NCBI GenBank assembly: GCA_031082155.1
Contig: JAVHLL010000024.1
Location: forward strand, 1-45,370
Direction of reading: 5' to 3'
Length of the DNA: 45,370 nt
From: Thermodesulfovibrionales bacterium
Lineage (GTDB): Bacteria; Nitrospirota; Thermodesulfovibrionia; Thermodesulfovibrionales; SM23-35
Part shown: positions 1-45,370 of the stretch, in pieces
Position numbering within the stretch: position 1 is the stretch's first letter
Layout of the letters: every line of letters starts with the position of its first letter
Made by a program: the position numbers and the translations under genes
Notes under the pieces: model-generated
What the model was told of the DNA's origin: nothing
The model's input: only the letters and a program-made list of their open reading frames with translations
Databases searched by the model: none

Positions 1-42
1 GCAATGGGGAAAGAAACCCCTAAAAGAATTTACACATAAAGA

Positions 43-98
43 TTGACACTACCAACAGGAAATCTCTTATTGACAATAAATATCCTGATTGATACCAT
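43..98 (+). promoter_or_regulatory. Two overlapping sigma70-like promoters
   Basis: A perfect TTGACA lies at 43-48 with a poor -10 (CTTATT, 66-71). A second perfect TTGACA lies at 70-75 with TACCAT at 93-98, a 17-nt spacer. The second would start transcription close to the ATG at 106, which has no Shine-Dalgarno. This is a sequence match only. Confidence 0.4.
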
Positions 99-105
99 TT
101 TAACG

Positions 106-456
106 ATGAGTAAAAAAATGATTTTTATCGCTATTCCGGTTTTTCTTCTTTGGCTTTTCTCCGCGGTACCCATTTGTATTGCAGTAGAGGGAGACCCATG
201 TGCAGACCCGGGGATAACAGTCAGGAACCTCTCCCTGGATGACAAGTGGTATAAGAGCCAGGAAGGGCAATGTATCTTACTAAAGCGGAATTATTCCTTT
301 ACAATTAAACCGAAAGAAAACATCGGAGTTTTCTCGGATATGGTTTGTGAAACGCAGTTTTGTCCTTCTTTGACCTACACAGATTATAAATTTTCTGATG
401 AAAACGGCAATTGCAGGGTGAAAATTCTCCCCGGATGTGTACTCTCTGATATGTGA
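106..456 (+). CDS. Small secreted Cys-rich protein, unknown function
   Basis: I do not recognise this 116-residue protein. Residues 5-25 are strongly hydrophobic after two lysines, like a Sec signal peptide ending near the Ala-Val before EGDPC. The mature part holds six cysteines (contexts DPC, GQC, MVC, QFC, GNC, PGC), enough for three disulfides, so it is probably exported and folded outside the cytoplasm. The frame is open from an ATG at 43, but that ATG sits in a -35 box and would put 21 residues before the signal peptide, so I start at 106. No ribosome binding site precedes 106. It stands alone with no operon partner. Function unknown; a lipoprotein is unlikely because no good lipobox is present. 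Confidence 0.5.
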   Translation: MSKKMIFIAIPVFLLWLFSAVPICIAVEGDPCADPGITVRNLSLDDKWYKSQEGQCILLKRNYSFTIKPKENIGVFSDMVCETQFCPSLTYTDYKFSDENGNCRVKILPGCVLSDM

Positions 457-564
457 TTTGTTCGTTAATTCACGGTCTTGTTTTTCTCATTGTCCTGCCC
501 CTATCAGGCAGTTCTTGCTAACCAGTTGATATAACAGCATATTATTTAAGCAAAGCGTTTAGGT

Positions 565-593
565 TTGACAAAAGCTTAAAAATATATTATAAA
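565..593 (+). promoter_or_regulatory. Near-consensus sigma70 promoter of the zinc-ribbon gene
   Basis: TTGACA at 565-570 and TATAAA at 588-593 are separated by exactly 17 nt. The gene start at 636 follows with an AAGGAG ribosome binding site at 621-626. This is one of the strongest promoters in the window for a very small gene, so the protein may be abundant. Confidence 0.7.
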
Positions 594-635
594 TAATAAA
601 TATAATAAATAAAGCGCAAGAAGGAGAACCAGCCC

Positions 636-827
636 ATGAGCAGACCGTTTGTTACGATTCCGGTTGTAAATACACAGGTATGCAAAAACTGCAACTTCAC
701 GCTGGGCATTCATGATCTGGTACGCAATGTAACTGATCAGGGCAAGGATCCGTATGGCATGCCGGCGGTAATGGTACGGTGTCCAGTCTGTAAAACCATT
801 ATCGAATGGGAACCCCGCTGTAATTAA
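636..827 (+). CDS. 63-residue zinc-ribbon protein
   Basis: This small cytoplasmic protein has a CxxC pair at Cys16/Cys19 (QVCKNCNF) and a second at Cys49/Cys52 (RCPVCKT), the layout of a zinc ribbon, with one more Cys at 62. It lacks a signal peptide. The start is fixed by AAGGAG at 621-626, nine bases upstream. It is monocistronic: a strong promoter lies in front and a hairpin just behind. Proteins of this size and layout are often rubredoxin-like or nucleic-acid/protein-binding zinc ribbons, but I recognise no specific family. The role is unknown; zinc (or iron) binding is an inference from the four cysteines. Confidence 0.75.
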   Translation: MSRPFVTIPVVNTQVCKNCNFTLGIHDLVRNVTDQGKDPYGMPAVMVRCPVCKTIIEWEPRCN

Positions 828-837
828 GACTCTCGCC

Positions 838-875
838 GGGAGGCAGGGGCAGGAAATATCAGGCTGCCTCCCTTT
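838..875 (+). terminator. Hairpin downstream of the zinc-ribbon gene
   Basis: GGGAGGCAG at 838-846 pairs perfectly with CTGCCTCCC at 864-872 (9 bp, 17-nt loop), followed by only three T. It lies ten bases after the stop codon. It is probably a terminator or 3'-end stabiliser, but the T-tract is weak. Confidence 0.45.
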
Positions 876-958
876 AAAAACCCCCATAACCTATCAATCT
901 AAAAAGAGAATTTTTAAAATGAACCTCTAACCCATAGTATCTATAGAATTCACGGATG

Positions 959-1074
959 AATACGGCGGACACAGTATTTTCGCTCATTCTCGGTCTACCG
1001 CCCTCTGAGGGAAATTCTGTTCCGATATATCTCCACAGAATTTAAATCCGCAAAAATACTGTGTCTGCTGTATT
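959..1074. repeat. Structured dispersed element, copy 1 (116 nt)
   Basis: The outer arms 959-980 and 1053-1074 are inverted repeats pairing at 20 of 22 positions, the two exceptions being G-T wobbles. Inside are a perfect 9-bp hairpin (AAATTCTGT 1012-1020 with ACAGAATTT 1035-1043) and a short CCCTC/GAGGG hairpin (1001-1011). The 24 bases 973-996 are the exact reverse complement of 18803-18826 in the copy inside the menaquinone cluster, and TAAATCCGC (1043-1051) is shared too. The outermost arm bases differ completely between the copies. It lies in the 615-bp gap between the zinc-ribbon gene and the HsdR-N-like gene, with no open reading frame. It could be a MITE-like element or a structured RNA. 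Confidence 0.75.
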
Positions 1075-1144
1075 GCATGATCAATTTATAAATATATAGA
1101 GTCATATCTGTTTAAAATAAATATGTTGCCCTGCACGAACCATA

Positions 1145-1309
1145 AGGGCTGTAGCTCAATTTCCGAATCGAAATCACGGGTAACCTCGAGGAGACCGAAG
1201 ACGGAGCGGAGGTCTCAGCTTTCAATACTCCACTCACATTGAAGTCAGAGAAAGGTTCGTAGAGAAACAGTGGGAGTTTAGATCGATTCGGAAATTGGGC
1301 TGCAGCCCT
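1145..1309. repeat. 165-nt palindromic element with 27-bp arms
   Basis: Arms 1145-1171 and 1283-1309 match as inverted repeats at 25 of 27 positions; the two differences are G-T wobbles. Inside, GAGACC (1191-1196) pairs with GGTCTC (1211-1216), and TTCAAT/ATTGAA forms another small stem. The inner text GGAGACCGAAGACGGAG loosely resembles the core of the 959-1074 and 18711-18836 elements, but I cannot align the whole. No coding frame is convincing. It is probably a non-autonomous mobile or REP-like element. Confidence 0.6.
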
Positions 1310-1442
1310 ATGCCTGATTATTTTGGATAGGCCTGAATTGAGTGAGAACAAAAGACTCATAAATCAGATTAGGACGGGACAGGTTTTGTGTCCCTGAAAA
1401 TGCATGAATGATTCTGGAAAAAACTGACCGGTCATGCACGTT

Positions 1443-1970
1443 TCATTTTGTCGGAGGGCATTTGATCCCTTCAAATGCGTGTACTATGCTCTTTTCCCTT
1501 TCAAGCCTTTTTTCAGGACAGGGTATTTTCTGAAAGTCCCTCATCTTTTCCATGGCCTGTCCGCGGGTAAAGAGATCGTGTATTGATTCGCCGATAAGAG
1601 TTCCTTTCAGGACGTCGATAATCTTCGCATTCTCTCCATCCGTTACCATGGCGTAGGGCATCTGGAAATCGTTCACTGCACGGGCAAATGCTGTAACATA
1701 ACGTACCCAGGATTCAATATCCGATGAGGAACATTTTATGGCGAGAAAGTTCACTCCTGAGAGCGTGAGGACCATGTCCATACTGACTTTTGCCTGACCA
1801 GCCCTCAGTTGCAGTGTGAACTCGGGATCAACAGTAATGTCTCCGGGTTCATATTTTTTCTCCTCAATAAGCACGTCCCAGACAAACTGTTTCACCCCTT
1901 TGAGTTTCAGAGACTCAAGGTGATCTTCTTCCGTGATTTTCTTTTTTACCTGTTTTGCTCTCTCTTCCAT
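1443..1970 (-). CDS. Lone HsdR-N-like (PD-(D/E)xK fold) domain protein
   Basis: The 175-residue protein resembles the type I restriction enzyme R-subunit N-terminal domain (HSDR_N_2). It has an N-terminal KxEPGDITVDPEF segment, the core strand pair MDMVLTL...FLAIKC, then a helix-strand region around YAMVTDGENAKIIDVLKG. In active members the core reads D...(D/E)xK. Here Asp65 and Lys79 are present but the middle acid is Ala77, so nuclease activity is doubtful. No helicase, methylase or specificity subunit is nearby, so it is not a restriction system. The ATG at 1970 has GGAGC eight bases upstream. The family is common as stand-alone proteins of unknown role. It diverges from uvrA across a parS-type site. 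Confidence 0.65.
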   Translation of the reverse strand: MEERAKQVKKKITEEDHLESLKLKGVKQFVWDVLIEEKKYEPGDITVDPEFTLQLRAGQAKVSMDMVLTLSGVNFLAIKCSSSDIESWVRYVTAFARAVNDFQMPYAMVTDGENAKIIDVLKGTLIGESIHDLFTRGQAMEKMRDFQKIPCPEKRLEREKSIVHAFEGIKCPPTK

Positions 1971-2043
1971 AATAATTGCTCCAGTATCTGTTTTTTCAAT
2001 AGTTTAAATGAATCATTACGATGTCTGCAATTGAATAGTACTG

Positions 2044-2059
2044 TGTTCCACGTGGAACA
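2044..2059. promoter_or_regulatory. parS-type centromere site (ParB binding)
   Basis: TGTTCCACGTGGAACA is a perfect 16-bp palindrome matching the conserved chromosomal parS core (TGTTNCACGTGNAACA) bound by ParB/Spo0J. It sits in the 136-bp intergenic region before uvrA. Chromosomal parS sites cluster near the replication origin and load SMC, whose gene lies 22 kb away. Only one copy is seen here. No parA or parB is present in the window. Confidence 0.8.
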
Positions 2060-2106
2060 ACCGGCACCCTTCATTTACAACACATAAACCGTGTTAAAAT
2101 ATCAGG

Positions 2107-4899
2107 ATGTCCGAAAAGAGATTGATAATTGAAGGCGCCAGGCAGAATAACCTGAAAAATATCAACCTCGCCCTCCCCCATAATAAAGTAATAGCCATAA
2201 CAGGACTGTCTGGCTCCGGGAAATCTTCGTTAGCCTTTGATACGGTATTTGCCGAGGGCCAATGGAGGTTCATAGAGTCTCTTTCAACCTATGCGCGCCT
2301 GTTTCTTGAAAAACTCGACAGGCCTGAAGTTGATGCGATCTATAATATCCGACCTGCCATAGCCCTTGAGCAGAAAAACCCGGTTCGGGGGTCACGTTCT
2401 ACGGTCGGTACGCTCACAGAGATTTATGACCTATTCAGGCTTTTGTATGCCAAAATAGCCACTCCTTTCTGTCCGAATTGCGGAAAAGAGGTCAGAAAGT
2501 GGGAACCGTCCCTTATAGCCGCCGAACTTATTGAAAACCATTCAGGAGAAAAAGCAATTATCCTTTTCGAAACAGATGAAACTATAGCTGACCTGAAAAA
2601 CAGGGGGTATCAGAGAATCTGGTTGAATAATGAAGTCATTGATCTCGAATCAACCCGGCGGGAAGCGGGAAGGCAGGAAGGCCATACCACCGTTGTTCTC
2701 GACAGGCTTATTCTCAGGGACGATCCGAGACTTTCCGATTCGCTTGAAATGGCATGGAAGGAAGGGAAAGGTAATGTCAGGGTAATCCTGATCGGGGAGG
2801 ACCAGAGGAGCAATGCCCTGAGCTTTTCGGCTGAGAATGCCTGTGAAGCATGTAATATCACAATACCTACCGCGTTTCCGATTCTTTTTTCGTTCAATCA
2901 TCCTGTCGGGGCATGTCCCGAATGCAAAGGCTTCGGCAACATCCTGAGATATGATGAAGCTCTTGTGATTCCTGACAAGAGTCTTCCGCTCGCAAAGGGA
3001 GCAGTAGACCCATGGAACAAGCCGGCATATCGGTGGTGGAAACAGCAGATAGTAAAAAATGCCCCATCTGGTGGACTCGATATCAACAAACGGTACGCTG
3101 ATTTCTCTGAAAAGGAGAAAACGTTATTATATAAGGGCGGGGACGGCTTTTACGGAATCAATGATTTTTTTGAAGACCTGGAAAGCAGGAGATACAAGCT
3201 CCATGTGAGGGTTTTCCTCAGCCGCTACAGAAACCCGCTTGAATGTCCCCTCTGCAACGGCAAAAGACTGAACAAAGAGGCGCTCGCGTACAAGCTTTCA
3301 GGTCTTGATATTGCGGAGATCTGTATGATGCCGGTCACTGAAACACTCAAATTTTTCCATGACCTCGACATCTCGCCATTCCAGAGGGATATGGCAAAAG
3401 AGATCCTTCGGCAGATAACCTCGAAGCTCGGTTTCCTCAAGAAGGTCGGCACCGGGTATCTAAATCTCAGCCGCGATGGGAGAACGCTTTCCGGGGGAGA
3501 ATATCAGAGGGTCAATCTGGCGAATCAGATAGGGTCATTTTTGACAGGCATCCTCTATGTTCTCGATGAACCTACAATAGGACTCCATCCAAGAGATACC
3601 GACATTATAGCCGGCATCATGTCTGACCTCGCGGGACTTGGCAACACTGTCCTCGTCGTAGAGCACGACAAAAAGATTATCGCTTCTGCAGACTGGATTG
3701 TAGAGCTTGGCCCTGGCGGGGGCCAGATGGGTGGAGAAACCGTATTTGCAGGATCGAAAGACGAGTTTCTGAAATCAAATACGCTTACCGCCCGTTATTT
3801 GAAGGGAATTGAAAAGATCAGCCCGCCCGTGAGACCTCCTGGACATAGCAACAGGATGCAGGAAGTGACGAGGCTTGTACTCCGGGGTGCTTCAGGCAAC
3901 AATCTGCAGTTAGTTGATCTCTCAATACCATTGGTCACCCTGACTGCGGTAACCGGCGTTTCAGGTTCCGGAAAGAGCAGTCTCGTAGTAGAGACGCTGT
4001 ACCGGGCGCTTGCGAAAGAATTCAGGACAGAACTGAGTTTTCCTCTTCCCTATATGAGGATTGAAGGGAAGGAGCATATCAAAGGCGTCAAGCTTATTGC
4101 GCAGACGCCGATAGGTCGAAGTCCGCGCTCAAACCCTGTAACATACCTCAAGATTTTCGACGTGATCAGAAAGCTTTTCACAGAAGAGAGGGAAGCTCGG
4201 GCATATGGATATGGACCGGGGTTTTTTTCGTTTAACGTGTCAGGAGGCAGATGCGAAGCGTGCAAGGGCGCGGGATACCAGAAGATGGAGATGTACTTTT
4301 TCGAGGACCTCTATATAACCTGCGAGGAATGCAACGGGAAGAGATACAAGCCGGAAGCCCTGCGTGTTGCCTACCGCGGCAGGAATATTCATGATATCCT
4401 CGCCATGACCGTTGACGAAGCCATCACATTGTTTGATGATTCGTCCAAGATAAGGGGCAAATTATTGCTCATGCAGGAGGTCGGCCTGGGTTATCTCAGG
4501 CTGGGTCAGCCGGCCACTACGCTTTCCGGAGGGGAAGCGCAGAGGCTCAAGATCTGCGCTGAAATGATCAATCTTCCCTCAACGGCAGTCAAGGGAAAGG
4601 GAGGAGCACTTGCAAAAGGATTCTTGTATATCCTTGATGAGCCAACGATCGGGCTCCATTTCAGGGATGTCGAAGCCCTCATGGGTGTCCTTCAGCGGCT
4701 CGTTGCCTCTGGTAATACTGTGCTTGTGATAGAACATAACCTCGATGTAATAAGGGCGTCAGACTGGATTATTGACCTGGGGCCAGAAGGAGGAGAGAGG
4801 GGCGGCAGGATAATTTTTGCAGGCACACCCGAAGACATAGTAAAATCGAAAGAGTCGTATACCGGCAGGTATCTCAGGGAGTATAATTCGCATGGGTAG
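2107..4899 (+). CDS. uvrA: Excinuclease ABC subunit UvrA
   Basis: UvrA is the DNA-damage-recognition ATPase of nucleotide excision repair; it acts as a dimer and hands the lesion to UvrB. The 930-residue length is normal. Two ABC modules are complete: Walker A GLSGSGKS at 33-40 and GVSGSGKS at about 617-624, and signatures LSGGEYQR near 461 and LSGGEAQR near 806, each followed by an LDEPTIGLH-type Walker B. Zinc modules are present (CPNC...CEAC, CPEC/CPLC, and CEAC...CEEC in the second half). The start at 2107 aligns with the family N-terminus. The only upstream signal is TTTACA/TAAAAT (2074-2100, 15-nt spacer) six bases before the ATG, with no clear Shine-Dalgarno, so the mRNA may be leaderless. 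It is monocistronic; the next gene is 209 bp away beyond a palindromic repeat. Confidence 0.97.
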   Translation: MSEKRLIIEGARQNNLKNINLALPHNKVIAITGLSGSGKSSLAFDTVFAEGQWRFIESLSTYARLFLEKLDRPEVDAIYNIRPAIALEQKNPVRGSRSTVGTLTEIYDLFRLLYAKIATPFCPNCGKEVRKWEPSLIAAELIENHSGEKAIILFETDETIADLKNRGYQRIWLNNEVIDLESTRREAGRQEGHTTVVLDRLILRDDPRLSDSLEMAWKEGKGNVRVILIGEDQRSNALSFSAENACEACNITIPTAFPILFSFNHPVGACPECKGFGNILRYDEALVIPDKSLPLAKGAVDPWNKPAYRWWKQQIVKNAPSGGLDINKRYADFSEKEKTLLYKGGDGFYGINDFFEDLESRRYKLHVRVFLSRYRNPLECPLCNGKRLNKEALAYKLSGLDIAEICMMPVTETLKFFHDLDISPFQRDMAKEILRQITSKLGFLKKVGTGYLNLSRDGRTLSGGEYQRVNLANQIGSFLTGILYVLDEPTIGLHPRDTDIIAGIMSDLAGLGNTVLVVEHDKKIIASADWIVELGPGGGQMGGETVFAGSKDEFLKSNTLTARYLKGIEKISPPVRPPGHSNRMQEVTRLVLRGASGNNLQLVDLSIPLVTLTAVTGVSGSGKSSLVVETLYRALAKEFRTELSFPLPYMRIEGKEHIKGVKLIAQTPIGRSPRSNPVTYLKIFDVIRKLFTEEREARAYGYGPGFFSFNVSGGRCEACKGAGYQKMEMYFFEDLYITCEECNGKRYKPEALRVAYRGRNIHDILAMTVDEAITLFDDSSKIRGKLLLMQEVGLGYLRLGQPATTLSGGEAQRLKICAEMINLPSTAVKGKGGALAKGFLYILDEPTIGLHFRDVEALMGVLQRLVASGNTVLVIEHNLDVIRASDWIIDLGPEGGERGGRIIFAGTPEDIVKSKESYTGRYLREYNSHG

Positions 4900-4943
4900 A
4901 AGACTATCCAGGATTATTTATAGCGAACTTTGTTCTAATGGTT

Positions 4944-5027
4944 GTCATTATCCAGCTTGACCGGATTATCTAGTTCTTTTTCCAATAAGTTTTGATATTG
5001 GATTCCCCAGTCAAGCCGGGGAATGAC
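4944..5027. repeat. GTCATTCC-type palindromic repeat, copy 1
   Basis: The left arm 4944-4970 begins GTCATTATCC; the right arm 5001-5027 ends GGGGAATGAC. They pair imperfectly around a shared CTTGACYGG/GTCAAGCCGG motif. Three relatives occur at 15544-15615, 31694-31790 and 36534-36642. This copy separates uvrA from the transporter genes. Confidence 0.7.
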
Positions 5028-5108
5028 AGAGAAATATCTTTGGGGTAATCTCTAATTTATATAATGATAGAGGGGTGTTTTGAATATTCTGGAACGGTTG
5101 CAGCGCGA

Positions 5109-6746
5109 ATGAGAAAAATACTGTATCTCATTTTTGTTTTCCTCATAATTTTCGGGTGCAGGCACAAATCCCCTGAGAACGGGAAACAGGCGGTGAAAAC
5201 GGTATCTGATGAGCCTGCATACGGCGATGCGCTGGTAGCAGGCTCGATCGGAGAACCGAGTATCCTGATCCCCATGCTTGCAGGCGACAGCGCTTCTCAT
5301 GACGTTGCCGGCCTTATCTTCAATGGCCTCGTGAAGTATGATACCGACCTCAGCGTCATTGGTGATCTCGCGGAGTCGTGGGATATTTCACCTGACGGAC
5401 TTGTCATCACCTTTCATCTGAGAAAAGGGGTAAGGTGGTTCGACGGAGTTGAGTTCACTGCAGAAGATATCATGTTCGGTTACAAAACCATTATTAATGA
5501 GAAGACGCCGACAGCATATCAGGAGGATTATCTGCAGGTGAAGAAAGCAGAAGTGCCGGATCCCTACACATTCAGGGTTACCTACCGGAAACCCTTTGCG
5601 CCGGCGCTCACGTCATGGGGAAACCTGGTGGTTCTGCCGAAACATCTGCTAGAAGGCAAGAACATTACGAAAACAGATTTCGGCAGAGACCCCGTGGGGC
5701 TGGGTCGCTATAAGCTTCGCACGTGGACACCGGGGCAGGACGTAATTCTCGAATCGAACAGGGACTATTTTCAGGGAAGGCCCTATATCGACCGATACAT
5801 CTACAAGATCATACCCGACCCGGCAACCATGTTTCTTGAGCTCAAGGCAGGGGGAATAGATTACATGGGCCTGACGCCGATTCAGTATACAAAGCAGACA
5901 GATACCAGCTATTTCAGCAAGAATTTTCAGAAATTCCGCTACCCCGTATTTGCCTATACCTATATGGGATTTAATCTCAGACATCCGTTCTTTCAGGACA
6001 AACGGGTAAGGCAGGCGATTGCGTATGCAACAGACAAAAAGGAGATTGTTGATGTTGTCCTTTTCGGTCTCGGCAAACCTGCAACAGGCCCTTATGTGCC
6101 TGATACCTGGCCCTACAACCCCAAGGTAAGAACATACGGATATGATCTTGAGAAAGCAAAGATATTGCTCAAAGAAGCCGGCTGGAAGGATACGAACGGA
6201 GACGGTGTCCTCGACAAAGACGGGAGCCCGTTTGTGTTCACCATCCTTACCAACATGGGGAACAGCCTCAGAATGAATACCGCTACGATTATTCAATGGA
6301 GGCTCGCCAAAATAGGAATAAAGGTGGATATCAGGGTGCTTGAATGGAGCACGTTCATTAACGAATTCATTGATAAACGGCGGTTCCAGGCGGTCATACT
6401 CGGCTGGAGCATAGGCCTTGACCCCGACCAGTACGATATATGGCATTCCAGTAAGACAAAAGAGAAAGAGTTTAATTTTATCGGGTATAAGAATCCGGAG
6501 GTTGATACGCTTCTGGAGCAAGGGAGGCGGACGTTTGACACAGAGGAAAGGAAGAAGGCATATTTCAAAATCCAGGAAATCCTTGCCGAAGAGTTGCCGT
6601 ATATCTTCCTTTATGTGCCGGATGCAACCCCTATTGTGCATGCGCGTTTCAGGGGAATAAAGCCCTCTCCTATAGGAATAAGCTATAACCTACATAGATG
6701 GTATGTGCCAAAGGGGCTGCAGAGGCATGCTGCCATGGAACCATAG
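5109..6746 (+). CDS. Peptide ABC transporter substrate-binding lipoprotein (DppA/OppA family)
   Basis: This is the extracytoplasmic binding protein of a di/oligopeptide-type ABC importer (SBP family 5). From the ATG at 5109 it is 545 residues, with a lysine-hydrophobic N-terminus and lipobox IFGC (Cys17), so it is a membrane-anchored lipoprotein. Family features include the DLAESWDISPDG and FHLRKGVRWFDG segments and the ADIMFGYKTI-like helix. A longer frame opens at 5064, but a TATAAT at 5060-5065 overlaps that ATG and the lipoprotein signal fits only 5109. The permease gene starts on the base after its stop. The ligand cannot be read from sequence: dipeptides, oligopeptides or nickel complexes are possible. 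Confidence 0.9.
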   Translation: MRKILYLIFVFLIIFGCRHKSPENGKQAVKTVSDEPAYGDALVAGSIGEPSILIPMLAGDSASHDVAGLIFNGLVKYDTDLSVIGDLAESWDISPDGLVITFHLRKGVRWFDGVEFTAEDIMFGYKTIINEKTPTAYQEDYLQVKKAEVPDPYTFRVTYRKPFAPALTSWGNLVVLPKHLLEGKNITKTDFGRDPVGLGRYKLRTWTPGQDVILESNRDYFQGRPYIDRYIYKIIPDPATMFLELKAGGIDYMGLTPIQYTKQTDTSYFSKNFQKFRYPVFAYTYMGFNLRHPFFQDKRVRQAIAYATDKKEIVDVVLFGLGKPATGPYVPDTWPYNPKVRTYGYDLEKAKILLKEAGWKDTNGDGVLDKDGSPFVFTILTNMGNSLRMNTATIIQWRLAKIGIKVDIRVLEWSTFINEFIDKRRFQAVILGWSIGLDPDQYDIWHSSKTKEKEFNFIGYKNPEVDTLLEQGRRTFDTEERKKAYFKIQEILAEELPYIFLYVPDATPIVHARFRGIKPSPIGISYNLHRWYVPKGLQRHAAMEP

Positions 6747-7745
6747 ATGATACCGTATCTTGCGAAGCGGCTCCTCGAAATGATCCCCACACTGCTGGGC
6801 ATCACGATCCTCTCGTTCCTGATTATCCACCTCGCTCCGGGGAAGCCGACAGATGTGCTTACCGAAATGAACCCCAAGATTACGCCTGAAGCGCGGGAGC
6901 GCCTTGAAAAATACTACGGGCTTGACAAACCAGTATACACTCAATATGGATTATGGCTCAAAAGAGTTGTGAAATTTGATTTCGGAGAATCGTTCTCGAC
7001 TGACAGAAGACCGGTCATTGCAAAAATATGGGACACCAAGCAGCCGTTGGTGGAGAGGAGGCTCTTCATCACCTTTGTCATTAACGCGTTTTCGATGCTC
7101 CTGATCTTTCTGATCGCCATACCAATCGGGGTGTTCTCTGCCACCCACCAGGGCTTGTTCTCCGACAAGGTTACAACGGTTACGGTTTTCATCGGATTTG
7201 CCACGCCCGCCTTCTGGCTTGCCCTTCTCCTGATGATGCTCTTCGGCATCCACCTCGGATGGCTGCCGATATCAGGATTGAAATCCATGGACTACGATAC
7301 CCTGTCGGTTTTCGGAAAGATATGGGACAGGGCAGAGCATCTCATCTTGCCGGTGTTCATCTCTTCTTTTGGTGGGCTGGCCGGGCTTTCACGGTTCATG
7401 AGGGGCAGCATGCTCGAAGTGATACGGCAGGATTATATTACTGTTGCAAGGGCCAAAGGGCTGCACGAAAGAAGGGTCGTATACCATCATGCATTGCGCA
7501 ATGCCCTGCTCCCTATAATCACTCTGCTCGGCCTTGCGGTTCCCGGTCTCATAGGCGGCAGCGTAATCTTCGAAAATATTTTTAGCATACCGGGAATGGG
7601 GCAGCTTTTCTATATGAGTGTGATGACCAGAGACTATCCCCTCGTAATGGGTATCCTCACTATAGGCGCCTTCCTGACGCTGCTGGGGAATCTTCTCGCT
7701 GATATCGGGTATATGCTTACGGACCCGCGGATAAGGGCGAGATGA
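6747..7745 (+). CDS. Peptide ABC transporter permease (DppB/OppB family)
   Basis: Inner-membrane permease of 332 residues with about six hydrophobic segments. It starts with the family-typical [20 protein letters not shown]. The cytoplasmic EAA loop that docks the ATPase is visible ([28 protein letters not shown]). The ATG directly follows the TAG of the binding-protein gene, and the 3' end overlaps the second permease by four bases, so the three are one transcription unit. The cognate ATPases are probably those encoded at 10798-12740 on the other strand. Confidence 0.93.
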
Positions 7746-8611
7746 ACGGCGGAATGAAAAAATCACCCCTGAAGATTTACTGGAAAAGGCTCAGGCAGAA
7801 TAAGCTGGCCTTCACCGGCGGCGTGATGGTGCTGGTCCTCTTCCTTGTCGCGGCTTTTGCGTCGATATTCTCTCCCTATGACCCGAACGAAATCGACAGG
7901 CACAATATCCTGAATCCCCCAAGCCTTACTCATCCGCTCGGTACCGATGAACTCGGCAGAGACATCATGAGCAGAATGGTATGGGGTTCCCGCATTTCCC
8001 TTGCCGTAGGATTTGTGGCAGTAGGCATCGCTACCCTGATAGGCATCCTGCTCGGTTCACTTGCAGGGTATTATGGAGGCTGGGCCGAGAGAATCATCAT
8101 GCGGTTTATCGATATTATGCTTTCGATCCCCACATTTTTTCTGATCCTCGCAGTTATTGCATTCATAGGCCCCAGCATCTGGAATATCATGGTAATCATA
8201 GGGCTCACCTCCTGGATGGGTGTGGCGCGTCTTGTGAGAGCAGAGTTCCTCACCCTGAAGGAGAGAGAATATGTCCTCGCTGCGAGGGCGCTCGGCGTGA
8301 GCGACCTGATGATCATTCTGAAACATATCATGGTCAACAGCCTGGCCCCGGTATTTGTCTCCGCGATTCTCGGTGTGGCGAGCGCCATCCTTGTAGAATC
8401 AGCTTTGAGTTTCCTGGGGTTGGGCGTACAGCCGCCGACCCCGAGCTGGGGGAATATCCTTACGTCGGGCAAGGATAACATCGAGATTGCATGGTGGCTT
8501 TCGGTATTCCCGGGACTGGCGATCCTGATAACCGTGATGAGTTACAACCTGTTCGGCGAAGGGCTAAGGGATGCGATCGACCCCAGATTGTGGGGGACCG
8601 GGGAGTCGTAG
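7742..8611 (+). CDS. Peptide ABC transporter permease (DppC/OppC family)
   Basis: Second inner-membrane permease, 289 residues. It has an N-terminal cytoplasmic tail and one membrane segment, then the [20 protein letters not shown] motif typical of DppC/OppC. The permease core carries an EAA loop ([20 protein letters not shown]) and ends in a GLRDAIDPR-type tail. ATGA overlap with the upstream permease indicates translational coupling. An internal ATG at 7754 is an alternative start. No ATPase follows; the unit stops 12 bp before convergent pyrE. Confidence 0.93.
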
Positions 8612-8623
8612 GTTGCCGACTAT

Positions 8624-9184
8624 TTAAAGGACATTCTTGTAGTGCTCCATTACCTCATCTCTTGTGAGAACCGTATCGAGCTTGTATCCAAGTGCCTCAA
8701 CAGCCTCCCGGCCTCCTTCCTGCCTGTCGATGAGGGCGATCACTTTTCTTATCTCGAGGCCTGCTTCTTTCACTCTCGTGATAGCCTCGATGGTTGATTT
8801 GCCTGTGGTGATGACATCATCAATAATCACAACCTTATCTCCCGATGATATATTCCCTTCAATCCACATCATGGTCCCGTGGGATTTCGGGCTCTTCCGG
8901 ACGACAAACGCCGCGATAGGTTTGCCTTTGAGATATGAGGTATACGAAACTGCATTCGCGATAGGGTCGGCTCCGAGAGTGAGCCCGCCTACGCCCTGAA
9001 TATCGAGGTCCTGGATGATTTCAAATACGGTATTTCCTATCAGGTACATACCTTCCGGATGGAGGGTCACTGCCTTGCAGTTGAAGTAATAGTTGCTCAT
9101 CCTGCCGGATACCAGCTTGAACACGGGCTCCTCGCTGTATTTAAATGCCTTTTCTATGATGAGTTCAATCAGCCGTTCTTTCAT
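8624..9184 (-). CDS. pyrE: Orotate phosphoribosyltransferase
   Basis: PyrE joins orotate to PRPP to give OMP, the fifth step of pyrimidine synthesis. The 186-residue protein has the PRPP-binding motif VVIIDDVITTGKST and the flexible catalytic loop with the RKSPKSHGTMMWIEG sequence. The start is supported by GGGAG seven bases upstream of the ATG. It lies 20 bp after the PIN toxin gene on the same strand, so it may be co-transcribed with a toxin-antitoxin pair. It is 18 kb away from the pyrR-pyrB-pyrC-carAB operon and has no visible PyrR site. Confidence 0.95.
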   Translation of the reverse strand: MKERLIELIIEKAFKYSEEPVFKLVSGRMSNYYFNCKAVTLHPEGMYLIGNTVFEIIQDLDIQGVGGLTLGADPIANAVSYTSYLKGKPIAAFVVRKSPKSHGTMMWIEGNISSGDKVVIIDDVITTGKSTIEAITRVKEAGLEIRKVIALIDRQEGGREAVEALGYKLDTVLTRDEVMEHYKNVL

Positions 9185-9203
9185 GATTCACTCCCAAAAA
9201 ATT

Positions 9204-9617
9204 TCAGGTTGTTTCAGTTCTGAAAATATGCAAAAAATCTGCGACCCTTGCAACGCCGATACCTTCAAAGTCCTTCAACGAAAGAAGATGTTTATCACCT
9301 GTTACAATCAGATCTGAATTGCACACTCTGGCGCATTCAAGAATTCTGTTATCAGGCATATCTTTCAAAAGTGTAATACGAATATCAGGCTTCATTACTG
9401 TCGCAACCCTGCTGATATATTTAAGCAGTTCAACAATATTTTTTTCTTCCCACAGAAATTTGTCTCTCAGCTTCCTGGCAAGTTCTGTGAGCATCGATAC
9501 CGATGTGAAAAGTTCTACTTTTCCTCTGACTGCCAGCAGCAGGGCGGTTTCCTCCTTGCTGTGGGGAGAGGTGAATGCCGAAATATACCCATTAGTATCA
9601 AAAACAAGGCGAAGCAT
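9204..9617 (-). CDS. PIN-domain toxin (VapC-like, COG1569-type)
   Basis: Predicted PIN-fold ribonuclease of 137 residues, the toxin of a type II toxin-antitoxin pair. Acidic residues of the Mg-binding site are in place: Asp7 (VFDTNGYISAF), Glu45 (MLTELARKL), Asp89 (DMPDNRILE) and Asp108 (VTGDKHLL). The NRILECA and TGDKHLL text is typical of the 'putative toxin component, PIN family' group. Its ATG shares one base with the stop codon of the ribbon-helix-helix gene (TAATG), a translational-coupling arrangement usual for such pairs. The target RNA is unknown. Confidence 0.88.
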   Translation of the reverse strand: MLRLVFDTNGYISAFTSPHSKEETALLLAVRGKVELFTSVSMLTELARKLRDKFLWEEKNIVELLKYISRVATVMKPDIRITLLKDMPDNRILECARVCNSDLIVTGDKHLLSLKDFEGIGVARVADFLHIFRTETT

Positions 9618-9862
9618 TAACGGCCTTCAAAAACAAGCTTTTCAATATCTTTTTCCGTCAATTTCATCTCTTTCGCTTTTTTGAACCCATATCGCTGCAG
9701 AGTGAAGAATTCCTCTTCGAGTTTATCCTGCCTGTAGAGGCGAAACATCTCCCTGAAAAGCTGACTTTTTGTCTCCCCCTTTGCTTTTGCGAGACTCTCG
9801 TATTCCCGGGCAATATCAGGGGGAAGAGAGACAGTCATTGCCACGCGTTTTCTCGTCGGCAT
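9617..9862 (-). CDS. Ribbon-helix-helix antitoxin
   Basis: An 81-residue DNA-binding protein. Residues about 8-40 (MTVSLPPDIAREYESLAKAK, then KSQLFREMFRLY) form a classic ribbon-helix-helix: a basic beta strand and two helices. The charged C-terminal half is the likely toxin-binding part. I start at the ATG (9862), which has GGAGG (9871-9875 on the plus coordinate) eight bases upstream; a GTG three codons earlier lies inside that ribosome binding site. It overlaps the PIN toxin by one base. The inverted repeat just upstream is the likely autoregulatory operator. Confidence 0.87.
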   Translation of the reverse strand: MPTRKRVAMTVSLPPDIAREYESLAKAKGETKSQLFREMFRLYRQDKLEEEFFTLQRYGFKKAKEMKLTEKDIEKLVFEGR

Positions 9863-9878
9863 ATCAAACACCTCCTAT

Positions 9879-9897
9879 GGTATTACCATATAATACC
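9879..9897 (-). promoter_or_regulatory. Inverted-repeat operator/promoter of the toxin-antitoxin pair
   Basis: GGTATTA (9879-9885) and TAATACC (9891-9897) are perfect 7-bp arms around a 5-bp spacer, 16 bp upstream of the antitoxin ATG. The sequence also contains TATTAT-type -10 text on the minus strand. The position and symmetry fit binding by the ribbon-helix-helix antitoxin and autorepression; this is inferred. Confidence 0.6.
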
Positions 9898-10135
9898 ACA
9901 GAATGAATGAAACCTGAAACAGATTGTGCGATCTTTCAGGAAATGAGAACCCTCAGGGTAAAAACGCTCTTTGCGTTCGACCCGAATTTTGTAGAATTCC
10001 AGTGAACGTGGGATAGACGGTCTTGGGTTATTCCCGCAGTTGTCCTGAAGCGGTAAGGCTGTTTAGACAATTGGCCTGCTTTCAGGCATCGACTGAACTA
10101 TGATAGTCTATAGACAAATTAATCGGGAGTTAAGA

Positions 10136-10603
10136 ATGAATAAGAATGATATATTGCGAACATTACGGTACGCTCTGAATATTAACGATTCAACAATGAT
10201 CGGAATATTCAAACTGACTGATCATGAAATTGAACAATCCACTTTAACCGACCTTCTTAAAAAGGAAGACGAAGAAGGCTTTGTTCTTTGCCGTGATGAT
10301 GTTTTGGGGTATTTTTTGGACGGATTAATTTTACAGAAAAGAGGCAGGAAAGAAGTGAAACCGGGTGAGACAAGAGAATCAGACTCACGGCTGACAAATA
10401 ATACCATATTGAAAAAACTGAGAATTGCCCTGGAGTTGAAAGAGGATGATATGCTCGCGATATTAAAACTGGGCGATGTCTACCTATCAAAATCTGAACT
10501 CACGGCATTATTTAGAAAAGAAGGGAATAAAAACTACAAAGAATGCGGTGATCAGTTTCTCAGGAAATTCCTGAAAGGCCTTTCCCTTCGTTATAGAACT
10601 TGA
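10136..10603 (+). CDS. DUF1456 (YehS-like) protein
   Basis: A 155-residue cytoplasmic protein made of two homologous halves of about 70 residues. The first starts MNKNDILRTLRYALNIND and the second NNTILKKLRIALELKEDD. Each half ends in an acidic-basic segment (KKEDEEGFVLCRDDVLGYFL; KNYKECGDQFLRKFLKGL). This is the DUF1456/YehS family, whose biochemical role is not established. The ATG at 10136 has GGGAG six bases upstream and aligns with the family N-terminus; a frame extension to 10100 lacks support. It is monocistronic, with a T-tract hairpin 90 bp after the stop. Confidence 0.9.
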   Translation: MNKNDILRTLRYALNINDSTMIGIFKLTDHEIEQSTLTDLLKKEDEEGFVLCRDDVLGYFLDGLILQKRGRKEVKPGETRESDSRLTNNTILKKLRIALELKEDDMLAILKLGDVYLSKSELTALFRKEGNKNYKECGDQFLRKFLKGLSLRYRT

Positions 10604-10692
10604 TAGCTGCTCGGAAAATAATTGTATCTGATAAAATAATCGGGCCCGTGATTCTTATGAACCACAGGCCCTTTGGTTAAGTTTCCGCAACC

Positions 10693-10713
10693 GAGGACTC
10701 AGCCTCTTTTTTT
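10693..10713 (+). terminator. Intrinsic terminator after the DUF1456 gene
   Basis: GAGG (10693-10696) and CCTC (10703-10706) form a short stem with a six-base loop, followed at once by seven T. A longer GC-rich hairpin (GGGCC 10642-10646 with GGCCC 10667-10671) lies just upstream and may add to it. The stem is short, so the call is tentative. Confidence 0.45.
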
Positions 10714-10797
10714 AAATTACTCTATGGCTCAATGAAAGTCAATAGGAGATCCATAAGAGTCACGAACGGCAAGTCTCTTTTTTAATCGTGTTCCAAA

Positions 10798-11784
10798 TTA
10801 GTATAAATGACAGGAGATGAGCCTTCCGGAGATTTCTCTCAACCCAGGAATTACTTTATCGCATGGCTCGAATTTTTTCGGGCACCGGGGATGGAACGGG
10901 CATCCGGAAGGGATCGCTATCGGGCTCGGCACATCGGCGTCAAGGCGATGAGTCATCTGTTCAGCCTCTGATGAGCCTGAGAAGCCATACTCCTCGCCTC
11001 GCACCCTGAGCTTTGGGGCGGATGAGAGCAGCAGGTTCGTATACGGATGCATTGGTTTTCTGAACAGTTCCTCGGTCTTTGCGTGCTCAACAATTTTCCC
11101 GAGATACATCACCGCGATCTCGTCACTGAAGTACTGGACTACCCGAAGGTCGTGGCTGATAAACAGGAAAGAAATATTCGATTGTTTCTGGAGCTGCTGG
11201 AGGATGTTCAGTATCTGTGCCTGTATCGATACGTCAAGTGCGGAGAGCGGCTCATCGGCAACGATCAGCTTCGGAGATACGGCAAGCGCCCGTGCGATAC
11301 ATATCCTCTGCCTCTGGCCGCCGCTGAATTCGTGGGGATAGCGGGTGAGGACATCGTCATCGAGGCCGACGCTCTTGAGAAGGTCAGTGACTTTATCCCT
11401 GATTTCGGATCTTTTCACAATATGATGAACCTTCAATGGTTCAGATACGGTGTCCAGAACGGTCATCCTCGGGTTCAGCGAGGCAAAGGGGTCCTGGAAG
11501 ATTATCTGGACCGATTTCCTGAAGGCCTTTAAAGAGTCTTTTCTCAGCTCCTGTATTTCCCTGCCCTGAAAGGAGATATTCCCTGAAGTGGGAGGCAATA
11601 ACCGGAGGATAAGCCGGGCCACAGTGGACTTTCCCGATCCACTTTCGCCTACAAGTGCAAATACGCTCCCCTCGTTTACCGAAAAGGTTACTCCGTCGAC
11701 AGCTCTGAGCAGTTCCTGCTCAGCAAAAAGCTTCCTTTTGACCGGGAAATGTTTCTTAAGGTCAACAATATCTAGGAAACCCAC
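10798..11784 (-). CDS. Peptide ABC transporter ATPase (DppF/OppF family)
   Basis: Cytoplasmic ATPase of 328 residues that energises a di/oligopeptide importer. It has Walker A GESGSGKS, signature FSGGQRQRICIARAL, Walker B LIVADEPLSALD, and the C-terminal oligopeptide-type extension with a Cys-rich GCPFHPRCPKKFEPC segment. The start is GTG (11784) with GGAGGAG six bases upstream; it overlaps the paired ATPase gene by 13 bp. No permease or binding protein lies in this operon. The natural partners are the binding protein and permeases at 5109-8611 on the plus strand. Confidence 0.93.
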   Translation of the reverse strand: MGFLDIVDLKKHFPVKRKLFAEQELLRAVDGVTFSVNEGSVFALVGESGSGKSTVARLILRLLPPTSGNISFQGREIQELRKDSLKAFRKSVQIIFQDPFASLNPRMTVLDTVSEPLKVHHIVKRSEIRDKVTDLLKSVGLDDDVLTRYPHEFSGGQRQRICIARALAVSPKLIVADEPLSALDVSIQAQILNILQQLQKQSNISFLFISHDLRVVQYFSDEIAVMYLGKIVEHAKTEELFRKPMHPYTNLLLSSAPKLRVRGEEYGFSGSSEAEQMTHRLDADVPSPIAIPSGCPFHPRCPKKFEPCDKVIPGLREISGRLISCHLY

Positions 11785-12740
11785 TCAATCTCCTCCGACC
11801 GGATGCACCGGGCAAAATGGCCCTGCCTGATCTCTCTCAGCGCCGGTTCTTCCCTGGTGCATTCCGGGAGCATATAGGTGCATCTGTCAGAAAACTTGCA
11901 TCCCGGAGGAAGTCTGTCTGGTCTTGGTACAGTGCCCGGGATTGGTTTCAATGCAAGCCCCCTCCTTTTCGGAAGCGACTCCAGAAGCCCTATTGCATAA
12001 GGATGCTTTGGGTCTGCGAGAAGGTCCCGGACGCTTGAAAGCTCCACAATCCTGCCTGCATACATAATCGCGGCCTGCTCCGCATTTTCGGCGATCACCC
12101 CAATATCATGAGTTATCAGCAGCATGGCCATTTTTCTCTGTTCCCTGAGTGTTCTGAGCAGCTCCAGTATCTGAGCCTGTATCGTCACGTCAAGGGCTGT
12201 TGTCGGTTCGTCGGCAATAAGGAGCGAGGGATTGCAGGCAATTGCCATTGCGATCATGACTCTCTGCCTCATGCCGCCGGACATCTGATGGGGATATTCC
12301 CGGATCCTGATTTCGGGTGAGGGAATTTTTACTGCCCGGAGCAACGCAACAGTTTGTGAGAAGGCTTCTTTATTGGTGACACCCATGTGAGTGGTGAGGA
12401 CCTCTGCGATCTGGTACCCGATGGTCAGAACCGGATTGAGCGAGGTCATGGGTTCCTGAAAGATCATCGAAATCTCTTTTCCCCTCAGCTTTCTCATCGA
12501 TTCCCTGTCAAGACCGAGCAGGTTATTCTTCTGAAAAATGATTTTCCCTTCCGCGTAGGCATTATGAGGGAGGATTCCCATGACGGCATGTGCAGTGAGG
12601 CTTTTCCCGCATCCACTCTCTCCAACAAGGCCGAAGACCTGTGCTTCTTCAATCGTGAAATCGAGGGAAGAAACTACCTTAACTGGCTTATTCGAAGACC
12701 TGAAGGATATTTCAAGGTCCCTTACTTCAAGGAGGGACAC
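11772..12740 (-). CDS. Peptide ABC transporter ATPase (DppD/OppD family)
   Basis: First of the two ATPases, 322 residues, with Walker A GESGCGKS, signature MSGGMRQRVMIAMAIA, Walker B LLIADEPTTALD, the NPVLTIGYQIAEVL segment typical of the D subunit, and a C-terminal Cys-containing GCKFSDRCTYMLPEC stretch. The start is GTG at 12740, six bases after the TPR gene stop, with no good Shine-Dalgarno, so translation probably depends on coupling. With the next gene it forms the D/F pair needed by the transporter. Confidence 0.93.
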   Translation of the reverse strand: MSLLEVRDLEISFRSSNKPVKVVSSLDFTIEEAQVFGLVGESGCGKSLTAHAVMGILPHNAYAEGKIIFQKNNLLGLDRESMRKLRGKEISMIFQEPMTSLNPVLTIGYQIAEVLTTHMGVTNKEAFSQTVALLRAVKIPSPEIRIREYPHQMSGGMRQRVMIAMAIACNPSLLIADEPTTALDVTIQAQILELLRTLREQRKMAMLLITHDIGVIAENAEQAAIMYAGRIVELSSVRDLLADPKHPYAIGLLESLPKRRGLALKPIPGTVPRPDRLPPGCKFSDRCTYMLPECTREEPALREIRQGHFARCIRSEEIEWVS

Positions 12741-12746
12741 CGCGGG

Positions 12747-13448
12747 TTATTTTACCTCTTTTTTTAGAAGCTTCAGATATGCATCCGCTTCTTTCAGATT
12801 GGGGTTCTGTTCCAGGGCCTTCTCCCATTCCTCGAATGCCAGGCCCGTGAGTCCTTTCATGTAATAGCTCAGGCCGAGCTGAACCCATGCAGGACCATAA
12901 TGCTTATTGATTTCCTTTGCCTTTACGAAATACGGAATGGCTTCATCAACCAGACCCTTGTTTCTCAGCGCAATGCCGAGCTTGGTATGGACATCGGGAA
13001 GGCGGGCGAACATCTTGATGGCTTTTCTATATTCTTCTATTGCCTCATCATTCATCCCGAACTCGAGATAGATGTTGCCGACTTTATAATGTTCGTTGGC
13101 GATTTTCCCGGCGATGAAAGGGTCCATTGCAGTAGGCGTAGGATGGGCGACCTGGGCCGCGTGGGAAAAGACCTCCTGGCCTTTCTTGAATTCTCCCATG
13201 TTGTTGTAAGTGATCGCGAGGTTCAGTGAGGCTTCCGTGTAGTTCGGATTCAGTTCGAGAGCCTTTTTGAAATATTCCGAAGCACCCTTGAGATCACCCC
13301 TGTGATGTGCGATGATGCCGAGTTTGTTGTGCACATCGGCATAATGGGGGTGGGTGCTGACGATATTTTTCAAAAGGGGTTCGGCTTCCGGGTATTTACC
13401 GGCATCGAAAAGTTCTATCGCGCGTTCGTATATATCCTGTAGTTCCAT
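12747..13448 (-). CDS. TPR-repeat protein
   Basis: A 233-residue protein built almost wholly of tetratricopeptide repeats, about six. Clear units include HPHYADVHNKLGIIAHHRGD, NPNYTEASLNLAITYNNMG, and AKEINKHYGPAWVQLGLSYY. No signal peptide or membrane segment is seen, so it is a cytoplasmic protein-protein interaction scaffold. It is the first gene of the unit with the two transporter ATPases (six-base gap). A near-consensus promoter ends ten bases before its ATG and no Shine-Dalgarno is present, pointing to a leaderless mRNA. The partner is unknown. Confidence 0.85.
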   Translation of the reverse strand: MELQDIYERAIELFDAGKYPEAEPLLKNIVSTHPHYADVHNKLGIIAHHRGDLKGASEYFKKALELNPNYTEASLNLAITYNNMGEFKKGQEVFSHAAQVAHPTPTAMDPFIAGKIANEHYKVGNIYLEFGMNDEAIEEYRKAIKMFARLPDVHTKLGIALRNKGLVDEAIPYFVKAKEINKHYGPAWVQLGLSYYMKGLTGLAFEEWEKALEQNPNLKEADAYLKLLKKEVK

Positions 13449-13458
13449 TAGATTATGA

Positions 13459-13488
13459 AGTATAGGGAGTAAAAGAATTGTTTGTCAA
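13459..13488 (-). promoter_or_regulatory. Promoter of the TPR-dppD-dppF unit
   Basis: On the minus strand, TTGACA (13483-13488) and TATACT (13459-13464) are 18 nt apart. The -10 ends ten bases before the ATG at 13448, so the transcript would begin almost at the start codon. Confidence 0.65.
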
Positions 13489-13491
13489 GGG

Positions 13492-13521
13492 ATCCGGGAG
13501 ATGATTGTCAAACTCCCGGAT
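13492..13521. promoter_or_regulatory. 9-bp inverted repeat between divergent genes
   Basis: ATCCGGGAG (13492-13500) and CTCCCGGAT (13513-13521) are perfect inverted arms with a 12-bp spacer. It lies directly upstream of the -35 box of the TPR promoter and 20 bp before the plus-strand gene at 13541. It could be an operator serving both directions, or a small repeat; no regulator is identified. Confidence 0.4.
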
Positions 13522-13540
13522 ATCCTGTAAGGTGTATAGT

Positions 13541-13927
13541 ATGCGTACGATTTTCAAGTATCTTAAATTTGGCACCTTTCTGCTTCAAAAAAAGCTGATC
13601 ACTGAGATGGACATCATCAATGCGCGGTTTTTGCAAGTCAAGAACAACCGCAGGATTGGAGAAATCGCGAAAACGAAAGGCTGGCTCACTGATAACGACA
13701 TCCACCGTATTGTGATCATTCAGGAGGATACCTATGAAAAATTCGGCGTGATCGCTGTCGGGGAGAAGTTTCTCTCGCGGGCGCAGGTTGAGATACTCCT
13801 GCAAGAACAGAAAGATTCTTACCTCTATTTCGGTGAGGCGCTCGTGAAAATAGGGATTATTACTGAAGCACAGCTCATAGAGGAACTCAAGGAATTTAAC
13901 CGCCTGAAGCTTGAAGCATCAGATTAA
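13541..13927 (+). CDS. Small protein with two GspE-N (MshEN)-like repeats
   Basis: A 128-residue protein containing two similar helical units. Each has a G-x-x-L-x-x-x-x-L-I-T/L core followed by a Q-rich helix: FGTFLLQKKLITEMDIINAR...RIGEIAKTKGWLTDNDIHRI and FLSRAQVEILLQEQ...FGEALVKIGIITEAQLIEEL. This pattern recalls the N-terminal domain of type II secretion/type IV pilus ATPases (GspE/MshE), which can bind c-di-GMP, here without any ATPase. I start at the ATG at 13541 (AAGGTG upstream); a TTG 12 codons earlier overlaps the inverted repeat. It diverges from the TPR gene and ends 10 bp before convergent ubiE. Function unknown; the family link is a pattern match. Confidence 0.6.
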   Translation: MRTIFKYLKFGTFLLQKKLITEMDIINARFLQVKNNRRIGEIAKTKGWLTDNDIHRIVIIQEDTYEKFGVIAVGEKFLSRAQVEILLQEQKDSYLYFGEALVKIGIITEAQLIEELKEFNRLKLEASD

Positions 13928-13937
13928 CCTTCCCCTT

Positions 13938-14708
13938 TTATTCTTTTCTCCCCCGGTGTATTGCGACTATTCCACCAGCCAGATGTCTGTAGCCGACATC
14001 CTTCCATCCTGCCGATTCAATTGTCCTGCAGAGTTCGCGGGGGGAGGGGAAATCTTTGATCGTCTTGCCCAGATACCGGTATGCGTCGGGGTCTGATCCG
14101 AGAAGGAGAGAGACAAGCGGTACGAACTTTAAAAGGTAGAAAGAATAAATTTTTCTGAAGAATGCATTCGCGGGCTGGCTGAATTCAAGGCAGACAAAGC
14201 AGCCTCCAGGCCTGGTCACGCGGTAGAATTCCTGCAATGCCTTGTGCCTGTTGTTGATGTTTCTCAGGCCGAAGGTGATTGTGACCGCGTTGAATTCTTC
14301 ATCACTATACGGAAGTTGTTCGGCATCTGCTTCACGGAAGGTGAGGCGGTCGTTCAGTCCTGCCTGTGTGCTTTTTTTCTCTGCAATCTCGAGAAGCCGG
14401 GGGGAGAAATCAACGCCATGAACCCGGACATTTCCCCCCCAGAATTTGCATAGCTCGATTGCCATGTCTCCCGATCCCGTACATACATCGAGGATCTTCT
14501 CGCAACGCACTCTGCCGGTCTCCTCTGCAACTTTTTTCCGCCACCGGATATCAAGCCCGAGGCTGAGCAGATGATTGAGCAAGTCATACCGCGGGGCGAT
14601 CCGGGAAAACATCCGTGACACTTTGCCCGCATTCCGTTCTTCGTGATCAACGTAGTTGTCTGATGCTATTTTAACAGGGTCTTTTTTCTGAGTTTTGCAC
14701 AATGACAT
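13938..14708 (-). CDS. ubiE: Demethylmenaquinone methyltransferase UbiE/MenG
   Basis: SAM-dependent C-methyltransferase that turns demethylmenaquinone into menaquinone, the last step of the pathway; it works at the membrane surface. In the 256-residue protein the SAM motif is DVCTGSGDMAIEL, the family signature follows (AVTITFGLRNINNRHKAL and YRVTRPGGCFVCLEFSQP), and the C-terminus ends in GGIVAIHRG as in other UbiE proteins. GGGAAG lies eight bases before the ATG. It overlaps the upstream phosphorylase-like gene by 43 bp, suggesting tight coupling. It is the last gene of the menaquinone cluster. Confidence 0.94.
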   Translation of the reverse strand: MSLCKTQKKDPVKIASDNYVDHEERNAGKVSRMFSRIAPRYDLLNHLLSLGLDIRWRKKVAEETGRVRCEKILDVCTGSGDMAIELCKFWGGNVRVHGVDFSPRLLEIAEKKSTQAGLNDRLTFREADAEQLPYSDEEFNAVTITFGLRNINNRHKALQEFYRVTRPGGCFVCLEFSQPANAFFRKIYSFYLLKFVPLVSLLLGSDPDAYRYLGKTIKDFPSPRELCRTIESAGWKDVGYRHLAGGIVAIHRGRKE

Positions 14709-15493
14709 GTTTTTTTCTTCCCACTCATTAGCTTTTTCAGACTCTCAAGAATGATCTTCCCGACATTGAGCGCTTCCTGATAGAAGATATCCTTTAATTC
14801 GGAATGGCTCCAGTCGGGACCGATTCCCTCAGCCCTGTTGACGACAAGATATATGCCGGTGTAACATGCCCCGATTTCCCGCGCGAGATACACTTCGGGA
14901 CAAAGCGTCTGGCCGATGACATCTGCACCGAATAACCCGATCATCTTAACTTCTGCCCTGCTTTCGAAATGCCGGCCGTCAGTCACCGCATACACTCCGC
15001 CATGAATTTTCCGGTCAGGGAAGAGTCCTGCGGCGGTTCGGGCAAGGACTCCGGAGAGGTACGGACAGATGGGGTCCCGCATGATGAGCAGATAGTTGTC
15101 TGAAAGGTGTACGTCCTTGCGCATCGAAAGGTCTATATAGTCATCCGGGATGAAGAAATCGCATAGTCCGAAATCTCTTGCGACGGAGCCGACCCCTCCC
15201 TCTGCAAGGATGGTTTTGACGCCCGCCTTCTCCAGTACCCAAAAGACCTGCCGGGATGCATCTGCACGCTTTACCCCGGCTCGCCAACCGTGCATTTTCA
15301 CGGTAAGCACCAGTTCTCCCTGGACCGAGAAAAGCTTGAACTTGGGGCTGTCTCCGAAGGGTGTCGAAAAAACCTGTTGCCCCAGCACCTTTACTCCCGG
15401 CATCTGCAGCTCCTCGGGAAACCGGATCGAGAAGGTGCCTGAGCCGCCGATAAAGGCTATCTTGGCTTTCGGAATGTGCTGCTTTTTCATCAA
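14666..15493 (-). CDS. Purine nucleoside phosphorylase family 2 (MTAP/MTIP-like); possible futalosine-processing enzyme
   Basis: A 275-residue enzyme of the MTAP/PNP phosphorylase family, which splits a purine nucleoside with phosphate. Visible motifs: phosphate loop GGSGT (16-20), TDGRHFESRAEV (171-182) and DVIGQTLCPEVYLAREIG (191-208). The base-contact segment reads LVVNRAEG (Asn219), where adenosine-type MTAP has TDYD. Asn here is the 6-oxopurine pattern of PNP and of methylthioinosine phosphorylase. Between mqnC and ubiE, it may release hypoxanthine from futalosine in place of MqnB; that is inference, and methylthioinosine is the alternative substrate. The C-terminal tail (Lys/Cys rich) overlaps ubiE. 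The gap to mqnC holds a palindromic repeat. Confidence 0.85.
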   Translation of the reverse strand: MMKKQHIPKAKIAFIGGSGTFSIRFPEELQMPGVKVLGQQVFSTPFGDSPKFKLFSVQGELVLTVKMHGWRAGVKRADASRQVFWVLEKAGVKTILAEGGVGSVARDFGLCDFFIPDDYIDLSMRKDVHLSDNYLLIMRDPICPYLSGVLARTAAGLFPDRKIHGGVYAVTDGRHFESRAEVKMIGLFGADVIGQTLCPEVYLAREIGACYTGIYLVVNRAEGIGPDWSHSELKDIFYQEALNVGKIILESLKKLMSGKKKTCHCAKLRKKTLLK

Positions 15494-15543
15494 TTATCTT
15501 AACTCGTGGTTTAAACGTGCCAATCGTTTTTATATTTTTTGTC

Positions 15544-15615
15544 GTCATTCCCGCTTGTCGGGAATCTTTCTTCTTTCAACCTTTCGATGAGAGATTCCGG
15601 ACAAGCCGGAATGAC
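15544..15615. repeat. GTCATTCC-type palindromic repeat, copy 2
   Basis: Arms 15544-15570 and 15589-15615 (27 nt each) match as inverted repeats at about 24 positions, around an 18-nt loop. The left arm begins GTCATTCCCGCTTGTCGGG. It sits inside the menaquinone cluster between mqnC and the phosphorylase gene, where it could form a strong RNA hairpin in the transcript. Confidence 0.8.
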
Positions 15616-15648
15616 ATTGAGACCCTCTTAGGAGTCTGGGAATAACTT

Positions 15649-16716
15649 TTATTCATAAACCCTCAGTATATTGAATTCCGTATCTCTCTGTGCCGGTATT
15701 TTACCCGCTTTTTTCATAAGATCAACCATCTCTTCAACGGTGATCCTATGGGATATACCGGCAGCACGGACCACATTTTCTTCTATCATGATGCTGCCGA
15801 GATCATTTGCGCCGAAAGAAAGACAGAGTTGTCCTATATCCTTTCCCTGGGTGACCCAGGAACCCTGGACATTCGAAAAATTATCGAGAAAGAGGCGGCT
15901 TATCGCAAGAGTTCGTAGATATTCAAGGGAAGACACCGGTTTTCCTCCAAGGGGCGTATTCCCGGGCTGGAACGTCCACGGGATAAAGGACATGAACCCG
16001 CCTGTCCTGTCCTGAAGGTCACGGATTTTCTGGAGATGAAGAATCCGCTCCCCGACCGTTTCCACCGTGCCGAACATCATGGTCGCTGTCGTCCTGAGAT
16101 TCAGCCTGTGGGCTTCTTCCATTACCTCCAGCCATTGTGAGGACGAGATCTTCTTCGGGCTGATCTTCTGCCTGACCCTGTCGACCAGCACCTCGGCGCC
16201 GCCACCCGGAAGAGAGTCGAGTCCTGCATTGACAAGCGCCTTTAATGTCTCTTCCAGGGTTATCCCCGATGACTCTGCGATATACACTATCTCCGGCGGA
16301 GAGAGGCTGTGTATTCTGATATTGAATTTATCTTTTATCCCTGAAAACATTTTCGTGTAATATTCAATCGTCAGATCAGGGTTTATCCCTCCCTGAAGCA
16401 TCACCTGGGTACCGGAGAGCTGAACAGTCTCTTCGATCTTCTTTTCGATCTCTTCCCCGCTCAGCACATAGGCCTCGGGATGACCCTTCGGCCTGTAGAA
16501 CGCACAGAAAGAACACTGGTTCCTGCAGATATTTGTGTAGTTTATGTTCCGGTCGATAAGAAAGGTGACAATTTCTTCCGGATGTTTCTGGCGACGGACT
16601 GCATCTGATACTTCCCCGAGTTCCAGAAGATCGGCATATGCGAAGAGAGCCACTGCTTCGTCGAAACTTAAGCGTTTCTGAACGGATGCTTTCTCCAGAA
16701 CAGTCTTTGTGTTCAT
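15649..16716 (-). CDS. mqnC: Cyclic dehypoxanthinylfutalosine synthase
   Basis: Radical SAM enzyme of the futalosine pathway that cyclises dehypoxanthinylfutalosine. The 355-residue protein has the 4Fe-4S/SAM triad Cys64, Cys68 and Cys71 (NICRNQCSFCAFYR), the MLQGGINPDL segment, SLPGGGAEVL, and the C-terminal GANDLGSIMIEENVV region diagnostic of MqnC/MqnE/CofH relatives. The TQVMLQGGINP and FIPWTFQPGNT text favours MqnC over MqnE, and a separate MqnE is encoded at 17545-18660. Its ATG overlaps the mqnA stop (ATGA). Confidence 0.95.
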   Translation of the reverse strand: MNTKTVLEKASVQKRLSFDEAVALFAYADLLELGEVSDAVRRQKHPEEIVTFLIDRNINYTNICRNQCSFCAFYRPKGHPEAYVLSGEEIEKKIEETVQLSGTQVMLQGGINPDLTIEYYTKMFSGIKDKFNIRIHSLSPPEIVYIAESSGITLEETLKALVNAGLDSLPGGGAEVLVDRVRQKISPKKISSSQWLEVMEEAHRLNLRTTATMMFGTVETVGERILHLQKIRDLQDRTGGFMSFIPWTFQPGNTPLGGKPVSSLEYLRTLAISRLFLDNFSNVQGSWVTQGKDIGQLCLSFGANDLGSIMIEENVVRAAGISHRITVEEMVDLMKKAGKIPAQRDTEFNILRVYE

Positions 16717-17576
16717 GGGCCCACGCCTGCATGGGAGACGCTGAATTCCAGTTCGGGTACTGCTTGAATCTCCCCGATCTCTGCCGCCATCCGGTAGAAG
16801 TGAAGAAGTCCCTTCCGATATGGTTTGTCAAAGTCAAACCGCAGGGACCTGAAATATTCCATTAAGAACTCCGCGGTAAAAGGCTCCCATTTCGCGGCAT
16901 ATTCTGCGATTTCAGCGAGGTGCTCCATGGAATACTCCATTGATCTTTTGAACATGTCAAAGACCTGATCACAGAATGCAGACCGTGTCTCAGCAAAGTT
17001 GCGGGTTAATGCCCAGACGGCGTACACCATTTTTTCCCCCGACAACTTTTTCCACTCTGATCCCATATCGTAGATATAAAAACCCCCGGGATTGACGGAA
17101 TAGTGCAGCGCTGCATCGCCTATAAGCAGGATAGCATCCGTTTGGCGAAAGATTGTATTCACGTCGGGAGGACAGAGAAAATATTCGGGCGAAACTTTAT
17201 ATCCATGTTTGAGAACAAGCTTTAGCAACACATGTGACGTAGCAGATGCGCCAGTTAGCCCTATTCTTTTCCCGGATAGTTCTCCAATCGGGAAACGGCT
17301 GATAAGGAGGATGCTTTTCACAGCCCCGTCAGAACTCACGGTAAAATCCGGGAAAAGGACGAGCGACTCAGCGTTGCGCGCATACTCGATAGAGGAGATC
17401 GGAGAGATGTCCAGTTCGCCCCGCATAAGCTTCTCGTTCAATGCGGTGGGAAGGCCCTTGATAAGTTCGATATCCAGCAAGGCATGACTTTTTACCAGTC
17501 CGTAATACAGGGGGAGGCAGTTCAGAAACTGTATATGCCCAACCCTAGGTCTCAACAGGCACCTCTTGCCCGCCAT
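16713..17576 (-). CDS. mqnA: Chorismate dehydratase
   Basis: MqnA dehydrates chorismate to 3-[(1-carboxyvinyl)oxy]benzoate, the first committed step of the futalosine pathway. The fold is a periplasmic-binding-protein-like two-lobe domain. Visible family text: RVGHIQFLNCLPLYYGL at the N-terminus, ELDISPISSIEYA, GLTGASATSHVLLKLVL and ILLIGDAALHY. I start at the ATG at 17576 (287 residues); the frame extends to a TTG at 17618 inside mqnE, which has no support. It overlaps the mqnE 3' end by 32 bp and mqnC by four, so the three genes are translationally linked. Confidence 0.94.
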   Translation of the reverse strand: MAGKRCLLRPRVGHIQFLNCLPLYYGLVKSHALLDIELIKGLPTALNEKLMRGELDISPISSIEYARNAESLVLFPDFTVSSDGAVKSILLISRFPIGELSGKRIGLTGASATSHVLLKLVLKHGYKVSPEYFLCPPDVNTIFRQTDAILLIGDAALHYSVNPGGFYIYDMGSEWKKLSGEKMVYAVWALTRNFAETRSAFCDQVFDMFKRSMEYSMEHLAEIAEYAAKWEPFTAEFLMEYFRSLRFDFDKPYRKGLLHFYRMAAEIGEIQAVPELEFSVSHAGVGP

Positions 17577-18660
17577 TGTTATAAACCCTGATGATATTGT
17601 ACAGCGTATCCCGTTCAACAGGGATTCTTCCCGCCTCGGCGATCAGAGACAGCAGTTCTTCCCTTGATATGGATTGGTCGGTCTCGGCGCCTGCGGCGTG
17701 GGTGATCTTCTCTTCGACCACTGTGCCGTCGAGGTCGTCAACACCGAAGAGAAGAGAAAGCTGGGCGACCTTCAGTCCGAGCATGATCCAGAAAGCTTTT
17801 ATATGATCGAAGTTATCGAGGACGAGCCTCGATATCGCCAGCATCTTCAGGCTTTCAAAAGCGGTCGGCTTTTTCAATTCCGGAAGTTCTGTGTTCTGAG
17901 GATGAAATGGCAGAGGGATGAACGATTGAAACCCGCCTGTTTCATCCTGAAGCGCTCTGAGAGTCAGGAGATGCTCGATGCGTTCCTCAGGACTCTCGAT
18001 ATGACCGAAAAGCATGGTCGCATTCGACTTGAGGCCCAGTCTGTGCGCTGTCTTCATAACTTCCAGCCACTCATTGCTGTTTGCCTTTTTGGGACAGACT
18101 GCCTCCCGGACCCGGTGATTCAGTATCTCGGCGCCCCCTCCGGGAAGAGAACCCAATCCGGCATCCTTCAGTTTCAGGAGCACGTCTCTCTTCGAGAGCT
18201 TCGCTATCTTCGCAAAATAATCGATCTCTACCGCGGTGAATGCCTGGATATGCACCTCGGGCATCTCCTGCCTGAGTGAGGAAATCGCGTCGAGATAATA
18301 ATCGAACGGGAGATCGGGATGGAGCCCGCTTACAATATGGAACTCTGTTATGCCGAGATGTCTTGCCGACCGGGCTTTTTCGAGCACCTCGTCAAGAGTC
18401 ATTGCATACGCATCGGCATCATTTTTGTCCCTGCTGAACGCGCAGAATTTGCAGCGCGATACGCAGATATTCGTCAGGTTAATATGTTGGTTTACATTAA
18501 AAAAGACATGTTGTCCTGTCTTCCGTTCTTTTGCTCTGTTTGCGAGGCGGCCAAGCTGGAGAATGTCATTCGAGTCCATGAGCGTCATGGCATCCTCCTT
18601 TATAAGGCGCTCAGCGTTTTCAATTTTTGTCTGGATATGAGTTAAATTCTCTTTAGACAT
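17545..18660 (-). CDS. mqnE: Aminofutalosine synthase
   Basis: Radical SAM enzyme joining the MqnA product to the adenosyl moiety of SAM, giving 6-amino-6-deoxyfutalosine. From the ATG at 18660 it is 371 residues, with the cluster triad Cys66, Cys70 and Cys73 (NICVSRCKFCAFSR), HIVSGLHPDLPFDYY (MqnE type), SLPGGGAEILN and DDLDGTVVEEKI. A GTG two codons earlier is too close to the AGAGGA ribosome binding site (18671-18676), so ATG 18660 is preferred. It is separated from ubiX by 205 bp containing the structured element at 18711-18836. Since MqnE makes the amino form, a deaminase would be needed before a 6-oxopurine phosphorylase could act; none is seen in this window. Confidence 0.95.
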   Translation of the reverse strand: MSKENLTHIQTKIENAERLIKEDAMTLMDSNDILQLGRLANRAKERKTGQHVFFNVNQHINLTNICVSRCKFCAFSRDKNDADAYAMTLDEVLEKARSARHLGITEFHIVSGLHPDLPFDYYLDAISSLRQEMPEVHIQAFTAVEIDYFAKIAKLSKRDVLLKLKDAGLGSLPGGGAEILNHRVREAVCPKKANSNEWLEVMKTAHRLGLKSNATMLFGHIESPEERIEHLLTLRALQDETGGFQSFIPLPFHPQNTELPELKKPTAFESLKMLAISRLVLDNFDHIKAFWIMLGLKVAQLSLLFGVDDLDGTVVEEKITHAAGAETDQSISREELLSLIAEAGRIPVERDTLYNIIRVYNNGGQEVPVET

Positions 18661-18710
18661 AAGCACTATTTCCTCTTACTTTATTTAATGCATAAATTCC
18701 TTCATTGTTT

Positions 18711-18836
18711 GACAGGATATAGTGTTTGAGCGGATTTATTTTGCCGATATTCATACAGCGTATAGTATTGATAATAAAGAGGCAAAATACCTCGGAGGTC
18801 GAAGACCGAGAATGAGCGAAAATACTATATCCTGTC
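18711..18836. repeat. Structured dispersed element, copy 2 (126 nt)
   Basis: Outer arms GACAGGATATAGTGTTT (18711-18727) and its near-perfect complement at 18820-18836 pair at 16 of 17 positions with one G-T wobble. Inside are a perfect 9-bp pair TATTTTGCC (18737-18745)/GGCAAAATA (18781-18789) and a CTCGG/CCGAG hairpin (18791-18810). Bases 18803-18826 are the reverse complement of 973-996 in the first copy, and GCGGATTTA (18730-18738) is shared. It sits in the only large gap of the menaquinone cluster, between ubiX and mqnE, so both DNA and the operon transcript carry it. Confidence 0.75.
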
Positions 18837-18865
18837 ATGGTACCCATCGTCTATAAATAATCATA

Positions 18866-19447
18866 TTATCTCTTCCACGCCTTAAACAGGGCATGTTCAA
18901 TCCTTAATGTATTCAAAACCTTTCCCACAATAAAGTTGACCATGTCGTCAATCGTTTTCGGGTGATGATAAAAAGCCGGCATCGCGGGGAGAACCTGTGC
19001 CCCAGCCCTTGCTGCCTGTGCCATATTTTCCAGATGGATAAGATTCAAAGGGGTCTCCCGGACAACAAGTATAAGCTGCCTCTTTTCCTTGAGCGCGACA
19101 TCAGCAGCCCTTTCGAGCACATTGCCCGATATGCCATTCGCTATCGCAGCCAGTTTACCCATGCTGCAGGGAACAACGATCACCGCTTCAGGCGCGCTGG
19201 TGCCGCTCAGGAAAGGCGCTTCAAAATCAGTGTTCTCCCAGACTTTTATATAAGACCTGTGTTTTTGTATACCGAGTTTTCTGAAATCTGTGAGACCCTC
19301 AACCCCAAGTTCTTCCTGCATTACCGCTTTCCCGGCAGAGGTCAGCACAACATGGACCCTGTGCTTCCTGCCCGCAAGTTGCTGCATCAGTCTGATGCCG
19401 TAGACACTGCCGCTTGCTCCGGTTATTCCGATTACATACTCAGACAA
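18866..19447 (-). CDS. ubiX: UbiX-family flavin prenyltransferase (probable MqnM)
   Basis: UbiX makes prenylated FMN, the cofactor that UbiD-type decarboxylases need. The protein has the N-terminal GITGASGSVYGIRLMQ FMN-binding motif, VVPCSMGKLAAIANGI, NVLERAADVALKEKR, and LVVRETPLNLIHLENM. I start at TTG 19447 because the frame upstream runs into ubiA, GGGAGGGGG lies directly before it, and family proteins begin at this point (193 residues). It overlaps the ubiA stop by eight bases. With ubiA and ubiD it forms the late part of the futalosine route (MqnP, MqnM, MqnL). Confidence 0.92.
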   Translation of the reverse strand: MSEYVIGITGASGSVYGIRLMQQLAGRKHRVHVVLTSAGKAVMQEELGVEGLTDFRKLGIQKHRSYIKVWENTDFEAPFLSGTSAPEAVIVVPCSMGKLAAIANGISGNVLERAADVALKEKRQLILVVRETPLNLIHLENMAQAARAGAQVLPAMPAFYHHPKTIDDMVNFIVGKVLNTLRIEHALFKAWKR

Positions 19448-20315
19448 TTTTCCCCCTCCCGAACAGCACCTCGGCTGCAGCAAAGAAAAATACCAGGACA
19501 CTGAGAATCCCGTTCATTGTGAAAAAAGCCATATTCAGCCTGGACAGGTCGTTTGGCTTTATCAGACTGTTCTCATAGGCGAGGAGAGACCCTGCGATGA
19601 AAACCCCTGCGAAATAGAAAAAGCCGAGGTTTAGACGGATCCCGGCCCAGAGAAACAGGAATATCGAGGTCAGGTGGAAAAGCCTGGTCAAGAGAAGAGA
19701 TGCGTGAATACCAAAACGTACAGGGATCGAATAGAGTTTCTCCTTCAGGTCGAAATCCCTGTCCTGCAGTGCATAGAAGATGTCAAAACCGGCAACCCAC
19801 AAAAGCACCGCAGCCCCGATTATAAAAGGCTCCGCGCTGATAACGTTGGTCACCGCAACCCATGCCCCGACCGGGGCAAGTCCCAGGCAGATGCCAAGGA
19901 CAAAATGGGAAAGCCAGGTGAACCTTTTTGTATAGGGATAAAGAATAAAGGGTATGACTGCAAAAGGCCATAAAAACCGGCAGATCGGAGCAAGGCTATA
20001 GACAGCGAGCAGGAACCCCCCCAGGCTCACTAGAGAAAATATGATTACATTCGAAACAGAGAGAAGCCCTTTCGGCAGTGCTCTTTCCGCTGTTCTCGGG
20101 TTCCGCCGATCGATTTCCAGGTCAATAAGACGGTTCGCCGCCATTGCAAAACTTCTCGCTCCGACCATTGCCAGGGTAATCCAGAAGAGCGTTCTCAGCC
20201 CTGGGAATTTCATCTCCGCGAGAAAGGCTCCGAGATACGCAAAGGGGAGGGCGAAGATGCTGTGCTGGAACTTGATCATCTCAAGATAAATTTTGATTTT
20301 ATCGAAGGAAAACAT
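19440..20315 (-). CDS. ubiA: UbiA-family prenyltransferase (probable MqnP)
   Basis: Integral membrane prenyltransferase of 291 residues that attaches the polyprenyl tail to the aromatic ring. Both Asp-rich Mg-diphosphate motifs are present: NRLIDLEIDRRNPRT (61-75) and DIFYALQDRDFDLKEK (178-193). About eight to nine hydrophobic segments fill the rest. Within this cluster the likely acceptor is 1,4-dihydroxy-6-naphthoate, as for MqnP, rather than 4-hydroxybenzoate; this is inferred from the neighbours. An 86-bp gap with a GC-rich repeat separates it from ubiD. Confidence 0.92.
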   Translation of the reverse strand: MFSFDKIKIYLEMIKFQHSIFALPFAYLGAFLAEMKFPGLRTLFWITLAMVGARSFAMAANRLIDLEIDRRNPRTAERALPKGLLSVSNVIIFSLVSLGGFLLAVYSLAPICRFLWPFAVIPFILYPYTKRFTWLSHFVLGICLGLAPVGAWVAVTNVISAEPFIIGAAVLLWVAGFDIFYALQDRDFDLKEKLYSIPVRFGIHASLLLTRLFHLTSIFLFLWAGIRLNLGFFYFAGVFIAGSLLAYENSLIKPNDLSRLNMAFFTMNGILSVLVFFFAAAEVLFGRGKIV

Positions 20316-20320
20316 TATCT

Positions 20321-20399
20321 TCCCCCTCTCCTCAGTCCTCTCCCACCAGGGGAGAGAATATTTCCCTCCCTTGAGCGGAGGGACTTAGGGAGGGTGTAC
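20321..20399. repeat. GC-rich palindromic repeat of the CCCTCTCC/GGGAGAGG type
   Basis: The 86-bp gap between ubiD and ubiA is filled by a C-rich then G-rich palindromic stretch: CTCTCCCACCAGGGGAGAG (20338-20356) forms a hairpin, and CCCTCCCTTGAGCGGAGGG another. Similar text appears inside carB (33291-33330, 33560-33610) and inside the rhs gene (43181-43220). Confidence 0.65.
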
Positions 20400-20401
20400 C
20401 G

Positions 20402-21847
20402 TTAGTCCAACCCATATTCTTTCCACCGCTGATTAACCAGCCTCTTTATCTCATCAGACATTTTTATCTCATCCGGCCATTCCCGCTGATATCCCTCTTC
20501 ATACCATTTTTTTGTGGCATCGATCCCCATTTTTGCCCCATAGATAGGTCTCGGCGACGAATGATCAAGCACATCGAGCGGACCTTCCGAAATCAGGATG
20601 TCACGCGCGGGGTCGACGTTGTTGAATGCCTTCCATGCAGCCTCCGAAGTGTCCTGCACATTTACGTCTTCATCGTAGATGAAGATAAACTTGGTGAACA
20701 TCATCTGTCCGAGGCCCCATATCGCATTCATTATTTTCCGGGCATGCATCGGATAGGCTTTCCTGATCGATATCAGGGCGCAGTTATGAAATACGCCTTC
20801 GAGCGGGAGATTCACATCGACGATCTCGGGAAACTGCATCTTGATGAAAGGGAGGAACATCCGTTCCGTAGCCTTGCCCATATAGCAGTCTTCCATTGGA
20901 GGCCTGCCGACGATGGTTGCAGGATATATGGGGTCTTTCCGCTGCGTTATGCAGGTTACATGGAAGACGGGATAATCTGCGGCGACGGAATAATAGCCTG
21001 TATGGTCGCCGAACGGTCCCTCTCTCCGTGTTTCTCCTGCCTCGACATATCCCTCAAGGATGATCTCAGCGTTCGCCGGAACGAGCAGGTCTACAGTTTT
21101 TGCCCTCACAACCTCAACAGGGGCCCCCCTCAGAAATCCGGCAAAGAACAACTCTTCTACGCCGTAGGGAAGCGGTGCAGTTGCCGAAAAAATTGTGATC
21201 GGATCGCCTCCGAGCGCAACCGCGACCTCTATCCGTTTCCCTTCCTTGATGGTTTTTCTGAAATTTACCGCCCCGTCATGATGAGTATGCCAGTGCATGC
21301 CGGTTGACTTGTCGTCAAATACCTGCATGCGGTACATACCAAGGTTCTGCTTGCCGCTTTCAGGGTCTTTCGTAATAACCAGGGGCAGGGTGATGAACCG
21401 TCCGCCGTCGTCCGGCCAGGTTTTGAGCACCGGATAGTCAAAAAGAGAAAAGTCCTTGTCCTGTATCACTTCCTGGCAGGGCGCCTTCCTGACCTCTTTC
21501 GGTTTGGATGTGCTTAACTTATAAAGTTCATACAATGCCTCTATCTTTTGTCGTACTGTCAGGTCAATATCTATATTCAGGAAATGGGAAAATTTCTTGT
21601 TTACCGTATTGAAGTCATCGACACCGAGGGCCCAGCTCATCCTCTGATACGAGCCGAAAAGATTGATGACGATTGGTATTTTTGAGCCTTTCGGATTTTC
21701 GAACAGGAGTGCAGGGCCTCCTTTTTTTGAGATCCGGTCAGTTATTTCCGTTACCTCAAGGATCGGATCTACTTCTGAGGTGATGCGCACAATTTCCTTC
21801 TTCTTTTCCAGGAAACCGATAAACTCCCTTAAATCCTGAAATATCAT
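20402..21847 (-). CDS. ubiD: UbiD-family prFMN decarboxylase (probable MqnL)
   Basis: Prenyl-FMN-dependent decarboxylase that removes the ring carboxylate, here probably 1,4-dihydroxy-6-naphthoate or its prenylated form. I start at ATG 21847 (481 residues, MIFQDLREFIGFLEKK), which overlaps the tetR stop as ATGA; the frame extends 38 codons upstream into tetR without family similarity. Motifs: NLGMYRMQVFD and MHWHTHHDGA (cofactor and metal site), EGPFGDHTGYYS (catalytic acidic region) and GRPPMEDCYMGKATERM. UbiX, encoded in the same cluster, supplies its cofactor. Confidence 0.93.
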   Translation of the reverse strand: MIFQDLREFIGFLEKKKEIVRITSEVDPILEVTEITDRISKKGGPALLFENPKGSKIPIVINLFGSYQRMSWALGVDDFNTVNKKFSHFLNIDIDLTVRQKIEALYELYKLSTSKPKEVRKAPCQEVIQDKDFSLFDYPVLKTWPDDGGRFITLPLVITKDPESGKQNLGMYRMQVFDDKSTGMHWHTHHDGAVNFRKTIKEGKRIEVAVALGGDPITIFSATAPLPYGVEELFFAGFLRGAPVEVVRAKTVDLLVPANAEIILEGYVEAGETRREGPFGDHTGYYSVAADYPVFHVTCITQRKDPIYPATIVGRPPMEDCYMGKATERMFLPFIKMQFPEIVDVNLPLEGVFHNCALISIRKAYPMHARKIMNAIWGLGQMMFTKFIFIYDEDVNVQDTSEAAWKAFNNVDPARDILISEGPLDVLDHSSPRPIYGAKMGIDATKKWYEEGYQREWPDEIKMSDEIKRLVNQRWKEYGLD

Positions 21848-22470
21848 CGTTTTTCTTCTATTAATCCTGATTTGAAAATATTCTTTAATGCCCGGGCCGC
21901 ACGGAAAAGGGAAAATTGAAAGGGCCCGCTTTTTACTGCCTTTGATTCGTTCAATACCCAACTGAGGAGTATCCCCTGGGCAGCCCCGAAAATTATCATC
22001 TTCGCAACCCTGGTATCGAGGTTCTTCCGGTAGATCCCTTTTTTCTTCCCTTCATCGAGTATCTCCTCGATGAGGTCAATAAATTCAACGACCCGGTTGA
22101 TCGTATAATTGTTCAGGAAAATGCTGCTTTGCTTGACGTCGATGAGAAAGATTTCCGCAAGATGACGGTCTTTTTTGAACATGGTTACCACCATTGAGAA
22201 AATTGCCTTCAGTTTATCATTCGGGTCATTGAGGCGGCTGATCTTCTTTTTGATTTTGTCAAGTATCCCACCCCATTTTTCGTCAAAGAGCGCGAGGAGG
22301 ATCTCTTCCTTGCTCGGGAAATAATTATAGAGCGTACCCTCGGCCACCTTTGCCTCGGCAGCGATCTCCGAAACCCTTGTGTCGGAATATCCCCGTTTCA
22401 CAAAGGTTTTCATGGCCGCATCAAGGATGAGCGTGCGCTTGTCAGCTTTGTCCTCAGATTTTTTGAACAT
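21844..22470 (-). CDS. TetR/AcrR-family repressor
   Basis: A 208-residue regulator. The N-terminal helix-turn-helix is complete (AMKTFVKRGYSDTRVSEIAA, then VAEGTLYNYFPSKEEIL, residues about 19-58), and the variable C-terminal domain binds an unknown ligand. It is the first gene of the unit leading into ubiD (ATGA overlap), and an 18-bp perfect palindrome overlaps its own promoter, so it probably represses itself and the menaquinone genes behind it. The palindrome style and protein length recall TetR regulators that sense acyl-CoA, but the ligand cannot be inferred from sequence. Confidence 0.9.
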   Translation of the reverse strand: MFKKSEDKADKRTLILDAAMKTFVKRGYSDTRVSEIAAEAKVAEGTLYNYFPSKEEILLALFDEKWGGILDKIKKKISRLNDPNDKLKAIFSMVVTMFKKDRHLAEIFLIDVKQSSIFLNNYTINRVVEFIDLIEEILDEGKKKGIYRKNLDTRVAKMIIFGAAQGILLSWVLNESKAVKSGPFQFSLFRAARALKNIFKSGLIEEKR

Positions 22471-22511
22471 TTAATCGCTTGGCCTTCAATCTCGCAATTT
22501 TCAAGAATAGG

Positions 22512-22529
22512 TGAGTGAGCGCTCACTCA
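22512..22529. promoter_or_regulatory. TetR operator, 18-bp perfect palindrome
   Basis: TGAGTGAGCGCTCACTCA is self-complementary over all 18 bases. It directly abuts the -10 box (22530-22535) of the tetR promoter and covers the expected transcription start, 42 bp before the tetR ATG. Binding would block initiation. Confidence 0.8.
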
Positions 22530-22559
22530 ATTCTAAATGGAACGCTCCTTTGCTGTCAA
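22530..22559 (-). promoter_or_regulatory. Promoter of tetR-ubiD-ubiA-ubiX
   Basis: On the minus strand, TTGACA (22554-22559) and TAGAAT (22530-22535) are 18 nt apart. It lies in the gap after the FAD oxidase gene, so the menaquinone cluster can be transcribed independently of smc. Confidence 0.75.
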
Positions 22560-22581
22560 GAGAGGCCTGCCGGGGATGCGG

Positions 22582-23940
22582 TTATTCAGGGAAGATCTTG
22601 CCGGGATTGAGGATATTCTTCGGATCGAAGACTTTCTTGATTGCCTTCATAATTTCGATCTCTTTTTTTGAAAGCTCCATGCCGATGTACGGTTTCTTTG
22701 TAAGCCCGACTCCATGTTCGCCTGAAATGGTCCCGCCTAGAGAAAGGGTCTCGCGGAATATTTTTTCAACGAGGCTAACCCCTTTCTCATATTCCTGCTC
22801 GTCCTTTCTATCGACCATTATGTTGACATGGATGTTTCCGTCGCCTGCATGACCGAAGTTTACAATGGGTATCCCGCTCTCTTCGGAGATTTTCCTGAGA
22901 CGCATGAGCATCTCGGTCACTTTATTCCTCGGCACGACGATATCCTCGTTGATCTTGGTAGGTTTCAGATGATAAAGTGACGGGGAGACCGCGCGACGGG
23001 CGGTCCAGAGCCTGTTCCGTGCGTGTTCGTCCTCTGCCATCTGTACCTCTGCGCCGAGATCCTCACAGAGCGAAACGATTTTTTCCGCCTCTTTGGTAAT
23101 CGCAGAGGGATGCCCGTCCAGCTCTATGAGGAGAATCGCCTCTGCGTTGCCGGGAAGACCGACGGGCTTGAAATTTTCAACAGCCCTTATGGTTTCCTGG
23201 TCCATGAATTCAAGGGTCCGGGGCAGAATCCTTGAGGCTATTATTTTTGACACTGCAGTGCCTGCTGATTCGAGTGCAGGGAATATGACAAGGAGTGTGA
23301 CGACTTCCTCAGGCAGAGGGAGTATCTTCAACCGGATCTTCGTCACCAATGCCAGTGTCCCCTCTGATCCGGTGAAGAGCCCGGTGAGGTTGTATCCGAC
23401 CACCCCTTTTGCAGTGCTTGCCCCTGTCATGATTACTTCCCCATCGGGAAGCACCGCCTCCAGTTCCATCACATAATCCCGGGTAACGCCGTATTTTATC
23501 GCCCGTGGTCCTCCTGCATTTTCAGCGACATTTCCTCCAATGGTGCAGAAATGCATGCTCGCAGGGTCAGGGGGGTAGAAAAGTCCCATCAGTTCGAGTT
23601 CCCGCTGGAGTTTTCCGTTGATGACCCCCGGCTCACACAACACCGAGAGGTTTTCCTGGTCTATCTCGATGATACGTTTCATCTTTTCGAAACTGATGAT
23701 GATCGCGCCCTGAGACGGGACTGCTCCGGCTGTCATGCCTGTTCCGGCGCCTCGTGGGACAATGGGGATGGTGTTTGCATAGGCATGCTTCACAATTTTT
23801 ACGACGTCTTCTGTTGTTTCAGGCCATACGACCGCAGAAGGAGCGATTTCAATGCCCGAGGCATCAAACCCGTAGCAGATAAGGTCTTCAGGGGCATCCG
23901 ATACTTTTATGTGAGGAAGTGCGTCAGCGAGTCTGTTCAT
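22582..23940 (-). CDS. FAD-linked oxidase, GlcD/D-lactate dehydrogenase type
   Basis: Cytoplasmic FAD enzyme of 452 residues of the GlcD/D-2-hydroxyacid dehydrogenase group (vanillyl-alcohol-oxidase fold). FAD-binding text: PIVPRGAGTGMTAGAVP and CTIGGNVAENAGGPRAIKYG. The C-terminal domain has VNFGHAGDGNIHVNIMV and ISGEHGVGLTKKPYI with the metal/substrate histidines. No GlcE, GlcF or Fe-S partner is adjacent, so the electron acceptor (ETF, quinone or another Fe-S protein) and substrate (lactate, glycolate, 2-hydroxyglutarate) are open. It follows smc by 11 bp and is probably co-transcribed with it. Confidence 0.9.
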   Translation of the reverse strand: MNRLADALPHIKVSDAPEDLICYGFDASGIEIAPSAVVWPETTEDVVKIVKHAYANTIPIVPRGAGTGMTAGAVPSQGAIIISFEKMKRIIEIDQENLSVLCEPGVINGKLQRELELMGLFYPPDPASMHFCTIGGNVAENAGGPRAIKYGVTRDYVMELEAVLPDGEVIMTGASTAKGVVGYNLTGLFTGSEGTLALVTKIRLKILPLPEEVVTLLVIFPALESAGTAVSKIIASRILPRTLEFMDQETIRAVENFKPVGLPGNAEAILLIELDGHPSAITKEAEKIVSLCEDLGAEVQMAEDEHARNRLWTARRAVSPSLYHLKPTKINEDIVVPRNKVTEMLMRLRKISEESGIPIVNFGHAGDGNIHVNIMVDRKDEQEYEKGVSLVEKIFRETLSLGGTISGEHGVGLTKKPYIGMELSKKEIEIMKAIKKVFDPKNILNPGKIFPE

Positions 23941-23951
23941 TTACCTGGTTT

Positions 23952-26900
23952 TTATGCTTCTACGAGCTGCATGGATATTACCTTGGAGCTTCCCGCCTCT
24001 TCCATGGTAATTCCATATAGGTAATCAGCTACACTCATGGTATTCCTGTTGTGTGTGACTACGATAAACTGGGTATCTTTCGAGAAATCCCGTATCATTC
24101 TCGAAAATTTATCGGTGTTCGCCTCATCCAGGGCAGAGTCCGCCTCATCCAGAATGCAGAGAGGTGTCGGTTTGAGCAGAAAGCTTGAGAAGAGCAATGA
24201 TAATGCAGTGAGTGTTTTCTCCCCGCCGGACAGAAGGGTTATGTTCTGGAGCCTTTTGCCGGGGGGTTGGGCGATAATATCGATCCCGGTCTCAAGAATA
24301 TTGTTTTCATCAGTCATGACAAGCTCAGCCCTGCCTCCCCCGAAGAGCATCAGGAATACCTCGGAGAACTTGACCTTCAGGGCTTCAAAAGCCTCCCGGA
24401 GTTTCTTCCGCGTAGTCACGTTTATTTTTGAGATCGCTTCTTCGAGCTCTGCAATGGACTTGGTCAGGTCGTCCTGCTGTGTTTTCAGGAACTCATAGCG
24501 GGTCCGCAGTTCTTCGTATTCATCGAGCGTCCCGAGATTCACGGGCCCGAGTTCCTGGACCTTTTCACGAAGTTCGGTGAGTCTCTGTTCGTCTTCTTCG
24601 GTAAGAGGTTCCACTTCGGCAGTATCGAGATCCAGGCCAAAGTTTTGCTGTATATGCCCGGTAAGGTTCTCTATTTTCATTTTATGCTCCGCACGCTGAA
24701 TATCGAGTTCGGCTATCTTCTGAGAGGTCGATTCAACCTGGCTTCTGAGAAGTTTCAGATTGTGATCATTCGCGATGAGGTCCTGGTTTTCAGAATCGAT
24801 CACTTCTTTTCTTTCTGATATCTCCTTCCTGAATTGATCGGCGACAGAGACAAGCGAACCGGTCTTTTCTTCGAAGGCCTTCATCTCTTCTTCCCTTTGC
24901 ACGATACGGGACTGCACAGACGAGAGTTCTTCGGACAGAAGTTCCCTTTTCCTCGCCCCTTCTGCGCTCTCTTTTCCAAGAGACTCCCTTTCCTTGAGTA
25001 CAGACTCGATTTTCTCCCTGAGCGAGGTTATCGAGAGTCTGATGTCCGTTACTTCACCACGGTACTCTTCAAGACGGGAGCGTTTCCCGGAAAGTTCTTC
25101 CTGGAGGGAGATATTCTGCTGTTCCGACTCCGACTTCCTTACATCGATCAGCCTGAGTTCTTCATCTTTTTGCGTGAGCAGTTGTTCAAGGGACGCCCTC
25201 TCCTTTGAGAGCTGCTCCAGCTCGAGTGCGAGGTATGCGAGCTTCCTGCTTTTCCTTTCCCTGTCTTCCCGAAAGTTTTCTTCCGTGAGCTTCAGAAGGG
25301 AGACATCTTTTTCCCTGCTCACGATAGCTGTTTCGATCTGTTTCAGTTCGGCTTCTCCCTCTTCAGTCGATTGCACCAGAGAGCTCATTTCAGACTGAAG
25401 ACGTTCTATTTGTACCTTGTTCTTTTCGACAGCAGCCTCGAACTCCCGGATTTCTCTCTTCCTTTTGAAGACTCCTTTTATCTCTCCTGCGATCACAGTT
25501 CCTGACGGTTCGATTACTTCTCCGTCAGGGGTGACGAAGAGGAACCGGTGTCCGGAGGCAATGAGAGTATAGGCAGTCCTGATATCTCTGACCAGGAATA
25601 CATGCCCCAGGAGACTCCGGGCAACCTCGGCAAATCCTTCCTTTGTCCGGATGAAGTTCAGTGCGTTGCCGAGAGAACCTTCGGGCGGACTGACAGTTTC
25701 TGCATGAGCTCCGTGGACAGCGATGAAGGCGGTCCTGCCTGCCCCTCTCTGTTTGACCGTTGCAATGGCAAGCTCAATCTCATCGAGTGAAGGGAGAATG
25801 AAAGAATTCACCTTCTCCGAGAGGGCGCTTTCTATGGCTTTTTCATAGTCGTCTTCGATCTCGATGACATCAGAGATTGAAGAGAGGATGGAAAACGGAA
25901 CATCTTCAGAGAGAAGTTCTTGTCCTGATTCATCAGATAACATTTCCCTGAGAGAATCAATTCTTGAGGTATCTGAAGCAAGTTCTTCTTTCAGTTTTGA
26001 GAGGATCTCTCTGAGGCTCTCGATCCTGCTCTTGTTTGCAGAGAGTTCATTGAAGATGATTCCCTTCTTGTCGTTCAACATGAGAATATCTTTATTTTTC
26101 CCCAGAAGGTTCAATTCCAGCTCTCTCAGAGAGGCGTCTATTTCAGAGAGCGCTTCTTTCAGGTTCTCCGAGTCTTTTCCGGACGTTTCTTCGCGTTGGG
26201 TTAACCCGTCAAACGATGATTGCAGTCTGCTCTGATTATTCCTGATGTTGCTGATTTCCTCAGATATTCTGAAGATTTCCCGCCTCTTCCCTTCAAGGAG
26301 GTCCTCATGCTCCGACAGCTCTTCCTCGAGAGACCTCGCCAGGTCCGATTTTTCCCTGAGCAGTTCACTCTGCCTTTCCGTCTCTTCCTGCAAGGCTGAT
26401 TCAGTAGTATTCAATGCAGTCAGTTTTTCCTGTATCTCCATTTCCTTGGTTCGGTACTCTTCCTGTTGCTGGAAGAGTCTGGAGAGGTATTCCTTGAAGT
26501 TGTCCCGCTCGGTATGTGCCACCGCTATATTTTTTTCGAGTTCGGCGATCTCCCTTTCCACACTTTGAAACTGCGTCTGGAGCTGTTCTAATGCCTTTTC
26601 CTTTTCGAGGAGTTCAAGGCGTCTTGTTTCGGTTTCCGTCTCGATGGTTGAGAGTTCAGCCCTGTACATGGACTCATCGGCCCGCAGGGTATTGTATGAG
26701 GCAAGAATTGTTCCGAACGACTCTTTCAGAAGATGATGCTCTTTCTTGGCGATCTTGAGCTCTATGGCATGGATATCGGCAGTAAGCCTCTTATACCGTT
26801 CGGCTTTCCTGGCGAGCCTGTCGAGAAAGTTGATCTGTTTTTTTACCTCGATAATAATATCATTTATTCTCTGCAGGTTTGCCCGTGATGACTCGAGCTT

Positions 26901-27461
26901 TGAGAGGGCCTCTTTCTTCCTCACGTTGAACTTCATGACACCTGCCACTTCTTCTATGAGGAACCTCCTGTCCTGGGGTTTTGCGTTCAGAATTTCTGCG
27001 ATCCTGTCCTGTTCCAGGATGGAATAGCTTTTTACCTCGAGGCCGGTGTCGAGGAACATATCCTTGATATCCTTGAGTCTGCACGGAGTCTTATTTAAAA
27101 TGTATTCGCTTTCACCTGACCGGTAGAGCCTCCGGGTGACTGAGGCTGTATCAGAGGCTCCGTCACCGTTCTCATCCGAAGAGGATTGCTGCGAACTGTT
27201 CACCCCGGACAGAACAAGGGTTACTTCGGCCATGCCCTTGGGTTTTTTTGAACCAGAGCCATTAAAAATGACTTCCTCCATTTTATCGCCGCGGAGGCTT
27301 TTTGCGCTTTGCTCGCCCAGCACCCACCGGAAGGCATCAACAATATTGCTTTTTCCGCAGCCGTTCGGACCGACAATACCGGTAATGCCGTGGTGGAATT
27401 TAAATATGGTTTTTTCTGAAAAGGATTTGAATCCTATCAGCTCGATTTTTTCGATGTGCAT
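23952..27461 (-). CDS. smc: Chromosome segregation ATPase SMC
   Basis: SMC of 1169 residues, normal length. The N-terminal Walker A is GPNGCGKS (31-38), followed by RWVLGEQSAKSLRG. Two long coiled coils flank a hinge at about 520-660 (text RGAGRTAFIAVHGAHAE and ARSLLGHVFLVRD). The C-terminal head has signature LSGGEKT (about 1077) and Walker B CILDEADSALDEAN. It compacts and segregates the chromosome with ScpA/ScpB, and is loaded by ParB at parS; a parS-type site lies at 2044-2059. A promoter with its -10 only 11 bases before the ATG and no Shine-Dalgarno suggests a nearly leaderless mRNA. Confidence 0.97.
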   Translation of the reverse strand: MHIEKIELIGFKSFSEKTIFKFHHGITGIVGPNGCGKSNIVDAFRWVLGEQSAKSLRGDKMEEVIFNGSGSKKPKGMAEVTLVLSGVNSSQQSSSDENGDGASDTASVTRRLYRSGESEYILNKTPCRLKDIKDMFLDTGLEVKSYSILEQDRIAEILNAKPQDRRFLIEEVAGVMKFNVRKKEALSKLESSRANLQRINDIIIEVKKQINFLDRLARKAERYKRLTADIHAIELKIAKKEHHLLKESFGTILASYNTLRADESMYRAELSTIETETETRRLELLEKEKALEQLQTQFQSVEREIAELEKNIAVAHTERDNFKEYLSRLFQQQEEYRTKEMEIQEKLTALNTTESALQEETERQSELLREKSDLARSLEEELSEHEDLLEGKRREIFRISEEISNIRNNQSRLQSSFDGLTQREETSGKDSENLKEALSEIDASLRELELNLLGKNKDILMLNDKKGIIFNELSANKSRIESLREILSKLKEELASDTSRIDSLREMLSDESGQELLSEDVPFSILSSISDVIEIEDDYEKAIESALSEKVNSFILPSLDEIELAIATVKQRGAGRTAFIAVHGAHAETVSPPEGSLGNALNFIRTKEGFAEVARSLLGHVFLVRDIRTAYTLIASGHRFLFVTPDGEVIEPSGTVIAGEIKGVFKRKREIREFEAAVEKNKVQIERLQSEMSSLVQSTEEGEAELKQIETAIVSREKDVSLLKLTEENFREDRERKSRKLAYLALELEQLSKERASLEQLLTQKDEELRLIDVRKSESEQQNISLQEELSGKRSRLEEYRGEVTDIRLSITSLREKIESVLKERESLGKESAEGARKRELLSEELSSVQSRIVQREEEMKAFEEKTGSLVSVADQFRKEISERKEVIDSENQDLIANDHNLKLLRSQVESTSQKIAELDIQRAEHKMKIENLTGHIQQNFGLDLDTAEVEPLTEEDEQRLTELREKVQELGPVNLGTLDEYEELRTRYEFLKTQQDDLTKSIAELEEAISKINVTTRKKLREAFEALKVKFSEVFLMLFGGGRAELVMTDENNILETGIDIIAQPPGKRLQNITLLSGGEKTLTALSLLFSSFLLKPTPLCILDEADSALDEANTDKFSRMIRDFSKDTQFIVVTHNRNTMSVADYLYGITMEEAGSSKVISMQLVEA

Positions 27462-27472
27462 TTCAGATTAAT

Positions 27473-27501
27473 ACTATAACGTATACTCATATATGTGACA
27501 A
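27473..27501 (-). promoter_or_regulatory. Promoter of smc
   Basis: On the minus strand, TTGTCA (27496-27501) and TATAGT (27473-27478) have an exact 17-nt spacer. The start codon follows after 11 bases. Confidence 0.65.
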
Positions 27502-27546
27502 GCCCTATTTCTTTGACCCAAAAAATGCATTTTGGTATCAACCGAT

Positions 27547-27576
27547 TTGACAGCTTTTCGGTTTTTGTGGTTAAAT
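27547..27576 (+). promoter_or_regulatory. Promoter of the pyr operon
   Basis: TTGACA (27547-27552) and TTAAAT (27571-27576) are 18 nt apart. The expected start near 27583 coincides with the first base of the PyrR-binding hairpin, as in known pyr attenuators. Confidence 0.7.
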
Positions 27577-27582
27577 AAAATA

Positions 27583-29188
<1,606 letters not shown>

Positions 29189-29192
<4 letters not shown>

Positions 29193-30520
29193 AGATTCTT
29201 ATAACACAAGGGCATATAATAGACCCTTCACAGGGGATCGACGGGACAGGCGATATTTATATTGAGGGGGGGAAGATAAAGGAAATCCGGGTCCGGAATA
29301 GAGAGCAGAGAACAGAGGGCAAAGAGCAAAGAGGAAAGAGTAAAGAACGGAGATCCGGAGAGGAAGCCCGGGAAATTCAGACTATAGACGCACGCGGTCT
29401 GACTGTATTCCCCGGTTTTGTTGATATGCATGTACACCTCAGAGAACCGGGCTTTGAATATAAGGAGACGATCAGGACGGGGACTCTGGCTGCCATAAAA
29501 GGCGGCTTCACAACCGTCTGCTGCATGCCGAACACAAACCCGGTGAATGACCATGCAAGCGTCACGGAATTCATTATGAGGAAGGCAGCACAGGAAGGAT
29601 ACTGTGCCGTTCTCCCTATCGGAGCGATCACAAAGGGGCAAAAGGGCCGCGAGCTTGCAGAGATCGGAACAATGAAACACGAAGGGTGTATCGCTTTTTC
29701 TGACGATGGACAGCCTGTGATGAACAGCCTCATGATGAGAAGGGCCCTCGAATACTCGAAAGCATTTAATGTCCCGGTCATCTCCCATTGCGAGGATCTC
29801 ACTCTCTCTGAGGGGGGCGTCATGAACGAAGGGCTGATATCTGTGACGCGCGGACTCAGAGGCATTCCGGCGGAAGCCGAGATGATCATGGTCTTCAGAG
29901 ATATCCTGCTGGCAGAACTGACCGGAGGGAAATTACACATTGCTCACGTGTCGACGGAAGGATCGGTAGATCTCGTGCGGTATGCAAAGAAAAGAGGGAT
30001 ACAGGTAACGGCAGAGACCTGCCCGCATTATTTCAGCCTCACTGAAAAGGCGGTCGAGGCATATGATGCAAACGCCAAAGTTAACCCTCCTTTGCGGACG
30101 GAGCGGGATATAGAGGCCATCAAGAGGGGCTTGCAGGACGGCACCATAGAGGTCATTGCAACAGACCATGCCCCGCATCATGCAGATGAAAAGCTACGGG
30201 AATTCGATCAGGCGCCTTCAGGTATTTCAGGACTTGAAACCGCGCTTGGACTGAGTCTCCGGCTTGTGGATGAAAAGGTGCTTACTCTCCCTCAGTTAAT
30301 CGAAAAGATGACGCTCAACCCATCGAAGATAATGGGAATCAGGGCAGGAACGTTAAATCGCGGCAGTGACGCGGATATTGTCATAGTAGACAGGGAAAAA
30401 GAATATACGGTTTCGCCGGAACAGTTTGCATCGAAAGGGAAAAACACCCCCTTTTCAGGGTGGGAACTGAGGGGATTGCCGGTCTTTACCTTATCCAGGG
30501 GGAAGCTCCATGAATGGTAA
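29189..30520 (+). CDS. pyrC: Dihydroorotase (class I, PyrC)
   Basis: Zinc amidohydrolase closing carbamoyl-aspartate to dihydroorotate. The 443-residue protein has metal ligands in [15 protein letters not shown], the conserved HCEDLTL and [10 protein letters not shown] segments, and [13 protein letters not shown] charged low-complexity stretch of about 25 residues (36-60: Arg, Glu, Lys, Gln, Ser, Gly) replaces the short loop between GGKIKEI and [14 protein letters not shown]. It is encoded by AGAGCA/AAAGAG-like repeats (29297-29368) and stays in frame. Class I enzymes often associate with PyrB, its operon neighbour. Confidence 0.95.
29297..29368. repeat. Purine-rich low-complexity insertion inside pyrC
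   Basis: About 72 bp of GAGCAGAGAACAGAGG/AAAGAGC-type repeats, almost all purine on the coding strand. It encodes residues 36-60 of PyrC in the loop between the N-terminal beta strands. The length is a multiple of three and no stop is introduced. Confidence 0.7.
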
Positions 30521-31676
30521 GGCATTCCTGGTTCTTTCCGACGGAACGGTTTTCGAGGGCAGGGGATTCGGTTGCGAGGGAGAGACGATTGGCGAAGTCG
30601 TCTTCAATACTTCGATGACCGGGTATCAGGAGATACTTACTGACCCTTCCTATAAAGGTCAGATCGTGACCATGACCTATTCGCAGATAGGCAACTACGG
30701 CGTGAATGAAGAGGATATCGAATCCCTGGGCGGTCCGAAGGCAGAGGGGTTTGTGGTGAAGGAATATATCGATTACCAGAGTAACTGGAGATCTTCTCAG
30801 TCTCTGGGCCGGTATCTCCGGGACCATAAAATAGTCTGCATCGAAGGGATTGATACAAGGGCTTTAACCCGTCATCTGAGAGATCACGGGGCCCAGATGG
30901 GGATCATTTCGACTGTTGGTCCTGATCCTGCAGTTCTGTTGGATAAGGTGCGGAAATACCCTGGAATTTCCGCCTTTGACCTTGTCAGGGATGTTACCAC
31001 AAAAGATACTTATCTATGGAATAAAGGGGTGTGGAAATGGCAACCTGCTGACGCAGAAGTTCAAAGTTATGAAAATAAAAACTCATCCCCCATACCTCAT
31101 CCTTCGTCCTTCAGGATTGTTGTCTACGACTTTGGCGTTAAGTTCAACATTCTGAGGAATCTCTCTGACGCAGGTTTTACGGTGACGGTCGTCCCTGCAC
31201 AAACTCCTGCTGAAGCAGTGCTTGAGATGAACCCCGACGGGATTATCCTGAGCAACGGACCAGGAGACCCCGAGACAGTCACCTATGCGATAGAAAATAC
31301 GAAAAAACTTATGGGCAGGCAACCAATCTTCGGGATCTGTCTCGGCCATCAGATACTCGGGCTTGCTATGGGTGGCAGAACGTATAAATTGAAATTCGGC
31401 CACCATGGCGGGAACCACCCTGTCAAAGACTTGTTAACCGGCAGGGTTGAGATCACCTCTCAGAATCACAACTACTGTGTCGACATAAAAAGTCTGGACG
31501 GCCAGGTGAGTCTTACACACAAGAATCTTTATGATGGAACAGAGGAAGGGATGAAGCATGTTGAGCTGCCTGTATTTTCGGTCCAGCACCACCCGGAGGC
31601 TGGTCCGGGGCCGAATGATGCGGCACATATATTCAGCAGATTTAAAACAATGATTGAGGACTCAAAAAAAGAATGA
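30510..31676 (+). CDS. carA: Carbamoyl-phosphate synthase small subunit
   Basis: CarA releases ammonia from glutamine and channels it to CarB. In the 388-residue protein the N-terminal domain is typical (LVLSDGTVFEGRGFG, EVVFNTSMTGYQEI), and the class I glutaminase domain has the nucleophile in GICLGHQILGLA and the His-Glu pair in SVQHHPEAGPGP. Between the two domains (residues about 188-203) lies a Ser/Pro-rich stretch encoded by a pyrimidine-rich CTCATCC-type repeat (31071-31117), just before RIVVYDFGVKFNILRN. The ATG overlaps pyrC by 11 bp. Confidence 0.96.
   Translation: MNGKAFLVLSDGTVFEGRGFGCEGETIGEVVFNTSMTGYQEILTDPSYKGQIVTMTYSQIGNYGVNEEDIESLGGPKAEGFVVKEYIDYQSNWRSSQSLGRYLRDHKIVCIEGIDTRALTRHLRDHGAQMGIISTVGPDPAVLLDKVRKYPGISAFDLVRDVTTKDTYLWNKGVWKWQPADAEVQSYENKNSSPIPHPSSFRIVVYDFGVKFNILRNLSDAGFTVTVVPAQTPAEAVLEMNPDGIILSNGPGDPETVTYAIENTKKLMGRQPIFGICLGHQILGLAMGGRTYKLKFGHHGGNHPVKDLLTGRVEITSQNHNYCVDIKSLDGQVSLTHKNLYDGTEEGMKHVELPVFSVQHHPEAGPGPNDAAHIFSRFKTMIEDSKKE
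31071..31117. repeat. CTCATCC-type insertion inside carA
   Basis: A run of CTCATCCCCCATACCTCATC followed by CTTCGTCCTTCA encodes NSSPIPHPSSF in the linker between the CarA domains. Pyrimidine-rich heptamer-like repeats of this kind are uncommon in coding DNA. Confidence 0.6.
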
Positions 31677-31693
31677 CGTGCGGTTATTGCTCT

Positions 31694-31790
31694 GTCATTC
31701 CGGTTTGTCCGGAATCCTTTTTATAACAATCCCCCAAATCTCTCTTGTTTGAAGGGTGCCAAAGAAAGATTCCCGACAAGCGGAAATGAC
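31694..31790. repeat. GTCATTCC-type palindromic repeat, copy 3
   Basis: The left arm starts GTCATTCCGGTTTGTCCGG (31694-31712); the right arm ends CGACAAGCGGAAATGAC (31790). It fills the 176-bp gap between carA and carB, so it lies within the pyr operon transcript, where a strong hairpin could influence carB expression. Confidence 0.75.
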
Positions 31791-31852
31791 ATGAGTTGCC
31801 CTGTGTCGCGATACAGGAGACTTGGCAAGAGAGGGCAGTAAAGTGAGATATT

Positions 31853-34800
31853 ATGCCAAAACGGACTGATATTAAAACAATAGTATTAATCGGCTCAGGG
31901 CCAATTATTATAGGCCAGGCATGCGAGTTCGACTATTCCGGGACACAGGCATGCAAGGCATTGAGGGAAGAGGGCTACAGGGTCGTGCTCGTAAACTCCA
32001 ATCCTGCAACGATCATGACAGACCCGGAGACTGCAGATGCAACCTATATAGAGCCTTTAACCGCTGATATCCTTGAGATGATAATCAGGAAGGAAAAACC
32101 AGACGCCCTTTTACCGACGATGGGCGGGCAGACTGCGCTGAACCTGGCTGTCGAACTTGCCGGGAAAGGCATTCTCGAAAAATACGGGGTTGAACTTATT
32201 GGTGCAAAGCTCGATGCCATAAAAAAGGCGGAAGACAGGGAGCTTTTCAAGAAGGCGATGGAAGACATAGGCCTCGAAGTGCCGAGATCAGCCCATGTCG
32301 GTTCGCTCAAAGAAGGGCTCGAAGTGGTTGAACATATCGGTTTCCCGGCCATTCTCAGGCCTTCTTTTACACTTGGCGGCACCGGCGGAGGCATTGCATA
32401 TAACCTCGAAGAATATCAGGAACTGCTGGACCGCGGGCTGAAGCTTAGTCCGGTCCGCCAGGTGCTTGTCGAGGAATCCGCGCTTGGGTGGAAGGAGTAT
32501 GAACTTGAGGTTATGCGCGACATGAAAGATAATGTCGTTATTATCTGTTCCATAGAAAACTTCGACCCCATGGGGATACATACCGGGGACTCGATTACCG
32601 TGGCCCCTGCGCAGACCCTTACGGACAAAGAGTATCAAAGGATGCGTGACGCTTCCATTGCCATCATTCGTGAGATAGGGGTTGACACCGGCGGCTCTAA
32701 TATTCAGTTTGCTGTCAATCCAAAAACCGGGGGAATGGTGGTGATAGAAATGAACCCTAGGGTATCGAGAAGCTCGGCCCTTGCATCAAAGGCAACGGGG
32801 TTCCCTATCGCAAAGATTGCGGCAAAACTTGCCATCGGATTGTCTCTTGATGAGATATCCAATGATATTACCAGGGAGACCCCTGCATCATTTGAACCAA
32901 CTATAGACTATGTTGTCACCAAGTTCCCGCGGTTTGCTTTTGAGAAATTCCCTGAGGCAGACCCGACACTGACTACACAGATGAAATCTGTCGGAGAAGC
33001 AATGTCGATCGGAAGGACCTTCAAAGAGTCTCTCCAGAAAGCGATCAGGAGTCTGGAAACCGGCAGCTACGGATTTGAAAACACCGATGCTGATATCAGC
33101 GTGATGAAATCCAGGCTCAAGACACCGAATGCCGAACGGATATGGTACATGGCACAGGCCCTGAGGGAAGGAATGAGCATTCAGGAAATACACGAACTCA
33201 CGTGGATAGACCCCTGGTTTCTTGAGAACATGAAACAGATTATAGACATGGAAGAGAGGATTAAGGCTTTTCACAAAAACCCCGGCCTAACCCTCCCCTT
33301 GCAAAGGAGAGAACAGGAGCGTGGTGAAAATGTTGAACTGGGAGAAATGTTGAAAGAGGCGAAGAGGTATGGGTTTTCAGATAGAAGGATCGCACAGCTG
33401 CTCGATGTCCGGGAGCAGGAGGTCAGAAACTTAAGGCGTCGCTATAGTATACGCCCAGTTTATAAGATGGTCGATACCTGTGCTGCAGAGTTTGCCGCCT
33501 ATACGCCATATCTCTATTCGACGTATGAAATCCCTTTTTATAAGATAGAAAGTGAAAAGCATACACCCCCACAGCCCCCCCCTGGAAAGGAGAGGATTGA
33601 AGGGGGAGTATTGTCCGAACCTCGAACCGAGAGCCTGGAATTGATATCAGAGTGTGAGTCGAACCCGAGCACAAGAAAGAAAATCATTATACTCGGCTCC
33701 GGACCCAACAGGATCGGCCAGGGCATTGAATTTGATTACTGCTGTGTTCACGCGGTCTTTGCCCTGAGAGAGATCGGGTATGAAACGATCATGGTGAACT
33801 GTAATCCGGAAACAGTCAGCACAGACTATGATACCGCCGACAGACTTTATTTCGAGCCTCTGACTATAGAGGATGTATTGAATATCATAGAGACTGAAAA
33901 ACCCGAGGGAGTTATCGTGCAGTTCGGGGGGCAGACCCCTCTTAAGCTCGCCGTGCCGCTTGAAAAAGAAGGGGTAAATATTCTCGGGACCTCTCCCGAT
34001 TCGATAGACCGTGCTGAGGACAGAAAACGGTTCAAGGAACTGCTTCATACGCTTGATCTCAGGCAGGCTGACAGCGACACCGCGATGTCTGTTCAGGAGG
34101 CCCTCTCGGCTGCAGCGCGGATAGGATACCCTGTGATGGTAAGGCCTTCCTATGTGCTTGGCGGCAGGGCTATGGAGATAGTCTACGACGAAAAATCGCT
34201 TGAGGGATACATGCAACGTGCAGTCAAGGCGTCTCCAAAACATCCTGTGCTAGTCGATAAATACCTGGAAGATGCCATCGAGGTTGATGTCGATGCTGTA
34301 TCAGATGGAACAGACGTAGTTATCGGTGGCGTGATGGAGCACATTGAGGAAGCAGGCATCCACTCCGGAGATTCTGCATGTTCGCTCCCACCCCATTCTT
34401 TAAGCAAAAAAATCATCAGGGAGATAGAAAGGCAGACAAAAGCCCTTGCAAAGGAGCTCAAGGTAATAGGCCTGATGAATGTGCAGTTTGCCGTCAAGAA
34501 CCAGGATATCTATATTCTCGAAGTAAATCCAAGGGGGTCGAGAACGGTTCCTTTTGTGGGAAAAGCGACGGGCGTCCCCCTTGCGAAGCTGGCAGCGAAG
34601 CTGATGGGCGGCAAGACACTGAAAGAACTCGGCTTCACAAAAGAGAAGCGCATAAAGCACGTTGCGGTGAAAGAAGCGGTGTTCCCCTTCGACCGGTTCC
34701 TCGGAGTCGACACCATACTCGGCCCTGAAATGAAATCAACCGGCGAGGTCATGGGCATAGATAATGATTTCGGGCTTGCGTTCGGAAAATCCCAGACATC

Positions 34801-35242
34801 GAGCGGCAATAAAATCCCCCTGAACGGGAAGATATTTATAAGCCTGAAAGACAAGGACAAGACCCCTTCAGTTCCCCTTGTCAGAAAACTGCTTGAGCTT
34901 GGGCTTTCCGTGATCGCAACCAGGGGTACCGCACAGTACCTGAAAGACCATGGATTGGATGTCGGGGTGATTAACAAAGTTGCAGAAGGCAGACCTCACA
35001 TTGTGGATTTAATAAAAAACAAAGAGATACATTTTGTCATCAATACGATAAGCGGCGCACAGGCCCAGAAGGACTCATTTTCGATACGACAGAGCGCCAT
35101 TCAGTACAGGGTGCCGTTTACCACGACGATAGCCGGCGCTATCGCTGCAGTGAATGCCATTGAGAAGTTGAAGAAGGGAAAGCTTCATATCAAATCGATT
35201 CAGGAATATCATAAAGGTGCTTACTCAGGAGCGAAGAAGTAA
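31853..35242 (+). CDS. carB: Carbamoyl-phosphate synthase large subunit
   Basis: CarB makes carbamoyl phosphate from bicarbonate, two ATP and ammonia. The 1129-residue protein has the two ATP-grasp halves ([17 protein letters not shown] and [17 protein letters not shown] start them) and the C-terminal MGS-like allosteric domain with [13 protein letters not shown]. It is about 55 residues longer than the usual 1070-1075. The excess is two insertions: residues about 475-496 in the middle oligomerisation domain, and about 562-601 between YSTYE and ECESNPST, which are adjacent in other CarB proteins. Both are encoded by GC-rich palindromic repeats. The frame is intact, so the enzyme is probably functional. 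Confidence 0.96.
33276..33339. repeat. Palindromic repeat inserted in carB (first)
   Basis: CCCTCCCCTTGCAAAGGAGAG followed by ACAGGAGCGTGGTGA resembles the intergenic repeat at 20321-20399. It encodes the [18 protein letters not shown] stretch in the oligomerisation domain of CarB, absent from typical homologues. Confidence 0.65.
33538..33655. repeat. Palindromic repeat inserted in carB (second)
   Basis: A C-rich then G-rich palindromic run (33563-33612: CCCCACAGCCCCCCCC, then GGAAAGGAGAGGATTGAAGG) encodes a Pro/Gly-rich segment with [15 protein letters not shown]. It separates STYE from ECESNPST at the junction between the two CarB halves. Confidence 0.7.
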
Positions 35243-35343
35243 GGTATCATTTCGAAATAGCCGAACTGCATAATTTTTTGAGCAAAATCTGAACTTTTTG
35301 GGGTAAAATTAAAATTACCTGAAAATACTATTGGGGGGTGCGT

Positions 35344-36495
35344 ATGTTGGGGAAAAATTATTTTTTTACCTCTGAATCGGTCACAGAAGGCCACCCGGAC
35401 AAGATTGCCGATCAGATTTCCGATTCAATACTGGACACCATAATCGCAAAGGATCCGACAGCCCGGGTAGCCTGCGAGACGCTTGTGACAACAGGCCTGG
35501 CCTTTGTGGCTGGTGAAATTAGCACAAACTGCTATGTTGAGATACCTGATATTGTCAGAGAGACGATAAAAGACATTGGCTACACAAGGGCAAAATATGG
35601 ATTCGACTACGAGACATGTGCGGTGATAACATCCATCCACGGCCAGTCTTCGGATATCGCCCTCGGCGTGGATATCGGAGGCGCCGGCGATCAGGGCCTT
35701 ATGTTTGGATTTGCCTGCAATGAAACCGAAGAGCTTATGCCGCTCCCGATATTGCTTGCGCACAAACTGGCCATGAGGTTATCGGAATTAAGGAAAAAGG
35801 ATATCCTCGGATATTTAAGGCCTGACGGCAAATCACAGGTCACCATTGAATACCGGGACGGGAAACCCCTGAGGGTTGACAGTATTGTTATTTCAACACA
35901 GCATAGTCCGGAGGTTACACTGAAAGAGATACGGGAAGATGTGATTGAGCAGGTAATCAAGCCCACAGTCCCTCCCGAACTCCTTGATGAAGAGCATATC
36001 AAGTATTTTGTGAATCCGACGGGGCGCTTCGTTATCGGAGGCCCGATGGGCGATACCGGGCTCACAGGCAGGAAGATCATAGTCGACAGCTACGGAGGCG
36101 TTGGAAGTCACGGAGGGGGTTGTTTTTCCGGGAAAGACCCGTCAAAGGTAGACAGGTCCGGTTCCTATATGTCGCGGTATATCGCAAAGAATATCGTTGC
36201 CGCCGGGATAGCCGACAGAGTGCAGGTTCAGATTGCGTATGCCATCGGTGTGCCTGAGCCGGTATCGGTCCTTGCGGAAACATACGGGACGGGAAAGATC
36301 CCGCAGGAAAAGGTAGAAAAACTGATACGGGAGACCTTTCTTCTTACCCCGCAGGGGATGATCGATACCCTTAATCTGAGGAGGCCCATATTCAGGAAAA
36401 CCGCTGCGTACGGACATTTTGGAAGAAATGACCCTGATTTTACCTGGGAAAACACAGACAAGGCGGATACTTTAAGAAAAGCAGCAGGACTTTAA
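35344..36495 (+). CDS. metK: S-adenosylmethionine synthetase
   Basis: MetK makes SAM from methionine and ATP. The 383-residue protein has the signatures [31 protein letters not shown], and the glycine-rich loop [20 protein letters not shown] run of six G (35333-35338) serves as the ribosome binding site for the ATG at 35344; a GTG two codons upstream lies inside it. The 95-bp upstream gap is too short for a full SAM riboswitch and shows no such structure. With ahcY it forms the activated-methyl cycle. SAM also feeds the radical SAM and UbiE enzymes of the menaquinone cluster. Confidence 0.97.
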
Positions 36496-36533
36496 GAAGT
36501 GCGTAGAATCTGTCTTAAAACTAAGAATAATCC

Positions 36534-36642
36534 GTCATCCCCCGGCTTGACCCCCTCTGTGAGTCGTAGACCGATCAAATTGGAGGACGGAATCCAGTTT
36601 TTTCAAAAACTTCTGGATTGTCCAGTCAAGCCGGACAATGAC
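36534..36642. repeat. GTCATTCC-type palindromic repeat, copy 4
   Basis: The left arm begins GTCATCCCCCGGCTTGAC (36534-36551) and the right arm ends GTCAAGCCGGACAATGAC (36642). An inner hairpin AATCCAG (36591-36597)/CTGGATT (36613-36619) is present. It lies between metK and ahcY. Confidence 0.72.
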
Positions 36643-36701
36643 AGAATCGGAGTTTTTTAACAGGCGCTCTATCTGTAAATAATGGTCTCATCGGAGGATA
36701 A

Positions 36702-37961
<1,260 letters not shown>

Positions 37962-37962
37962 A

Positions 37963-38445
37963 TTGCGGGGAAGGGTTGTATCCGTCAATATCAGTGACAG
38001 GAGAGGCATTCGAAAAAAACAGGTACAAGAAGCCTCTATAAAAAGAGAATTCGGTATCGAAGGAGATGCCCACGCCTCGGCGAAATGGCATAGGCAAGTG
38101 AGCCTGCTGGCACTTGAGAGCATAAAAAAGATGCAAGCCATGGGACTGAAGGTAGACCCAGGTGATTTTGCGGAGAATATCACCACAGAAGGGATAGAAC
38201 TCTTTAGCCTTCCAATCGGGACAAGGATGGAAATCGGCAACAGTATCGAAGCTGAAGTGACCCAGATCGGCAAGGCGTGCCATACGAAGTGCGAAATTTA
38301 TACTCAGGCCGGAGCCTGCATAATGCCCAAAGAAGGGATTTTTGTGAAAATTCTCAAAGGCGGAAAAGTCAAAGTTGGGGATACAATAGTAATCAGCAGG
38401 GAAGAGGCAATATGCAAGAAAAAACGATTACCGCAGCCGTCTTAA
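37963..38445 (+). CDS. MOSC-domain protein
   Basis: A 160-residue stand-alone MOSC domain, a fold linked to molybdenum-cofactor handling and sulfur transfer. Visible family text: GIEGDAHASAKWHRQVSLL, PGDFAENITTEGIEL, and the Cys-containing QIGKACHTKCEIYTQAG with the presumed sulfur-carrying cysteine. The start is TTG at 37963, one base after the ahcY stop; no ATG or GTG is available in frame near the family N-terminus (RGRVVSVNIS). It overlaps mogA by 34 bp, an association common in molybdenum-cofactor operons. Confidence 0.88.
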   Translation: MRGRVVSVNISDRRGIRKKQVQEASIKREFGIEGDAHASAKWHRQVSLLALESIKKMQAMGLKVDPGDFAENITTEGIELFSLPIGTRMEIGNSIEAEVTQIGKACHTKCEIYTQAGACIMPKEGIFVKILKGGKVKVGDTIVISREEAICKKKRLPQPS

Positions 38446-38906
38446 CGCTGAGCGACAAAGGGTCCGCAGGCGAACGTAAAGATGCAAGCGGACCTTTGAT
38501 CAGTGAAATCCTGAAAAAGATCCATGCTGAAGTAAGATACGCTGATATCCTTCCCGATGAAAAAAACCTTATCAAAGAGAAACTCCTTCACTATAGCGCA
38601 CAGGTCGATTTGATAATAACCACAGGGGGCACCGGCCTTGCCCCGAGGGACGTCACCCCGGATGCAACCCTCGAAATAATAGAGAAAGAAGTGCCGGGCA
38701 TTGCGGAAGCAATGAGGTTCGAAGGACTGAAAAAGACAAACAGGGCCATGCTTTCCCGTGCGGTGGCCGGTGTGAGAGGAAAATGCCTCATTATCAACCT
38801 TCCCGGCAGTCCAAAGGCAGTCCGGGAGAGCCTTGAAGCAATCATCGAGGTGATTCCGCATGCCGTCGAAAAGCTCAAAGGCTACCCTTCAGAATGCGCC
38901 CGCTGA
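38412..38906 (+). CDS. mogA: Molybdopterin adenylyltransferase (MogA/MoaB family)
   Basis: This enzyme adenylates molybdopterin before molybdate (or tungstate) insertion. The 164-residue protein shows ITAAVLTLSDKGSAGERKD at the N-terminus, the conserved TTGGTGLAPRDVTPDATLE loop, MLSRAVAGVRGKCLIINLPG, and SPKAVRESLEAIIEVIPHA. The ATG at 38412 has GGGAAGAGG just upstream and lies inside the MOSC gene, so translation is coupled. The usual annotation conflict between MogA and MoaB cannot be resolved from sequence alone. Confidence 0.92.
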   Translation: MQEKTITAAVLTLSDKGSAGERKDASGPLISEILKKIHAEVRYADILPDEKNLIKEKLLHYSAQVDLIITTGGTGLAPRDVTPDATLEIIEKEVPGIAEAMRFEGLKKTNRAMLSRAVAGVRGKCLIINLPGSPKAVRESLEAIIEVIPHAVEKLKGYPSECAR

Positions 38907-38962
38907 TTTAGTCTTCAGTCTAACAGATACTAAATTCATTCCTATTGTGTTGCTTAACATCC

Positions 38963-38990
38963 AAGCAGTTTTTAGCTGCTTTATTTCTTT
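38963..38990 (+). terminator. Possible terminator after mogA
   Basis: AAGCAG (38963-38968) pairs with CTGCTT (38976-38981) around a 7-base loop, followed by a T-rich run TATTTCTTT. It is located 56 bp after the mogA stop. Confidence 0.45.
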
Positions 38991-39260
38991 TTGTACCCCT
39001 CGCCAATCTTTTGCTGGCATTTAACCCTAGGCATTCGGGCCCAAAAGAATGAACATTTCTCAGAGCGTTGGCAACAGGGCTATTTCTGTTTCCCGGAAGC
39101 CTGGTAAACCATATTACTTATTGCTATTCCTGACAGAGCAGACACAGATTAGTATTTTTTATTCTTGAAATCAAGTTGTTATCCGCCCGCAATGTTCAGT
39201 TGTAATTTCAACCTGCAAAAAATGTTCGAAAAAAAGCAAAAAATATTTAAATGAAAACTA

Positions 39261-39289
39261 TTGACATGAACGCACAAAATATTTATCAT
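39261..39289 (+). promoter_or_regulatory. Promoter of the rhs gene
   Basis: TTGACA (39261-39266) and TATCAT (39284-39289) are separated by exactly 17 nt in AT-rich DNA. The leader to the proposed start is about 90 nt. Confidence 0.7.
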
Positions 39290-39385
39290 TAGCTTTATAT
39301 TAAAGCATATGCATAATTTAATAGGAGTCAATGTGAGACTGTCTTGATAAATCGTAATCAAGAGGTCACTTATTAAGGAGTTTGC

Positions 39386-42300
39386 ATTAAGAAATTAATT
39401 TTATCGAATATTATTGCGGTATTCCTTGTTATTTATTTCCTTGCACCGGACGTTTCAGAAGCTATTACTGCCACACGAGTAAGAGGGTGCAATCTGCCAT
39501 CAGAATCTTTTGCAGTCCGGAATACAACTGATTATTCGTTAAGATATGGTATTAGCTGGACAGGGGAAGGCATTTCCCGTATCCTTCTTGACCCAGACTT
39601 CATACGTTGCGGGCTCATTGGATCTTACTATAACTGTCTTCTTCCAGGTGATACCGGCATGATAATTGTAGATTTTAGAACAGATGATTTAGCGCCGGGT
39701 ACATATAAAGGTGATTTTACTATTAGATATGCAGAACTTTCAACAGCACCACAAATAGAAGGGACTGACAACGAACCCATTACATTAACAGTTCTACCTA
39801 AAACCATAATCGTATCCCCAGACTCAATTTCGGCAACTGTAACCCCAGGCTGTTCGGTAAGCCCTCAAACCCTGACTATTGACAACGAGGATCCTTGTAA
39901 TTATTCTTTCAGTTATTCTACGGACCAAACTTGGATCTTTGTCCAAGTCGCAGCGAATATCTGGTGTGGTTGGTGGAGCCCCTGTGTTATTGGCGCCAAC
40001 TCTGCGGGAAAACTGAGAGTAACCATCTATCCTTATTCATTAACGCCAGGAACTTATACCGGGAATATCTACATAAATGGATATCTTTTCAACAAGACTA
40101 TTGCAGTTATATTAACGGTCACAGGTAACGATGATGCTGATGGAGATGGACACTATATCCGGGAATCCTGCAAGACTCCGAATGATGATTGTAATGATGA
40201 TGACCCTGCTGTTTATCCAGGAGCACATGAACTCTGTGATGGGAAAGACAACAATTGTGACGGAGTTATCGACGAAGGATGTTGCGAGGATAAAGATGGA
40301 GATGGGTATTATATTTATAACTCTACAGGTTGTCCTGAAGGTAATGACTGTAATGACAATGACCCGGAGATATATCCCGGGGCAGCAGAAACATGTGACA
40401 ACAAGGACAATAATTGCAATGGTGAAACTGATGAAGGGTTAAGTACTGATGCAGATGGTGATGGACAGTACACCCCCGATTCCTGCAAAACGCCGAATGA
40501 TGATTGTAATGACAACGACATAGAGATATATCCTGGCGCTGAGGAACTCTGTGACAATAAGGATAATGACTGTGATGGTGAAACTGATGAAAACTGTGCG
40601 TGCAATTATACCGATACAGGCTCTGTTACTTCCATTTCAAATGGCAAATATCACCATGCGCAGGATATTTCAGGCGATATTACATTAATCTACGACAGTT
40701 ATAGGGCATCAGAAGGAGCGCTTGGAAGAGGATGGACGCATTCATATGATACAAGAATTGAGACTGACACGGATGGTTCCCTTGAATTCACCGAGAACGG
40801 ATATGCTATCAATTTCAGGCTATCAGGAGATATCTATAAAGCAGAGCCTCGTTCGGGTATTTCTGCCGAAATCACTGTTAATTCTGATGGCGCTTACACC
40901 CTGAGAATACAAAGTGGATTACTGTATCAATTTAACCCGGATGGTCGTCTCTTATCAATCACGGACAGAAATGGAAAGCAGACTGTGCTCACGTACACGG
41001 AAAGATTTTTGTCTTCTATTATTGATTTCAATGGAAGAACCACAGGGTTTATATACGATAACTTAAACAGAATTACACAGATAACCGATCCCGCAGGGAT
41101 GAAAACAGTAGTCATATATAACCCGGAAGGACTTCTCTCATCTCTTATCTATCCGGACGGTAGTGCGTGGACTTACTGTTATGGTTCCTCAGGAAGAATG
41201 GTCTCAAAAACAGACTCTCTTGGTTCAACAACTTTTTATATATATGACTCAGAAGGCAGAATGATACAGGCAACAGATGCTGAGGGTCATACAAAGAATC
41301 TTTCTTATGACCATGCAAATCAGACAACAACTGTCACAGAATGGAATGGAGGCATATGGACATACAGATATGACGAATACCTAAATGTGCAGACAGAGAT
41401 TACTGACCCACTCGGAGGTATCAAGAGAAGAGTTTATGATGACTACAAAAGCCTTCTTTCTGAAACTGATGAATTGTGGAATACCACAACATATACCTAT
41501 GACTTTGAACGCAAAATGACAGCAATGACCGATAGCATAGGAAACACTACCGCATACACTTACAATACCTATGGACAGGTGACAAGCATAAGAGACCCTC
41601 AGGGGAATAGAACCCTTTACGAATATGATGCGAATGGGAATCTGACATCTACTACCGATCCAACAGGCGCAACAATCCGATCTTGGCATGATTTAAGAGG
41701 AAACATTACCGGCATAACCAATGCCATTGGACAGACAACCGCATTTGCCTATGATCAATACAACAATCTTGCTTCTGTTACCGACCCCACAGGGGCGACC
41801 ACAACCTTTACTTACGACGTCCTGGGAAATATTACCAGCCAGAAAGATGCATCGGGGAATATTACCGGATTTGAATACAATGTCCTGAACCAACCTATAA
41901 AAATAACTGACCCAATGGGTAACATAACTGCATATACCTATGATTCCAAAGGGAACAGGACATCAGTAACAGACGCCAATGGAAATGTAACGGGATACGC
42001 ATACAATTACAAGGGACAGGTAATAAAAGTCAGAGATGCCATAGACAATATCACGCAATACACGTATGGTGGAGGCACAGGATGTCCATCCTGCAGAGGT
42101 GGAACAGGGGATAAACTTATCTCCATAACTGATGCCAGGGGAAACGTAACCATCTATGAATATGATTTGCTCGGGAAGCTCTTAGGAGAAACAGACCCTC
42201 TTAGAAACACAATAGCCTACTCCTATGACGCCAAAGGGAATCTTATATCAAAAACCGATGCCAATGAGCATACTCTATACTATACTTACGATTCATTAAA

Positions 42301-43945
42301 CAGACTGATTCAAAAGACTTATCCGGACGGGACATCAGAAAACTATACATTCGATTCAAAAGGCAACATCCTTACTGCCACAAATAAGAACATATCCTAT
42401 GGGTTTACCTATGATGGAAATGGGAGAATGATAAAAGTTACAGACTCCAACGGTAAAGTCATTGAGTACGATTATGATTTGACAGGCAACAAAACCCTGC
42501 TTATCTATCCGGATGACTCAATAGTCAACTATACGTATGATAATGCAAACAGATTGAGTGCTATAATCAATGGCGGGGGAAGGTCGACAACCTACAGTTA
42601 TGACAGCGCGGGAAGAAAGGTAAGGGTTGCCTTGCCCAATGGTACATATACCACCTATACGTATGACAGCAGTGGCAGGTTAATAAATCTTACCCATAAC
42701 ACCTCGACAAACTCTGTTATTAACAGCTTCAACTACACGCATGATAACGTTGGCAACAGACTTACAAAAACAGAGATCGATACCAAATATGCATACGGTT
42801 ATGACAAAATCTATAGGCTTCTCCAAAGCATACCTACGAAGCTTCCAAGATATGACCAGGAACAGGAGAATAAAGCTGAAATCTTCAACTATGACCCGGT
42901 TGGAAACCGTCTCACCGGTCCGGAGCCGATTGATTATTACGAATACAACAAAGGCAATCAATTAATCGATGAGAGAAAAGAACAATATGAGTATGACCAC
43001 AATGGAAATCTGATCAGTAAGACAGAGACAAGTGGTGAGGGAACAGTAAATATTTGGGCATATCAATACGATTATGAGAATAGACTTGTAAGAGTGATCA
43101 AAGAAGAGCCTGATGAGACAAAGACTGTTACTTTCAAGTATGATCCATTTGGGAGAAGGATAGAGAAGAAGGTCACAGAAAATCCCTCTCCACTGGTGGG
43201 AAAGGATATGGGTGAGGGGGAAACAAAGATTTATACGTATGTCTATGATAAAGAGGATATAATCCTTGAATATCTGATAAAGACAGAGAATGGTGAAACA
43301 AGGACTGAGATAACAAAATATGTGCACGGCCCTGGCATTGATGAACCACTTGCTATTGAAAGAAAAGGAGATGTTTATTCCTGTCATGCAGACGGCCTCG
43401 GTTCAATTGTTGCGCTTACAGATTCAAAACAGAAAGTGGTTGAGAGCTATACCTATTCGTCATTTGGAGAACTGAAGAGACAGGGAGATAAGGTCAAGAA
43501 CACCTTTACCTTCACCGGAAGGGAATGGGATGAGGAGACAGGGTTGTATTTCTATCGGGCGAGATATTATGATGCGAAGGTCGGGAGGTTTATCAGCGAA
43601 GATCCCATTGGGTTTGAAGGGGGGGATGTGAATTTTTATGCATATGTTAAGAATCGACCAACGGTGCTTGTTGATCCATTGGGGCTTGAAGGTTGCGGCC
43701 CTTTCAAAATGCATCTTCCTGATGATTATAATTTGAAAGAATGTTGCGACAGACATGATCGGTGTTATGATCAATGCAAGCCAAAACCATATTGCGATGC
43801 TATATTCTGTGATTGTTTGTTTGATAAATGTATGAAACAGCCCGGTGATAAGCAGAAGGCATGCTTTTGTCGTTTCGTTGCTTATTGTGCAGCTGTCAAT
43901 AAATTCGGATTGATTTCATATATAGCGGGATGTTTGACTGAATAG
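39386..43945 (+). CDS. Secreted Rhs/YD-repeat polymorphic toxin with phospholipase A2-like C-terminus
   Basis: The frame opens after a stop at 39374 and has no ATG, GTG or TTG until ATG 39659. It nevertheless encodes a signal peptide (KKLILSNIIAVFLVIYFLAP, cleavage near SEA) from an ATT at 39386, five bases after AAGGAG (39375-39380). I therefore start at ATT: 1519 residues. Order: signal peptide 1-26; Ig/BACON-like region to about 245; three MopE-type metal-binding repeats (about 250-404: DADGDGHY, DCNDNDPEIYPGA, NKDNNCNGETDEG); YD repeats and Rhs shell (about 430-1390); the core end RYYDAKVGRFISEDPIGF to VDPLGLE; then a tip of about 84 residues. The tip has CCDRHDRC (His1457-Asp1458) matching the PLA2 histidine signature, and CDAIFCDCLFDKC (Asp1471) like group XII PLA2. 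It is probably exported and delivers a disulfide-rich lipase to rivals. Residues 1266-1279 come from an inserted repeat. Confidence 0.85.
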   Translation: MKKLILSNIIAVFLVIYFLAPDVSEAITATRVRGCNLPSESFAVRNTTDYSLRYGISWTGEGISRILLDPDFIRCGLIGSYYNCLLPGDTGMIIVDFRTDDLAPGTYKGDFTIRYAELSTAPQIEGTDNEPITLTVLPKTIIVSPDSISATVTPGCSVSPQTLTIDNEDPCNYSFSYSTDQTWIFVQVAANIWCGWWSPCVIGANSAGKLRVTIYPYSLTPGTYTGNIYINGYLFNKTIAVILTVTGNDDADGDGHYIRESCKTPNDDCNDDDPAVYPGAHELCDGKDNNCDGVIDEGCCEDKDGDGYYIYNSTGCPEGNDCNDNDPEIYPGAAETCDNKDNNCNGETDEGLSTDADGDGQYTPDSCKTPNDDCNDNDIEIYPGAEELCDNKDNDCDGETDENCACNYTDTGSVTSISNGKYHHAQDISGDITLIYDSYRASEGALGRGWTHSYDTRIETDTDGSLEFTENGYAINFRLSGDIYKAEPRSGISAEITVNSDGAYTLRIQSGLLYQFNPDGRLLSITDRNGKQTVLTYTERFLSSIIDFNGRTTGFIYDNLNRITQITDPAGMKTVVIYNPEGLLSSLIYPDGSAWTYCYGSSGRMVSKTDSLGSTTFYIYDSEGRMIQATDAEGHTKNLSYDHANQTTTVTEWNGGIWTYRYDEYLNVQTEITDPLGGIKRRVYDDYKSLLSETDELWNTTTYTYDFERKMTAMTDSIGNTTAYTYNTYGQVTSIRDPQGNRTLYEYDANGNLTSTTDPTGATIRSWHDLRGNITGITNAIGQTTAFAYDQYNNLASVTDPTGATTTFTYDVLGNITSQKDASGNITGFEYNVLNQPIKITDPMGNITAYTYDSKGNRTSVTDANGNVTGYAYNYKGQVIKVRDAIDNITQYTYGGGTGCPSCRGGTGDKLISITDARGNVTIYEYDLLGKLLGETDPLRNTIAYSYDAKGNLISKTDANEHTLYYTYDSLNRLIQKTYPDGTSENYTFDSKGNILTATNKNISYGFTYDGNGRMIKVTDSNGKVIEYDYDLTGNKTLLIYPDDSIVNYTYDNANRLSAIINGGGRSTTYSYDSAGRKVRVALPNGTYTTYTYDSSGRLINLTHNTSTNSVINSFNYTHDNVGNRLTKTEIDTKYAYGYDKIYRLLQSIPTKLPRYDQEQENKAEIFNYDPVGNRLTGPEPIDYYEYNKGNQLIDERKEQYEYDHNGNLISKTETSGEGTVNIWAYQYDYENRLVRVIKEEPDETKTVTFKYDPFGRRIEKKVTENPSPLVGKDMGEGETKIYTYVYDKEDIILEYLIKTENGETRTEITKYVHGPGIDEPLAIERKGDVYSCHADGLGSIVALTDSKQKVVESYTYSSFGELKRQGDKVKNTFTFTGREWDEETGLYFYRARYYDAKVGRFISEDPIGFEGGDVNFYAYVKNRPTVLVDPLGLEGCGPFKMHLPDDYNLKECCDRHDRCYDQCKPKPYCDAIFCDCLFDKCMKQPGDKQKACFCRFVAYCAAVNKFGLISYIAGCLTE
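43181..43220. repeat. Palindromic repeat inserted in the rhs gene
   Basis: CCCTCTCCACTGGTGGG, then AAAGGATATGGGTGAGGGGG, belongs to the same GC-rich family as 20321-20399 and the carB insertions. It encodes PSPLVGKDMGEGE between two YD repeats, in frame. Confidence 0.65.
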
Positions 43946-43959
43946 CCCATTAAGAGCAT

Positions 43960-45075
43960 ATGAAACCCAAAGTAAACTTTTATCAGGCACTTATCATCAC
44001 AATATTTCTTTTAGCACTGTTTTTTTTAACAATCATTTTTTCGATAATTCAATTACGTCCTGAGACAGGAATAAGAAAAGGACAAAATGTTTTAGCCAAG
44101 AAAATATTCTATAAAGGTGATATTGGAAAAATAAGAACTATTCAGGTTGGTAATCATAACTCTTCATTATCAAAAAAAATCTTTATATTGAGTCAAAATA
44201 AATGTCTTTTATTTGATGTAAAAATGCATGAATTAGTAAAAACAATTAAATTTAAAAAAGAAGTTGGAGTAAGACCCGAAGTACTAAAAATAGAGCCTGA
44301 TGGGAAACTTGAGTTCATACTCCGTGGCGGTGGCTTCGGTGATGTGGGGGTTGCCAATACTAATGGTGAGCTTAGATGGAAATATAGGCCCACCGGAACA
44401 AGTCCATCTATGACTTCAGGTGACCTTGATGGAGATGGTAATTTGGAATTCTATGTGGCTGATTATGATGGGCTACATCGACTGGATTCATCAGGCGAAG
44501 AACAATGGCGAACAAATGATTTCTGGGAATGGGATGTGCAGATTTTTCAGCCGGAAGGAGTTGATGAATCGCAAATAATAACACGTGGGGATGATGGGAA
44601 AATACGTTTTCGGAACAAACATGGAAAAATAATTAAAGATATCGGGCCACCTGAGAGGATCTATGATATAGAGGCTGTTCAATGGCTTAGCAAGGCCTAT
44701 CTTTTAGCGAAAGATGAAGATCGCTGTATAATCCTTATGGATTTAGATGGAAAAGTTATACTCAAATACTGTTATGAACAAGAATGGTTTTTTAATTTAC
44801 CATTTGGGAACTATTTTTATATTCTTGCAGTTAGGGCTACTCCCATTAAGCTTCGTATTAATGAAGAACCTTATTTAGCTGTAATTACGGATTTTGCCTC
44901 TTACATATCTAGGACAATGTTGAATATATTTTCTCCCTCAGGGGAACTGGTATATCAAGAATTATTGAAAAGCACAACCGGCTTGAATGTAATCCAAAAT
45001 GATGACGGGACAGAAAGTCTGCTGGTTGGTGATGGTGGGGAAAATGTATGGCTTTATACTGTGAATCAAGAATAG
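43960..45075 (+). CDS. Membrane-anchored beta-propeller-like protein; candidate immunity or accessory protein
   Basis: A 371-residue protein with one strong N-terminal membrane segment (about residues 8-32: FYQALIITIFLLALFFLTII) and no obvious cleavage site, so it is probably anchored with the rest outside the cytoplasm. The body shows repeated beta-strand units and one clear FG-GAP/VCBS-like calcium loop, SGDLDGDGNLEFYVADYDG, suggesting a beta-propeller. It starts 14 bp after the rhs stop and is markedly AT-rich. The position directly behind a toxin tip is where immunity genes sit; that role is inferred only from place and topology. I recognise no named immunity family. Confidence 0.55.
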   Translation: MKPKVNFYQALIITIFLLALFFLTIIFSIIQLRPETGIRKGQNVLAKKIFYKGDIGKIRTIQVGNHNSSLSKKIFILSQNKCLLFDVKMHELVKTIKFKKEVGVRPEVLKIEPDGKLEFILRGGGFGDVGVANTNGELRWKYRPTGTSPSMTSGDLDGDGNLEFYVADYDGLHRLDSSGEEQWRTNDFWEWDVQIFQPEGVDESQIITRGDDGKIRFRNKHGKIIKDIGPPERIYDIEAVQWLSKAYLLAKDEDRCIILMDLDGKVILKYCYEQEWFFNLPFGNYFYILAVRATPIKLRINEEPYLAVITDFASYISRTMLNIFSPSGELVYQELLKSTTGLNVIQNDDGTESLLVGDGGENVWLYTVNQE

Positions 45076-45078
45076 TTA

Positions 45079-45255
45079 ATGGCTGTCTCCGCTTTTCCAG
45101 CGATGAATTATACCTATGACACCAACAGCCGCTTGATAGGTATTAATACGACAATTAACGGGGTAGTCTCAGACTTAAGTCTGAGCTATGATGACATCGG
45201 AAGAAGAACGGGCATGATACGTATCATATTTTTCGCACAAATAAAGTCATGGTGA
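45079..45255 (+). pseudogene. Orphan Rhs/YD-repeat fragment
   Basis: A 58-codon frame beginning three bases after the preceding stop. It encodes typical YD-repeat text (MNYTYDTNSRLIGINTTING, then LSLSYDDIGRRTGM) up to about 45216, then 12 unrelated residues and a stop. It has no signal, no complete repeat array and no ribosome binding site. It looks like a remnant of another rhs core left behind when the toxin cassette was exchanged. Confidence 0.7.
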
Positions 45256-45315
45256 CCTCGAATCTGGTAATGTAATTTCATCACAAAGGGACTAAGAGGG
45301 GTCAGCCCTTGAAGC

Positions 45316-45345
45316 TTGACAGAATAAGCTTTGGTTTTCTATAAT
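45316..45345 (+). promoter_or_regulatory. Consensus sigma70 promoter of the terminal gene
   Basis: TTGACA (45316-45321) and TATAAT (45340-45345) are both perfect consensus hexamers with an 18-nt spacer. The ATG at 45353 follows the -10 by seven bases. Confidence 0.7.
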
Positions 45346-45352
45346 CAGCCTC

Positions 45353-45370
45353 ATGGCAAGGCCGTTAAGG
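45353..45370 (+). CDS. 5' end of a probable REP-associated (Y1/IS200-like) transposase, cut by the window edge
   Basis: Only six codons are visible: Met-Ala-Arg-Pro-Leu-Arg. This is the usual N-terminus of REP-associated tyrosine transposases (RAYT; MARPLR followed by I/V-E-Y), and the upstream text GGACTAAGAGGGGTCAG and CTTGACAGAATAA resembles the leaders of such genes. The perfect promoter abuts the start. The call rests on six residues and context, so it is tentative. If right, it offers an enzyme that could mobilise the palindromic repeats of the window. Confidence 0.5.

Follow-up and report, generated by a model that had tools for sequence, protein, structure and literature searches.

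A previously uncatalogued dispersed family of folded DNA repeats in Nitrospirota

Two loci and their family

The window, i.e., the whole stretch of 45,370 nucleotides analysed here from a Thermodesulfovibrionales bacterium (host genome, G000), carries two loci, 959-1074 (copy 1) and 18711-18836 (copy 2), which an earlier note described as a structured element with a conserved core and copy-specific self-complementary arms. Are they members of a repeat family, and what keeps their stems paired? The 24-base identity reported between them is exact: 973-996 and 18803-18826 are perfect reverse complements, and over 30 nt (967-996 and 18803-18832) the match is still 93%. The AAATCCGC block is present at 1044-1051 on the plus strand and at 18730-18737 on the minus strand, in the same relative order. 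We call the strand bearing GCGG...GAGAATGAGC the folding strand (G-strand); in copy 1 this is the minus strand, in copy 2 the plus strand. In comparison with dinucleotide shuffles, 959-1074 folds with a z score of -8.2 on the plus and -6.5 on the minus (folding) strand, and 18711-18836 with -7.2 on the plus (folding) and -5.6 on the minus strand; the fold of either locus was matched by 0 of 200 shuffles. The statement that the arms differ completely between the copies was too strong, because the inner ~17 nt of the arms are homologous (AGTATTT..), and it is the outer part of the arms and both hairpins that differ.

With copy 1 as the query, BLAST gave 11 matches from the host genome and hits in 26 of a set of 61 genomes made up of the host and its relatives. 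We then built a covariance model from an alignment of 28 copies (A1, both window copies included), and the search for further copies with such a model, which had been proposed as a check, recovered 13 distinct complete copies from the host genome, 108 from the relative G052 and 34 from the genome G165. In the host genome there were 17 hits, of which the other four are weak mirror images on the opposite strand and were left out. Covariance-model matches, the E-values of which are rough, occur in 57 of 296 genomes (mostly draft MAGs) sampled across Nitrospirota, mostly in one order. A pattern scan across 84,980 species yielded 104 stretches, and 78 of the 80 matches listed are titled Nitrospirae, Nitrospira, Nitrospirota or Thermodesulfovibrionales, the other two being from one MAG titled Nitrospinota. 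There is overlap among these sequence sets, and duplicates were removed by sequence only. The element is ~110-150 bases long, many Nitrospirota genomes have between 10 and more than 100 copies of it, and no match to the family was found in phage, plasmid and viral collections. The earlier note had recognised no described family, and Rfam likewise gave 0 matches above the gathering score for the window and four further loci, with none at E≤1 for copy 2. Neither copies with identical arms nor a lack of other copies, the two outcomes that would have spoken against the original description, was found. The original observation is real and larger than claimed, and the two window sequences are members of a previously uncatalogued dispersed family of folded DNA repeats.

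Fold, covariation and strand asymmetry

One fold is common to the family, with a ~19-bp outer stem, two internal loops, hairpin A and hairpin B. Read 5' to 3', the G-strand consists of an outer arm of ~19 nt (AAAGGCAGGRYATAGTATTT consensus), GAGCGG, ATTT, hairpin A, CCTCGGAG, the hairpin B stem, CGAGAATGAGCG and the outer arm again. GAGCGG lies opposite GAGCGA, forming a tandem G.A, two G-C pairs and a GG/GA mismatch pair, so that the internal loops are GA/GA and GG/GA; the GG/GA loop is kept in almost all copies, and hairpin B has a GAG bulge. In copy 1 (959-1074, minus strand; covariance-model match of 92.1 bits), the 5' arm of the outer stem in minus-strand reading is at 1052-1074 and pairs with the 3' arm at 959-981. 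The conserved GCGGATTT block on the 5' side of the internal loop is at 1044-1051, hairpin A of the AAATTCTG...CAGAATTT type at 1012-1043, hairpin B (CTC..GAG bulge..GAG) at 989-1010, and the conserved GAATGAGCG block on the 3' side of the internal loop at 981-989, all on the minus strand. In copy 2 (18711-18836, plus strand; 104.6 bits at 18710-18839), the outer stem is formed by 18711-18729, including the GA of the tandem G.A, and 18819-18836, and between them on the same strand are the GCGGATTT block (18730-18737), hairpin A (18738-18789), hairpin B, CCTCGGAGGTCGAAGACCGAG (18790-18810), and the GAATGAGCG block (18810-18818). Hairpin A is interchangeable among copies. Its types, namely TTTTGCCGATATTC..GAGGCAAAA (the commonest in the family and the one in copy 2), AAATTCT..AGAATTT, TCCCGAT..ATCGGGA and GGCAGCCC..GGGCTGCC, are unrelated to each other, and each is self-complementary. 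The apical loops of hairpins A and B also contain palindromes of other repeat families (CCACCCCTCTTAAATTCCCCCCTT.. and CTTCGCCACAGGCGAATCCGCTGGGGCGGAG; G052 loci L448, L435, L442, L443 and L447), as if the loops were landing sites.

In A1, 94.6% of the stem cells are paired, compared with 34-49% in slid registers, and changes on both sides of a pair are seen in 116 cells versus 28.5 in shuffles. The family alignment therefore bears out the proposal of a conserved core with copy-specific stems under compensatory change. A second set was collected by short core motifs without use of arm pairing, giving 221 copies, of which 206 were kept and 15 with fewer than 11 of 18 Watson-Crick pairs, possibly due to indels, were set aside. 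Among 205 of these motif-found copies, Watson-Crick complementarity is 66-97% up to pair 18 (89-100% with G-U) and falls to background (~27%) by pair 23. This sharp drop defines where the core ends.

The mismatches in the stem are strongly asymmetric between the strands. In the motif-found copies, which are not phylogenetically independent, the G-strand shows G.T versus A.C at 298:58. The excess of G.T is found at all 18 stem positions, and the ratio is still 156:49 without the three positions richest in G.T. It also holds in every arrangement of neighbouring genes, including genes that run along the G-strand (37:12), and transcription-linked mutation is therefore no explanation. The ratio is 42:0 in G165, counted on covariance-model copies, which are biased towards intact ones. 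Moreover, the G-strand is the stabler fold in 181 of the 206 copies, by a median of 5.5 kcal/mol. An excess of G.T over A.C on one strand suggests that the folding of that strand is selected, and we read it as selection for folding of the G-strand, either as RNA or as single-stranded DNA. Such wobble asymmetry amounts to a demonstration, from sequence only, of which strand must fold. For bacterial dispersed palindromes in general, it makes the choice among RNA, single-stranded DNA and mere transposon end directly testable.

Two forms, their placement and their turnover

Some copies have terminal inverted repeats (TIRs) that match an insertion sequence. An outer repeat, TARCCCRNATTATTCATAA / TTATGAATAATNYGGGYTA, is present in 60 of the 206 copies (~29%; long form), mostly at a fixed spacing, versus 2.3% of control flanks, and is absent in the other 146 (~71%; short form). 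Window copy 1 has one remnant of it (928-946, minus strand, four mismatches to TTATGAATAATNYGGGYTA), and copy 2 has none. The same ends bound a complete 1.66-kb insertion sequence in G003 (L402, G003:C11:80897-82552; TIRs TAGCCCAGATAATTCATAA / TTATGAATTAAGTGGGCTA), the 462-aa ORF of which is an IS1380-family transposase (PF13701, E 1.6e-154; NF033539). Since the outer repeats match an IS1380 insertion sequence, one form of the element is MITE-like. The compensatory structure proposed in the earlier note is upheld, and the view that the element is not a simple MITE holds only in part, as ~29% of copies, copy 1 among them, have IS1380-type outer terminal repeats. A PF13701 transposase is found in 6 of 27 element-bearing genomes and in neither G000 nor G052; the cognate transposase may have been lost from the genomes without it.

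Most copies lie between operon genes. Copy 2 is located between two genes of the same direction, named here by their Pfam matches: a UbiX-like flavoprotein gene (18866-19501, minus strand; PF02441), which ends ~29 bp to its right, and a CofH/MqnC-like radical SAM gene (17545-18666, minus strand; PF04055 and PF19288), which starts ~44 bp to its left. With ORFs called by length only, a crude way of classing neighbours, the commonest setting has both neighbours against the G-strand (59 of 109 covariance-model copies versus 14 the opposite way; 100 versus 27 in the motif-found set). Measured from the core, the median distance to the stop codon of the gene upstream is ~10 bp, and the following start is ~22 bp away. 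Judging from their translations, the neighbours are ordinary operon genes (thiamine, cobalamin, guaA, trpE, gatB). Because in short-form copies the upstream stop codon falls at the place of the outer repeat, the short form is probably a separate unit and not an eroded long form. Between same-direction genes, the G-strand of the short form is antisense in 84 of 99 cases (84:15; P = 8e-13 versus even), whereas the long form shows no orientation bias (16:12). A bias that is strong in TIR-less copies and absent in TIR-bearing ones points either to selection once copies are in place or to insertion that is itself strand-specific. Replication strand was rejected as its cause: orientation concordance within contigs of G052 is only ~0.6, shows no trend with distance, and is 0.5 for copies less than 5 kb apart. 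The host genome also has two close pairs in which the copies face opposite ways, 40-290 bp apart (G000:C2:74149-74442 and G000:C32:24820-25327).

Comparison of sites among relatives, as the earlier note had advised, shows both occupied and empty sites. The copy 2 junction lacks the element in all four relatives examined (G001, G010, G005 and G003), and other palindromes are there in G001 and G005. The one in G001 belongs to a group of dispersed GTCATTCC..GGAATGAC palindromes, which are also found in the window at 4999-5030, 15544-15616, 31693-31790 and 36531-36645. G001 does have copy 1, its arms compensated and its hairpins A and B different, the orthologous hairpin A being TCCCGAT/ATCGGGA. 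Several junctions that are occupied in some species have 4-bp overlaps or 5-15-bp gaps elsewhere, e.g., thiS-thiG; another candidate empty site, examined at C3:60617, turned out to be a deletion remnant in G001. Turnover of copies is high between species of one genus. On the other hand, 16 gene pairs have a copy in more than one genome, and at comparable shared junctions the arm differences comprise 25 compensated changes, 15 G-U shifts and 13 broken pairs. Such retention of pairing is not required by mobility alone and suggests a function in place, although part of the shared-junction copies may reflect re-insertion rather than descent.

Candidate mechanisms and related systems

Several candidate movers were examined. 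Reverse-transcriptase mobilisation (retron, DGR or group II) was rejected, as 17 of 26 copy-rich genomes lack RVT_1. Y1 (RAYT-type) transposases are present in 23 of the 26; among 48 Y1-transposase loci scanned, a copy lies somewhere in the fetched stretch at three, and none of 15 RAYT gene flanks inspected is bordered by the element. Most of these flanks have palindromes of their own, e.g., TTAGGGACACATCCC / GGGATGTGTCCCTAAT (L316-L321, L334 and others), and mobilisation by RAYT was rejected. No autonomous partner was apparent beside the copies, where the neighbours are core operon genes and no recurrent transposase is among the top clusters. An enzyme for the short form was accordingly not found among reverse transcriptases, RAYT, IS1380 transposases or neighbour genes.

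We tentatively favour, with a probability of about 0.45, a family of small non-autonomous mobile elements, spread across Nitrospirota and organised around the folded core, with a long form driven by IS1380 and a selected single-strand fold. The long form would be moved in trans by an IS1380-type transposase, and the short form would be copied by a process that requires the folded G-strand, as single-stranded DNA or RNA. The folded strand would be recognised through the conserved internal loops, with the purine mismatches as likely contact points. The orientation bias could then reflect selection after insertion, antisense placement keeping the better-folding strand out of operon mRNA, or alternatively strand-specific insertion. 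It is possible, if rather doubtful, that the short form moves as an element in its own right, with neither terminal repeats nor a target motif, and is copied via the branched hairpin of one strand. Recognition through the conserved purine mismatches would in that case leave the arms to drift freely while still pairing, and would resemble the recognition of attC by shape, but in a dispersed, cassette-free element acted on by some enzyme.

As the main alternative, the resident copies may have been adopted by their hosts, having spread as mobile DNA and now mostly working in place, for example in intercistronic mRNA stability, processing or translation insulation, or as a DNA hairpin for a host protein. 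The strong stop-to-start placement, the 84:15 orientation of the TIR-less copies, the pairing kept at shared junctions and the lower-scoring copies in G052 and G165, the arms of which are very diverse and yet almost all intact, are consistent with such adoption. We consider it somewhat unlikely, given the high turnover within one genus and the prevailing orientation, which puts into the mRNA the complementary strand with its A.C mismatches, so that an mRNA role would use the worse-folding strand. Less probable again is an ordinary IS1380-derived MITE, in which the compensation would arise without selection, by hairpin-templated DNA correction of quasi-palindromes, and short forms would be long forms that have shed their ends. 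It would account for the IS1380-matching repeats of 60 copies, and in V. cholerae ERIC is known to lose its terminal repeats (PMC2267715). Templated correction, however, would also erase the conserved mismatches, yet the GG/GA loop persists, and it gives no reason for the 298:58 ratio; the stop codon of short forms, at ~10 bp from the arm, also falls inside the would-be terminal repeat.

Two further explanations seem very improbable. One is an attC-like recombination site, a post-stop hairpin folding on the antisense strand and used by a tyrosine recombinase, which has the same placement logic, antisense folding strand, variable stems and conserved unpaired bases. RYYYAAC / GTTRRRY boxes at both ends were found in 0 of the 206 copies, however, and the copies have ordinary operon genes as neighbours instead of lying in cassette arrays. 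The other, to which we give equally little weight, is a family of free-standing non-coding RNA genes transcribed from the folding strand. The purine-rich GA/GA and GG/GA internal loops and the tolerance of G-U are typical of RNA, but in most copies only ~22 bp lie upstream on the folding strand before the start of a coding gene, and a promoter is therefore not obvious in many unrelated contexts.

Among known systems, ERIC (IRU) is a ~127-bp intergenic stem-loop with tens to hundreds of copies that is classed among the MITEs, influences mRNA stability at the 3' ends of genes and can lose its terminal repeats (PMC10969869, PMC2267715). The Nitrospirota repeat shares with it the long stem-loop, the multiple copies and the intergenic position. 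In kind, though not as a family, it is ERIC-like, being multi-copy, intergenic, mobile and built on a conserved stem-loop. ERIC, however, is enterobacterial and thus of an unrelated phylum, and the Nitrospirota repeat adds hypervariable compensated stems, interchangeable hairpins and a favoured strand. With bcr1 and other stem-loop repeats of Bacillus, Pseudomonas and others (PMC2267715) it has in common a dispersed family with a common predicted secondary structure. A 2008 catalogue of 92 families in 40 genomes makes no mention of Nitrospira or Thermodesulfovibrio (PMC2267715), and no description of the Nitrospirota repeat was found in Rfam or in the papers searched. The long-form terminal repeats, TARCCC..ATTATTCATAA, match those of IS1380 insertion sequences as in IS1380 MITEs, but most copies are without these ends and the conserved core is not part of the insertion sequence. 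REP/BIME with RAYT are similar in being many-copy intergenic palindromes, and RAYT genes exist in most of these genomes; RAYT loci, however, carry other palindromes, and the element has a REP-type GTAG or GGAG tag at its end in only 5 of 206 copies and none in 201. Integron attC sites also have variable self-complementary arms, conserved unpaired bases, one functional strand and a position after stop codons, whereas the element has no R boxes and no cassette arrays. By this comparison the Nitrospirota repeat works most like ERIC, bcr1 and similar structured intergenic repeats, not as a proven member of any described family. New are a wobble signature specific to one strand, hairpins that can be exchanged, and arms that vary greatly yet always pair, in an element that extends through a phylum at up to more than 100 copies per genome and sits inside core operons (thiamine, cobalamin and menaquinone-type genes).

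The window also bears other repeats. A second dispersed repeat at 1145-1309 has a 27-bp inverted repeat, AGGGCTGTAGCTCAATTTCCGAATCGA, and an interior with GAGACCGAAGACGGAGCGGAGGTCTC; it has many copies in G001, and at the orthologous G001 locus the interior is inverted between its repeats. An ORF of 1428 aa (39659-43945) contains, at 40132-40591, tandem protein repeats with units of ~156 bp that are 66-79% alike.
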